Of a DNA stretch of 43,253 nucleotides, positions 1 to 43,253 are shown piece after piece. How positions within the stretch are numbered: the stretch's first letter is position 1; each line of letters opens with the position of its first letter. A program made the position numbers and the translations under genes. The stretch comes from a virus. Below the pieces are notes generated by a model, which worked only from the letters and a program-made list of their open reading frames with translations, was not told the origin of the DNA and searched no databases. The stretch is taken from the IMG/VR virus record IMGVR_UViG_3300017963_000400, positions 1-43,253 of that record; one strand, given 5' to 3'.

Positions 1-319
1 GCTCGATCCCCTGGTACGCCTGCGCAATGGCGCCGGAGTCCACCGACTGGTAGGCCGGCATCTGCGCTGGGGGCGCTGGCATCTGCTGCGCCTGCGGCTG
101 CGCTGGCGGAGCGCCCGCGGGCGGCTGGTAGCCGGCCGGCGGTGCGTACGGCGACGGGGCATAGCCCTGCACACCTGGCGCCGGCGCCGGTGGCGGCACA
201 TACGGCGGCGGCACCGCCGCGGGCGGTTGTGGGTAGGCTGCCGGCTGCGCGGCCGGCTGCTGGGGCTGCGGTGGGTAGCCCGGGGGCGGGTACCCTGGCT
301 GCTGCGGGTTCTGGCTCAT
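1..319 (-). CDS. Proline-rich protein, N-terminal part (cut by window edge)
   Basis: The frame opens with ATG at 317-319 behind a GGAGG Shine-Dalgarno and runs off the left end of the window after about 106 codons. The visible part is a low-complexity tail dominated by Pro, Gln, Ala and Tyr (repeated PGYPP, QPQQP and YAPP-like units), which is probably disordered. The last visible residues (SVDSGAIAQAYQGIE) look like the beginning of a folded domain. It starts 16 bases after the stop of the next gene upstream, in the replication block. Function not recognised; a DNA-metabolism role is only a guess from position. Confidence 0.7.
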   Translation of the reverse strand, partial: MSQNPQQPGYPPPGYPPQPQQPAAQPAAYPQPPAAVPPPYVPPPAPAPGVQGYAPSPYAPPAGYQPPAGAPPAQPQAQQMPAPPAQMPAYQSVDSGAIAQAYQGIE

Positions 320-334
320 TGGTTCCTCCGGGCG

Positions 335-844
335 CTACATCGCGCCGTCTTGGTGCTTCCGTCTCGCGGCGACGTTGATCGCACGCGCCTTCTCTTTCCA
401 CGCGTCGAGGATGCCCTTGCAGGCGTTGTAGCTCTCCTTCGCCGCCTCGACGGCCTTCTGGTGCACGTCATACTGCGGGTCGGCGCGATACATCGCCTCG
501 GCGAGCTTGTCGCTGGGCTTCTTCCACCCGTCGGGCTTGCCCTCCGGGCTCTGCACGTTCATCACAAAGCGCGACCTCCACACGCGGTAGTTACGCTCTG
601 CGATCTCCCAGGAGCGCTCAGCGGCCGCGAGCATCCGGCCCCAATGTCCGACCTGGGCAGGGTTCATCGCGTTCTGCTCTTCGAGCTTGTATTCGCTCAC
701 CGCCAGCTCGGCGAGGATCTCCGACGACACGATGACGTGCGGCTTGATGTCCCCGTTCTCATCGGCGATGTAAGTCTGGAAAGGCAGACTGATCGACTTC
801 AAGATGTCCAAGTGCGGATGCGGCACGTTCGGCGCCTGGCTCAC
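335..844 (-). CDS. Hypothetical helical protein downstream of DNA polymerase
   Basis: A 169-residue protein starting with GTG (842-844) behind a clear GTAGGAGG Shine-Dalgarno. It is rich in Ala, Glu, Lys and Trp and is predicted largely alpha-helical, with a basic C-terminal third (KEKARAINVAARRKHQD). A central stretch (AERSWEIAERNYRVWRSRF) is typical of small helical replication or recombination accessory proteins. It lies 9 bases downstream of the DNA polymerase gene and is surely co-transcribed. A recombination-mediator (UvsY-like) role is conceivable, but I see no diagnostic motif, so function is left open. It carries one copy of the dispersed motif at 776-782. Confidence 0.75.
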   Translation of the reverse strand: MSQAPNVPHPHLDILKSISLPFQTYIADENGDIKPHVIVSSEILAELAVSEYKLEEQNAMNPAQVGHWGRMLAAAERSWEIAERNYRVWRSRFVMNVQSPEGKPDGWKKPSDKLAEAMYRADPQYDVHQKAVEAAKESYNACKGILDAWKEKARAINVAARRKHQDGAM

Positions 845-853
845 GGCTTCCTC

Positions 854-2815
854 CTACAACGGTAGCGGCTTCTTCTCCGCCCAGTTGGTATTCGTCCACT
901 CCCCGTCGACGATCACCGGGATCGGCGCGAACTCGGGGAATGCTTCCATCCTTTCCTTCATCCCGCGCGCCACGTAGGCGAGCGCGCTCACGTCGACGTC
1001 GACCGCGATGTCGTCGTGGATCGTGTTCACGATCATCGCTGGCAAGCTCTCCGCCCTGAACCAGTCGTCGAGGCGCGTGAGGCTCTCGCGTGTCAGCTCG
1101 GCGGCGGTGCCCTGGATCAATGTGCCGATCGACTTGCGCTCCGAGGCGGCCCGCGACTTGAGCACCTCGCTGTTGAGATACGGCACTCGCCGAGGACGGC
1201 CCCACAGATTCTGAAACTCGCACCCGTTCTCTCGCGCCTGCTGCCAGAACACCTTGCGGAAGGCTGCAATGCCGGCGTACTTCTCGAAGAAGGTCGACAT
1301 GTACTTCTCGGCCTCAGCCTCGGGAATGTTGGCGTTGCGTGAGAGCCCGTAGTGACTCATGCAGTAGGACAAGCCGAAGTTGATCACCTTGGCGATGCGC
1401 CGCATGTGCTTGGCGTCGGTGCCGAAGACCTCGAGCGACGTGCGGGTATGCACGTCCTCGCCCTGGAGATAGCTGTTCGTCAGCACCGGGTCGCCGCTGT
1501 AGTAGGCGAGCACGCGCAGCTCGATCTGGCTGTAGTCCATGTGCAGCCGGACGGTGCGCTGGTCCCGCATCACGAACGCGCGGCGCACGGAGAACGGGTC
1601 GAAGCCGCCGTCCTCGAGATGCTTGCCGCTATACTTCATGGCGCGATCGTCGTCGTCATTCGGGAAATTCTGAAAGTTGGGCTTCTTGCAGCTCAGCCTG
1701 CCGGTGTTCGTGCCGACCTGTTGGAACTCGCCGTGCAGCATCCCATTGGCGTCGAGCTTGTCGAGGATGCTGTCGGTGTACGTCGTCAGGATCTTGTCGA
1801 AATCACGCCACTCGAGCAGCAACGGGATGACCGGACTGCGCGTCTTGAACTCGCTGAGCGCCGCCTTGTCGACGGAGATCTGGTAGGTGTCCGTCTGGCG
1901 CCACAATGGTAGCTTGAGGTAACTGATCAGATACTCACGGACCTCGTCGTCAGAGCCCCAGTTGAAGCTCACACCGCCCATCGCCTGGCGGAGGTCATTG
2001 CCGACGCGCTCCTGTTCCTGCCGGGCGCGCTCCTTGAGGTCGAGCATGTACGGGATGTCGATGGGCAGCCCGGCCTCTTCCATGTCGCAGATCACCTCGA
2101 CGAGGCGCATCTCGTTCGGCCAGACTCGCGGGTACTTCGTCGACACTCCGAAGTGCTCGTACTTCGCCCAGAGCTGCAAGGTGAAGTCGATGTCGAAGCA
2201 GGCGTAGAAGCCGCAGATCTTGATGGGCACCTCGCCGTAGCCGTACAGAGAAAGGTACTTCTTGATGCCGAGCCCCAGGCGCTTCGCGTTGTCGACGGTA
2301 ATGTCGTGGAGCTGCTGCTCCCACTCGTCGGCGTCCTCGATCCCCAGGTCGTGCTTCGCGCGGAACTTGAGCGCCATGCGCTTGTTCTCGTCGTACAGCC
2401 TGGCCGCGATCATCGTGTCGTAGAGCGGCCCTTCAACTTTCCAGCCTTCGCGCCGCGCCATGTGCATGTCGAACTTGAGATTGTGCGCGACCTTCATCAC
2501 GCCGCGGTCGGCGAGCAGCTCGGCGATGGGTGGACCGATGACCTCGACGGAGAGCTGGGGCTCGCCGGTAAGGTGGCGATAGGGCACGTACCAAGCGCGC
2601 ACGGTGCCGTCGGCCTGCATCACGCCCAGGGCGATGCCGACGCCGGCCGCGTGCTTGTACCACTCGGTGCCCGTCGTCTCAAAGTCGAAGCCGATGACGC
2701 GATACTCGCGGAGGATGGCCATCATCCCCCAGAACTGCTCGAGCGTGAGGACCACCTCCTTGTTCGGAGGCATGTTCTCGACGTCAATCGTCCATGCGCG
2801 CGTCTGGAATAGCAT
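854..2815 (-). CDS. polA: Family A DNA polymerase with 3'-5' exonuclease
   Basis: A 653-residue replicative polymerase. Exonuclease motifs: DFE at residues 44-46 (Exo I), N112 to D116 (Exo II), Y204-x3-D208 (Exo III). Polymerase motifs: motif A DYSQIELR with D427, motif B R473 to Y484 (RRIAKVINFGLSY, Phe at the position that discriminates sugars in Pol I), and motif C HDD at 600-602. Motif C is usually HDE in this family, so the second carboxylate is Asp. No 5'-nuclease domain is present, as in many phage Pol A proteins. The start is 3 bases after the previous stop with no clear Shine-Dalgarno, suggesting translational coupling; an in-frame ATG exists at codon 15. Confidence 0.97.
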   Translation of the reverse strand: MLFQTRAWTIDVENMPPNKEVVLTLEQFWGMMAILREYRVIGFDFETTGTEWYKHAAGVGIALGVMQADGTVRAWYVPYRHLTGEPQLSVEVIGPPIAELLADRGVMKVAHNLKFDMHMARREGWKVEGPLYDTMIAARLYDENKRMALKFRAKHDLGIEDADEWEQQLHDITVDNAKRLGLGIKKYLSLYGYGEVPIKICGFYACFDIDFTLQLWAKYEHFGVSTKYPRVWPNEMRLVEVICDMEEAGLPIDIPYMLDLKERARQEQERVGNDLRQAMGGVSFNWGSDDEVREYLISYLKLPLWRQTDTYQISVDKAALSEFKTRSPVIPLLLEWRDFDKILTTYTDSILDKLDANGMLHGEFQQVGTNTGRLSCKKPNFQNFPNDDDDRAMKYSGKHLEDGGFDPFSVRRAFVMRDQRTVRLHMDYSQIELRVLAYYSGDPVLTNSYLQGEDVHTRTSLEVFGTDAKHMRRIAKVINFGLSYCMSHYGLSRNANIPEAEAEKYMSTFFEKYAGIAAFRKVFWQQARENGCEFQNLWGRPRRVPYLNSEVLKSRAASERKSIGTLIQGTAAELTRESLTRLDDWFRAESLPAMIVNTIHDDIAVDVDVSALAYVARGMKERMEAFPEFAPIPVIVDGEWTNTNWAEKKPLPL

Positions 2816-2818
2816 CGA

Positions 2819-3085
2819 CTACGATTCTAGGTCGAGCAGTGCATCTTCGAGCGTCACGCCCCCGGCGATCACCGCCTGGAGAATGAGCGCGTCGTTCGGC
2901 GTCAGCTCGATCACTCCAGAGGCTACCGCCTGAGAGCGACGTGGCGTGACGCATACCCACCGGCTGATCGAGTCCGCCCAGAACCACACCTGAAAGATGG
3001 CCGGCTTGCTGTCGCCGTCTTCCATCAGCATGTTGAGCGAAGGGAACCCGGGCCAGGCGACGCTCTCGCGCGTCCCCGTCGTCAG
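2819..3085 (-). CDS. Small hypothetical protein, start uncertain (CTG or internal ATG)
   Basis: An open frame ending 3 bases before the polymerase start. The first in-frame ATG is at 3029-3031 (70 residues), but codons upstream of it keep a strong G/C third-position bias back to about 3085. There a CTG overlaps the stop of the preceding gene as CTGA, the geometry this phage uses as ATGA or GTGA elsewhere. The 88-residue product has an aromatic centre (FQVWFWADSISRWVCV) and an acidic C-terminus. No Shine-Dalgarno is well placed for either start, so coupling or a -1 frameshift from the preceding gene are alternatives. Function unknown. Confidence 0.55.
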   Translation of the reverse strand: MTTGTRESVAWPGFPSLNMLMEDGDSKPAIFQVWFWADSISRWVCVTPRRSQAVASGVIELTPNDALILQAVIAGGVTLEDALLDLES

Positions 3086-4527
3086 GTTGACGACGAACCC
3101 TTGTCCTTCTTGCTCTGGCGCTTCTTCGCGATCTCCTTGAGGGCCTTCTCCTTCTGCTTGAGCTTCCAGAACCTCGCCGCGCTCCACTGGCAGAGCTTGC
3201 GCTGCTCCCTGGGATCCTTCTTGCTCTTCGACTCGTATTCCACCGTCCCCGTGATCTCCTTCGTCACCGCGTAGAGAGTCGGGAACTTGTTGCCCTGGTA
3301 GCTGTAGTGGTCCTCGTGCACCACCACCGTGCGGTCCTGCCCCTTCCACGGCCGCGTCAGCGTCGTGCCCGGCTCCAGTCCCGCGATCAGCGGACTCTTG
3401 GACCGCTCCCGCTCGAACCGGGCGCCGTACGTGTGTTCGCCCCACTCGTTGCGGGCGCGCTGCTGCTTCTTCTTGGGGGCGGCCGGTGCCGATGCAGACG
3501 CGGCAGGCTTCTTTGGGCCACGCTTCTGGGACGCCTTCTTGGTGCGGCTCTTCTTGGCCTGCTTTCCTGACTTTGCCGGACCCGCCGCAGGCTCGGCAGA
3601 CCCGGCCACCGTAGGGTCCACAGGCGCCTCGCTGGGCGCCTGGGGCGCAGGCTCAGCTGGCGGCGTCGGGTCGGGTGGCGGTGGGGCCTCCGGCGCCGCA
3701 GGGGGCGCGACAGCCTCCGCTGCGGGTGCCTGGGCCTCGGGCTGAGGCGCGGGCTGAGGCGCGGGCTGCGCCGGAGGCTCGGGGGGTGCTGCGGGCGGCT
3801 CCTGCCAGGTGCCCTCGACCGAAGCACCAGGCGGGATCGTCGGCGGCTGGCCGTCAGGCAGCTGGTAGGTGCCGGCCGGCGGAGCTGTCGCTGGCCCCAG
3901 CGCCAAGGTGGCCGCGCCCTCTGGGAGCTGATAGGTCGCTGGGGGGTCCGTCGACACCGGCGGGCCGCCGACGGCCTCAGCCGGGATGCCCAGGCCGACC
4001 TCATTCTCGTCGACGCCCGCGGGCGGCTCGCCCTGTTCCAGCTTTCCAGCCTCTTGCTCGAGGTCGAGCTGGGCGCTTTCCTGACTTTCCGGCTCGGGCG
4101 CCGGCCCCTGCGCGCCCGCGGCGCCGTTGTCGCCGGCCGCGGCAGCGCTGGCCGCCCTGGAGCGCGCCAGCTGAATCAGCTCGGTGCTCGTCTCCAGCTC
4201 GTCGGCGATGGCCGCGAGATCCTCGCCGTGTGCGGCCGCCGCGCGCTCCACGTTAGTCAGGAAAGCCGCCTCGCAGCTTCCAGACTTAAAGTGGTCGCAG
4301 CTGTAGCAGTCGTCGGATTCCTGACTCTCCGACGTGGTCGGGTCCCAGCGGTACGTCGGGTCCCAGAGAATGCCGTGGCACTCGATGGTCCCGAAGTCCG
4401 TGGGCGACCTTCCTGCCTCTACGTGCGCTATGAGCTTCGTCAGCTCGTCGTCGGTGGTAGCGTGCGTCCAGGGCACGCCCAGAGCGTTGGCGCGCTGTTC
4501 GAGCGCGCTTCGATCGATGCTGCCCAT
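3082..4527 (-). CDS. Multidomain Pro/Ala-rich protein with Cys motif and basic C-terminus
   Basis: A 481-residue protein with ATG at 4525-4527 behind AGGAGG. Residues 1-40 resemble a HeH/LEM-type helical DNA-binding element (LEQRANALGVPW, DDELTKLI). A cysteine cluster (CYSCDHFKSGSC) around residue 75 may bind metal. Residues of roughly 180-320 are Pro/Ala/Glu low complexity with two TYQLP units. The C-terminal 150 residues are very basic (KKSRTKKASQKRGPKK and later Lys-rich helices). A 45-bp stretch (3875-3919) is identical to one in the gene at 27832-28428. The triplicated promoter element lies directly upstream. Nucleic-acid binding is inferred; the function is not recognised. Confidence 0.8.
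   Translation of the reverse strand: MGSIDRSALEQRANALGVPWTHATTDDELTKLIAHVEAGRSPTDFGTIECHGILWDPTYRWDPTTSESQESDDCYSCDHFKSGSCEAAFLTNVERAAAAHGEDLAAIADELETSTELIQLARSRAASAAAAGDNGAAGAQGPAPEPESQESAQLDLEQEAGKLEQGEPPAGVDENEVGLGIPAEAVGGPPVSTDPPATYQLPEGAATLALGPATAPPAGTYQLPDGQPPTIPPGASVEGTWQEPPAAPPEPPAQPAPQPAPQPEAQAPAAEAVAPPAAPEAPPPPDPTPPAEPAPQAPSEAPVDPTVAGSAEPAAGPAKSGKQAKKSRTKKASQKRGPKKPAASASAPAAPKKKQQRARNEWGEHTYGARFERERSKSPLIAGLEPGTTLTRPWKGQDRTVVVHEDHYSYQGNKFPTLYAVTKEITGTVEYESKSKKDPREQRKLCQWSAARFWKLKQKEKALKEIAKKRQSKKDKGSSST
3875..3919 (-). repeat. 45-bp exact repeat, copy 1
   Basis: Identical over 45 bases to 27962-28006 and read in the same frame in both host genes, encoding GAATLALGPATAPPA. Flanking sequence differs on both sides. 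Confidence 0.95.
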
Positions 4528-4547
4528 GCCTCGAGTCCTCCTGATCT

Positions 4548-4577
4548 ATAAAACACACCAGACGCGCAGACGTTACA
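4548..4577 (-). promoter_or_regulatory. Promoter-like element TGTAACG-N13-TGTGTTTTAT, copy 1
   Basis: On the minus strand TGTAACG (4577-4571), 13 bases, then TGTGTTTTAT (4557-4548). If TTTTAT is the -10 box and TGTAAC the -35 box, the spacer is 18. The upstream box overlaps the stop codon of the sigma-like gene. The ATG of the next gene is about 20 bases downstream with AGGAGG between, giving a very short leader. The same layout recurs at 10335-10364 and 12120-12149. Confidence 0.7.
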
Positions 4578-5082
4578 GCAGCGCCCGAGCTTCTGCGCGC
4601 GCCCTCGACGCGCTGGTGCGCAACCGCTGCCGCTCGCGCCGGTCTGCCGGCCGCCCGAAGTCTAGCTCCCAGGCGACCAGAGTTTCCAGCCTCTTTGATG
4701 GCATCATGGTTTCCAGACAATGTAAAGCGTCGCGTGCTTCGAGGTAGCCCTCGTAGCGCACCCCCTCGCTCTCGAATGTCAGGAAATCGTCGAGGCTGAG
4801 CCGCGTGTAGCCGTGCCACCGACGGACAGCCCAGTTGCGATAGCGGTTCCACAGCGACCGGGCGATGTAGCGCTTCTCGTCGGTGAAGGTTCCCTGGTGC
4901 CTACGGCGGAAGGCGAGCGCCGCGTTCATGGCCACGAGCAGCAGCTCGTGCCGGTAGTCGTCTCGATCCCAGGCCGTGTCGTCGATCTCACCCAGCACTG
5001 GCGCGAGCTGGCCGGCTAGCCAGTCGACCAGGGTGAGCACGTCCTCCCAGCAGCCCGTGTACCCTCCAATGGATGCTCCCAT
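4573..5082 (-). CDS. Sigma-70-family-like transcription factor (ECF-sized)
   Basis: 169 residues from ATG 5080-5082, behind GGGGACACC; a longer in-frame start at 5184 would cross the leader hairpins and lacks coding character. Residues about 45-105 fit sigma region 2: a helical AMNAALAFRRRHQGTFTDE, then YIARSLWNRYRNWAVRRW, then SLDD. The C-terminal 55 residues resemble region 4: a helical CLETMMPSKRLETLVAWELDFG followed by a basic SASRARAEARALL, the usual end of a sigma region 4 helix. The length matches ECF-type sigma factors. It would redirect host RNA polymerase to phage promoters; the triplicated element whose first copy overlaps its stop codon is the obvious candidate target. Two copies of the dispersed CTGGAAA motif lie near its 3' end. 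Confidence 0.7.
   Translation of the reverse strand: MGASIGGYTGCWEDVLTLVDWLAGQLAPVLGEIDDTAWDRDDYRHELLLVAMNAALAFRRRHQGTFTDEKRYIARSLWNRYRNWAVRRWHGYTRLSLDDFLTFESEGVRYEGYLEARDALHCLETMMPSKRLETLVAWELDFGRPADRRERQRLRTSASRARAEARALL
4685..4718 (-). repeat. Two copies of dispersed AWAGKCTGGAAA motif
   Basis: TTTCCAG on the plus strand at 4685-4691 and 4712-4718, both read as Leu-Glu codons (CTG GAA) in the sigma-like gene. The second copy is associated with a TTA leucine codon, rare in this GC-rich genome. Confidence 0.6.
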
Positions 5083-5124
5083 GGTGTCCCCTTTCAAGTG
5101 ATTGAAACATAACGCCTTTCCCAA

Positions 5125-5152
5125 TTTTCCCGGGAAAACCCCGGAAACCGGG
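5125..5152 (-). terminator. Paired hairpins (terminator or attenuator) ahead of sigma-like gene
   Basis: Minus-strand RNA would form CCCGG-UUU-CCGGG (5152-5140) followed at once by GUUUU and then the perfect 14-base palindrome TTTTCCCGGGAAAA (5138-5125). The first hairpin plus U stretch looks like an intrinsic terminator for the ribbon-helix-helix gene, or an attenuator in the leader of the sigma-like gene if transcription starts at the promoter-like boxes upstream. Confidence 0.6.
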
Positions 5153-5158
5153 TGAAGA

Positions 5159-5186
5159 TTGATATGGAAAGTATGGAAAATCACAA
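5159..5186 (-). promoter_or_regulatory. Candidate promoter with tandem 9-bp repeats in spacer
   Basis: Minus strand TTGTGA (5186-5181), 16 bases, TATCAA (5164-5159), a fair match to sigma-70 boxes. The spacer holds two tandem copies of a 9-base unit containing TTTCCATA (plus-strand TATGGAAA at 5163-5170 and 5172-5179). This is an unusually AT-rich spot. Short tandem repeats are typical operators of ribbon-helix-helix repressors, and such a protein is encoded just upstream. Confidence 0.45.
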
Positions 5187-5196
5187 CCCATCGTAA

Positions 5197-5436
5197 TTAC
5201 GCCGCATTCTGAGCCCGCGCGAGAGCCGCACGGAACAACTTGTCCAATTTCGACAAGGCTTCCTGCCTCTTGGGCACCGGGAAGACCGCGGCCAGCTCAG
5301 CGCAGAAGTGCACGACGGCGACGGAGACCAGCGCGGACCTCGTCAGGCCCAGCGACATGCGCAGGTTGTCGACGAGATCGACCATGTCGACGGGAAGGCT
5401 CGCTTCAATGCGCTGCTTGTCCGGCTTTCTCGGCAT
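5197..5436 (-). CDS. Ribbon-helix-helix DNA-binding protein
   Basis: 79 residues from ATG 5434-5436, which follows the primase stop (TGA-CG-ATG) with a GGAG Shine-Dalgarno inside the primase end. RIEASLPVDMVDLVDNLRMSLGLTRSALVSVAVVHF has the beta-strand, helix, helix layout of the RHH/CopG fold, preceded by a basic N-terminus (MPRKPDKQ). RHH proteins are dimeric transcription regulators binding short repeats. The tandem 9-bp repeats and palindrome immediately downstream, in front of the sigma-like gene, are plausible targets; that link is inference. Confidence 0.75.
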   Translation of the reverse strand: MPRKPDKQRIEASLPVDMVDLVDNLRMSLGLTRSALVSVAVVHFCAELAAVFPVPKRQEALSKLDKLFRAALARAQNAA

Positions 5437-5438
5437 CG

Positions 5439-6458
5439 TCACTCCAACCATGCGAGCTTGGAATAGGTACCCGCGAGCCCGCGCATTTGGTCGAGATATT
5501 CTCTGGGCAAGTCCCCTGGGTCTGTGCCGGCCGGAAGCTGCACCACGCGGAGGTCGAACAGCTCGGAGAGCAGCGGCGCGCTCGCGCGCATCTCTTCGAC
5601 GGCCTCCGGGTCCCACATCAGGTCGAGGGAGCGCACGCCCGCGCGCAGGAGCTTCGCGATCTGAACTGGGCTGATCACCTTGCCGAAGGTGCACACCGCG
5701 CTCGCACCGGCGTGCACGCAGTCGATGGGGCCCTCAGTGACGGCCACGCGCGGGTAGTGCCGCGCCTGGTCGAGGTTCATCAGCACCTCGTCGCTGGTGA
5801 CGCTCGACTCTTCTCGTGAGGGGTTGAGGGCTTTGCGGTGGCCTTTGTCTCCAGGGGCGCCGTCGAACATCGCGCGCGCTTGGAAGTAGACCATCTCGCC
5901 CCCCTCCCAGACCGGAAAGATCAACCGATTGCGGTAGCGCCCGTCGTCACACCAGACTAAACCAAACTGCTGCACATCCGCAAACGAGATCCCGCGTTGT
6001 AGTAAATAGGGGTGCTGGCCGTCAACGAAATTCCGCCAGTGCGGCGGAGGCTGCACCGGACGGGCCTGTACGTTCAACTCGAGCAGCCCCGCCACCAGCT
6101 CTTCGCGCGGTAGCTCTCCCACGTTGGCGTTGCCCCACCACACGCCGCTGACGATGAAGGCGATGGCGCGCCGGCGGTCGCAACCCTCGAGCCACTGCAC
6201 CAGCTTGATCAGGCCGCCGCCGCCGTGGAGCACACGCCGCTTGCCGCGGTAGTCGGGCGGCCCCTTCACCTGACACTTCCAACAGTGCCAGGGCGCACCC
6301 GTCTTGCCGACGTTGACGACGAGCTTCTCTTCACCCATGCAGCGCGGGCAGGTCATCACCCACTCGCCCAGGCCGCCGCCCTGGGCGCCGTACTGGCGCA
6401 GGTAGTCACGGAGGCGGAAGCGCTCGATCGCCATCCGCAGGAGTCGCTGGTCAGACAC
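5439..6458 (-). CDS. DNA primase (zinc finger plus Toprim)
   Basis: 339 residues, GTG start at 6456-6458. A zinc-binding motif, CPRC at 37-40 and HCWKC at 58-62, precedes a Toprim domain with TEGPID (E242, D246) and a DLMWDPE stretch (D279, D283, E285) carrying the second metal-binding carboxylates. The middle (RYRNRLIFPVWEGGEMVYFQAR) matches the DnaG-type catalytic core that contacts template. It is shorter than bacterial DnaG and lacks a recognisable helicase-interaction domain; the helicase is a separate gene just upstream. It makes RNA primers at the phage replication fork. Confidence 0.93.
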   Translation of the reverse strand: MSDQRLLRMAIERFRLRDYLRQYGAQGGGLGEWVMTCPRCMGEEKLVVNVGKTGAPWHCWKCQVKGPPDYRGKRRVLHGGGGLIKLVQWLEGCDRRRAIAFIVSGVWWGNANVGELPREELVAGLLELNVQARPVQPPPHWRNFVDGQHPYLLQRGISFADVQQFGLVWCDDGRYRNRLIFPVWEGGEMVYFQARAMFDGAPGDKGHRKALNPSREESSVTSDEVLMNLDQARHYPRVAVTEGPIDCVHAGASAVCTFGKVISPVQIAKLLRAGVRSLDLMWDPEAVEEMRASAPLLSELFDLRVVQLPAGTDPGDLPREYLDQMRGLAGTYSKLAWLE

Positions 6459-6657
6459 CGCGCGGCCGTCCCCCTCGATACTTCTTTGACGTCAGCCCGA
6501 GCCGCCTCGTAGTTCGATTCGCAAATCGCTTCCACCATCGACGGACCCTGGCAACGTGGGTACTGTTACACCCCTTCCCGGGATTATTATCCTCGAAGCG
6601 TGGGCCGTGTTCGGTACGACGCTTCTCGTCGCGGCGATGATTATGGCGATTGCTCAT
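6451..6657 (-). CDS. Small highly basic protein (68 aa)
   Basis: Starts at an ATG overlapping the helicase stop (ATGA, 6654-6657) and ends 8 bases inside the primase start, so it fills exactly the gap between two replication genes. About a third of residues are Arg, Lys or His (RRDEKRRTEHGPRF, VRRWWKRFANRTTRRLG). Its third-position GC is lower than in its neighbours. Binding to DNA, RNA or the replisome is plausible from charge and position; no family is recognised. Confidence 0.65.
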   Translation of the reverse strand: MSNRHNHRRDEKRRTEHGPRFEDNNPGKGCNSTHVARVRRWWKRFANRTTRRLGLTSKKYRGGRPRGV

Positions 6658-8063
6658 ATTGGTGCCTGCTGCTGCGTGAACCCGAACTGGTACTGCTCCC
6701 CCGACGCGCCGCCGACGAAGCTCTCCGGCGTGAGCTTGCGGTTCTCCTGCCCGTAGATCGTCGAACGCGTGAGGTCACAACGGTGCTCGTAGAGCTTGTT
6801 CGCCGAATTGTCGCGGTACAGCTCGGCGAAGATGCGAATGAGCCCGGCGTCTTGCTCTTCCGGCGTCGCGTTGATCGTGCCGATGAAGTCGGCCACCCGG
6901 ACCTTCTCGTAGCAGTCGGCGATGTTGCGCGCGCGAATGAGGTGCGGCCGGTCGGCGTTCTCCTTCGGTCGCGTCGCCTGGCTGGCCGTCCACACCGCGT
7001 AGCCCCTGTTCGCCAGGCTCTTCTGGTCACGGAAGGTCGCCTTCTGCTCTTCGTACGTCGAGTTGAACTTGCCGCGGCCGTTGAGTAGGTCGCCGTAGTC
7101 GATGACGATCAGGTCGGGCACCCAGCCGAAGTGCGTGCGCAGCTCGCGCAGTTCCTGCCAGATATGCTCGATCGTGTAGTCCCACTCGTCGGTGAAGCCG
7201 CGCACCACGACGTTGTTCTCGAAGTACCGGTACTGGGCCATCAGCTCCTGATAGGCCTGACCGGTGAGCCCCTCCTTCACCTCTTGGTAGAGCTGGCCGG
7301 AGAAGCACGCGTCGAGGCGCGCCTCCCACTGCTGCCGCTTCCCCTCGAGCACGCACACCAGCACGCGCTTGAAGGCCCCGCGCACCGCGCGCGCGGTGAA
7401 GTTGACCAGCACCATGCTCTTGCCGATCTTGGCGTAGGCCACGAAGATGCCCAGCTCGCCCAGGCTGAGCCCGCCGTCGAGGATGTCGTTATCCAGCCAG
7501 GGGAAGCCCGTCGGGATCGCTTCCATCCCGGGGTCGTAGTTGGCGCGCTCCGCGTTGCGCTGGGCGAACTCCTTGCCGAGCCAGCCGCGGTCGACCAGCT
7601 TCCACGTCACCGAGCGCACCTCTTCCATCTCGCGCTGCATGACGTCGTAGGCTTCGCCGACACGGCCGCTGTTGTAGAGGTCCTTGCTCTGCTTGTAGGC
7701 CTCGGCGAAGATGTTGCGCTGGACGAAGTCGACGACGGAGTCCTTGAGCCACTGCTCGTCGCGGAAGGGCATCTGGCTGACGCGATCCATGCTGGCCGCG
7801 TAGAGCTGCCGCACCTGGGGGTCGAGCTTGGCGGCTTCGTTCACCAGCACACCCGTCGACGGCGTGACGTTGTACTGCTCGCGGTGGCGCTCGATCAGCG
7901 AGTAGGCCCAGGCCAGCGTGCCCTCGCCAAAGAACTCGGGCTTGAGCCACTTCGACACCGCGTTGGAGAAGATCTGGTCCTCGCAGACCATCCGCAGCAG
8001 CTCGCGCTGGTAGTCAGCGTCGAAGGGAAACCGGGTGTATGCCTGGACCGGCTGGCGCTGCAT
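6654..8063 (-). CDS. DnaB-like replicative helicase
   Basis: 469 residues from ATG 8061-8063, overlapping the HNH stop as TAATG; a GTG at 8078 is also in frame. An N-terminal helical DnaB-type domain (RMVCEDQIFSNAVSKWLKPEFF) is followed by a RecA-like core. The Walker A is AYAKIGKS, with Ala for the first Gly; Walker B is LIVIDYGDLL; a sensor-like WTASQATRP and an arginine-rich region follow. The phage replicative helicase unwinds DNA at the fork and pairs with the primase encoded 0.2 kb downstream. Confidence 0.92.
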   Translation of the reverse strand: MQRQPVQAYTRFPFDADYQRELLRMVCEDQIFSNAVSKWLKPEFFGEGTLAWAYSLIERHREQYNVTPSTGVLVNEAAKLDPQVRQLYAASMDRVSQMPFRDEQWLKDSVVDFVQRNIFAEAYKQSKDLYNSGRVGEAYDVMQREMEEVRSVTWKLVDRGWLGKEFAQRNAERANYDPGMEAIPTGFPWLDNDILDGGLSLGELGIFVAYAKIGKSMVLVNFTARAVRGAFKRVLVCVLEGKRQQWEARLDACFSGQLYQEVKEGLTGQAYQELMAQYRYFENNVVVRGFTDEWDYTIEHIWQELRELRTHFGWVPDLIVIDYGDLLNGRGKFNSTYEEQKATFRDQKSLANRGYAVWTASQATRPKENADRPHLIRARNIADCYEKVRVADFIGTINATPEEQDAGLIRIFAELYRDNSANKLYEHRCDLTRSTIYGQENRKLTPESFVGGASGEQYQFGFTQQQAPI

Positions 8064-8380
8064 TACTCTCGCCACCACTGGCGGCCGCCAGGAATGAGGT
8101 GGTCCGGATTACAACACCAAGAATTGCCGCACTTGTGGGCGACGGCGGTCAACGGCGGCAAATCACCATGCAGCATCCGGTATATCAATCTCGGGATCGG
8201 AATAGCGCCGGGCGTACCGTCGGAATAGAAAGCTCGCATAGTAGGAGCCTGCGCGCACTTCCGACGACGGCCTTTCCACCACCAGCAATCATCCGGGCCG
8301 CGCCTTTCGATCTTCTTCGCCAAGCGCTTTTCCAGATCTTTGATCGTCTTGATGTCAATGTCGTCGGTATTCCGCGTCAC
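8063..8380 (-). CDS. HNH endonuclease (free-standing, homing type)
   Basis: 105 residues from GTG 8378-8380, which overlaps the preceding stop as GTGA behind GAGG. C-WWWKG near residue 32 and HKCGNSWCCNPDHLIPG near the C-terminus give the Cys/His pattern of the zinc-stabilised HNH_3 family common as free-standing homing endonucleases in phages. It overlaps genes on both sides with start/stop overlaps, so it is well integrated in the operon and does not obviously interrupt a gene. It carries a dispersed-motif copy at 8329-8335. Confidence 0.85.
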   Translation of the reverse strand: MTRNTDDIDIKTIKDLEKRLAKKIERRGPDDCWWWKGRRRKCAQAPTMRAFYSDGTPGAIPIPRLIYRMLHGDLPPLTAVAHKCGNSWCCNPDHLIPGGRQWWRE

Positions 8381-8964
8381 TTCAACCTCAGCTCGACGAC
8401 GTCGACCGGCCACAACCGCCGGGTCGCCGCCTCACACGGCCCCGCCTGGGGGCAGCTTGGGCAGTGCTTGCTCTTCGGGTGGTAGCCGTACGTCTCGCGA
8501 AGCAAGCTCAAGCACACCTCTTCTCGGCGCAGCGTGCGGTAGCGCCCCTTCGTGTTCTCCGCGGCCGGTAGCAGGTCGACCTGGGGATTGTGCGTGCGCT
8601 GGTAGACGACGTCGCGCACCTGGGCCTCTGCCTGCATCTTGGCCGTGTAGTCGTAGGGCACCGCCGACTGCTTGAAGTCAGCGACGCGCTTCTCGTTGAT
8701 CAGGTGGGTCGGCCGCTTGATGTCGGGCGCGTACATCCACTTCCGCACATTGTTGAAGAGGTAGTAGAGCCACTGCCGCGCGTCGATGCCGTGGCCCTCA
8801 CACCAGGCCTGCATCGCGGTGAGCGCGTCGATGCGGTCCTGCGTCGGTCGTAGCGGCCGCATGGCGAAGTGACCACCGCTCTTCTTCGAGACCTTCTTCG
8901 CATTGTAGGTCTTCGCGCGATAGCCGTTGAAGTCCTCGAGTAGCAGGCGCGGGTCATGGAGCAT
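8377..8964 (-). CDS. Hypothetical protein with C-terminal Cys cluster
   Basis: 195 residues from ATG 8962-8964, behind GGGGGTGAG; the frame is open further upstream but that part competes with a small ORF. N-terminal basic segment (RAKTYNAKKVSKKSGG), a helical middle with many aromatics (ARQWLYYLFNNVRKWMYAP), and a C-terminal HCPSCPQAGPCE cluster that probably binds zinc or iron-sulfur. It is located directly upstream of the helicase. A helicase-loader or fork-accessory role is possible from position only. I considered a RecB-type nuclease and did not find its active-site pattern. Confidence 0.75.
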   Translation of the reverse strand: MLHDPRLLLEDFNGYRAKTYNAKKVSKKSGGHFAMRPLRPTQDRIDALTAMQAWCEGHGIDARQWLYYLFNNVRKWMYAPDIKRPTHLINEKRVADFKQSAVPYDYTAKMQAEAQVRDVVYQRTHNPQVDLLPAAENTKGRYRTLRREEVCLSLLRETYGYHPKSKHCPSCPQAGPCEAATRRLWPVDVVELRLK

Positions 8965-8965
8965 C

Positions 8966-9040
8966 TCACCCCCGGTCGAAGTCATACGGACATGGCGCTG
9001 GTTCGTCGAGAGGCTTCCCGCGTTTCCAGTGCCAGTCCAG
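8966..9040 (-). CDS. Candidate 24-residue ORF with CTG start
   Basis: A perfect AGGAGG (9052-9047) sits 6 bases before a CTG at 9038-9040 and no ATG, GTG or TTG is in range. Reading from the CTG gives a peptide beginning LDWHWKRGKPLDEP and ending DFDRG, stopping at TGA one base before the ATG of the next gene. The Trp/Pro/Asp-rich sequence looks non-random. The alternative is that the downstream gene starts earlier, at an ATC only 3 bases from the Shine-Dalgarno, which is less likely. Confidence 0.4.
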   Translation of the reverse strand: MDWHWKRGKPLDEPAPCPYDFDRG

Positions 9041-9050
9041 ATCGTCCCTC

Positions 9051-9116
9051 CTAACGCCCTTCCACCAGCTCAACCTGAGCCCGGTGACGAGACGTCAGAG
9101 CTTGTAGCAGAGCCAA
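9051..9116 (-). CDS. Candidate 21-residue ORF with TTG start
   Basis: A TTG at 9114-9116 is preceded by AGGTG and opens a 21-codon frame (ALLQALTSRHRAQVELVEGR after the start) whose TAG stop is embedded in the next AGGAGG. This stop-within-Shine-Dalgarno arrangement recurs between certain genes here, which is the main support. Too short to judge by codon use. Confidence 0.3.
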   Translation of the reverse strand: MALLQALTSRHRAQVELVEGR

Positions 9117-9123
9117 TGCACAC

Positions 9124-9396
9124 CTACGCCTTGAGCACCGGCGGCCTTTCCCTGGGCAACAGTCGCTGCGGCCGGGGGCACCGCCTGGGGTCGTGAATGC
9201 GCCCGAGACGCCCCCAACCCTGCTTGGCGACGAAGAGCCCCTCGCCCTGCACCCAGGAGAAGCGACGCGCGCCGGGAAACCCGTTGCGGAAGGCAGCCTC
9301 GAAGATAAGCCGCTTGCGCGGCGGAACGGTGTAGTTCAACTCGACGGTTGCCAGGGTCTTCTTGTTCCCTGACATCACGGTCACGACCGTTTGCAC
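9124..9396 (-). CDS. Hypothetical protein (90 aa)
   Basis: Starts with GTG 9394-9396 behind TAGGAGGTCGCC, in which TAG is the stop of the previous gene. The first 60 residues alternate hydrophobic and polar positions suggesting a small beta-rich domain (TLATVELNYTVPPRKRLIFEAAF, FSWVQGEGLFVAKQGW); the last 30 are Arg/Pro-rich. No family recognised. Confidence 0.65.
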   Translation of the reverse strand: MQTVVTVMSGNKKTLATVELNYTVPPRKRLIFEAAFRNGFPGARRFSWVQGEGLFVAKQGWGRLGRIHDPRRCPRPQRLLPRERPPVLKA

Positions 9397-9405
9397 GGCG
9401 ACCTC

Positions 9406-9780
9406 CTACAGTGGTGGGTTGTCGAGGGACCAGTTCTCGTCGAGCGAGGTCACCTGGCCAATCAGGAATCGGATGCACCGGTCCAGCTCGTCGACCTCGA
9501 GCACGTCGGTCTTCTGGAGCGGCACGTCGATGGGCACGTTGGTGACCGGGTGCTTCGCCTTCATCGTGCGCGAGCTGAGCGTCTTCATGCGGTGCTTGCG
9601 GTAGCCCTCCACCATGCCGATGAAGATGTCGGCCGCTTCCGGCCAGGGCTGGAGCGAGTCGACGAGGTCGTCCGCCTTGAGGACGATGAACTTGCGGCCG
9701 CTCTCGCTCAGCCACCGCTTGAGGTGCTCGGGGTCTGACTCGGCTGTGAGGATCTCTGCCATGGTCTCCGGCTGCAACAC
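9406..9780 (-). CDS. Hypothetical protein (124 aa)
   Basis: GTG start at 9778-9780 behind GGGAGGTGAGAC. An acidic, mostly helical protein (EILTAESDPEHLKRWLSESG, DELDRCIRFLIGQVTSLDENW) with a short basic segment in the middle (GYRKHRMKTLSSRTMKAKH). It lies in a run of small genes between the SF2 helicase and the replicative helicase. Function not recognised. Confidence 0.7.
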   Translation of the reverse strand: MLQPETMAEILTAESDPEHLKRWLSESGRKFIVLKADDLVDSLQPWPEAADIFIGMVEGYRKHRMKTLSSRTMKAKHPVTNVPIDVPLQKTDVLEVDELDRCIRFLIGQVTSLDENWSLDNPPL

Positions 9781-9803
9781 GTCTCACCTCCCGCATAAAC
9801 GAA

Positions 9804-9849
9804 GCGCCCGGCCAGCAGTGAATGGGGACTCAAGCTGCCAGCCGGGCGC
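9804..9849 (-). terminator. Stem-loop between small genes
   Basis: Inverted arms GCGCCCGGC (9804-9812) and GCCGGGCGC (9841-9849), extendable on the inner side by imperfect pairing of CAGC and GCTG. It lies in the 108-base gap between two small genes. No clear U run follows on the minus strand, so it may be a processing or stability hairpin instead of an intrinsic terminator. Confidence 0.5.
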
Positions 9850-9888
9850 CTTCAACGAGTCCCTACTGTAACACGGCTTCCGTCGTCG

Positions 9889-10317
9889 TCAAACACCAGG
9901 CCCGCGCCCGAACGCCGACATCACCTGCGCCTTGGCCTGCACCTCAGCCTCAGTGTGCTGCTTCTTGAGCGCCAGGTAGTGCGGCCCCGCGTCCGGTGTT
10001 ACGACGCTAAGCGACAAGTTACCCGTCACCGCGTCGTGCCCTTGCTCGAGGAAATACTCGGCCGGCAGAGACTGGATCGTCTGCTCACCGACCGTCGCGG
10101 TGAAGACGCCCTCCGCTTCTTTGGTGCCCAAGGCGATGACCAGCGACATCGCCATCGACTTGAATGACGACGCCGCGAGCGTCTGCCCCTGGGCCTGAAG
10201 CACGGCGAGCTGCACCTTGGCCTGCATCTCGGCGAGCTGCGAGCGCAAGACGTCGGCCTCGGAGAAGCCGGCGCCGGGACCTGAAAGCGGCGGGCCGTTC
10301 TTACCTATGAGCGTCAC
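9889..10317 (-). CDS. Hypothetical protein (142 aa)
   Basis: GTG start at 10315-10317 behind AGGAGGTGAC, immediately downstream of promoter-like copy 2. A Gly/Pro-rich N-terminus leads into a long Ala/Gln helix (DVLRSQLAEMQAKVQLAVLQAQ), then a probable beta domain (GVFTATVGEQTIQSL, GNLSLSVVTPDAGPHYLAL). Not recognised. Position directly at a candidate phage-specific promoter suggests separate or boosted expression. Confidence 0.7.
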   Translation of the reverse strand: MTLIGKNGPPLSGPGAGFSEADVLRSQLAEMQAKVQLAVLQAQGQTLAASSFKSMAMSLVIALGTKEAEGVFTATVGEQTIQSLPAEYFLEQGHDAVTGNLSLSVVTPDAGPHYLALKKQHTEAEVQAKAQVMSAFGRGPGV

Positions 10318-10334
10318 ACGTCACCTCCTACTGG

Positions 10335-10364
10335 ATAAAACACACGGCAGCCGGAAACGCTACA
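10335..10364 (-). promoter_or_regulatory. Promoter-like element TGTAGCG-N13-TGTGTTTTAT, copy 2
   Basis: Minus-strand TGTAGCG (10364-10358), exactly 13 bases, TGTGTTTTAT (10344-10335). As in copy 1, the upstream box overlaps the stop codon of the preceding gene and AGGAGG plus a start codon follow within about 20 bases. Confidence 0.7.
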
Positions 10365-11853
10365 CGGCCGCGAAGAATTGTTCGGGGCCCTGCATCACAT
10401 CGACGGAGAAAGTCGGCTCTTCGTAGTAGACCCGCAGCCGCTCCTTGCTGTGCTCCATGAGCTTCTTCTGGTGTCGGTCGGCGAAGTCCACGATCAGCGC
10501 CTCCGACTTTCCAGCCTTTGCCGTGCACACCCGAAAGGCGCTCTGGGTGAGCGTGACCTCCGCACGCTCCCCGCGCGCGTACACCAGCGCGTCTGCGCTC
10601 GGGAGGTCCACGCCCTCACCGACCAGCGAGGTGCCCAGGAGAATGCCCACCTCGTCGGTCTCGACGAAGGCGTCAATGATCCGCTCGGTCACCGGCCGGG
10701 CCGTGTCCGTCGACACGAACTCCGCCCTGTGGAACTCGGTGCCGTTCTTAGGCGGCAACATCGACTGTATGTAGCCGAGCAGCGTGCGGCCCTGGACCTT
10801 CGTCCCGACGAGCATCAGCACCTTCTTGCCGCGCTGCCAGAGGTGCATCGCGCACCTGGCGGCGAGCACGTTGCGCGGGATGCACTCGTGGATGCCCAAC
10901 TTGCCGTGGCCGACGTTGAATGAGCCCATCTGCGACGGCAGCCGCTCCGCGTCGAGCACTGGCAGAAACAGCACACGCGTGGGCACGAGGAAGCCGCGCT
11001 CGAGCAGCTCCAACGTCGTCACCTTGTACAGCGTCTGCGACAGCAGCGCGTGCATGGCGAGGTCATCTTCGCCGCTGCGGAAGAAAGTACCGGTCATCCC
11101 GAAGCGGTAGAAGATGTGGTCGGCCTTCTTGAAGATGTCGCGGTAGGTCTTCGCGGCGCCGTGGTGCCACTCGTCGACGATCATCATGTGCCGCGTGTCG
11201 TAGAACTCCTGGGGCAGCCGCACGGCCGTCGCTGCGGTGCACACGACGACGCGGGCGCTCGCCAGCTCTTCGGGCGTGCACTTCTTCGTGCCCTCCGCGT
11301 GCACGGCGTAGTGCTTCCCCATGTACTGCTCGATCACCCGGCGGGTCTGCCGCACGATGCGGTCGGTGGGCGCGATCCACAGGCAGGGGTGGTTGAGCTG
11401 CCGTTGCAGCTCGACGGCCAGCCGGGTCTTGCCCGACCTGGGCGGCATGTCGAAGACACCGCGGCCGACCTCGACACCGACGCGCACGGCCTCGGTCTGA
11501 TAGTCGCGCAGCTCGAGATCAGCAAACTCTGGAATCTCGTCGGCCGGGCGCTGGCGGAGGTCGAGGTAGTTGACGTGCCAGCCCCAGCTCGCGCAGAGCC
11601 TCGACGTCATCTCGAGCAGCCCCGTCGGGAACCAGGGCGGGATCGTCATCGGCCGGCGGAGCAGCCGCACCCAGCCATCCCAGCCCCCGCAGTCGCCGGG
11701 CGCTTTCCAGTCATCTTCCTCAGCGTCGGCGAGCGCGCTCGGGTAGGCCAGCCGAGACTCGAGCGCGTCGAGTAGGTTCGGCGGCGCGCCGTGCACATTC
11801 GTCCGGCCGTTGAAGACCTCGAAGGTGACGGCCGGTGCAGTGACGGGATACAT
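10360..11853 (-). CDS. Superfamily 2 DNA helicase (UvsW/DEAD-box-like)
   Basis: 497 residues. LRDYQTEAV (Q119) precedes Walker A PPRSGKT at 137-143; a DEWH Walker B lies at 227-230, followed by GMTGTFF (motif III). The C-terminal RecA domain has KVLMLVGTK, LGTSLVGEGVDLPSADALVY (motif V) and TLTQSAFRV (motif VI region). About 110 N-terminal residues form an extra domain, as in phage UvsW-type branch-migration helicases acting in recombination-dependent replication and fork repair. It begins 260 bases downstream of promoter-like copy 3, after a structured leader. Confidence 0.9.
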   Translation of the reverse strand: MYPVTAPAVTFEVFNGRTNVHGAPPNLLDALESRLAYPSALADAEEDDWKAPGDCGGWDGWVRLLRRPMTIPPWFPTGLLEMTSRLCASWGWHVNYLDLRQRPADEIPEFADLELRDYQTEAVRVGVEVGRGVFDMPPRSGKTRLAVELQRQLNHPCLWIAPTDRIVRQTRRVIEQYMGKHYAVHAEGTKKCTPEELASARVVVCTAATAVRLPQEFYDTRHMMIVDEWHHGAAKTYRDIFKKADHIFYRFGMTGTFFRSGEDDLAMHALLSQTLYKVTTLELLERGFLVPTRVLFLPVLDAERLPSQMGSFNVGHGKLGIHECIPRNVLAARCAMHLWQRGKKVLMLVGTKVQGRTLLGYIQSMLPPKNGTEFHRAEFVSTDTARPVTERIIDAFVETDEVGILLGTSLVGEGVDLPSADALVYARGERAEVTLTQSAFRVCTAKAGKSEALIVDFADRHQKKLMEHSKERLRVYYEEPTFSVDVMQGPEQFFAAV

Positions 11854-11884
11854 CCGAAGAAGCCCTCTCCCCCAGGCTAACGCG

Positions 11885-11948
11885 AAGCGTACGAGAGCAG
11901 CGGGCGAAGCCCGCTACCGAGAGGTGGCTTCCACCTCTCGGTACGCTT
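11885..11948 (-). ncRNA. Attenuator-like pair of mutually exclusive hairpins
   Basis: On the minus strand, arm 1 (11948-11927) can pair with arm 2 (11943-11931 region versus 11927-11915) as a perfect 13-bp stem with an AAG loop (TACCGAGAGGTGG with its complement). Alternatively its AAGCGTAC-C-GAGAG part (11948-11935) can pair with arm 3 (11898-11885) over 13 bp with one bulged C. A third hairpin, AGCGGGC-UUC-GCCCGCU (11915-11899), sits between. The two conformations cannot coexist, which is the hallmark of attenuators or riboregulators. It lies 32 bases before the SF2 helicase start. Confidence 0.55.
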
Positions 11949-12011
11949 TCCGTCAGTGTCTGGAAACGTCTCGACTCATACTCCGTATGCGTCTCCGTTT
12001 GGATCCCGTTA

Positions 12012-12041
12012 GGGACCCGTACATAGACATGTACGGGACCC
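12012..12041 (-). ncRNA. Leader hairpin
   Basis: Perfect arms CCCGTACAT and ATGTACGGG around a 4-base loop, extended beyond one A/A mismatch by GGG and CCC (12012-12014 and 12039-12041). Part of the non-coding stretch 11854-12168. Confidence 0.65.
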
Positions 12042-12054
12042 TTACGGTGCTCTT

Positions 12055-12089
12055 CCGCCCCCTAAGCGCTCTGCGCTGTCTGGGGGCGG
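12055..12089 (-). ncRNA. GC-rich leader hairpin
   Basis: Outer arms CCGCCCCC (12055-12062) and GGGGGCGG (12082-12089), inner arms AGCGC (12065-12069) and GCGCT (12073-12077). It is the first hairpin transcribed from promoter-like copy 3. No U run follows, so it does not look like a simple terminator. Confidence 0.65.
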
Positions 12090-12119
12090 TTGGGCGATGA
12101 ACCCGAAAGCTCATACCAG

Positions 12120-12149
12120 ATAAAACACATCGCGGACGCGATCGTTACA
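12120..12149 (-). promoter_or_regulatory. Promoter-like element TGTAACG-N13-TGTGTTTTAT, copy 3
   Basis: Minus-strand TGTAACG (12149-12143), exactly 13 bases, TGTGTTTTAT (12129-12120). Unlike copies 1 and 2 it is not beside a start codon: about 260 bases of structured, gene-free DNA separate it from the SF2 helicase. It marks the border between the membrane/structural genes and the replication block. Confidence 0.7.
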
Positions 12150-12168
12150 GGCGGGTTGAAATTTCTGC

Positions 12169-12639
12169 TCACTCGAGTGTCTGGATCGTCTTCACGGCCG
12201 CGATGTAGAGCCCTGTGAGCACGACGGTGGTGCCGACGATGGCCGCGGTCGCGACGACGGCCGGGTGCTCCCACCACGGCCTGGCCTCGACTTCCTCGAG
12301 CGCCTTTTCCAGGCTTTCCGTCTTCTCGCGGCACGCGTCCCGGTCGATGGTGCGCAGCTCCTTCTCGTGCGTGAGGTTGGCCGCGCCCAGCTCGGCAACG
12401 CGCTCAACCTCGAGCTGGGTCCAGGCGCTGCACTTCTCCGCCTTCTGTCCCAGGCTGATGGCCAGGGGCGTGGTCACCAGCTGGCCGGTGAAGGGCGCAG
12501 GGGCGCCCTCGCCCAGCGGGACGGCGCAGTGGGTAGGCTCGTCCGGGTCGCAGGCCTCTGCGGGCTGTGGGCGCGCCTCAGCGGCGACTGCGAGCGCCAG
12601 CGCGGACCAGATAGGCAGCCAGAGCTTGTGGGTCTTCAC
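12169..12639 (-). CDS. Exported or membrane protein, spanin-like partner
   Basis: 156 residues from GTG 12637-12639 behind CGGAGG; the first 62 bases overlap the end of the previous gene in another frame. N-terminal signal-like segment (basic KTHKLW, hydrophobic LPIWSALALAVAAEA), a Cys-containing extracytoplasmic part, a coiled-coil segment (ELRTIDRDACREKTESLEKALEE) and a second transmembrane helix (VVATAAIVGTTVVLTGLYIAAV). The overlap with an Rz-like gene recalls Rz/Rz1 spanin pairs, but no clear lipobox is seen, so this is tentative. Confidence 0.65.
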   Translation of the reverse strand: MKTHKLWLPIWSALALAVAAEARPQPAEACDPDEPTHCAVPLGEGAPAPFTGQLVTTPLAISLGQKAEKCSAWTQLEVERVAELGAANLTHEKELRTIDRDACREKTESLEKALEEVEARPWWEHPAVVATAAIVGTTVVLTGLYIAAVKTIQTLE

Positions 12640-12952
12640 GTAGGGCCTCCGCTTCCTTCCTCTGCTCTTCGTTGAGCTGCTCGCGCCGGCGCACGTACCT
12701 GGCGGTGACCTCCGCCTTGGCTGCGCTGTGGCCGCGGTCGGCCGCGAGCTTGCGCGCGTCGGCCTTCGCCTTGATGGCCTCCAGCTCGACCTTGGTGCGC
12801 TCGGTCGGGCCGCCGCGCGAGCGCAGCTTTCCAGACAATATGAAGCCGAGCACGACGCCCACCACGAAGAGGGGCACGTACCAGTGATCGACGCACCAGC
12901 GGGCAGCCGCCTTGATGCCGTTCCAGACTTTCTCGAGAAATGGCAGGAACAC
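12578..12952 (-). CDS. Membrane-anchored coiled-coil protein (Rz/i-spanin-like)
   Basis: 124 residues from GTG 12950-12952 behind GGGGGAGG. One transmembrane helix near the N-terminus (WYVPLFVVGVVLGFILSGK, residues about 24-42) is followed by a long charged Ala/Glu/Arg coiled coil (VELEAIKAKADARKLAAD, RREQLNEEQRKEAEALRE). That topology is typical of inner-membrane spanin subunits that bridge to the outer membrane at lysis. The holin-like gene lies just upstream. Spanin assignment is inference from topology and overlap. Confidence 0.65.
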   Translation of the reverse strand: MFLPFLEKVWNGIKAAARWCVDHWYVPLFVVGVVLGFILSGKLRSRGGPTERTKVELEAIKAKADARKLAADRGHSAAKAEVTARYVRRREQLNEEQRKEAEALREDPQALAAYLVRAGARSRR

Positions 12953-12973
12953 GTTGCCTCCCCCGGGCGCGGT

Positions 12974-13318
12974 CTACTCCCGGCCGGCGCGCCATGCGCT
13001 GGTGGCCTTGCCGCCAAGCAGCGCGCCCATCACGCCGAGCAGCACGGTCTGCATGGTCGACGGGATCTCGACCGACCCGCCGAACCACGGCGACCACATC
13101 GCCAGCGCCAACAGCATCAGCGCCATGAACGCGAGGCGTGTGGTGCTGCTGAGCTTGCGCAGCAGCTGGACACCCAGCGCGGCGAGCTTCATCGGCTCTT
13201 CGCGCGCGTTCTCGAGGATCTCTTGCAGCTCCTCAAGCGTCAGCTGCGGGCCGCTCTCCGTCTCCGGCACTGTTCCCCCGTCCAGCTCCATCTCCCCGTT
13301 CCGCTCTTCTTCCGCCAT
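12974..13318 (-). CDS. Holin-like two-helix membrane protein
   Basis: 114 residues from ATG 13316-13318 behind CTGGAGGAAGACG; a longer frame to 13483 is the shadow of the neighbouring gene. An acidic N-terminal half is followed by two hydrophobic helices (RLAFMALMLLALAMWSPWF and MQTVLLGVMGALLGG) and a short basic tail, resembling the 3TM-holin family used for lysis or gene-transfer release. It overlaps the upstream coiled-coil gene by 86 bases and precedes the spanin-like genes, consistent with a lysis cassette. No endolysin is found here. Confidence 0.65.
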   Translation of the reverse strand: MAEEERNGEMELDGGTVPETESGPQLTLEELQEILENAREEPMKLAALGVQLLRKLSSTTRLAFMALMLLALAMWSPWFGGSVEIPSTMQTVLLGVMGALLGGKATSAWRAGRE

Positions 13319-13565
13319 CGTCTTCCTCCAGCCCCAAGAGTTGCTCGAGGTCTCGAGCGTACCCCGAGACCTTTCCTTCCGCTCGGGTAGCCTGGGTGCG
13401 CAGCGACGCGGCTGTGCGTTCCACCTTTTGCAGCTCGGTCGCTGCCTGGGCGAACTCCAGGCGCGCAGCCCGGTACTTCTCAACTACGAAGTCGATGACT
13501 GGGTCTCCACCAGCCTTCCCGTCGAGCAGCGCCTGCACTGCCTCCTTGAACTCTGCCATCTTCAT
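13233..13565 (-). CDS. Small coiled-coil protein
   Basis: 110 residues from ATG 13563-13565 behind AAGGGGAC. Residues 1-85 are helical and charged (EFKEAVQALLDG, YRAARLEFAQAATELQKVERTAASLRTQATRAEG), probably a coiled coil. The last 25 residues are Gly/Arg/Asp-rich and overlap the holin-like gene in another frame, so they are probably unstructured. It lies between the tail fibre and the lysis-like genes. Function unknown. Confidence 0.65.
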   Translation of the reverse strand: MKMAEFKEAVQALLDGKAGGDPVIDFVVEKYRAARLEFAQAATELQKVERTAASLRTQATRAEGKVSGYARDLEQLLGLEEDDGGRRAERGDGAGRGNSAGDGERPAADA

Positions 13566-13579
13566 CGTCTGTCCCCTTG

Positions 13580-15934
13580 TTATGTCACCAGAGTGTTGGG
13601 CTTCCCAATGACAGTGACCAGCACGTCGGTGATTGGTATCCCCTGCGTGTGCGCCGCGGTGTCGTACCCCTGAATCTCGATCTGGTTCGTGCTGATGAAG
13701 CGCACTGCGGTCTTCCACTTCGAGAATGTCCCGCTCGCGTCATTGACGAACTCGGCGTGGACCGAATCGTTCACGTCGAGATGCCGATCGAAGGTCACCA
13801 CAATCGTGTGCGGGGACACCGCCGTCTGAATCACCGCATTGATGATGTTGAAGTGATCCCCGATGACAGCTTGCACCCCCGGCGTACCGTTGTTCCCGAT
13901 ACGCCCCCGTGCGACGACGGCATTCTGACCGCAGCGCATAATGACCTGGGTGTCCGAGGTGAGTTCCTGAAGATCCTCCTTAAACGCGCCATGGCGCGCA
14001 TATACGCCGGCGAACCAGTCGGTACCAGTGTAGCCCAGGTAATGCGTGTCATTCGCGCCCGGCATGACGCCGATCTGAGTGACCTTCGCCCGCACGTTGC
14101 TGACGACCTGAAAATGGAACTCATTGGCGCTCCGATCGTACAGGAGACTGTCGGCCACGCCGTCGAAAGCGATGTGCGGGTCGGTGAGGCCCGCCTCCCA
14201 CTCCGACATGTAGAAAGCGCCGCTGCCGACGCTGAGCGAGTAGTCCGGCGCCACGAAAGCCGCGGCCGGGTCAAAGCCCACCGAGAAGCGGCCTCGCGCC
14301 CAGGCCTGCGCTGACGACTGCGTCCCATTGGGGCAGTTAGCCCCAAGCGCCACGCCCGTTGCGATGATCAGCTCCCACTGACCCTTGGTGTCGTCGCTGC
14401 GACGGAAGGTCATATAGTCGACGTCGTCGGCGAGCAGGCTGGTGTACCCGTCGAAGAAGATGCTCGGGTTCGTGCTCATGGCCAGCGCGAAGTCGTCATC
14501 TTCGACGATGAAGTCCTGGTGTGCCTTGACGTACTTCTGCCGCGGTGCCGGCGGATCATCGTCGAGGGAGAGGAAGGTCGCCCCGCCAAGGACGAAGTCC
14601 ATCAGGTTATTTGTCCGGTCGTAACGGATGAAGTCATTGGGGTCAAACTGGAATAGCGGGAGCTGATCGCTGCTCCAGTTGAGCAACATCTGATAGGACG
14701 GGCTGGCGCCGAATGCCGCCAGCGTCCCCGAAGGCGTGCCCTGGTAGCCGGCGATGATCCCATTGTTGTCGAGGACTAGCCCATTGGTCTGGAACTGGCC
14801 AACGAGCGTCCCGCCAATGCGGAAGTTGTAAGCGTTACCCGTCCGGTCATACTCGAGCCGGTCGCCCGAATCGAAGTTGAGCTGCGGGAGGCTCGCGTTG
14901 AAATCGAGCTTGAAATTGAGGTCGCCGACGCACACCTGATCATTAGCCGGCGTCCCGTCGTATCCTACGACAAGACCCTGGGCCAGAATGAGCCCATCGG
15001 TACCGAGCTTCATGCGCCAGCCGCTGATATTCCACTGCCATTGATTCAACGAGCGCGAGTAGAAGAGCTGGTCGCCCGAATCGAAGTTGATATAGGGCGT
15101 GGTGCCGCCAACGAGCAGCCCCATGTAGAAGCCGTCGTCGCCGACCATGACCGACTTCGCGTCCGGCGGCGAGCCCCCGGTGAAGCCGACGCGCAGCGGC
15201 CCGGTATCGAGGTCGAGGTCGCGGATGCCCGCCTCCCACCAGCGGCGGTTGCCCGAGCTGGAGCGCAGCTCTTCGAAGGCCTCCTTCGTCATGTCGACGA
15301 AGGTCTGTAGATCCTTAATGCCGTACTGCTGCCGGTCGGCGTTGCGGTCAGTGCCGCCGCCCCAGGTGGTAGCGTACGCGTCGTCTACCTTGCCCTCGAA
15401 GTAGAAGTTGCGCTGGTCGGTGAGCGTCCCGGCGATGTTCGTCGGGTTGACCTCGCCGATCTTGAGCCAGTCGCTTCCGGGGTTGGTCCGCTCAACGCGC
15501 ACTGCCCAGTTGGCCAGGTAGCGCGTCGTCACCGACTGGCTATATTCGGTGTCCGAACCGCTGTTCCAGAAGATGCGGCCCTTCTCCTCGCCCTCGACCT
15601 GGGAGAAGCGCAGGTAGATGCCGTGCACGGCGTTGGAATAACCAGTGAGGTCGAGCGTTCTCGACGCGTCGCCCTCGGTAGCCAGCACCCCCTCGAGCAC
15701 CTCGCCGTCGCGGTCCATGCTGATGAAGGCCACGCCGTTCTGCACCACGAGCTGACTCGCGCCACCGTCAGACATAGCGAAGCCGTCGACGATCCACGCC
15801 CTCACACCAGCCGGGCTGGTGAGGAAGTTGGCCGCGAGCTGGCGGCTGTTGTCTTCCATCGCGTTCTTGACCGCGAACTGAAAGTCGCGCAGGTCAACGC
15901 GCTCGTTGGCGTCCACTCTCAACAGGTCGTGCAT
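13580..15934 (-). CDS. Tail fibre protein with about four 60-75 residue repeats
   Basis: 784 residues. The N-terminal 230 residues resemble baseplate-proximal domains of tail fibres. The centre contains at least four related units with the pattern F-D-S-G-D-x-L-x-Y-x-R-x3-N-x-F-x3-G (for example LNFDSGDRLEYDRTGNAYNF, INFDSGDQLFYSRSLNQW, FQFDPNDFIRYDRTNNLMDF, IAFDGVADSLLYDRSANEF). Two units keep a 21-bp identical block exactly 210 bp apart (14860-14880, 15070-15090). Such beta-rich repeats form trimeric shafts in receptor-binding fibres. The C-terminal 150 residues are probably the tip. It starts just after the previous stop (TAG-CAAG-ATG). Confidence 0.8.
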   Translation of the reverse strand: MHDLLRVDANERVDLRDFQFAVKNAMEDNSRQLAANFLTSPAGVRAWIVDGFAMSDGGASQLVVQNGVAFISMDRDGEVLEGVLATEGDASRTLDLTGYSNAVHGIYLRFSQVEGEEKGRIFWNSGSDTEYSQSVTTRYLANWAVRVERTNPGSDWLKIGEVNPTNIAGTLTDQRNFYFEGKVDDAYATTWGGGTDRNADRQQYGIKDLQTFVDMTKEAFEELRSSSGNRRWWEAGIRDLDLDTGPLRVGFTGGSPPDAKSVMVGDDGFYMGLLVGGTTPYINFDSGDQLFYSRSLNQWQWNISGWRMKLGTDGLILAQGLVVGYDGTPANDQVCVGDLNFKLDFNASLPQLNFDSGDRLEYDRTGNAYNFRIGGTLVGQFQTNGLVLDNNGIIAGYQGTPSGTLAAFGASPSYQMLLNWSSDQLPLFQFDPNDFIRYDRTNNLMDFVLGGATFLSLDDDPPAPRQKYVKAHQDFIVEDDDFALAMSTNPSIFFDGYTSLLADDVDYMTFRRSDDTKGQWELIIATGVALGANCPNGTQSSAQAWARGRFSVGFDPAAAFVAPDYSLSVGSGAFYMSEWEAGLTDPHIAFDGVADSLLYDRSANEFHFQVVSNVRAKVTQIGVMPGANDTHYLGYTGTDWFAGVYARHGAFKEDLQELTSDTQVIMRCGQNAVVARGRIGNNGTPGVQAVIGDHFNIINAVIQTAVSPHTIVVTFDRHLDVNDSVHAEFVNDASGTFSKWKTAVRFISTNQIEIQGYDTAAHTQGIPITDVLVTVIGKPNTLVT
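14860..15090 (-). repeat. 21-bp direct repeat, 210-bp phase, within tail fibre
   Basis: Identical 21-base blocks at 14860-14880 and 15070-15090 encode the NFDSGD core of successive fibre repeats; the 210-bp distance equals 70 codons. Confidence 0.85.
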
Positions 15935-15938
15935 CTTG

Positions 15939-18887
15939 CTACCCCGTCGTCATTTCGATCTCGGCGATGACGCCGGCGACCGTGATATCGTCCACGTAGC
16001 TCTGAATGTACCCCCAGGGCACTGTCAGATAGAACGGGTAGTAGTCGAACGTCGGCGGCGGTCCTTCACTCACGAGGAAATTCATCGCCTCGGATAGTGG
16101 CAGGATCTGCGCGGTCGGTAAATGGGTGGCGAGGACATCGAAGACCCTCGCCACGCTACCCGTCGTCAACGGAAGCGTCTGGCGCATCGTTGCCGTGGCG
16201 GCCGCGAAGCCGCCTGCGTCCGACAGCTCCCACTCCAGGCCCGCCTCGGTGACGAACACCGGCTTGAGCTTCCAATCGATCTCTGCTTCCGAAGCGAAGG
16301 AGGCCCCGACGACCTCGCAGACGTTCGTGTAGCTCTCGAGCGGCGTGTCAGCGGCCGCCAGGTCGGCGAGCGTGTCCGGGTCACGCAGCACGGAGATCAC
16401 ATACTCGCCATCGTTGGCCGGGATGTCTGCGTCGGTGAGCACCACCTTCTTCCCCAGGTCATCGGGAAACTTGAAAGCCCGGCGGCTGTCGGGGATGGTG
16501 ATGCGGGTCGGCTGGGCGCCGTCCACCTGGGCACCGGTCTGCTGCTCACCGAGCAGCTCGACCACGTCCGAAGTGATGACATCGTTGACCAGCCAGCGAC
16601 CCTTGTTGTTACCCCCTTGGGGGTTGGTTGCGGCCGAGGTCTTGATTTCCAGCCTTTTCGTCTCGTCGGCCGGATTGAGGAAGAAGCCGAAGATACCGCA
16701 GTCGAACTGGTCCGGGCTCGCAGTCGCCACCGAGCCCGCCGCGCCACGCGCCGCCCAGTAGTCGGTGTCGGTGGTCACGTGCACCCGCAGCCGCTTGAAG
16801 CGGAGGTCCGCGCTGCTCGTCAGCGCCCCGGCCGCATTGCCCACGTCCACCTTGTGGTTCGTACCGGCCGTCACCGGGAAGGCGCTGTAGGCCACGTCCT
16901 GCCGCACTACGCCGTCGACCTTGAGCTGCACCCGAGCGCCGTCGCGGCTCTTCACCACCTCGACGTCGTAGTAGGTGTCCCGGTTGAGCACCAGGGCCGT
17001 GCCGATGAAGCTGTTGCCGGTTGTGTCGACCAGTCCCAGCTTGAAGGTGCTGCCGGTGTCGGAGTCGATGCCCCAGCCGATGGCCCTGGCCGTGTCGTGA
17101 AGCAGCATGGCCGCCTGGTTCGGGTTGCTGCTCTCCGGCGTACCCGTAGTTGGGACGGTGACCGTTGCACCGAAGCGCACGCGAGACTCAGGCTGCACAC
17201 GCAGCTCGCGCCGGTACTGGACCTGGGCCAGCGAAGAGATCTCTACCGCGCCCTCAGCCGCAATGAGGTTCACCTCGGTCGCCTCGGTCGTGCCCACGAA
17301 GAGCCAGACCTGGCGGCCGGGTGGAGTCTCCCCATCGTAGTCGATGGCGTTGAACGCGCTCGGGCGCTGCACCGTTGCCGGCGGAGTCAGCAGCACGGTG
17401 TCGATGCGCTCGTCTCGCAGCACCACGCTACCGACAGCGTCGGGTTCTGACCCCAGGGTGACGGCGTAGTCGCTGACGGCCCGAACGCTCTCCGTCGCCT
17501 CGAGTATCGCCTTCCCCTGTACTTCGTCATTAATCACGGCGTCGGCGTCGATGTTGACGAAGATCGTATTGTTGAAGGCGATCAAGTCCTCGAAGATTTC
17601 GTAGTTGCCCGACCCGAGCATGACGTCGAGCAGCAGCTCGATCCCATAGGTAGTGCCCTTCGGGTTGTAGGCTAAGACCTTCACCACTTCGCGGAAGACG
17701 TCGTCGTCAGCCATCTCCGGCAACCTGGAGACACCATAGTTGCGGCCGATGGTGGTGAGGTCTTCCCCTTCGGCGTAGTTGACCCACATCGCGCGCCGGA
17801 GGTTGTCCAGGGCGGAGTAGGTCTGGGTGAGGTCGAGCACGGCCGCTTCGATCTCGTGGCCCTTCTTGAGGCCGGAGACGGTAGCGCCGTTGAACACGTG
17901 CGTCAGGCCGGTGAGCGTCGAGGCCGTCTTTCCAGAGTATCGGTAGACGACGCCGTCAATGCCGATCTTGCCAGAGTCCTCCCACCCGTGGGTGGTTTCG
18001 ACCTCGACCGTCGTAACGCCAATGGCCGCGGCCGCGAGAAGTCGCGTGGCACGCATCCCGCCGATCTCGTTGTCGATGGTCCCGACGACATCCGTCCAGG
18101 CCTCCAAGAAGCCGGTCTCTCTAGCTACCGGCAGCTCTTCGACCGTGAAGCCCCACGACGTCGAGAGTTGGTTCGGCACCGCCGCGGTGTCGTAAACCAC
18201 CAGCTCCACCAGCTGCGTGGATTCAGACTCATACCCAATGTCGGGCACGACGCTTACTTCGATCTTACCGCCCACCAGTGCGGCGGAGCTGCCGGTGAAC
18301 CCGGCCTGGGCCACGCCGCCATTGATCGCCACCAGGCCGCCCAGGCGCACCCAGAGCGTCGAGAGGTCAGGCCCCGAATGATCATCCTCCACGTCGAAGT
18401 TGACCGGGGCGTCCGACGCTACTCCGGTAGCATCTGGCGCTGGGTCTCGATTCGTCACATACGGCGCCGCCTCGTCGGCCGTCGTCGCCGTGTACGAATC
18501 ATTCATCACATGGCCGACGACGTCTTCGGCCACTGCGCCGAATGTGAGCAGCTGGAGGTTCGGCCAGGTCCCACCTGGAGGTGTGACTGAAAAGCGGTAA
18601 TACTTGCGGCCGCCGTCGGTCAGCTCAGTGACCGTACCCGTGTAGCCATTCGACCACAGGCCAGTCGAGCCGGTGTATGCGAGCTGCACGCCCGCGCCGC
18701 GATTGATGTTGAGGACAATGGTGTTGAAAACGACGTCGGAACCGTCGTCCTTAATGTCGAAGATCGCGGGGTCAGCGATCGGGTGCCCCGTCGATCCTGC
18801 GGCCGGGTCGCGGTTGGCGAAGTAAGGTGCCGCGGTGTCAGAGCCGAACTCGACGCCGTCGAAACCGAAGAAGACGGACCCACTCAC
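15939..18887 (-). CDS. Large tail/baseplate protein (gpI-like core with Ig-like and LamG-like parts)
   Basis: 982 residues, GTG start overlapping the zinc-ribbon stop (GTGA). Residues 1-260 hold two related Ig/Big-like units, each beginning AAPY-x2-NRDP and containing FD-x2-DD. Residues about 330-460 (YSALDNLRRAMWVNYAEGEDLTTIGRNYGVSR, GIELLLDVMLGSGNYEIFEDL) resemble the tail-protein I/gp48-type wedge domain that attaches fibres to the baseplate. Residues about 560-720 look like a concanavalin/LamG-type sandwich (SRVRFGATVTVP, YDVEVVKSRDGARVQLKVDG). It probably joins baseplate and fibre. Family assignment of the centre is moderate. Confidence 0.7.
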   Translation of the reverse strand: MSGSVFFGFDGVEFGSDTAAPYFANRDPAAGSTGHPIADPAIFDIKDDGSDVVFNTIVLNINRGAGVQLAYTGSTGLWSNGYTGTVTELTDGGRKYYRFSVTPPGGTWPNLQLLTFGAVAEDVVGHVMNDSYTATTADEAAPYVTNRDPAPDATGVASDAPVNFDVEDDHSGPDLSTLWVRLGGLVAINGGVAQAGFTGSSAALVGGKIEVSVVPDIGYESESTQLVELVVYDTAAVPNQLSTSWGFTVEELPVARETGFLEAWTDVVGTIDNEIGGMRATRLLAAAAIGVTTVEVETTHGWEDSGKIGIDGVVYRYSGKTASTLTGLTHVFNGATVSGLKKGHEIEAAVLDLTQTYSALDNLRRAMWVNYAEGEDLTTIGRNYGVSRLPEMADDDVFREVVKVLAYNPKGTTYGIELLLDVMLGSGNYEIFEDLIAFNNTIFVNIDADAVINDEVQGKAILEATESVRAVSDYAVTLGSEPDAVGSVVLRDERIDTVLLTPPATVQRPSAFNAIDYDGETPPGRQVWLFVGTTEATEVNLIAAEGAVEISSLAQVQYRRELRVQPESRVRFGATVTVPTTGTPESSNPNQAAMLLHDTARAIGWGIDSDTGSTFKLGLVDTTGNSFIGTALVLNRDTYYDVEVVKSRDGARVQLKVDGVVRQDVAYSAFPVTAGTNHKVDVGNAAGALTSSADLRFKRLRVHVTTDTDYWAARGAAGSVATASPDQFDCGIFGFFLNPADETKRLEIKTSAATNPQGGNNKGRWLVNDVITSDVVELLGEQQTGAQVDGAQPTRITIPDSRRAFKFPDDLGKKVVLTDADIPANDGEYVISVLRDPDTLADLAAADTPLESYTNVCEVVGASFASEAEIDWKLKPVFVTEAGLEWELSDAGGFAAATATMRQTLPLTTGSVARVFDVLATHLPTAQILPLSEAMNFLVSEGPPPTFDYYPFYLTVPWGYIQSYVDDITVAGVIAEIEMTTG

Positions 18888-19195
18888 AGCTTACCTCCAG
18901 CTGGCGGCGCAGTATTCTCGAGCTGCGTCAGGTCGTAGCGCCCGCTCGAGTCCTCTATATACCGCTCGCGCCCAGGGCCCTTGCTCCAGTAGTCGATGTT
19001 GCGCTGGCAGATCATCCGGCCGCGTCTAGCCTTCTCGTCGGCGCCGGTGAGCATGTGCGGCCGTGGCGTCGACGGCTTCCGGCGCATCTGCGCTCCGCAC
19101 CCGTCGCAGACCGGTGCTGCGGCGTCGCTCTCGCGCGGGAAGATGTCCTCGTCGACATGCCCGCACCCGTCGCAGATGTGCTCAAGGATCGGCAT
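18884..19195 (-). CDS. FmdB-like zinc-ribbon protein
   Basis: 103 residues from ATG 19193-19195, overlapping the previous stop as TGATG (a GTG one codon earlier is possible). MPILEHICDGCGHVDEDIF followed by PVCDGCGAQMRRKPS gives two CxxC pairs spaced as in the FmdB putative regulatory zinc ribbons. The C-terminal 60 residues (RGRMICQRNIDYWSKGPGRERYIED) are additional. It sits, oddly, between tail appendage genes; it may help assembly or be structural. Its role there is unknown. Confidence 0.75.
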   Translation of the reverse strand: MPILEHICDGCGHVDEDIFPRESDAAAPVCDGCGAQMRRKPSTPRPHMLTGADEKARRGRMICQRNIDYWSKGPGRERYIEDSSGRYDLTQLENTAPPAGGKL

Positions 19196-20421
19196 CACGG
19201 CATCCTGTAGCAGCGGAAGGCGTCGAAGTAGACGGTGATGTTGTTTGCATCCGTCACGTTAGCGCCTCCAATGACAAATCCTTGTCTTCCCGTATTCGGC
19301 GGATAGGCGTGCGGAGTCTGGCTAGCCCAGTTTCCCAGGGTATCAAGGCCGGAAGGGAATGCAGGCGGGGCCGTATAAATCGGTGTGTTGTTACTCGCCT
19401 GGTGCCAGATATCGGCAAAGGTCTGGAACGTGGGGCTGGCCTTGTCCACCTCCGTGTGACCAATGGCCATCTGCAAGTGGATGTGCAGGTCGCCGGGATC
19501 GGCGTCGAAGGACGTGATCATTCGGTACAGGTGCCAATCATCGCCGCGCAGGTTGGGGAGGACGTTGTCCGCGTTGGCCGGGAAGTAGCGAAGCAGGTTG
19601 TTTGCGCTGATCCTCCTGGCCCGCAGACCCGAGGACAGCGGGTCATAATACTCGGTGGTGAGGGCCTGGGAGCCGCCGGACTGGAGAGATAGACCCTGCC
19701 GACCTCCGAAGGAGTCTTCGGCCCACGGTCCCCAGCGATAGCCTGCGCGCGAGAGACTGGTGAGTGACTCGCAGCGCTGGATGAGCATGGGTCCGAGGGG
19801 CGAGCCCTGGCTCGGCCGTGTCGGGTGGTTGTAGCCGTTGCGGATGGCGATCTCGGACATGACCGGGCGATCGGTGTCAGTAGCCGCCGCCTTGAGCAAA
19901 AGCTCGACGAGAGAGATGTGGTTTGCCGCCTGCTGTCGGGCAGACATGCACCACTGACCGTGATTCACCAGATTCCGGTTGGGGAATGAACTGTGATCGA
20001 AGCGGTGAAGGATCAACGGGTAGTGCGAATCGCTGCCGCACATGAAGCTGATATCGAAGTCGTCAGCAGGTGTGTTGGACGGGAACCTCTCGTAGTATTC
20101 GACCCACAGCGCGGTGTTGCTGCCCGTCAGCGGGTCGTCGGTGTTCTCGTTGAAGGTCACCGCGCCAGTCTGGTAGTTGATCGACGCCGTGACGGCATTG
20201 TAGCCACTGCCGTCGGGATCGAAGCCGCCGGCGCCGTCGTCCTTGCCGATGTAGGGACCGTTGTAGGCGGTCCAGCCGTAGTCGATGGCCCGTGCAGCCC
20301 AGAACCGCATAGACCCTGGGACAATGTCCCAGCGCGTGTCCAGGGGTAGCGTGCCGACGATGGTGTCGCCGGCTCCGGTTGACCCGATTCCGAGCAAGAT
20401 GCGATTGGCGTTGCCCTGCAT
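19195..20421 (-). CDS. Probable tail appendage protein
   Basis: 408 residues from ATG 20419-20421 behind GGAGAGGG. Rich in Gly, Asn, Ser, Thr and aromatics with predicted beta structure (GYNAVTASINYQTGAVTFNENTDD is typical of virion beta domains). Codon use is less GC-biased than in replication genes. Located between a LamG-like protein and the baseplate-fibre connector, so receptor binding or fibre decoration is likely. No specific family recognised. Confidence 0.7.
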   Translation of the reverse strand: MQGNANRILLGIGSTGAGDTIVGTLPLDTRWDIVPGSMRFWAARAIDYGWTAYNGPYIGKDDGAGGFDPDGSGYNAVTASINYQTGAVTFNENTDDPLTGSNTALWVEYYERFPSNTPADDFDISFMCGSDSHYPLILHRFDHSSFPNRNLVNHGQWCMSARQQAANHISLVELLLKAAATDTDRPVMSEIAIRNGYNHPTRPSQGSPLGPMLIQRCESLTSLSRAGYRWGPWAEDSFGGRQGLSLQSGGSQALTTEYYDPLSSGLRARRISANNLLRYFPANADNVLPNLRGDDWHLYRMITSFDADPGDLHIHLQMAIGHTEVDKASPTFQTFADIWHQASNNTPIYTAPPAFPSGLDTLGNWASQTPHAYPPNTGRQGFVIGGANVTDANNITVYFDAFRCYRMP

Positions 20422-20430
20422 GACCCTCTC

Positions 20431-20640
20431 CTAGTCCCAATTCTCAAACTCTTCCACGTCGTCGGCGCCGTCGTTGAAGTCAGCGCTAATCGCAGAGCCC
20501 TGGTTGTAGTCTATCTCTCGATTGCTAGGCGCGGTTTCAAAGCCTTCGTATTCATCCGCGCCGTCGTTAAACTCAGCCGAGACTGCGAGAGACTCGACGA
20601 AGTCGGCCTCTCGATTACTCGGCGCATTCTCGAAATCTTC
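20431..20640 (-). repeat. 31-residue (93-bp) tandem repeats, 2.3 copies
   Basis: Encodes the units FENAPSNREADF...FNDGADEYEG and FETAPSNREIDY...FNDGADDVEE followed by FENWD. The copies differ at many synonymous sites, so the duplication is not recent. Confidence 0.75.
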
Positions 20641-22569
20641 AATCAGCGCCGGGTCACCGAGATCCATCTCGAGCACAAACTGCAAGAAGTGGCCGGTCCC
20701 TACGATGGCGGTCGTATTGTACACGACCGATGCGGAGTCGCTGTCACTCTCGTCGCCAACCGTCACGTCTTTGGAGAAGACTTCGAGGTGCCCGTCGAGC
20801 AAACAGCGTAACCGCCACGTTTCGCCTGCGGCGAAGAATGATGGGGTGACCCACTTGTACGAGAACTTGAAGAAGTTGTACGCCGTCAAATCGACGGCCG
20901 ACAAGTATGGGGCCCCACTGTCGTCGACAGGTATGCACGTCTGTCGCATGAACAACGGTCGCGTGTCGTAGTAGATGTTGACGTCTTCTCCGACGCCCCA
21001 AACACCCGCGCTGTCTTCACGCACTGCCACGCGCGGGGTCCAGTAGTCCAGCCATCCTTTGACGCCAGTTCCAGCGATACCCCCGTCCCCGTCGTCGGTC
21101 GCTACTTCGGTCGTGTCCCTGCGCACCGAGACGGACCCGCCCTTGACGTAATGCCCTTCCGTGATCGGGAGCGCTACTGGGCCAAAGCTATCTGCAATCC
21201 CTGACGTACCCACGCCGATCGTATGGATGCGAGACTCTTCGGCCGCTAGCGGCTCAGACAGATCGATGCTCCCCAGGGTAGCAACATGCTCACCTTCCGG
21301 CGGCGGCCAGACACCTGGGGAGGGGACCTGAGACCCGCGCTTGACCCCGAGCTGCGCGTTAGGGTCGTAGCCGGAGTATTGCCAGTTGCGAGCCTGGCCA
21401 ATGACGTGCGGATCACGACGCGCCTCGAAGCCGCTGTTCTTGATGATTTCGACGGTGAGCGTCTCGAAGGGGTAGGCGTCGTCGAGGGTGCCGCCTGCGT
21501 CGTTCTCTGCTTCGGCGAAAACATTGTAGGCGTACGTCTCGAAGAGCTGGCCACCCGTCGGCGCCAAGTTGAAGTTGTAGCCCCCGCTCCCGTCGCTGAC
21601 GAAGGTCCCCGCCCAGCCGCTTTGAATGCCGTCCGCAGGCGTAGCGGCGCCATTGCCGTCATAGGCTAAGTAGCGTGCTTCCTTAGCCGCACCAATCCAG
21701 ATCTTGGTCTTGGTGTAGTCGACAGTATTGGCGGAGTCAGCGATGCTCCCCTGCACTGACGTGTTCAACGTGACGTCAGATTGCCCTGACGTCGGAGACG
21801 TCGCCGTCAGCGTCATAGTGTTAACGTCGGCCCCGTAGAACAGCTCCCGATTCTGGTCCTCGTCCAGGGCCGTGCCGTCCCACATCATCAGGTTGTCGAG
21901 GAAGCCGTACATAGAGCAGTTGGTGCCGCCTCGAGTGGCTCCAATCTGCAACTTACTGCCCGTCGCCTGCGCGGGGGTCGTCGGCGCACCAAAGGTGTCT
22001 GTGCCGACAAGCGCTCCATCAACACGTAGTTCCAACGTGCCCGTGCTCTGCACGTAGGTCATGGCGCACAGGTGCCACTGGCCAAACATCTCGGCCGCGA
22101 AATCTATTGGGTGGCTGACCACTACGACGTTATTAAGCGCATCTCGGACCTGGCACCCGATGTAGGGAGCTGTGGCGCCAGGGGAGAGATACATGGCGTA
22201 GTTGTAGGGCCAGAGACCAGTTCCCAACCTCTTTGCCACTATCATCCAGAAACTGTCGATGCCCCCGACCAGAGTCCAATCTTTAGCGTTGACCCAGATG
22301 GCGATGGTGAAGTCTCCAGAGAAGTCCAGCAACGGACTGGCCGCCGCTTTCTCGATGACTCCGCCGTTGGGGTCGCCGGCGTTGGGCAGAGGGTCGTTGC
22401 CGGTGAAGAAGATGGAGCGACCAAACTGTCCAGGATAGTCTGGATACCCTGTGCCCACGAAGGTCGCACCGGGTGTGTAGGTCAGCTCTATACCGCCCAG
22501 CTCAGGGACAACCGGGTCGGCGACGGTGTCGTCGAACTTCCACCAGAAGTCTGGGGCCGGGATGCTCAT
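20431..22569 (-). CDS. LamG-like tail appendage protein with C-terminal 31-aa repeats
   Basis: 712 residues; the ATG overlaps the previous stop (ATGA). Residues 1-245 form a LamG/concanavalin-type domain (FWWKFDDTVADP, GDFTIAIWVNAKDW, QWHLCAMTYVQSTGTLELRVDGALVG). An Ig-like domain (SPTSGQSDVTLNTSVQGSIAD) and further beta modules follow. The last 70 residues are 2.3 copies of a 31-residue acidic unit, FE[NT]APSNRE-x-D ending FNDGAD. LamG domains bind glycans, so attachment to the host surface is the likely role. Confidence 0.75.
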   Translation of the reverse strand: MSIPAPDFWWKFDDTVADPVVPELGGIELTYTPGATFVGTGYPDYPGQFGRSIFFTGNDPLPNAGDPNGGVIEKAAASPLLDFSGDFTIAIWVNAKDWTLVGGIDSFWMIVAKRLGTGLWPYNYAMYLSPGATAPYIGCQVRDALNNVVVVSHPIDFAAEMFGQWHLCAMTYVQSTGTLELRVDGALVGTDTFGAPTTPAQATGSKLQIGATRGGTNCSMYGFLDNLMMWDGTALDEDQNRELFYGADVNTMTLTATSPTSGQSDVTLNTSVQGSIADSANTVDYTKTKIWIGAAKEARYLAYDGNGAATPADGIQSGWAGTFVSDGSGGYNFNLAPTGGQLFETYAYNVFAEAENDAGGTLDDAYPFETLTVEIIKNSGFEARRDPHVIGQARNWQYSGYDPNAQLGVKRGSQVPSPGVWPPPEGEHVATLGSIDLSEPLAAEESRIHTIGVGTSGIADSFGPVALPITEGHYVKGGSVSVRRDTTEVATDDGDGGIAGTGVKGWLDYWTPRVAVREDSAGVWGVGEDVNIYYDTRPLFMRQTCIPVDDSGAPYLSAVDLTAYNFFKFSYKWVTPSFFAAGETWRLRCLLDGHLEVFSKDVTVGDESDSDSASVVYNTTAIVGTGHFLQFVLEMDLGDPALIEDFENAPSNREADFVESLAVSAEFNDGADEYEGFETAPSNREIDYNQGSAISADFNDGADDVEEFENWD

Positions 22570-23222
22570 AGGTGCGGTGCCTCCTTGATGTCAGACCCGT
22601 GGACCAGGTCATACATCGCCTTTTGAGTCACGACCTCATCCCACCAACGCACGGCGTGTATCTGACCGTCCCATCCCCCAGTGGCATCCTCTCGGCCGCC
22701 GAAGCACAAGTCGCGAGGATCTTGGTCGTGCGTGCCCGAGATTGTGTCTTCCGCGACCAAGGACCCGTGGACGTAGGCGCGTGCAAACTGCTCTGATAGA
22801 TCCCAGGTCATGGCTATGTGCGCCAGCTCTCCAGCGACCGGGATGACGTTAGTAAACAGGTTCTTCCCCGTCCCAGATGTCCACGGCCGATAGTGGAAAA
22901 GCCACCCAGCTGTGAGGTGTGTGCCCATATAGAACACGTCTTGCGACGCATTCCCCTTGGACACGGCCCTGCGTGAGCCCAACGACCCCACGCTGACGAG
23001 GGCCTCCACCGTCAAATCATGGTGAAAGCCAAAGTCGGCATGGGCCGGGATGACGATCCGGTTCGTAGACGTGTTGCCGTCAAATTGGCGGCCCTTGGAG
23101 CTGACCGGGCCAGGGACCAAGGGCACGGAGCCGATGACGGAGCCGTTGTGGTTGCCCTGGTCGTCGTAGACCACGGCACCCTCGCTGACGTTGTCGAAAT
23201 TCCACGCGGCGACGATGCTCAT
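22566..23222 (-). CDS. LamG-like appendage protein
   Basis: 218 residues from ATG 23220-23222, overlapping the previous stop as ATGA; the longer frame upstream is a shadow of the neighbouring gene. The whole protein reads as one LamG/concanavalin sandwich: VAAWNFDNVSEGAVVYDDQGNHNG at the start, HHDLTVEALVSVGS, AHIAMTWDLSEQFARAYVHGSLV, and GGWDGQIHAVRWWDEV near the end. These are the standard LamG strand motifs. It probably decorates the tail or fibre and binds cell-surface glycans. Adjacent genes encode related folds. Confidence 0.8.
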   Translation of the reverse strand: MSIVAAWNFDNVSEGAVVYDDQGNHNGSVIGSVPLVPGPVSSKGRQFDGNTSTNRIVIPAHADFGFHHDLTVEALVSVGSLGSRRAVSKGNASQDVFYMGTHLTAGWLFHYRPWTSGTGKNLFTNVIPVAGELAHIAMTWDLSEQFARAYVHGSLVAEDTISGTHDQDPRDLCFGGREDATGGWDGQIHAVRWWDEVVTQKAMYDLVHGSDIKEAPHL

Positions 23223-23932
23223 TTCAGACCCCCGGCCAAGTCCGTCTGCGCGTAGATGGTCTTGTAGGTCTTCCAGACCGGGCGCGGGTAGCTGTTGAAG
23301 AGCACGTCGGCCATGCGACAACGCGCGCCGACACCGCCCCCCGGGTAGTTGCCGATGTGGGGCGACACGGTGCCGGAGCCGAAGGAGATGGTGGTCGGCG
23401 GACTGGTCACTTCCAACTCGTCGCGCTCCCAGGCCCGGGTCACGAAGTCGTACTTGAGAAAGCGCATGTTCGTGCCGTCGAAGGTGCACTCGATGAAATA
23501 CCAGCGGCCGGCGGCGGGCGCGGCGAACGATGGCGTCAGCTGCTCATTGCCCACGGCCGTATCCAAGATGTAGTCCCAGGCGTTGCTGGTGTTAAGGAGG
23601 ACCACCGGTCCCTGCTCGTCGGTGCCGTCGATGACGTTGAACAGGTGCTGTTGGGCGCCGGTGAATGAGTCGAAATAGACGAAGAAGGCGAGTGAGGAAT
23701 AGGACACGGCCTTGAAGTCGGCGTGCGCGGCCACGGACACCAGATGGGCGTTACTAGAGAAACGCAGTGCGGACGTGAATGGCATACCCGCTACAGCTGT
23801 CGGGATGGCCCCGGTGATCACGCCGTTGTGGGGACTCGGCTTCCCAGTCACGTCGTAAGCCGTAACTCCAGACGTCTCGTCCAGGCGCAGTAGCAGCTCC
23901 GTGTTTCGATCTGGTAGTAGGCGCCTAACCAT
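23219..23932 (-). CDS. LamG-like appendage protein
   Basis: 237 residues; the start overlaps the preceding stop as TGATG. LamG-type motifs: LLLRLDETSGVTAYDVTG at the N-terminus, SALRFSSNAHLVSV, YSSLAFFVYFDSFTGAQ, and RWYFIECTFDGTNMRF. It is distantly similar in layout to the next two genes, so the three look like a diversified family of sugar-binding modules encoded side by side. Function is inferred from fold and from being downstream of baseplate genes. Confidence 0.75.
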   Translation of the reverse strand: MVRRLLPDRNTELLLRLDETSGVTAYDVTGKPSPHNGVITGAIPTAVAGMPFTSALRFSSNAHLVSVAAHADFKAVSYSSLAFFVYFDSFTGAQQHLFNVIDGTDEQGPVVLLNTSNAWDYILDTAVGNEQLTPSFAAPAAGRWYFIECTFDGTNMRFLKYDFVTRAWERDELEVTSPPTTISFGSGTVSPHIGNYPGGGVGARCRMADVLFNSYPRPVWKTYKTIYAQTDLAGGLK

Positions 23933-24345
23933 CAGCTCCCCAATAGTGGCGGCACCGCACCGACGCGTCGCGGCCCAACCTTGTAGATCGGCGCAAAGAG
24001 CGCGCGCAGGTTGTAGACGTTGAGGCGATAATTCGAGATCACGAACTTCGGCCCGCTATTGAGCGTGTCCTCTTCGGCAATGTCAGGAGCCCGGACGAAG
24101 AGCTTGAAGGGCCCGCCGGCCTGTAGAGCTGGCGTGTAGGCCACGACGAGCGTGTCGGTGAGTGCGTAGAGGTCGTCACCCTGCCCGGCCACACCGGAAG
24201 TCAAGCGCCAGTCTGCCGTAGTGCCGGTGAGCCCCACGTAGGCTTCAATCCGCTCATTGAGCGGGAAGTTGCCGCGCAGCTCGAGCCGGTGCCCGCCGTT
24301 GTACGGCAGGGTATCCGGCGTCACGCTGGTGATCGTCAGGGCCAT
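23932..24345 (-). CDS. IPT/TIG-like (Ig-fold) tail protein
   Basis: 137 residues; the ATG overlaps the Baseplate_J stop (TGATG). ITSVTPDTLPYNGGHRLELRGNFP matches the IPT/TIG Ig-like signature (S-x2-P-x6-GG-x-x-L-x-G-x-F), followed by beta strands and a C-terminal basic stretch. Small Ig-like proteins at this position usually attach to the baseplate or fibres. Exact role unknown. Confidence 0.7.
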   Translation of the reverse strand: MALTITSVTPDTLPYNGGHRLELRGNFPLNERIEAYVGLTGTTADWRLTSGVAGQGDDLYALTDTLVVAYTPALQAGGPFKLFVRAPDIAEEDTLNSGPKFVISNYRLNVYNLRALFAPIYKVGPRRVGAVPPLLGS

Positions 24346-25766
24346 CAGGTTACCGTGAGGTTGGCGTCTTGGATACGCACCAGCTGGTTATCGAGAATAA
24401 TCACATCCGCGGCCGGCGTCGTCAGCGTCACGTTGATCACGCCGGACACCTGCATGACGCGCTTGATCAGCTCGTTGCGAACGACGTCGCCGGAGATGCT
24501 CAGACCATTGATGTAGTCTTTGACGGCCGTTTCCACGTCAGCGACGGCCTCGTCGCGATCGTAGCCCTCTTCGATGAAGAGGTTGCACACGACGTTCTGT
24601 ACCAGCACCTGGGGCACCAGGGCGCGCACCAGCACGCCGGCCGCTCGATGGCCGGGGTAGTTCTCGCGGTCGGTCGGGTCGCCGTCGATGATCTTCTGCG
24701 CGAGCGCGATCAGCCCGGTGTAGTAGTCGTAGGTGCTCGCGGTGATGACCTCCGCCGCAACGAGAGGTGGGTCGAACACGAGCTGGGCATTGGCCAGGTT
24801 GAGCGTGTAGTCGGTGTTCTCCACCAGGGCGCCACGCGTGCTACTCGAAAGCGCCAGGGTGCCGTCGACGATGGGCCAGTTGTCGAGGTAGAGCACCTCT
24901 TCGCCGCCCACCGCGGAGTCGGCCGGGGGCCCGAGCAGACCGGCCGTCACGTTCTCCGGCGCCGAGATAGTCTGGAAATCCTCGGCGGTGCCGGTGCCGT
25001 CGTCGATGTAGAGCGTCACCAGGCCGCGGTTGACGCTGTCCTCGATCACCTTGGTGAAGAGGATGGTGGCGCCAGTGTCCGGGTCTGATGCGCCCAGCAC
25101 CGCCACCTCGAGCGCCCCTACCGTGCACCTGGCCAAAGATGCCACGTACGACTTGATGCGCGCGCGGAAGCTGTCGTCGCTCTCTTCATCGCGGCCATGC
25201 AGGGTAGCGGCGGGATTCGTCACCTCGTCGATGTTCGTCACCTTGGTCACGAACTTCACGATGGTGTCAGCGGCGACTTTACCGTCCGCGCCTGGGCTCT
25301 CCGCCGCCACGCCGCTCTCGACGTCCCGGCCGACACCGTGGCCGGAGATGATCTCCGGGCTCGTACTGGTGAGCTGCGCCGCGGTGGTCGTGACGAAGAT
25401 GATGCCTCCCGCGGTCTTCACCTTGGTGCCGGCTGGGATGTCGACCGTCTCGCCGCCGCCCAGGGCGGTGGCCTTCGAGAAGACCACGTTGCCAGTGGCC
25501 TTTGCTGCCTCGAGCCTGGTGATCACTGCCGGCTGGATATCCGCGGCGCGCTCGTCCAGGGCCTCGCCTGTGGCGGTGTCGATGTTGAACTCGGTGAGGA
25601 TCAGGCTGGCCGCGTAGTACAGCTCGGCATCAGACATCGCAGAGGCCGACAGGAGGTGCTTGACCATCGCGCTGTCGCCGACGTCGCTAAGCTGCGACTT
25701 GGCGACGACGCCGGCTATCATGTCGGCGAGGATCTGCTGGTGCGTGCGTATCTGAAAGCGTGCCAT
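24345..25766 (-). CDS. Baseplate wedge protein, Baseplate_J family
   Basis: 473 residues from ATG behind GTAGGAGAGACG. The sequence follows the gpJ/Baseplate_J family: an N-terminal helical region, LDERAADIQPAVITRLEAAKATGNVVFSK, GETVDIPAGTKVKTAGGIIFVTTT, then GRDEESDDSFRARIKSYVASLARCTVGALEVAVLG, and a C-terminal domain around VSGVINVTLTTP. It builds the baseplate periphery and connects to fibre-bearing proteins. It carries a dispersed-motif copy at 24967-24978. Confidence 0.92.
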   Translation of the reverse strand: MARFQIRTHQQILADMIAGVVAKSQLSDVGDSAMVKHLLSASAMSDAELYYAASLILTEFNIDTATGEALDERAADIQPAVITRLEAAKATGNVVFSKATALGGGETVDIPAGTKVKTAGGIIFVTTTAAQLTSTSPEIISGHGVGRDVESGVAAESPGADGKVAADTIVKFVTKVTNIDEVTNPAATLHGRDEESDDSFRARIKSYVASLARCTVGALEVAVLGASDPDTGATILFTKVIEDSVNRGLVTLYIDDGTGTAEDFQTISAPENVTAGLLGPPADSAVGGEEVLYLDNWPIVDGTLALSSSTRGALVENTDYTLNLANAQLVFDPPLVAAEVITASTYDYYTGLIALAQKIIDGDPTDRENYPGHRAAGVLVRALVPQVLVQNVVCNLFIEEGYDRDEAVADVETAVKDYINGLSISGDVVRNELIKRVMQVSGVINVTLTTPAADVIILDNQLVRIQDANLTVT

Positions 25767-25774
25767 CGTCTCTC

Positions 25775-27754
25775 CTACGTCACCGGCAGGATCACGTTCG
25801 TGGCGTCAGCCATCCCGCGAGGCTCGACCTCAGCGTCAGCGATGACCCGGTCTGGTGAGCCTGTCTCCGGAGGTTCGAAGGTGACCTTGCGCACGTTGGC
25901 CACGCGAGCGTCGGCAGCGATCGACTCCGAGAGCCGGAAGCGAGCCATCTCCACATCGACCGGCGTGAGGCTGGTCCCCACGATGCGCTGCAATCCGAGC
26001 TGCTTGTAGAGTTGGTCGGTGCCGCGCTCGGTGTGCACACGAACGGTGAGCCCCTGGGCTAGGTTGTCGAGGCCCTCAGCCGGCGCCACATCGGTGGACC
26101 CGCCCTCGGTGTCGATGGCGACGTCGTAGAACCCGTGGTTGTCGCGCTCGAGCTTCGTATCGACGCCGAAGAGGTGCTCGTCGGCCGGAGCCGTCTGCGG
26201 CACCCCCAGCACCGGGAGGTCGACCTCTGCGGTGATGGGCTGAGAGAAGTTGGGGATCAAGATCTTGCGCCCCACGCCAAGCACATTGTTGAGCGCGGTC
26301 TCGTCGCTGGGGTCGAGGCTGGCGGAGGCTTGCTCATTCACAAAGGGCGGGCGCAGGCCGTTGACCAGCGCGATCTCCTGCCACAGCCGCGCGTCGCCAA
26401 GGAAGGCAGCCGCCAAGCTCGCCAGGGTGTCGCCCTGGGCGACCGAATACTGCCTGGCGCCGGTGTACTGCGGGCGCGCATCGTAGGGCAGCAGCTCGCC
26501 TTCCGCCGACTCTACTTGGCCAGCGGTGTAGCCGGTGCCGGTGTCGAGGTCCGACATCGTCGAAGGCGGTGTGGCCGACTCCGCGGCTTCCTCTTCTGCA
26601 TCCGACAGGCCCGACACGTTGGAGCTGTTGCGCGCCCCGCGCACCTGTTTCTGCGCGTCGGTCTCGAAGGCCGCCGACTGCGACCCGATGCGCTCGAGTC
26701 CCTTCTGGAGCGTGTAGAACCGCACCAGAGTCTGGACGGTGAGCTTGATGTAGGGCTTCGCCACCTCGTCGGCCGCGGCCTCTGCATTGGCCGCCACCCG
26801 AAGCGCGTTGTCGATCATGGCGGTGGTGTTCGTCACCAGCGTCAGCGGCGAGAGAATGAGGTCGGTGACGCCCTCAACGTACGCGTCTGCCGCGTCGATG
26901 ATGCTGTTCGCGTTCGTGATGATGACGTTGAAATTCTGCACCAGGCCCTCGAGCTGGCCAGTGAGTAGCGTGAGATCTTGCACGGCCCCGCGTGCGACCT
27001 TGAGCCCGGTACTGATAGCGCTGGCGGCATCACGCAGCCCGTCGAGCACCGTCTTGTCCTCGGAGACGACCAGGCGCGACGCGTCCGCTTTGTCAACAAC
27101 GAGCAGTTCAATGCTGTAGTCGTACAGGTTGTTCCGCCCGCGGCTGCGCTCGAGCGTGAACTCCATGGGCACGACGAGCCAGTGCTCGCCCTCGCGCGGG
27201 ATGTGGAAGCGGAGGAAGGTCTCGCCGGCCGTCGCCGGGTCCCGTTTGAGGTCGCCATAAGTCCGGAAAACTGCGTCCTGTAGGTACTGGAAATGGCGCT
27301 GGCCGGAGATCTTCTCGATGACCGCGGCCGGCAGCGACCGCGCGTAGCTCTTGCGCACGTCGGTGACGCCCAGGGCGGACCCGCTGGACGCGATCAGCGG
27401 CCGCGGCTTGAAGCCGGTGGTCCCCTGGATGCGCAGGCTGCGCTGGATGATCCCGTTCTCTTCGACGTAGAGCCCGCCGCCCAGGGTGGGCGTGGTCTCG
27501 ACGGTGAAGGGCTCAGAGAGCGTGTAGGACGTGGGATTGATGACCAGAGGGAAGAGGAAGGTCCGGGTGCCTGTCGTGAAGCCGCCGGCCGCCACCGATG
27601 CCGGGACCTCCAGCTCGAAGAAGTAGAGCATCTTCTTCAAGAACTTGTCGTCGCCGGTGCGGAGCTGGCGGTTGTATTCGGAGATCAGCTGGGCCGTCTG
27701 CGTAGGCTCCGCAAACGCCGCTATCTCGTCGCCAACCCGGTCCAGTATGGCCAC
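25775..27754 (-). CDS. Baseplate/tail protein with LysM domain
   Basis: 659 residues, GTG start behind GGGGTGAG. The N-terminal 250 residues look like a tail-tube-like or hub beta domain (FLFPLVINPTSYTLSEPFTVETTPTLGGGLYVEE). A long helical Ala-rich centre follows. A LysM domain lies near residues 435-480 (RQYSVAQGDTLASLAAAFLGDARLWQEIALVNGL), then a C-terminal domain resembling gp53/DUF2634-type wedge modules. LysM baseplate proteins bind or clamp at the peptidoglycan side of the baseplate hub. Confidence 0.85.
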   Translation of the reverse strand: MAILDRVGDEIAAFAEPTQTAQLISEYNRQLRTGDDKFLKKMLYFFELEVPASVAAGGFTTGTRTFLFPLVINPTSYTLSEPFTVETTPTLGGGLYVEENGIIQRSLRIQGTTGFKPRPLIASSGSALGVTDVRKSYARSLPAAVIEKISGQRHFQYLQDAVFRTYGDLKRDPATAGETFLRFHIPREGEHWLVVPMEFTLERSRGRNNLYDYSIELLVVDKADASRLVVSEDKTVLDGLRDAASAISTGLKVARGAVQDLTLLTGQLEGLVQNFNVIITNANSIIDAADAYVEGVTDLILSPLTLVTNTTAMIDNALRVAANAEAAADEVAKPYIKLTVQTLVRFYTLQKGLERIGSQSAAFETDAQKQVRGARNSSNVSGLSDAEEEAAESATPPSTMSDLDTGTGYTAGQVESAEGELLPYDARPQYTGARQYSVAQGDTLASLAAAFLGDARLWQEIALVNGLRPPFVNEQASASLDPSDETALNNVLGVGRKILIPNFSQPITAEVDLPVLGVPQTAPADEHLFGVDTKLERDNHGFYDVAIDTEGGSTDVAPAEGLDNLAQGLTVRVHTERGTDQLYKQLGLQRIVGTSLTPVDVEMARFRLSESIAADARVANVRKVTFEPPETGSPDRVIADAEVEPRGMADATNVILPVT

Positions 27755-27791
27755 AGCTCACCCCTCGCTGGTCTCGAGCCACGGTACACGA

Positions 27792-27828
27792 TTTCCAGGG
27801 TTATTGCATACCGCCAATAGTCTGGAAA
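27792..27828 (-). promoter_or_regulatory. Intergenic hairpin built from two inverted dispersed-motif copies
   Basis: The 77-base gap between two baseplate genes contains TTTCCAG (27792-27798) and CTGGAAA (27822-27828), fully complementary. Inside them TATTG and CAATA also pair around an 8-base loop, giving a 7+5 bp stem. No U run follows, so a protein-binding site or RNA-processing hairpin is as likely as a terminator. Confidence 0.55.
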
Positions 27829-27831
27829 CTC

Positions 27832-28428
27832 TCAAGCGAAGGGCGTGTTGACCGGCCCAGGGTACACGATGAAGCCGCCCAGACTGGCCGAGAAGACCGG
27901 AGCCGCCAGCGTCGAAGTCGCCGCCAGCGCGATGGACCGGTCCCAGGGGATCTCCACAGGAGCCGGCGGAGCTGTCGCTGGCCCCAGCGCCAAGGTGGCC
28001 GCGCCCGCAGCGATGAACGCCCCGGGTAGCGCCGGCAGCGTCACCGGGGGTGTCGCAGAGACCGCCCCTGGAAACAGGGTCGCAGCTCCGGCCGAGACTG
28101 CGGCCCAGAACGCCGTGATGCCGGCCGTAAGCGCCGCCGGCGCCGTACCTGGCCCGGTGAGCCCGGCGTCCATGGCAGCGACCAGGGCCGTCTCGCAGCC
28201 GTCCAGAATCGGCCCAGGCACCGGCGGGCTCGGACCCCCGCCCTCGGCGAACATGGCGGCGTAGGCGTAGCCCCAGGCTTGCCCGACAGTGTAGAGCGGC
28301 GCCGACGGCGGATCGCCCGGCCAACCCGCGCCAGCTCCAATCCCGGGCGGGAGGTCGGTCGGGTCATTAGTCGCCGGCACCATGAAGTCGGCCATCTTGG
28401 TCGCCATGGTGGCTGCGGACATCGCCAT
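27832..28428 (-). CDS. Ala/Pro/Gly-rich tail protein
   Basis: 198 residues, ATG just after the spike gene stop (TGA-GCC-ATG). Composition is dominated by Ala, Gly, Pro and Thr, with hydrophobic stretches and little charge, organised as several APxx-, TPP- and GPA-type segments. A 45-bp block is identical to one in the unrelated Pro-rich gene at 3082-4527. Its place between the spike and the LysM protein suggests a baseplate or hub accessory. No family recognised. Confidence 0.7.
   Translation of the reverse strand: MAMSAATMATKMADFMVPATNDPTDLPPGIGAGAGWPGDPPSAPLYTVGQAWGYAYAAMFAEGGGPSPPVPGPILDGCETALVAAMDAGLTGPGTAPAALTAGITAFWAAVSAGAATLFPGAVSATPPVTLPALPGAFIAAGAATLALGPATAPPAPVEIPWDRSIALAATSTLAAPVFSASLGGFIVYPGPVNTPFA
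27962..28006 (-). repeat. 45-bp exact repeat, copy 2
   Basis: Identical to 3875-3919 and in the same reading frame. Confidence 0.95.
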
Positions 28429-28431
28429 GGC

Positions 28432-29484
28432 TCACCCGTCGGGGAAGATGACCTTGGTGCTCTTCACGTTGGTCGCCAGGTCAGGCGCCCCGATGATGGG
28501 CACCGGTGGACCCGTGGGGCCCATTGCCGAAGCGTGCGTGTGCGCGTCGAATGCTGTGAGCAGCGGCTTGATCGTACCGTTCCACCACGTCTCGAGGTGC
28601 TCGAAGACGGCCGCGTGCTTCGCGGTGCCGCCGCCGTCACCCACCGTCAACGTCGCGTCGCCGTCCCCGCCCTCGACCTTCATCGCCGCCTTGACCCCGT
28701 CGAGCAGCACCTCGTAGAGGTTCTCCCAGAGCCTGGCCGCAGCGAACGTCGCTGGTGAGGCCCCGCTCATGTCGTACAGCTCGTCGGAGATCTCTGCCGC
28801 TTGCTGCGCCCGCCGGTACTGCGAGCCCTTCCCGTCAGTCGGTGGGCCTGGCTCAGTGCCGTCGGGGTTGAGAGTGCCGTCGTTCGCGCGCGTGGTATCG
28901 ACGACGTGGTCGCCGTTGTCAGCAATGCCGTAGTAGCTGCCGTGGTGGCGGAAGAAGTCGGGGTCACCGTCGGCGAGCTTGAGCCGCTTCCGGTGACCGA
29001 TGTCATTGTCGCCGTTGCCCACGTCGACGGACGGATGCGACACGCCCCCGAGAATGATCGGAAAGTTGAGGTTGTTATCGACGAAGCCGATCAACACGTG
29101 GTCGCCATCCCAGTTGGCCGGGTTGCTGCTCTTGTCGAAGTCAGGCGTGGAGCCCTCTGCAACGTCCACCGTCGTCGCGCGCGGCTTCCACACTCGCCCG
29201 CTGTGCATCCCGCCACGGTCTTGAAGCACCGGCACGGCAGGCAATTTGATGAAGCGCAGATTGGCGAGCGTGGAGTAGGCGAGCACGTCGCAGAACACGC
29301 CGAGCTGGGCACGGTCTTCCCGCCAGTTGGGCGCTCCATCCTCGTCGGTGGTGTAGGTAGCTGTCACCACCCCCCGGAGGTGCAGGCCCATCGCTGACGG
29401 CGCTGCGTCGCTTGGCGTCGTCGTAGGAATGCCCGCCTGCATCACCGACCGGCCAACGGGCCTCGTCGTGTACCTCATTGTCAT
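28432..29484 (-). CDS. Baseplate spike protein (gpV/gp5-OB-like)
   Basis: 350 residues from ATG behind GTAGGGAGAAGCC. Residues about 35-150 form the OB-fold (gp5_N/Phage_base_V) region, ending in DHVLIGFVDNNLNFPIILGGVSHP, the family signature. A polar linker with an HHGSYYGIADNGDHVVDTT beta segment follows, then a C-terminal PHTHxxxMGPTGPP-like stretch (DAHTHASAMGPTGPPVPII), common near the ends of spikes and hub proteins. It forms the membrane-piercing spike under the tail tube together with the gpD-like hub encoded upstream. Confidence 0.88.
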   Translation of the reverse strand: MTMRYTTRPVGRSVMQAGIPTTTPSDAAPSAMGLHLRGVVTATYTTDEDGAPNWREDRAQLGVFCDVLAYSTLANLRFIKLPAVPVLQDRGGMHSGRVWKPRATTVDVAEGSTPDFDKSSNPANWDGDHVLIGFVDNNLNFPIILGGVSHPSVDVGNGDNDIGHRKRLKLADGDPDFFRHHGSYYGIADNGDHVVDTTRANDGTLNPDGTEPGPPTDGKGSQYRRAQQAAEISDELYDMSGASPATFAAARLWENLYEVLLDGVKAAMKVEGGDGDATLTVGDGGGTAKHAAVFEHLETWWNGTIKPLLTAFDAHTHASAMGPTGPPVPIIGAPDLATNVKSTKVIFPDG

Positions 29485-29493
29485 GGCTTCTCC

Positions 29494-31023
29494 CTACGCA
29501 AAGCCCACCGTTGCTACGGCCTGGTGCGGGGTGGCGAAGAGCGGGGTCCGGTACTTGTCGGCCAGGTCACGCACAGTCTGGACGTAGTCGGTCATCGTGC
29601 CCCGCCAGCCCCTCGTCACAAGCATATTCGTCCGCAACCCAACACCCATCGTCCAGGCGTTAGTCACCTCCTCGACGTAGTACATCTCGTCGAGGAATCT
29701 GGTCGCGCCCGGGATCAACACCCGCGTGCCTGCGCGGATGTCCGGTCGGCCCACGCCCAGGGTGATGGTCCCATTGAACAGGTACGGGTTGATCGCGTAC
29801 CAGTCACGGAGCTTCTGCCGGAGGAAGGGCGCCAGCGTTAATGCCGTCGATGAGCCGTCGGGCGCCTCGTACCGCGACTCCACATCGAAGCGACGCAGCC
29901 CATGGATCAGGATATCCTCTTCGTCCCAGAGTGGCGTGGCGAGGTCCATGATGCCAGTAGCCACTGCTTCCTGAGTCGTCTGGGGGCCGACGAAGAAGGC
30001 GTTGTAGCGCTCGTGCCCGCCGCGACCGACGTCCTTGCGGTCGACGTCCTGCTTCGCGACGGTGTGCAGCGGCAGGTCAAACCACGGCGAGTCAAGTCCG
30101 AGCGGCGCTTCGACGAAGGGCTTGCCTCGAAGGATGTACCCCATCTTCGTGTCGGCCGGGCCGTACCCCTCGCTAATCAGTCGCGAGCTGTTCTGGCTGA
30201 TCAACTCGGAACCAAGCGCAGCGTCGTCGAGATATGTGTCGGCGAACAACTCGGTGAAGAGCGGGTCCGACCACTCTTTGGCCAGGTCCCATGCTGTGCC
30301 CTGGGGGGCCATGAAGTTGGTGCTCAGCGACAGTCGCCTCGGGTCGTTCACGTTGGGATTGACGAAGGGCGCCATGGCGGAGAGAAAGGATTGGCCGCCG
30401 AAGTTGGGCACCGTCTTCGGAATCAGCCAGTTGGCGCGGCCGTAGTCGCCCAGTGGTTCCAGCCATTCACGAAGGAAGCGCTGCACGGTCTCTTCGACGG
30501 AGTAGCCGCCGATGTTGTCCGCGCTCAACACCTGATAGGCCACGCCGCCGGCCACATTCTCGAGAGTGAAGCGGTTGAACCAGATCGGTGTGAGCTTCCA
30601 TATCTTGGTGATGTCGCGGCCGGTCACCGTATAAATCACCGTCGTCGCGCCGCGAGAACCCACGCTCGAAGCCTCACGTATCTCGTCGACAATCCCCCGC
30701 ATGGTATGCCATTGGCGGCCGTGGCGCTTGAAAGTGATGTCGACCCAGTCGTCGTCGACAATGCGGTCAAGTAGCTTGTCACCGCCGCCCTCGAAGAGGT
30801 TGAACGAGAAGGTGCCCGGCTCACCGCCGACACCTTTCGTCGTCGTCACCGCCGTAAGGCACGACTGCTCGTCGGTGATGAAGCGCCCCGTTGCCTGAGT
30901 TCGGCCGATACTCTTGAACAGCACCGGATCGTCTTCGCGGTGGTAGATGACCACCTCTGCCGACGAGGTCTCACTCCCTTGGAAACCGGGGCGCCCAGGA
31001 TTCTGTAGGTTCGTGCGGCTCAT
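29494..31023 (-). CDS. Baseplate hub protein (gpD/gp27-like)
   Basis: 509 residues; ATG overlaps the tape-measure stop (ATGA). N-terminal beta domain GTFSFNLFEGGGDKLLDRIVDDDWVDITF with a following GRDITKIW, and a C-terminal YYVEEVTNAWTMGVGLRTNMLVTRGWRGT, are the usual signatures of late-control-D/gp27-type hub proteins. Its position between tape measure and spike fits. The hub trimer connects the tube to the spike. Confidence 0.83.
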   Translation of the reverse strand: MSRTNLQNPGRPGFQGSETSSAEVVIYHREDDPVLFKSIGRTQATGRFITDEQSCLTAVTTTKGVGGEPGTFSFNLFEGGGDKLLDRIVDDDWVDITFKRHGRQWHTMRGIVDEIREASSVGSRGATTVIYTVTGRDITKIWKLTPIWFNRFTLENVAGGVAYQVLSADNIGGYSVEETVQRFLREWLEPLGDYGRANWLIPKTVPNFGGQSFLSAMAPFVNPNVNDPRRLSLSTNFMAPQGTAWDLAKEWSDPLFTELFADTYLDDAALGSELISQNSSRLISEGYGPADTKMGYILRGKPFVEAPLGLDSPWFDLPLHTVAKQDVDRKDVGRGGHERYNAFFVGPQTTQEAVATGIMDLATPLWDEEDILIHGLRRFDVESRYEAPDGSSTALTLAPFLRQKLRDWYAINPYLFNGTITLGVGRPDIRAGTRVLIPGATRFLDEMYYVEEVTNAWTMGVGLRTNMLVTRGWRGTMTDYVQTVRDLADKYRTPLFATPHQAVATVGFA

Positions 31024-33440
31024 TGGCCACCCGACGCCGGCGTGTTAGGCACCTTGTAGCCTATCTTCGTGAAGAAGTCGGCCATCACTGCCGTCGTGCC
31101 CTCGAGGTGAGAGACGAACATGGGGAAGGTGCGCGATGATTTCTCCATGAGCTTGGAGAAGGACGCGAGCGGTTTGTCGACGAGATCGGTGAACGCGCGG
31201 TTCGTATTGAGCGTGGTCTGCTCGAGTGTCTGCACCGTGCTAGCCAGACGGCTACCCAGGTCGAGCTGCTGGTTGAGGATACCCGCCTGGCGCTTCATGT
31301 TCGGCGCCAGGGTAGTCACGATGGTCTTGACGTCGGAGACGAGCTTGTCCGGGGTGATCTTGGCCGCCTCTCCGCGTGCAGCCGGGTCCGCCTGGAGGCG
31401 CATCAGTTCCTGCCGCTCTTCGTCGGTCAAGGTGCCACGGTGCCGTTTGTACATGAGCCGCGCCTCTTTGCGCCCGACCGGCATCCCCGCACGACCCATC
31501 GCCCGGTGCAACACCGCCATCCCCTGGTGCGGAGACCCCGCCCCCCTCGTCACCAGACGCACGAACTCGTTAAGCCGCGAGCTGCGCTGCTCACCGGTGA
31601 GCCCCTCGAGCCCCTCGAGGTTCTCCATGGCAGTCCACCACTCCCGCATCCCGCCGCCGCGGAAGCCGCCGAAAGCGCGCATCATGGCGATGTCGACACC
31701 CGACTGCGGCCCGCCCCCGGAGATGCGCTGGGCGGCCGTCACCGCGCCCCTGGCGACCATCACACCGCGCAGCACCCCGAGCCCCATCGACGAGGCTTCC
31801 TTGCCGATCTCAGCGATCGACGTCGGATTGAGCGGCATACCAGTCTGGCGCCACTGCATGAAGCCCTGCGCCATGGTCTGCAAGTAGTCATTCACCTCGG
31901 AGCCCTTGAGCCCCAGGGCGGTGGCCTCGGCCAGCGTCTTGGCGAGGGCCTCGCCGCCGGCGCCGGGCGCGCCCACCTGCATTCCGACCATACCTCCGCG
32001 CCGCTGTGCGCCCAGGAAGGCGCCGATGGTCTGCTCCTGCACCCCGAAGCGTGTCCTGGCCGCCATGCCCACGTCGAGCAGCCCGGCTCCGCGCAGCTCG
32101 GAAAGCGTCCCGCCGCCGGCCTGGACGATGGAGCCGGCGACCTGTAACGCCTCTTGCTCGCTGACGCCCATGAGATCTTTGCCGTAGCGACGGATGTCCC
32201 CCAGGATCGCCCGCTGCCCGGCCTGACGCTGCTTGTTCCGCGCCCTGCGCGCGGCGTTGCGCTGCTCGGCCTTCCGGCGCTCGAAGTTGGCCGTCGTCTC
32301 GACGCCGGCCGCGAAGTCGGCGTCCAACTCAGCCTGGCGCTCTGCGAGCAGCTCTCGTCGAGCAGCCGTGCGCGGCTCGCCCGCGCGCGTCTGGTCGTAC
32401 TTCATCTTCTGTTCGCGGGTGTGCCGCTCGTAGTGGTTCTCGCTCTTCCGACGGCGCTCGACGTCGCGTAGGTTCTGGCGCCGGTCTTCAAGGATCTGCG
32501 CCTCGCGCTTGTTGATCGCCTCGGTCGAGATGTCCCCCAAGCTCGCCTGGGGGCCGGTGCCTCGCGCGGCCGCACGCACGCGGTCGCTCGCGGCCTGGGT
32601 GTTTTCCAGCCTTTCCAGGCCCCCAGTACCCATGACGTCGTAGAGCTGCGGGGCCAGGCCCAGGCGCTGCCGTTGGAGCTGGATCGCGCCCTGGGCGAAG
32701 CCTGCGACGGTCTGGAGCTGCCCGGCGAGGGCCCCGCCTATCATCGGGATGCCGGCCAGTCCCTGGGCCACGCCACCGACACCCTGGAACAGCGACATGC
32801 CCACGCCGGTGGCTCCCGCACGCCCGAGCTGCGCGCCGAAGCCGAATGGTGCACGAGCGCCGCGCCCGACAGCCACACCGGCCGCCTGGCGGACAGCCCC
32901 CGGGCCGCGCTGGAGAAAGGTCGCCCCGGGCACCGCGCCCTGGAGGAAGCCCTGGAGGAAGGCGCCGCGCGCGGCCTCCGCCTCCTGCTTCATCTGGCGG
33001 ACGGCCTCCGCCTCCTTCTTGAAGGCGCGCTCTGCCGTCGACGCCTCGCGCGCCAGACGTCCGTGCTCCCGGTTCAAGTCCTTGAGGGTGCCCTCGAGCA
33101 GCTTGTAGTGCTTGGTCCCCTCGGGGACGCCTTCCATGGCTTTGACGACGCGGTACTGGTCCTGGGCGACATCCTGCATTTCCTTGCGCAGGCCGTCGAG
33201 AGCCTTTCCGAACTCCTTGACGTCGTCGGTGTAGCGCTTCGAGAAGAAGACCGAGCCCGAGATCTTCTGCCCCAGGCGTACGAAGCCGGAGGCCTTCTTC
33301 TCGACCTCAGCGTAGCCACGGGCTTGCTGTTGCAGCACCGCGGTCGTGTCGCGACCCGCCTGGTTGATAGTTCGGGTGACCTCGGAGAAGCCCTTGACCG
33401 AACCCTGGACGATTAGATTGGTTGTGTAGTCACGCGGCAT
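31020..33440 (-). CDS. Tail tape measure protein
   Basis: 806 residues from ATG 33438-33440, behind GAGGGCGTCG and overlapping the chaperone stop; a start at 33452 lacks a Shine-Dalgarno. Helical and Ala/Gln/Arg-rich with long coiled coils (residues about 60-190 and 310-420), a hydrophobic Gly-rich middle (FGFGAQLGRAGATGVGMSLFQGVGG), and a C-terminal helical part. Tape-measure length sets tail length; at about 0.15 nm per residue this suggests a tail near 120 nm. Two dispersed-motif copies lie side by side at 32603-32618. Confidence 0.9.
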   Translation of the reverse strand: MPRDYTTNLIVQGSVKGFSEVTRTINQAGRDTTAVLQQQARGYAEVEKKASGFVRLGQKISGSVFFSKRYTDDVKEFGKALDGLRKEMQDVAQDQYRVVKAMEGVPEGTKHYKLLEGTLKDLNREHGRLAREASTAERAFKKEAEAVRQMKQEAEAARGAFLQGFLQGAVPGATFLQRGPGAVRQAAGVAVGRGARAPFGFGAQLGRAGATGVGMSLFQGVGGVAQGLAGIPMIGGALAGQLQTVAGFAQGAIQLQRQRLGLAPQLYDVMGTGGLERLENTQAASDRVRAAARGTGPQASLGDISTEAINKREAQILEDRRQNLRDVERRRKSENHYERHTREQKMKYDQTRAGEPRTAARRELLAERQAELDADFAAGVETTANFERRKAEQRNAARRARNKQRQAGQRAILGDIRRYGKDLMGVSEQEALQVAGSIVQAGGGTLSELRGAGLLDVGMAARTRFGVQEQTIGAFLGAQRRGGMVGMQVGAPGAGGEALAKTLAEATALGLKGSEVNDYLQTMAQGFMQWRQTGMPLNPTSIAEIGKEASSMGLGVLRGVMVARGAVTAAQRISGGGPQSGVDIAMMRAFGGFRGGGMREWWTAMENLEGLEGLTGEQRSSRLNEFVRLVTRGAGSPHQGMAVLHRAMGRAGMPVGRKEARLMYKRHRGTLTDEERQELMRLQADPAARGEAAKITPDKLVSDVKTIVTTLAPNMKRQAGILNQQLDLGSRLASTVQTLEQTTLNTNRAFTDLVDKPLASFSKLMEKSSRTFPMFVSHLEGTTAVMADFFTKIGYKVPNTPASGGQ
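32603..32618 (-). repeat. Tandem dispersed-motif copies in tape measure gene
   Basis: TTTCCAGCCTTTCCAG on the plus strand; both copies are read as Leu-Glu (GLERLEN). Confidence 0.7.
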
Positions 33441-33777
33441 CGACGCCCTCATTGAAGTCGGGAATGATCCCCATCTCTAGCTCGCGCTCCCACTTGTCGG
33501 CCAGCGCGTCCTCTGCTTCGCCTTCCCCTTCAATGGCGCGGTTGAGGTCCATCAGCTGCTTCAACAGCTCCGCCTGGTCCCCGCACCCGTGCTCGAGGTC
33601 GTCCTCGATCTCCTCCCGGCGCTGGTACATGTCCTCCCACATCTCCTGTAGCAGGTCGGCCTGGGAGCGGTTGACGAACAGCTCGTGGTTCGGCGGTAGC
33701 TTGTACTTCTTCGACCACCACCTCGCCAGGTGCGTCACGCCTTCCTCGACGTTAACCCTCGCCAGTTCCTTCCGCAC
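33430..33777 (-). CDS. Tail assembly chaperone, frameshifted part (GT-like)
   Basis: 115 residues if started at GTG 33775-33777. Acidic and helical (QADLLQEMWEDMYQRREEIEDD, RAIEGEGEAEDALADKWERELEMG). It overlaps the end of the upstream gene by 26 bases in the +1/-2 frame and directly precedes the tape measure gene, the classic place of the frameshift product GT that recruits tail tube onto the tape measure. Probably made mainly as a fusion with the upstream product. A weak independent start cannot be excluded. Confidence 0.75.
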   Translation of the reverse strand: MRKELARVNVEEGVTHLARWWSKKYKLPPNHELFVNRSQADLLQEMWEDMYQRREEIEDDLEHGCGDQAELLKQLMDLNRAIEGEGEAEDALADKWERELEMGIIPDFNEGVDAA

Positions 33778-34264
33778 GCCCCCATCCGAGAAACGTCGCC
33801 TCGTGAGAGAGCACCTCCTTGTACAGCTCCTGCAAGATCGCAGGGTCGTTCAAGTCGCGCAGTTCATTCGCCCACACCGGCCTCTTCACGAGGGAGAAGG
33901 CCATGTGCGAGACCATGAGATTCAGCTCGTCGGTCATCGGGTCCAGACTCTCCGGCGGTAGTGCGCCGTTGAGCCGGGCTCGCATGACGCCAGCCATCTG
34001 GCGCTCCCTGATGCTGAGGATCTTGTTGACGAAGTCGCCGACGTGCCGCCCGCCCCTGGCGTCGGTGAAGTCCATGGTGAAGGCGTATTCCTCTTTGAGC
34101 TTCGGATCGTTGAGGTCGGGTTTCTCCGGGTCGGGCGGCGGTGGGTCCACGGCCTTCTCGACCTCCGCCTTGAGGTCTTCGGTCTTCTCTGGCACCGGCG
34201 CATCGCGCAGGTGCCTGGGCTCGAAACGGTCGACCAGTTCGTCAGGTGATGGTGTCGATGACAT
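33752..34264 (-). CDS. Tail assembly chaperone (G-like)
   Basis: 170 residues from ATG 34262-34264 behind GGGGAGACGC. An acidic, Pro-rich N-terminus (PVPEKTEDLKAEVEKAVDPPPPDPEKPDL) precedes a domain EYAFTMDFTDARGGRHVGDFVNKILSIRERQMAGVMRARLNGALPPESLDPMTDELNLMVSHM, split here as visible helices. Position between tail tube and tape measure, size, and an overlapping downstream frame all fit the G protein of tail assembly chaperone pairs. Confidence 0.78.
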   Translation of the reverse strand: MSSTPSPDELVDRFEPRHLRDAPVPEKTEDLKAEVEKAVDPPPPDPEKPDLNDPKLKEEYAFTMDFTDARGGRHVGDFVNKILSIRERQMAGVMRARLNGALPPESLDPMTDELNLMVSHMAFSLVKRPVWANELRDLNDPAILQELYKEVLSHEATFLGWGRAEGTGEG

Positions 34265-34269
34265 TGCGT

Positions 34270-34411
34270 CTCCCCGTGTTGTTCACGAGAAGATCATGCC
34301 AGCCCAGAGCTAGGGAAGCCAGAGATGAAAGCGGGGCCCCGTCAGCCGGGGGAGACGCCTCGGGGGCCCCTGGAAAGAACGAGACCCCTACGCCAGAAGG
34401 GGACCGACCGA
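34270..34411 (-). terminator. Hairpins between tail tube and chaperone genes
   Basis: A 147-base gap. Reading the minus strand after the tube stop: CCCCT-N8-AGGGG hairpin (34403-34386 region) followed by TCTCGTTCTTT, then GGGGCCCC blocks near 34364-34371 and the palindrome CGGGGCCCCG near 34332-34341 that can pair with each other. This looks like an intrinsic terminator or attenuator that lowers transcription after the highly expressed tube gene. A dispersed-motif copy lies between (34370-34376). Confidence 0.55.
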
Positions 34412-34864
34412 CTACGAGATCTCGCTCTCGTCCTTGAGCCTGATGGCGTTGAAAGTCACATCCTTGCCCACGACGCCTCGCGCGTCGACGCTGTAGTTCT
34501 GCGATGCGACCTTGACCTGCTCGAGGGTAGCCACCACGTTGCCGGTCTTACTGTCCTCGATCGTCGCTTGCAGCTCGCCGCTGGTGAGGATGTTCGTGAG
34601 GTGCTCTTCCGTGCTCTGCCCCAGGCTGGGGAACCAGCCCTTCGACTTGAACGTCTCGCCCACGATGCGGAACAGCGACGCCGTGAAGGTGACGCGGTAC
34701 GCGATCGGGACGTGCTCGGACACCTCGATGTTGTCCAGCTCTTCAATGGGCTGATACTCGATCTCCTCACCGACGGTGACGTTGCGAGCGAAGCCCACCT
34801 TCTCGCTGTTGATCGAGAAGCGCGCCCGCGCGCCAGTGAAGACTCTACCTTTCTGTCCTGCCAC
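34412..34864 (-). CDS. Tail tube protein
   Basis: 150 residues, GTG start 34862-34864 behind AGGGAGGCCACC. A beta-rich protein with RVFTGARARFSINSEKVGFARNVTVGEEIEYQPIEELDN at its N-terminus, the layout of myovirus tail tube subunits, and a strand-rich C-terminus. It follows the sheath gene, the standard order for contractile tails. It polymerises as the inner tube through which DNA passes. Confidence 0.85.
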   Translation of the reverse strand: MAGQKGRVFTGARARFSINSEKVGFARNVTVGEEIEYQPIEELDNIEVSEHVPIAYRVTFTASLFRIVGETFKSKGWFPSLGQSTEEHLTNILTSGELQATIEDSKTGNVVATLEQVKVASQNYSVDARGVVGKDVTFNAIRLKDESEIS

Positions 34865-34883
34865 GGTGGCCTCCCTTCACCCG

Positions 34884-37193
34884 CTACGCAGCGCTCTGGC
34901 GGATGGTGATCAGGTGGATGGTGATGGGGACGAAGTTAATCGGGACCGCGGGCGCGACCTGGACACTCATTTCGAGAGTGTCGACGATCAACTCGATGTT
35001 GAGCGCCTGGTGCGCGACCATAGCCTCCTCGTCGATCAACAGCCCCAGCTTGTTGATCGCGGCCGACTTGCCGGCGTTCACCGTCCCGGCAAAGCCCTTT
35101 TTCCCGACGACGATCTGCATCGCCTGGCGGAACTCATAGCTGATGAAATTCGAAGCCTCGTTGACTGAGGCCTCCGTGAACGCCACATTGGAAGACGACA
35201 GGTGCGTCGTGACGTTGCGAACGACACGGCGGCCGACGCCGTCGACGGCCTCCATGAAGCAGCAGCCGCCGGCGATCATCTCTTCGGCGTCGTCGATGGG
35301 GTTCCACGTCGCGTGCTGCCGCAGCGCGAGCACGTTGGCGTACTTGCTCGTCAGCGACGTGCCGACGGACGAGCCCGCCTGCATCCCGGCGATGACCGCC
35401 GCATGGAACGGGGGCAGGAACTCAGAGCGCTCACCCGCGCTGTCGAAGCGCTCGACCGCCTGACCGACGAGGCGCGCGTGCCGCGTGTTGAGGTCGACGA
35501 CCTGCGCCTTGTATTCGTCCTTCGTCGGGACGTCGGTGAGACCGGCGTTGAGGGCGCCGGCGACGAAGTCGCGCTCGCTGCGCCCCAGGCCGCCCATGTA
35601 CGCGCAGTGCGCGTCGCACATCGCGTGGACCGCCGGGTCGCCGGTGAGCGGCACGACGGTGTTGACCCGCACCTGCTTGAGCAGATTGAGCGCGTCCTGC
35701 CAGTGCTGCGACGTGGTGGTGCCCTCGCCGCCGCCGGTCAGGAAGATGGGCGCGACCGTGTTGCTGGGCGCGCCGCCGCTGGCGCCGGTGGCCGCGGCCG
35801 CCGTGACGTACTGGCTGTTCTGGTTGATCCAGTCGATCACCGCCCAGAGGTCGGCGGTGAAGCCCGGGTCGGCCGGGTTGAGCACGCTCACCGCCGAGAC
35901 CATGACGTCGAGATCGCTCATGGCGAAGCTGGTGAGGCCGGTGGCCACCGTCAGCGTGAAGCCGTAGTCGCTCCCGCCGTAAGTCTCCTTCTTGGCGTTG
36001 AAGTAGTCGGCCGCCTTCTGGATCGTGGTCTGGGTGGTGCCGACGCTCTCTGCCGCCTCTGCGGAGAAGGTGAGCGTCCGCGCCGCCTCGACGTCGCCGA
36101 GCAGCATAACGGTGATGGCGGAGTAGTCGCCGACCGTCTGCACGCCGGTAGCGCCATTGAGCTGCACCCGCTCGCGCTGCACCGCGCCCGAAGCACTGAG
36201 CCCCTGAATGATCACGTCCTTGGTGGTCGCGCCGTCGGCGACGAAGTCGAGCTTGCCGGCGTTGACGAACATCGCCACGCCCTCGACGAGCCCCTGGGTC
36301 AGGGTCGCCGGCGCCAGGGCGCAGACCGCAGCGCCGCCGCCGTCCGCCTGGACGGTGACGGTGCCGACCGAGGCCGCGCTCTTGCGCGCACCCAGCACCT
36401 TGGTGAAGGTGCCGGAGAAGTCCACGGCCGTGAGCCCGGTCAGGGTCACCTTGCTGTAGAGCACGTTGCTGGACCCGTCGAGGCCCCAGACCTCGACCTC
36501 CTGGGTGGTGTCGCCGGCGTCGGAGCTGACCACCTCGAGCGCGGTGGCCGCGCCCGGCTGGGTCATGTCGGCGTCGAGGCCGCCCTCGTCGCGGGTGCCG
36601 TTGCACTCGACGCTGCCACCCGAGAGCACCTGGCCGGTCATCGCGTCCCAGCTCTTGGCGTGGGCCACGTAGGTCAGGTTGAAGATGTCGTCGCCGCCGA
36701 TGTTGTCCTCGCTCTCGACGTCATCCTCGAAAGTGATCGTGATCAGCTTGCCCTGGGTGGTGCCGTCGGCGATGCTGATGTTGATCTGCGACGTGAACTC
36801 GCCGTAGTCGGCGCTGGTCACGTCCATCGCGTCGCCCTGGGCGTTGGCGAAGCTCGCGGCCGACTGGGTCGCCGGGTTCACCTTCATGGCGATGACCTCG
36901 GCAGCGCCCGCGGGCACGTCGACGTCCTTGCCCGGCTCGAAGAGCATCCCGCCGACCTCGCGCAGGTCGCCCGAGCGGAAGGTCTTGCGCATCGCCTCCG
37001 GCTTGTAGAAGCGAAGGAGATCCTTCACCTCCGTGATGGCCGACACCGGGCGCCCGCCCTCGGCGGTGCCCAGCACAGCGACGACGCCCGTTGCGCCCAG
37101 CGCGACCCCCTCGAGCCCAGAGGCATCGGTCTCGCTGTAGACTCCGGGGCGCCTGATGACTTTCCCGAGGAAGAAGATCGAAGATGCTGTCAT
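34884..37193 (-). CDS. Contractile tail sheath protein
   Basis: 769 residues from ATG behind AGGAGACCGC. N-terminal RRPGVYSETDASGLEGVALGATGVVAVLGTAEGG is the typical sheath start; the C-terminal 250 residues (LVGQAVERFDSAGERSEFLPPFHAAVIAGMQAG, DEASNFISYEFRQ region, GKSAAINKLGLLIDEEAMVAH) carry the conserved sheath core. It is much longer than common sheaths (about 400-660); residues about 190-380 form Thr/Gly/Val-rich beta domains inserted in the core, probably exposed on the virion surface. Contraction drives tube penetration. Confidence 0.92.
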   Translation of the reverse strand: MTASSIFFLGKVIRRPGVYSETDASGLEGVALGATGVVAVLGTAEGGRPVSAITEVKDLLRFYKPEAMRKTFRSGDLREVGGMLFEPGKDVDVPAGAAEVIAMKVNPATQSAASFANAQGDAMDVTSADYGEFTSQINISIADGTTQGKLITITFEDDVESEDNIGGDDIFNLTYVAHAKSWDAMTGQVLSGGSVECNGTRDEGGLDADMTQPGAATALEVVSSDAGDTTQEVEVWGLDGSSNVLYSKVTLTGLTAVDFSGTFTKVLGARKSAASVGTVTVQADGGGAAVCALAPATLTQGLVEGVAMFVNAGKLDFVADGATTKDVIIQGLSASGAVQRERVQLNGATGVQTVGDYSAITVMLLGDVEAARTLTFSAEAAESVGTTQTTIQKAADYFNAKKETYGGSDYGFTLTVATGLTSFAMSDLDVMVSAVSVLNPADPGFTADLWAVIDWINQNSQYVTAAAATGASGGAPSNTVAPIFLTGGGEGTTTSQHWQDALNLLKQVRVNTVVPLTGDPAVHAMCDAHCAYMGGLGRSERDFVAGALNAGLTDVPTKDEYKAQVVDLNTRHARLVGQAVERFDSAGERSEFLPPFHAAVIAGMQAGSSVGTSLTSKYANVLALRQHATWNPIDDAEEMIAGGCCFMEAVDGVGRRVVRNVTTHLSSSNVAFTEASVNEASNFISYEFRQAMQIVVGKKGFAGTVNAGKSAAINKLGLLIDEEAMVAHQALNIELIVDTLEMSVQVAPAVPINFVPITIHLITIRQSAA

Positions 37194-37208
37194 GGTTGCG
37201 GTCTCCTC

Positions 37209-37589
37209 TTAGACGGTCGGCCGATTGCGGAAGGCCTCGAGAGCCTCGCGCCACTCGGGGATCGTCATCCGTCCCAGGTTGTTCTTGATGGCGTACCGAA
37301 CGAAGCCGGCCAGCTGGTCGGGCTTGATGCCCGAGCTGATCGCCCAGACCCGAAGGTCGACACGCGGGAGCACGCGCTCGGGCGAAGGCGCCGGCGCGGG
37401 CGGTGGAGCTGACTTGGGCTCTGGAGGGGGAGGCAGAGTCTCGTCCGGCGGGGGCGGGAAGTCGTCGTCGCCAAAGCTGGCGCGGAAGCTCTTGCCGCCC
37501 TCCGGAGTTTCCAGCCTATCGTCGGCTGGTGTGGTCGACTCTCCGGCCTTCTTCTCGGCCGGCTTGCTGCGAGATCGCCTTGTCGCCAT
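37209..37589 (-). CDS. Small protein with Pro-rich linker
   Basis: 126 residues from ATG behind GGGGTAGCGC. A basic N-terminus (ATRRSRSKPAEKKAG), a Pro-rich centre (PPPPDETLPPPPEPKSAPPPAPAP) and a 50-residue helical C-terminal domain (VDLRVWAISSGIKPDQLAGFVRYAIKNN...PEWREALEAF). The domain-with-linker layout at this site, next to sheath, suggests a virion or assembly protein. Not recognised. It contains a dispersed-motif copy at 37508-37514. Confidence 0.72.
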   Translation of the reverse strand: MATRRSRSKPAEKKAGESTTPADDRLETPEGGKSFRASFGDDDFPPPPDETLPPPPEPKSAPPPAPAPSPERVLPRVDLRVWAISSGIKPDQLAGFVRYAIKNNLGRMTIPEWREALEAFRNRPTV

Positions 37590-37592
37590 GCG

Positions 37593-38267
37593 CTACCCCT
37601 CGTCGTCACCCAGTGTGTACGGGGTCACCAATGTCTGGACTCCGCCAACATCGCTCGGACTGCCGCTGCTGTCAATGTGAATGCCCGAGACCTTGAAGGC
37701 CTTGCCCAGGCGGCTGTCGTGGTCGATGCGGCAGAACTCGGAGCCCGCTTTCACCGTGATTTGACGAAGGAAAAGGTGCTCGGGCAAGTAGCGCGGGTCG
37801 GGCGCCAGGTCCCCGCCGGAATAGGTCACCTGGGTGATTCCAGCCTCTTCGTGGTTGACGAAGTAGCGCCTGGCCAGGAGCAGCACATACTTCGCGTAGT
37901 CGTACATGTACGTCGTCACGTCGGGGTGCTCGCTGTAGCAGAGCACCTGATACGTGTGGCCCCAGATCGACTCGTAGACGTCTGCGCCCAGGTCTTCGCC
38001 CTCGTCGACCATGTCGGCGTCGTCGCCCAGCATCAGCTCGTCCTCGCTCTCGTCGGCGATGACGACGGCGAAGAGGGGGAAGTCGCTATCGCGGCGCGCG
38101 TAGCCGTGGATGACCTCTACCGGCGTCGAGAACAGCTCCCTGATGGCCGTCACCTCCGCGGCGCCGTACAGGAGCTGCTCGGAGAACAGCTCGTCGAGAA
38201 TGGCTGGATCGTCGACCGCAGCCTGCATTCCAGACTTTAGAGACGCGTAGATCAAACGCTGCAACAT
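37593..38267 (-). CDS. Tail completion/terminator-like protein
   Basis: 224 residues from ATG behind GGGAGTGACCG. Mixed alpha/beta with an acidic loop (DESEDELMLGDDADMVDEGEDLG), then SIWGHTYQVLCYSEHPDVTTYMYDYAKYVLLLARRYF, reminiscent of tail-terminator or completion proteins located just upstream of sheath genes. Assignment rests mostly on synteny. Confidence 0.68.
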   Translation of the reverse strand: MLQRLIYASLKSGMQAAVDDPAILDELFSEQLLYGAAEVTAIRELFSTPVEVIHGYARRDSDFPLFAVVIADESEDELMLGDDADMVDEGEDLGADVYESIWGHTYQVLCYSEHPDVTTYMYDYAKYVLLLARRYFVNHEEAGITQVTYSGGDLAPDPRYLPEHLFLRQITVKAGSEFCRIDHDSRLGKAFKVSGIHIDSSGSPSDVGGVQTLVTPYTLGDDEG

Positions 38268-38270
38268 CGG

Positions 38271-39119
38271 TCACTCCCTCTCGACGTAGCTCTGGAGAGC
38301 CATGCCGACCAACCGCTGCATGTGTCCAGACACTTCCTTGGCCAGGTGCCGGCCGTCCGTCGGACGCCGTATCCATTTGTCGTCGACGGCCGTGGAGATA
38401 GTCCGGAAAGTCGTGTACTGCGAGCCGTAGGCCTTCTTGTACTGCTTCCCACCCCGCAGCATGTCGGCGTAGATATCGGTGGTGTGGGGCGCCACAGTGA
38501 CCGCCCGGCCGGCGCGATCTTGGATGGTCTCGTGCCCAGCTCGGAGCAACGGGGCGAAACCGCTTTCCAGCCTTTCCCCGGGCTCACCGAGATCGAAGTC
38601 CCTGGGCACTAGCCTCTTCGCCCTGGCGTGCACTGCCTTGCCGATCTCCGCGGCCGCGTCGCTGCCGTAACGGCGCCCGTAGGCCTCTCCCATGCGTGTG
38701 GCGATGGTGCCAGCCGACCCGGGGGTCTGGTGCCGGAAGGGGATCGAGCGGTAGAGGTGCTGGCCGTCGGCGGTCCTGTGCTTGCCCGACTGGCCGCGCG
38801 GCACTTCGGGCACACCAGGCCCCAGGAGCGTGTCGTGCATCCGGGTGAGGTCCCGGCCGTTCTCGAGGACGTCGGCGAGCTGGCCGACGAGAGAGAGCGT
38901 GCCCACGCTGTTGCGCACCGACGGCTTCTGTATGCTCGAGATGTAGTCGAGCGCGGTAGTGCGGAAGGACTGGCCGGCGAGCTGTATCCACTTCGCTCGA
39001 GCGCCCTCGAGCGCGTCGAGGATGATCCCGTCGAGAATGCGCTGTGCAGCGCCCACGCTGATGACGGAAAGCAGCTCGGGCGGCACCAGCTCTTCGAGCT
39101 TGGTGATGACGACGGTCAC
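38271..39119 (-). CDS. Neck/minor tail protein
   Basis: 282 residues from GTG 39117-39119 overlapping the previous stop as GTGA; longer frames upstream are shadows. Helical N-terminus (LEELVPPELLSVISVGAAQRILDGIILDALEGARAKW, with KPSVRNSVGTLSLVGQLADVLENG) and a basic C-terminal half. The theme resembles the HK97-gp10/virion morphogenesis type of neck proteins. Contains dispersed-motif relatives at 38398-38409 and 38564-38570. Exact role not certain. Confidence 0.68.
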   Translation of the reverse strand: MTVVITKLEELVPPELLSVISVGAAQRILDGIILDALEGARAKWIQLAGQSFRTTALDYISSIQKPSVRNSVGTLSLVGQLADVLENGRDLTRMHDTLLGPGVPEVPRGQSGKHRTADGQHLYRSIPFRHQTPGSAGTIATRMGEAYGRRYGSDAAAEIGKAVHARAKRLVPRDFDLGEPGERLESGFAPLLRAGHETIQDRAGRAVTVAPHTTDIYADMLRGGKQYKKAYGSQYTTFRTISTAVDDKWIRRPTDGRHLAKEVSGHMQRLVGMALQSYVERE

Positions 39120-39925
39120 AGCAGGAAGTCGAGACTCAGGCTCGCGTGGATGGGCAGAGCCACGATGTTGCCCCGCGGTGTCTGAGGGTTCGCGACCTTC
39201 TTCTTCACGTAGGTGGTGCGCGACACGTGCGGGTGGTTGACGACGAGATAGCGGGGATGGAACAGGTAGTGCACGACGAGCCGCGTGCCGGCCGCCGGCG
39301 AGCGCCCTTCCCGCCACTTGAGCAGCCCGGCGTCGAGGTAGTAGTCCGCGTCGGGCTGATAGATGGTGTCGACGGAGCGCACGAGGTTCACGCCCGTCAT
39401 GCGGTAGCGCGCGCGTATCTCCGCCTGGGCCTCGAGCTGCTCGGCGAAGACAAGCTCGCTGTCGAGGTCGATCAGCTGGTCGTAGTAGCCGAGCTTGTTC
39501 TGCGGCCGCACCGTGCAATTCATCTTGCCGTCGACCCAGCGCCCCACCTGGGTGACCGGGTCCTCACTCGCTTCGATGCCGGTGACGACGCCGCGGATGA
39601 CGACGGAGTCATCGTCGGCGATGATCGCCTTCTGCGTGTCCGTCAGCTCGCCGACCTCGGTGGCGTCGTAGGTGCCTGGGCCGAAGTAGAGGTACCCGAC
39701 GCCACGGCACAGCTCGCAGTTGGGATCCCACTGCTGCGTCTGGTTGTTCACGGGCTCGCAGGGGCACTGGCTGGCGCGTGCCCAGGCCAGGCGGTAGCCC
39801 TTCTGCTCGATCGCGACCTCGAACTTCTCGGGCTTGAAGTCGACGCGCGGGCGGTCCTTTTGGCCGGTTGGCAGGCCGATGGTGCCCCACTCGGGACGAA
39901 TGTCTGGAATTTCGGTAACCGCCAT
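39116..39925 (-). CDS. Neck protein with Cys cluster
   Basis: 269 residues. SQCPCEP, then 11 residues later DPNCELCRGVGYLYFGPGTY gives a four-Cys zinc-knuckle-like motif (CPC ... CxxC-x-G-x-G) near residues 54-78, found in a group of phage head-tail proteins. The rest is beta-rich. It starts 2 bases after the connector gene stop. A structural role at the head-tail junction is inferred from context. Confidence 0.7.
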   Translation of the reverse strand: MAVTEIPDIRPEWGTIGLPTGQKDRPRVDFKPEKFEVAIEQKGYRLAWARASQCPCEPVNNQTQQWDPNCELCRGVGYLYFGPGTYDATEVGELTDTQKAIIADDDSVVIRGVVTGIEASEDPVTQVGRWVDGKMNCTVRPQNKLGYYDQLIDLDSELVFAEQLEAQAEIRARYRMTGVNLVRSVDTIYQPDADYYLDAGLLKWREGRSPAAGTRLVVHYLFHPRYLVVNHPHVSRTTYVKKKVANPQTPRGNIVALPIHASLSLDFLL

Positions 39926-39927
39926 AA

Positions 39928-40950
39928 TTACGCCACCCTAAGTCGCAATCCTTTGTAGTATCGTAGAAGAGTTGGCACTATCTCCTTGATTTCCTTACTG
40001 TATTGCAAAAGTCTTGCGCCGTACCCTGCATTGGTGGCGCTGGAAGTGCTTGAAATGCTTTGGGAAAGTCCGTCAATGCTCAACGAGGTCGTCGCGATGC
40101 CAGCGCCCACGACGAGGTCCCCAGCGATGTTCAAGGGGCCGAAGCACGCGACCTTCGCGACCAAATCCTTGATGACCGCGGGCACCTCCCCACTGGGGAA
40201 GCCGGCCGTGTACTTGATGCGGAAGACGTTGGGGATCATCTTGCGCGTGCCGTAAATGAACGGCAGGTAGGCGCCGCTGGTGCCGAGCAGAATCAGATTG
40301 GCCGTGCCGGTCCCAGGCACGAGCTGGAGCTGGCCGCTCTCCTTCTGGAGCTGGAACCACTCCTGGTCGAACTCGGTGATCAGCTGCTCGCCGGGCATCA
40401 CCATCTTCACCGTCTCGACATTGATGACCGGGAACACGTCCAGCTCGAGCCAGACGAAATTCTCGTAATCGTCGCGGATGAAGTCGTGCCGCTCGTCGGG
40501 GATCGTGCGCGGGATGATCGGGATGTCGAGCTTGTGCTCGACGGCGCTGACGGCCGAACGGATGAAGTGCTCGTACAGCTCCGTCGGATACTCCGTCCCC
40601 TCGTCGTCGGTGAGGTCGAGGCCGAAGAGGTAAAAGCTCTTCAACTCGTCGACGGAGATGACGTCGAGCGCGGGGTCCCCCTCGCCCTCCTGGGGGTCGG
40701 ACAACGACGACTCGAGGGCGGAGGTCGAGTTGTAGAAGCTCGACTTGTAGTAGTAGCCCTCGTCGCCAGCGGTGTCCGTGTAGCTGTAGACGGTGACGCC
40801 GTCCTCGAGCGCAATGCGCGTGCCCACACCGGTGATCTCGGTGTAGACGCCGTCGATGCCGGTGGTGCTTCGGTAGATCTTGATGAAGTCGAAGTAGCTC
40901 CGCACCGTGTCGATGTCGGGCACCATCACGCTGAGCTTGATCACTGCCAT
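39928..40950 (-). CDS. Head-tail connector protein with N-terminal FN3-like domain
   Basis: 340 residues. Residues 1-95 look like a fibronectin-III/Ig-type domain (FDFIKIYRSTTGIDGVYTEITG, YSYTDTAGDEGYYYKSSFYN) and residues 100-340 like a head-tail adaptor (helix-rich LYEHFIRSAVSAVEHKLDIPI and a beta insertion, then VPAVIKDLVAKVACFG). Fusion of an Ig-like module to a connector could display a surface domain at the neck. The 3' end near 39940-40080 is less GC-rich than its surroundings. Confidence 0.72.
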   Translation of the reverse strand: MAVIKLSVMVPDIDTVRSYFDFIKIYRSTTGIDGVYTEITGVGTRIALEDGVTVYSYTDTAGDEGYYYKSSFYNSTSALESSLSDPQEGEGDPALDVISVDELKSFYLFGLDLTDDEGTEYPTELYEHFIRSAVSAVEHKLDIPIIPRTIPDERHDFIRDDYENFVWLELDVFPVINVETVKMVMPGEQLITEFDQEWFQLQKESGQLQLVPGTGTANLILLGTSGAYLPFIYGTRKMIPNVFRIKYTAGFPSGEVPAVIKDLVAKVACFGPLNIAGDLVVGAGIATTSLSIDGLSQSISSTSSATNAGYGARLLQYSKEIKEIVPTLLRYYKGLRLRVA

Positions 40951-40952
40951 CG

Positions 40953-41393
40953 CTAGTCTCTCCCGGTCAGCACCGGCTTGATGTCCGAGGCTACGAGCTG
41001 GGGTTCATCATGGCTGGAAAAGGTGCTCGGTTGCAAGGGCACAGCCGAGAGCGAGGGCACGCGCTCTCCGCGCGCGTAGGTGTCCGGGCTGAGCTTGTGC
41101 ACCTTCATCGGCCCAGGCACGCCCCCGGGCGCGCCACCGCCCCGCACGCCGGCAGCGTCGGTCTGGTATTCGATCTCCAGGGAGTCGCCGACGAGCAACG
41201 CCTCCTTCATCACGACAGTGCGCGGGGGGATGACGTCGAAGCCGTCGTCGAGGTCGGCCACCTTGAGGCGGCCATTCACGTAGGCATTGACCGTGGTCTC
41301 GTCGAAGTCGTACGAGACGATGTAGGCCTGGTTGACGTTGTCGATGGCGCCCGTCAGGGTGTCGCCGGCCGTCTCTGTGATCAGGACGATCAT
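40953..41393 (-). CDS. Small virion protein, paralogue of next gene
   Basis: 146 residues; ATG overlaps the upstream stop (ATGA). Residues 30-75 (YVNGRLKVADLDDGFDVIPPRTVVMKEALLVGDSLEIEY) align with the 80-residue neighbour (WINGRRKIAAWDDGWTE...VRLKEAPLSGDTV), so both descend from one small beta-sandwich domain related to phage capsid-decoration or fibre-binding modules. The C-terminal 60 residues are Pro/Ser-rich and unique. Confidence 0.7.
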   Translation of the reverse strand: MIVLITETAGDTLTGAIDNVNQAYIVSYDFDETTVNAYVNGRLKVADLDDGFDVIPPRTVVMKEALLVGDSLEIEYQTDAAGVRGGGAPGGVPGPMKVHKLSPDTYARGERVPSLSAVPLQPSTFSSHDEPQLVASDIKPVLTGRD

Positions 41394-41632
41394 GCGCGCC
41401 CCGCTTGCCCCTGGACCGTGTCACCGGAGAGAGGCGCTTCCTTGAGCCGAACGGTACTGCCGCCCAGCTCGGTCCAACCGTCATCCCAGGCCGCGATCTT
41501 GCGCCGGCCGTTGATCCAGATCGACGTCGAGCCCGGAACGTAGACGAAGCCGAAGTCGAAGTCGGTGGTGACGCCGTCCGGGGCGGGCGTCAGGGTCTGT
41601 TTCTCAGGGTCGCGGGTGATGTGGACGGCCAT
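41390..41632 (-). CDS. Small virion protein, paralogue of previous gene
   Basis: 80 residues. Beta-rich; TLTPAPDGVTTDFDFGFVYVPGSTSIWINGRRK is a pattern seen in small phage structural domains (a turn of FVYVPGSTSIWING). Paired with the downstream paralogue in a two-gene operon with ATGA overlap, near connector genes. Function in the virion not known. Confidence 0.7.
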   Translation of the reverse strand: MAVHITRDPEKQTLTPAPDGVTTDFDFGFVYVPGSTSIWINGRRKIAAWDDGWTELGGSTVRLKEAPLSGDTVQGQAGRA

Positions 41633-41635
41633 CGC

Positions 41636-41995
41636 TCACTGGGCAGGTACCGGCGGCGGAGGCGGCGCTGGCTTGGGCACTGGGCGCATGGTCGGCCTGG
41701 GCTCGGGCTCCACCCGGAACCGCTCGAGCAGCTTCTCGATGTTCTTGCTGTCGGTCTGCTGCTGCACCGCCATGTTCTCGGTGCGAGTGCCGAGGCGTTG
41801 GATCTCTTGAGTCTGGTACTGGTTCTGCTGTTCGGCGATGACGATGCGCGTCTCGAGCTTGTGGGCGTTGCCCTCACAGTCGCTCTTCGAGGCGTAGACC
41901 TTCATCGACAGCGCGCCCCCAGCTCCGAGCACCGCTAGCACCAGGCCAGCGATAGCGATCCAGTTACCCGCGGAGAGAGCCTGTTTTCCAGCCAT
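41636..41995 (-). CDS. Membrane-anchored coiled-coil protein with Pro-rich end
   Basis: 119 residues from ATG 41993-41995, 9 bases from AGGAGG (an ATG at 42004 abuts the Shine-Dalgarno and is unlikely). One N-terminal transmembrane helix (NWIAIAGLVLAVLGAGGALSM), a coiled coil (HKLETRIVIAEQQNQYQTQEIQRLGTRTENMAVQQQTDSKNIEKLLERF, visible as heptads), and a Pro-rich tail (PKPAPPPPPVP). Topology resembles an inner-membrane spanin or a similar envelope-bridging protein. It directly follows the phospholipase gene. Confidence 0.68.
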   Translation of the reverse strand: MAGKQALSAGNWIAIAGLVLAVLGAGGALSMKVYASKSDCEGNAHKLETRIVIAEQQNQYQTQEIQRLGTRTENMAVQQQTDSKNIEKLLERFRVEPEPRPTMRPVPKPAPPPPPVPAQ

Positions 41996-42008
41996 ATGAA
42001 ACATCCTC

Positions 42009-42851
42009 CTACCTCAAGTATAGCCCTGCAAGCCTACCGTCGTCGAGTGAGGTCATGGCGCTCTGGTAGCCGACCATGTACAGCCTTTCGACCGTTTCCT
42101 CGTCGAGCCCAATGAAATTCAGCGAGTGCCACGGCACGTTGACCACGAGCGTCTGCGCCCAGGGGGCATCTTCCACGTGCTCGCGCTCGAGCCCCATACG
42201 CATCGTGCGCAGACACGCGAGCGCCAGCTCGAGGTCATTGTCCGGATAGTCTGGAAATTCCTGTACCTCGTCATCACGGCCGCGGAGCTGCACGCCCACG
42301 GCCGGGCCATCTAGCACGTCGACCGGGTAGTTGTTCAACAGGCCGCCGTCGGTGAGCGCGCGCCCCTCCCACGGCCGCAGCGCAAAGAGACCCGGCATCG
42401 ACGAGCTGGTACACGCCGCCCAGGCCACGCTCACCGTTGGCGTGCGGCCTGGGTCGAAGATGATCAGCTCGTTGTGCGCGAGGTCCGTCGCCGTCACGTA
42501 GAGCGGGATCTTCGTGTTGCAGAACTGCTTGGGCACATGGCGCTCCAGGCAGCGCTCGATCCCGTCGAGGGTGAACTTGCCCAGGCGCTTGTGCTTGCGG
42601 CGCAGGAGCTTGTCCCAGAACCCGGCCCAGTTGGGCCGGATGTGCTTCATCGGCAGCACGCGCTGGAGCAGCGGCAGACCTTCTCGCGGCTTCTGCCCTG
42701 ACGACAGAAAGGCGCCGACCAGCGCGCCACCCGACGTCGCCACGATGGCCTCGGGGAGCTTGTCGCGGAAGACGGTCTCGTAGAGCGCCTGGCAGGCGCC
42801 CAAGTGAGCTGGGTAGAGCGCGGCCGAACCGCTGAGCACGAGGTTACACAC
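42009..42851 (-). CDS. Patatin-like phospholipase
   Basis: 280 residues, GTG start behind GGAGGGGGC. The patatin hydrolase signature is present: nucleophile S40 in ATSGGALVGAF (a GxSxG variant with Ala for the first Gly), block III ACTSSSMPGLFALRP at about 146-160, and catalytic D168 in LTDGGLLNNYPVDVL. The N-terminal oxyanion region (LSGSAALYPAHLGAC) departs from the usual GGG. Patatin-like enzymes cleave acyl chains from membrane phospholipids. No signal peptide is seen, so it would act from the cytoplasm or be carried in the virion. It is flanked by two single-pass membrane proteins, which suggests a role in lysis or envelope breach. Confidence 0.88.
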   Translation of the reverse strand: MCNLVLSGSAALYPAHLGACQALYETVFRDKLPEAIVATSGGALVGAFLSSGQKPREGLPLLQRVLPMKHIRPNWAGFWDKLLRRKHKRLGKFTLDGIERCLERHVPKQFCNTKIPLYVTATDLAHNELIIFDPGRTPTVSVAWAACTSSSMPGLFALRPWEGRALTDGGLLNNYPVDVLDGPAVGVQLRGRDDEVQEFPDYPDNDLELALACLRTMRMGLEREHVEDAPWAQTLVVNVPWHSLNFIGLDEETVERLYMVGYQSAMTSLDDGRLAGLYLR

Positions 42852-42861
42852 GCCCCCTCCG

Positions 42862-43206
42862 TCAGTCCGGATTGCGCCTACGGTCGATAACGCGTTCGAG
42901 GCGCTTGACCGTCTCGATCAAGCCGCTGACCTTCGCCGTGTTGTCGACCTGGGCACGCTGTATGTCGCGCTGGTTGCTCACGAGAGAGCGCGGGACGTAC
43001 CACAGCGGCGTGCCATCGGCGTCACACCGCTGGTGCTGTTTCCAGAGATCCTCTAACCACCCGCGCTCTTCGTTGGACAGCGCAACGATGACCTTGCCCG
43101 TCGAGGCCTTGCCGTTGGCGCGCTTCGACAGCAGCCACTTGATGGCTTCCACCAGCGCCATGATCACTGCGACCAGGGCAACGGTTATGGTGGTCTCTGA
43201 CTCCAC
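42862..43206 (-). CDS. Small single-pass membrane protein
   Basis: 114 residues from GTG. N-terminal transmembrane helix (ITVALVAVIMALVEAIKWLL), then LSNEERGWLEDLWKQHQRCDADGTPLWYVPRSLVSNQRDIQRAQVDNTAKVSGLIETVKRLERVIDRRR, which is charged and probably coiled at its end, shown here by its segments. N-terminal anchor with a cytoplasmic or periplasmic helical tail is common in holin/antiholin-like and envelope-associated phage proteins. It precedes the phospholipase gene by 10 bases. Confidence 0.65.
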   Translation of the reverse strand: MESETTITVALVAVIMALVEAIKWLLSKRANGKASTGKVIVALSNEERGWLEDLWKQHQRCDADGTPLWYVPRSLVSNQRDIQRAQVDNTAKVSGLIETVKRLERVIDRRRNPD

Positions 43207-43212
43207 GCACTC

Positions 43213-43253
43213 TTACTCGATCGTGCCGGCGTAGAAGCCCTTGTCCTCGAGCC
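43213..43253 (-). CDS. C-terminal end of a gene cut by the window
   Basis: Reading in from the right edge gives LEDKGFYAGTIE followed by TAA (43213-43215). Third positions are mostly G or C and it ends just before the next start, so it is probably real coding sequence. Product unknown. Confidence 0.55.
   Translation of the reverse strand, partial: LEDKGFYAGTIE

Follow-up and report, generated by a model that had tools for sequence, protein, structure and literature searches.

For large uncultured phages, little is known about where replication starts or which RNA controls act on whole operons. The virus DNA analysed here (43,253 bases, referred to below as the window) carries at the head of its replication genes a hairpin-dense segment which an earlier note had read as a two-state RNA switch, and the question is what such a segment does. 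We consider a control region or a replication start site more likely than a switch of this kind. Our main reading, with a probability of a little over one in three (about 0.37), is that it may be a control region heading the replication block of a large tailed phage family and containing a replication origin.

Locus, promoter motif and predicted folds

The genes tested near 11854-12168 are all on the minus strand, where the segment separates the stop of a small membrane-protein gene, at 12169, from the ATG of an SF2 helicase, at 11853. The gene order on this strand runs from the tail genes to the small membrane protein, the leader, the SF2 helicase and then a DnaB-like helicase, a primase and a PolA-type polymerase. 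The position at the border of the membrane and replication blocks, as first described, is thus correct. The features of the locus are the following.

10360..11853, minus strand: UvsW-like SF2 helicase, first gene after the leader (PHROG DNA helicase, 1.6e-53; Pfam ResIII, 6.2e-19)
11872..11963, minus strand: H4, three-way junction (minimum-energy fold), with a hairpin at 11943-11915, a GC hairpin at about 11914-11900 and a closing stem of 11948-11941 with 11892-11885
11973..11993, minus strand: H3, small hairpin GACGCATAC-gga-GTATGAGTC, from folding
12006..12047, minus strand: H2, long inverted repeat with 19-nt arms, 89% complementary, and a 4-nt loop, the first-listed inverted repeat of the window
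12055..12089, minus strand: H1, bulged hairpin CCGCCCCC-AGAC-AGCGC-AGA-GCGCT-TA-GGGGGCGG, from folding, recurring upstream of the helicase in relatives
12120..12149, minus strand: phage promoter-like motif TGTAACG-N13-TGTGTTTTAT, with a predicted transcription start near 12113

The segment had been called gene-free. No database-recognisable gene was found in 11854-12168, but the leader does contain one 53-aa ATG ORF (11953-12114), the ATG of which falls approximately at the predicted transcription start. A tRNA/tmRNA search gave no hit, and Rfam 15 at the gathering score gave no match in the window, the sub-threshold matches to the leader being only two chance ones. The window is probably a fragment, because a 70-kb contig (G001) overlaps it via an identical 4.3-kb stretch and relatives reach 109-110 kb. 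Its tail sheath (34884-37193) resembles that of PHB04-type phages of ~90 kb (~30-33% identity), and its replication genes are of the PolA/DnaB/UvsW type. Additionally, a 52-nt segment occurs twice in the window, at 3875-3926 and 27962-28013 (94% identical, 24 kb apart), once on the replication side and once on the tail side.

The motif TGTARCG-N13-TGTGTTTTAT is present in 3 copies with identical spacing in the window (12149-12120, about 10364 and 4577), and a fourth copy, with 2 mismatches, is found in G001. The other three copies are followed by an RBS and a start codon within ~25 nt, and only the copy at 12149 precedes a long leader, of ~260 nt. The promoter call made earlier appears to stand, the candidate motif being real and recurring with a fixed spacing just ahead of gene starts. 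A scan with the N13 spacing returned 7 stretches, compared with 10 for the N14 spacing used as a chance control; two of the 7, from the same virus, were judged real, and the remaining ones have no gene in common with the window except for one weak polymerase match. N4-type hairpin promoters were considered and set aside, the hairpins being unlike each other and no virion RNA polymerase being recognised among the genes scanned.

The leader exhibits a minimum free energy of -153.8 kcal/mol, with a z of -6.8 and 0 of 100 shuffles as good, and the opposite strand is also over-structured in comparison with shuffles (z of -6.5). In a scan of 359 sub-windows, the best z (-6.8) corresponds to 11881-12080 and the second best to 12001-12200. 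The four hairpins or hairpin groups reported before are therefore present, in the most structured of the 359.

The pairings proposed for the arm 11948-11927 also exist: a perfect stem of 13 bp and an alternative of 13 bp with one bulged C. They are, however, not mutually exclusive, since the minimum-energy fold accommodates 8 pairs of the long-range stem together with 10 of the hairpin; in this fold, AAGCGTAC/GTACGCTT (8 bp) closes a three-way junction bearing both the AAG-loop hairpin and the GCGGGC hairpin. The calculated energies are -59.9 kcal/mol for the junction, -54.6 for the state with the full 13-bp hairpin and -49.2 for the proposed switch state, which is 10.7 kcal/mol less stable than the junction, and the sole competing segment, GAGAG/CTCTC, has a pair probability of about 0.001. 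Thermodynamic folding, which the earlier note had named as a check, thus gives no two exclusive folds of comparable stability. No T-run terminator precedes the helicase RBS in the window, and neither switch state includes a terminator. The RBS itself is outside the junction; in the full fold it shows a weak long-range pairing with the 5' end of the leader and no link to the two arms. A pair of alternative stems that is convincing by eye can, in this way, be one stable junction.

Relatives and the recurring hairpin

A direct DNA similarity search of phage records and a genome scan with the single helicase returned no relatives, single-protein scans of IMG/VR returned only another assembly of the same virus, and a broad UvsW-type alignment returned general UvsW helicases only. 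An alignment of the tail sheath with those of Bordetella phage PHB04-type phages led to a closer family in IMG/VR, the helicases of which (47-51% identical) were aligned and used for further scans. About a dozen divergent relatives (helicases 45-58% identical) show non-coding sequence at this junction, mostly hairpin-rich and usually preceded by a small membrane protein of the same kind. The reading as a structured leader behind a promoter, located at a functional border and holding its position in relatives, is supported.

The leaders of L220 (z of -8.2), L209 (-7.5), L218 (-6.3), L210 (-4.6), L199 (-4.0) and L216 (-3.2) are over-structured, as is that of L203 (-4.8), for which the interval includes a possible antisense ORF. 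Seen in this relative only, this ORF (3496-3790, minus strand, ~95-150 aa) has the membrane gene on one side and H1 on the other. The excess of structure is weaker in L200, L206, L213 and L214 and absent in L205, and L202 and L204 present no such leader before the helicase. L206 is CP070677.1, a record of about 3.59 Mb named Candidatus Latescibacterota, in which the helicase is 54% identical and the membrane-protein gene similar; the locus is possibly a prophage or a binned phage, and could be a hint about hosts.

The overall leader sequence is hardly conserved among the relatives, and the individual hairpins other than H1 differ between them. Significant local similarities between the window leader and those of relatives (shuffle p of 0.015 and 0.005; ten comparisons) fall on H1 only. 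H2 has no sequence counterpart in relatives, and neither has the hairpin pair of the proposed switch in the leaders compared, where other hairpins are found; conservation of the alternative pairing is hence not borne out.

H1 is present upstream of the helicase in L199, L200, L203, L209, L210 and L216, with inner stems that are changed yet paired. Its plan consists of C4-5, a left bulge of 4-9 nt, an inner stem of 4-7 bp, a loop, the partner strand, a short right bulge and G4-5 with outer pairs. The inner stems begin with GCGC in the window, ATGCC in L203, CGCC in L199, CCGCT in L200, GGCTACC in L209, GCTC in L210 and GCCACT in L216, each with its partner. H1 is not alignable by structure with MAFFT, and its recurrence was counted with a simple descriptor, set up when seven of the members were already known; G021/L201 and the weak L218 match played no part in its design. 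Among the 18 closest leaders scanned, 8 have a match to it upstream of the helicase, for a background expectation of 0.035 per 330 nt. When both strands of six long genomes (85-110 kb) were considered, the H1 near the leader was one of the top two descriptor matches in four (G020, G010, G022 and G021), while in a fifth, G030, the match at the junction is a different palindrome.

In the sister phages L201 and L219, the H1-type hairpins adjoin the membrane gene and other open frames lie between them and the helicase. As the hairpins stay at the membrane gene, away from the helicase, H1 is tied to the junction and is no switch specific to the helicase. Changes on both sides keep 9 of the 91 predicted pairs between L213 and L214, and one pair, in the CGCTTCGCG hairpin, is kept by a double change between L201 and L219. 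Tandem GC hairpins are found within the likely N-terminal extension of the helicase in L213 (2253-2354), L214 (3896-4000), L216 (3902-4000) and L218 (3899-4000), and there L213 and L214 differ by a three-pair swap (GGGGGC/GCCCCC vs GGCCCC/GGGGCC) with the stem kept. Differences in H1 core length between relatives are not divisible by 3; for this reason, and because the start of the 53-aa ORF nearly coincides with the predicted transcription start, leader-peptide attenuation was rejected.

The observation is real and extends past the leader of a single phage. An element fixed at one gene junction despite sequence turnover would mark a control point across a phage family. We found no description of H1 in the literature. 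It may tentatively be regarded as the core of a structured element, not described before, that large uncultured phages carry, working as RNA in cis on the replication operon (for instance as a putRNA-like antiterminator) or priming replication, with its shape kept while nearly all of the sequence changes; as a whole, this proposal is somewhat unlikely.

Possible replication origin, leader RNA and other readings

In the origin reading, a phage promoter would fire into the non-coding, hairpin-dense segment, and the transcript would continue as the leader of the replication mRNA. Transcription would open the DNA near an AT-rich sequence and expose the hairpins, H1 above all, which replication or recognition proteins might then use; the hairpins would be fixed structures and not a two-state switch. 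An AT-rich stretch of 60 nt, at a percentile of at least 0.995, is present in 14 of the 15 leaders. Relative to H1, it is on the downstream side in L200, L203, L210, L213 and L214; in L199, L209, L201 and the window it is found either upstream of H1 or at the promoter, being the promoter itself in the window. Clusters of GATC are found in L209 (6 vs 1.5 expected) and L210 (8 vs 0.9 expected), and direct repeats in the leaders of L218, L220, L201 and L219; direct repeats were not found in the window leader. The GC-skew step has the sign expected at an origin in five of six genomes, although it is weak, was tested after the fact and could also be caused by gene content; the genome maximum of the skew step is at the element in G021, and in G020 a maximum is located ~2.3 kb away. 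We lean towards a promoter-containing origin from these AT-rich stretches, repeats or GATC clusters and skew steps. Also in its favour are the promoter motif, of which only this copy has a long leader, the best structure score in the window, the non-coding region kept at this junction by divergent relatives, the recurrence of H1 and its place at the junction in L201 and L219. Folding of the hairpins is about as good on one strand as on the other, as is expected if the DNA matters, and turnover of the sequence at a fixed position would fit origins whose binding sites co-evolve with their proteins. On the other hand, promoters, too, commonly have AT-rich sequence and palindromes, and no initiator was found.

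Nearly as likely as an origin is a leader RNA that has a single fixed fold and works in cis on the replication operon. In it, H1 and its neighbours would act on RNA polymerase by processive antitermination, protect the mRNA 5' end or tune translation of the first gene. The location, immediately after a promoter where a long operon begins, and the single orientation of H1 relative to this operon are consistent with it, as are the stems kept by two-sided changes in L213/L214 and L201/L219. In 10 of 13 leaders the sense strand gives a slightly better fold than the antisense strand, but the G-T vs A-C counts reveal no significant preference for RNA (27:17, p of 0.17; 11:7). L205 has a terminator-like hairpin with a T-run just before the helicase, which would need antitermination or regulation. 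Against this reading are the hairpins within the likely helicase coding region in L213, L214, L216 and L218, and the lack of an Rfam match. H1 is a small, mutable target for telling a DNA origin from a leader RNA.

The segment could also encode a free-standing small RNA of the phage, ~250 nt long and acting in trans, and processing of the leader into a small RNA is possible. Its own promoter motif, the dense structure, a position independent of the helicase in L201/L219 and the terminator-like hairpin of L205 point in this direction; in contrast, the window presents no terminator before the helicase, the overall sequence is hardly conserved and Rfam again has no match, which makes a trans-acting RNA unlikely.

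It is improbable, too, that the hairpins have little function and are late-gene terminators, operators and palindromes gathering in the gap between gene blocks. Their replacement, H1 excepted, in every relative, the absence of excess structure in L205 and the terminator-like hairpins directly 3' of the upstream gene in L209 and L210 are in line with this, whereas the recurrence of H1 on a fixed plan, the strong excess structure in many relatives and the double changes preserving stems argue against it.

Finally, both pairings of the arm 11948-11927 are present in the sequence, but with one junction holding both, no terminator tied to either state and no sequence counterpart in the relatives compared, a two-state attenuator or riboregulator is very improbable and, as far as computation can say, wrong.

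Comparison with known systems

Leader attenuators of bacterial and phage operons place several hairpins before the first gene. The window leader resembles them in having several hairpins and a short ATG ORF before the first gene, and differs from them in that it lacks exclusive alternative folds and, in the window, a terminator, and in that we could find no conserved leader peptide.

For a leader RNA, the nearest known mechanism, by analogy, would be HK022 putRNA, an RNA-only antitermination system. Two stem-loops make up its ~70 nt, and its sequence similarity is recognisable. Of its sites, putL closely follows PL, and putR is found ~270 nt downstream of PR (PMC9378689). The window leader fits it in position, with a predicted structured RNA behind a candidate promoter at the operon head, the putRNA promoter being an early one; the H1 plan is different.

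For an origin, the comparison is with T4, in which oriF (uvsY) and oriG (34) contain a promoter and an AT-rich unwinding element and the UvsW helicase removes R-loops (PMC3016281). Here, the polymerase is of the PolA type, unlike that of T4, the stretch is hairpin-dense, the AT-rich part in the window overlaps the promoter instead of being downstream of it, and the origin role is read from sequence. Nevertheless, as at the T4 origins, a candidate phage promoter would fire into an AT-rich or easily opened stretch, and a UvsW-like helicase is encoded. Considering that oriF and oriG combine a promoter with an unwinding element, the origin and leader-RNA readings would, by this analogy, not be exclusive.
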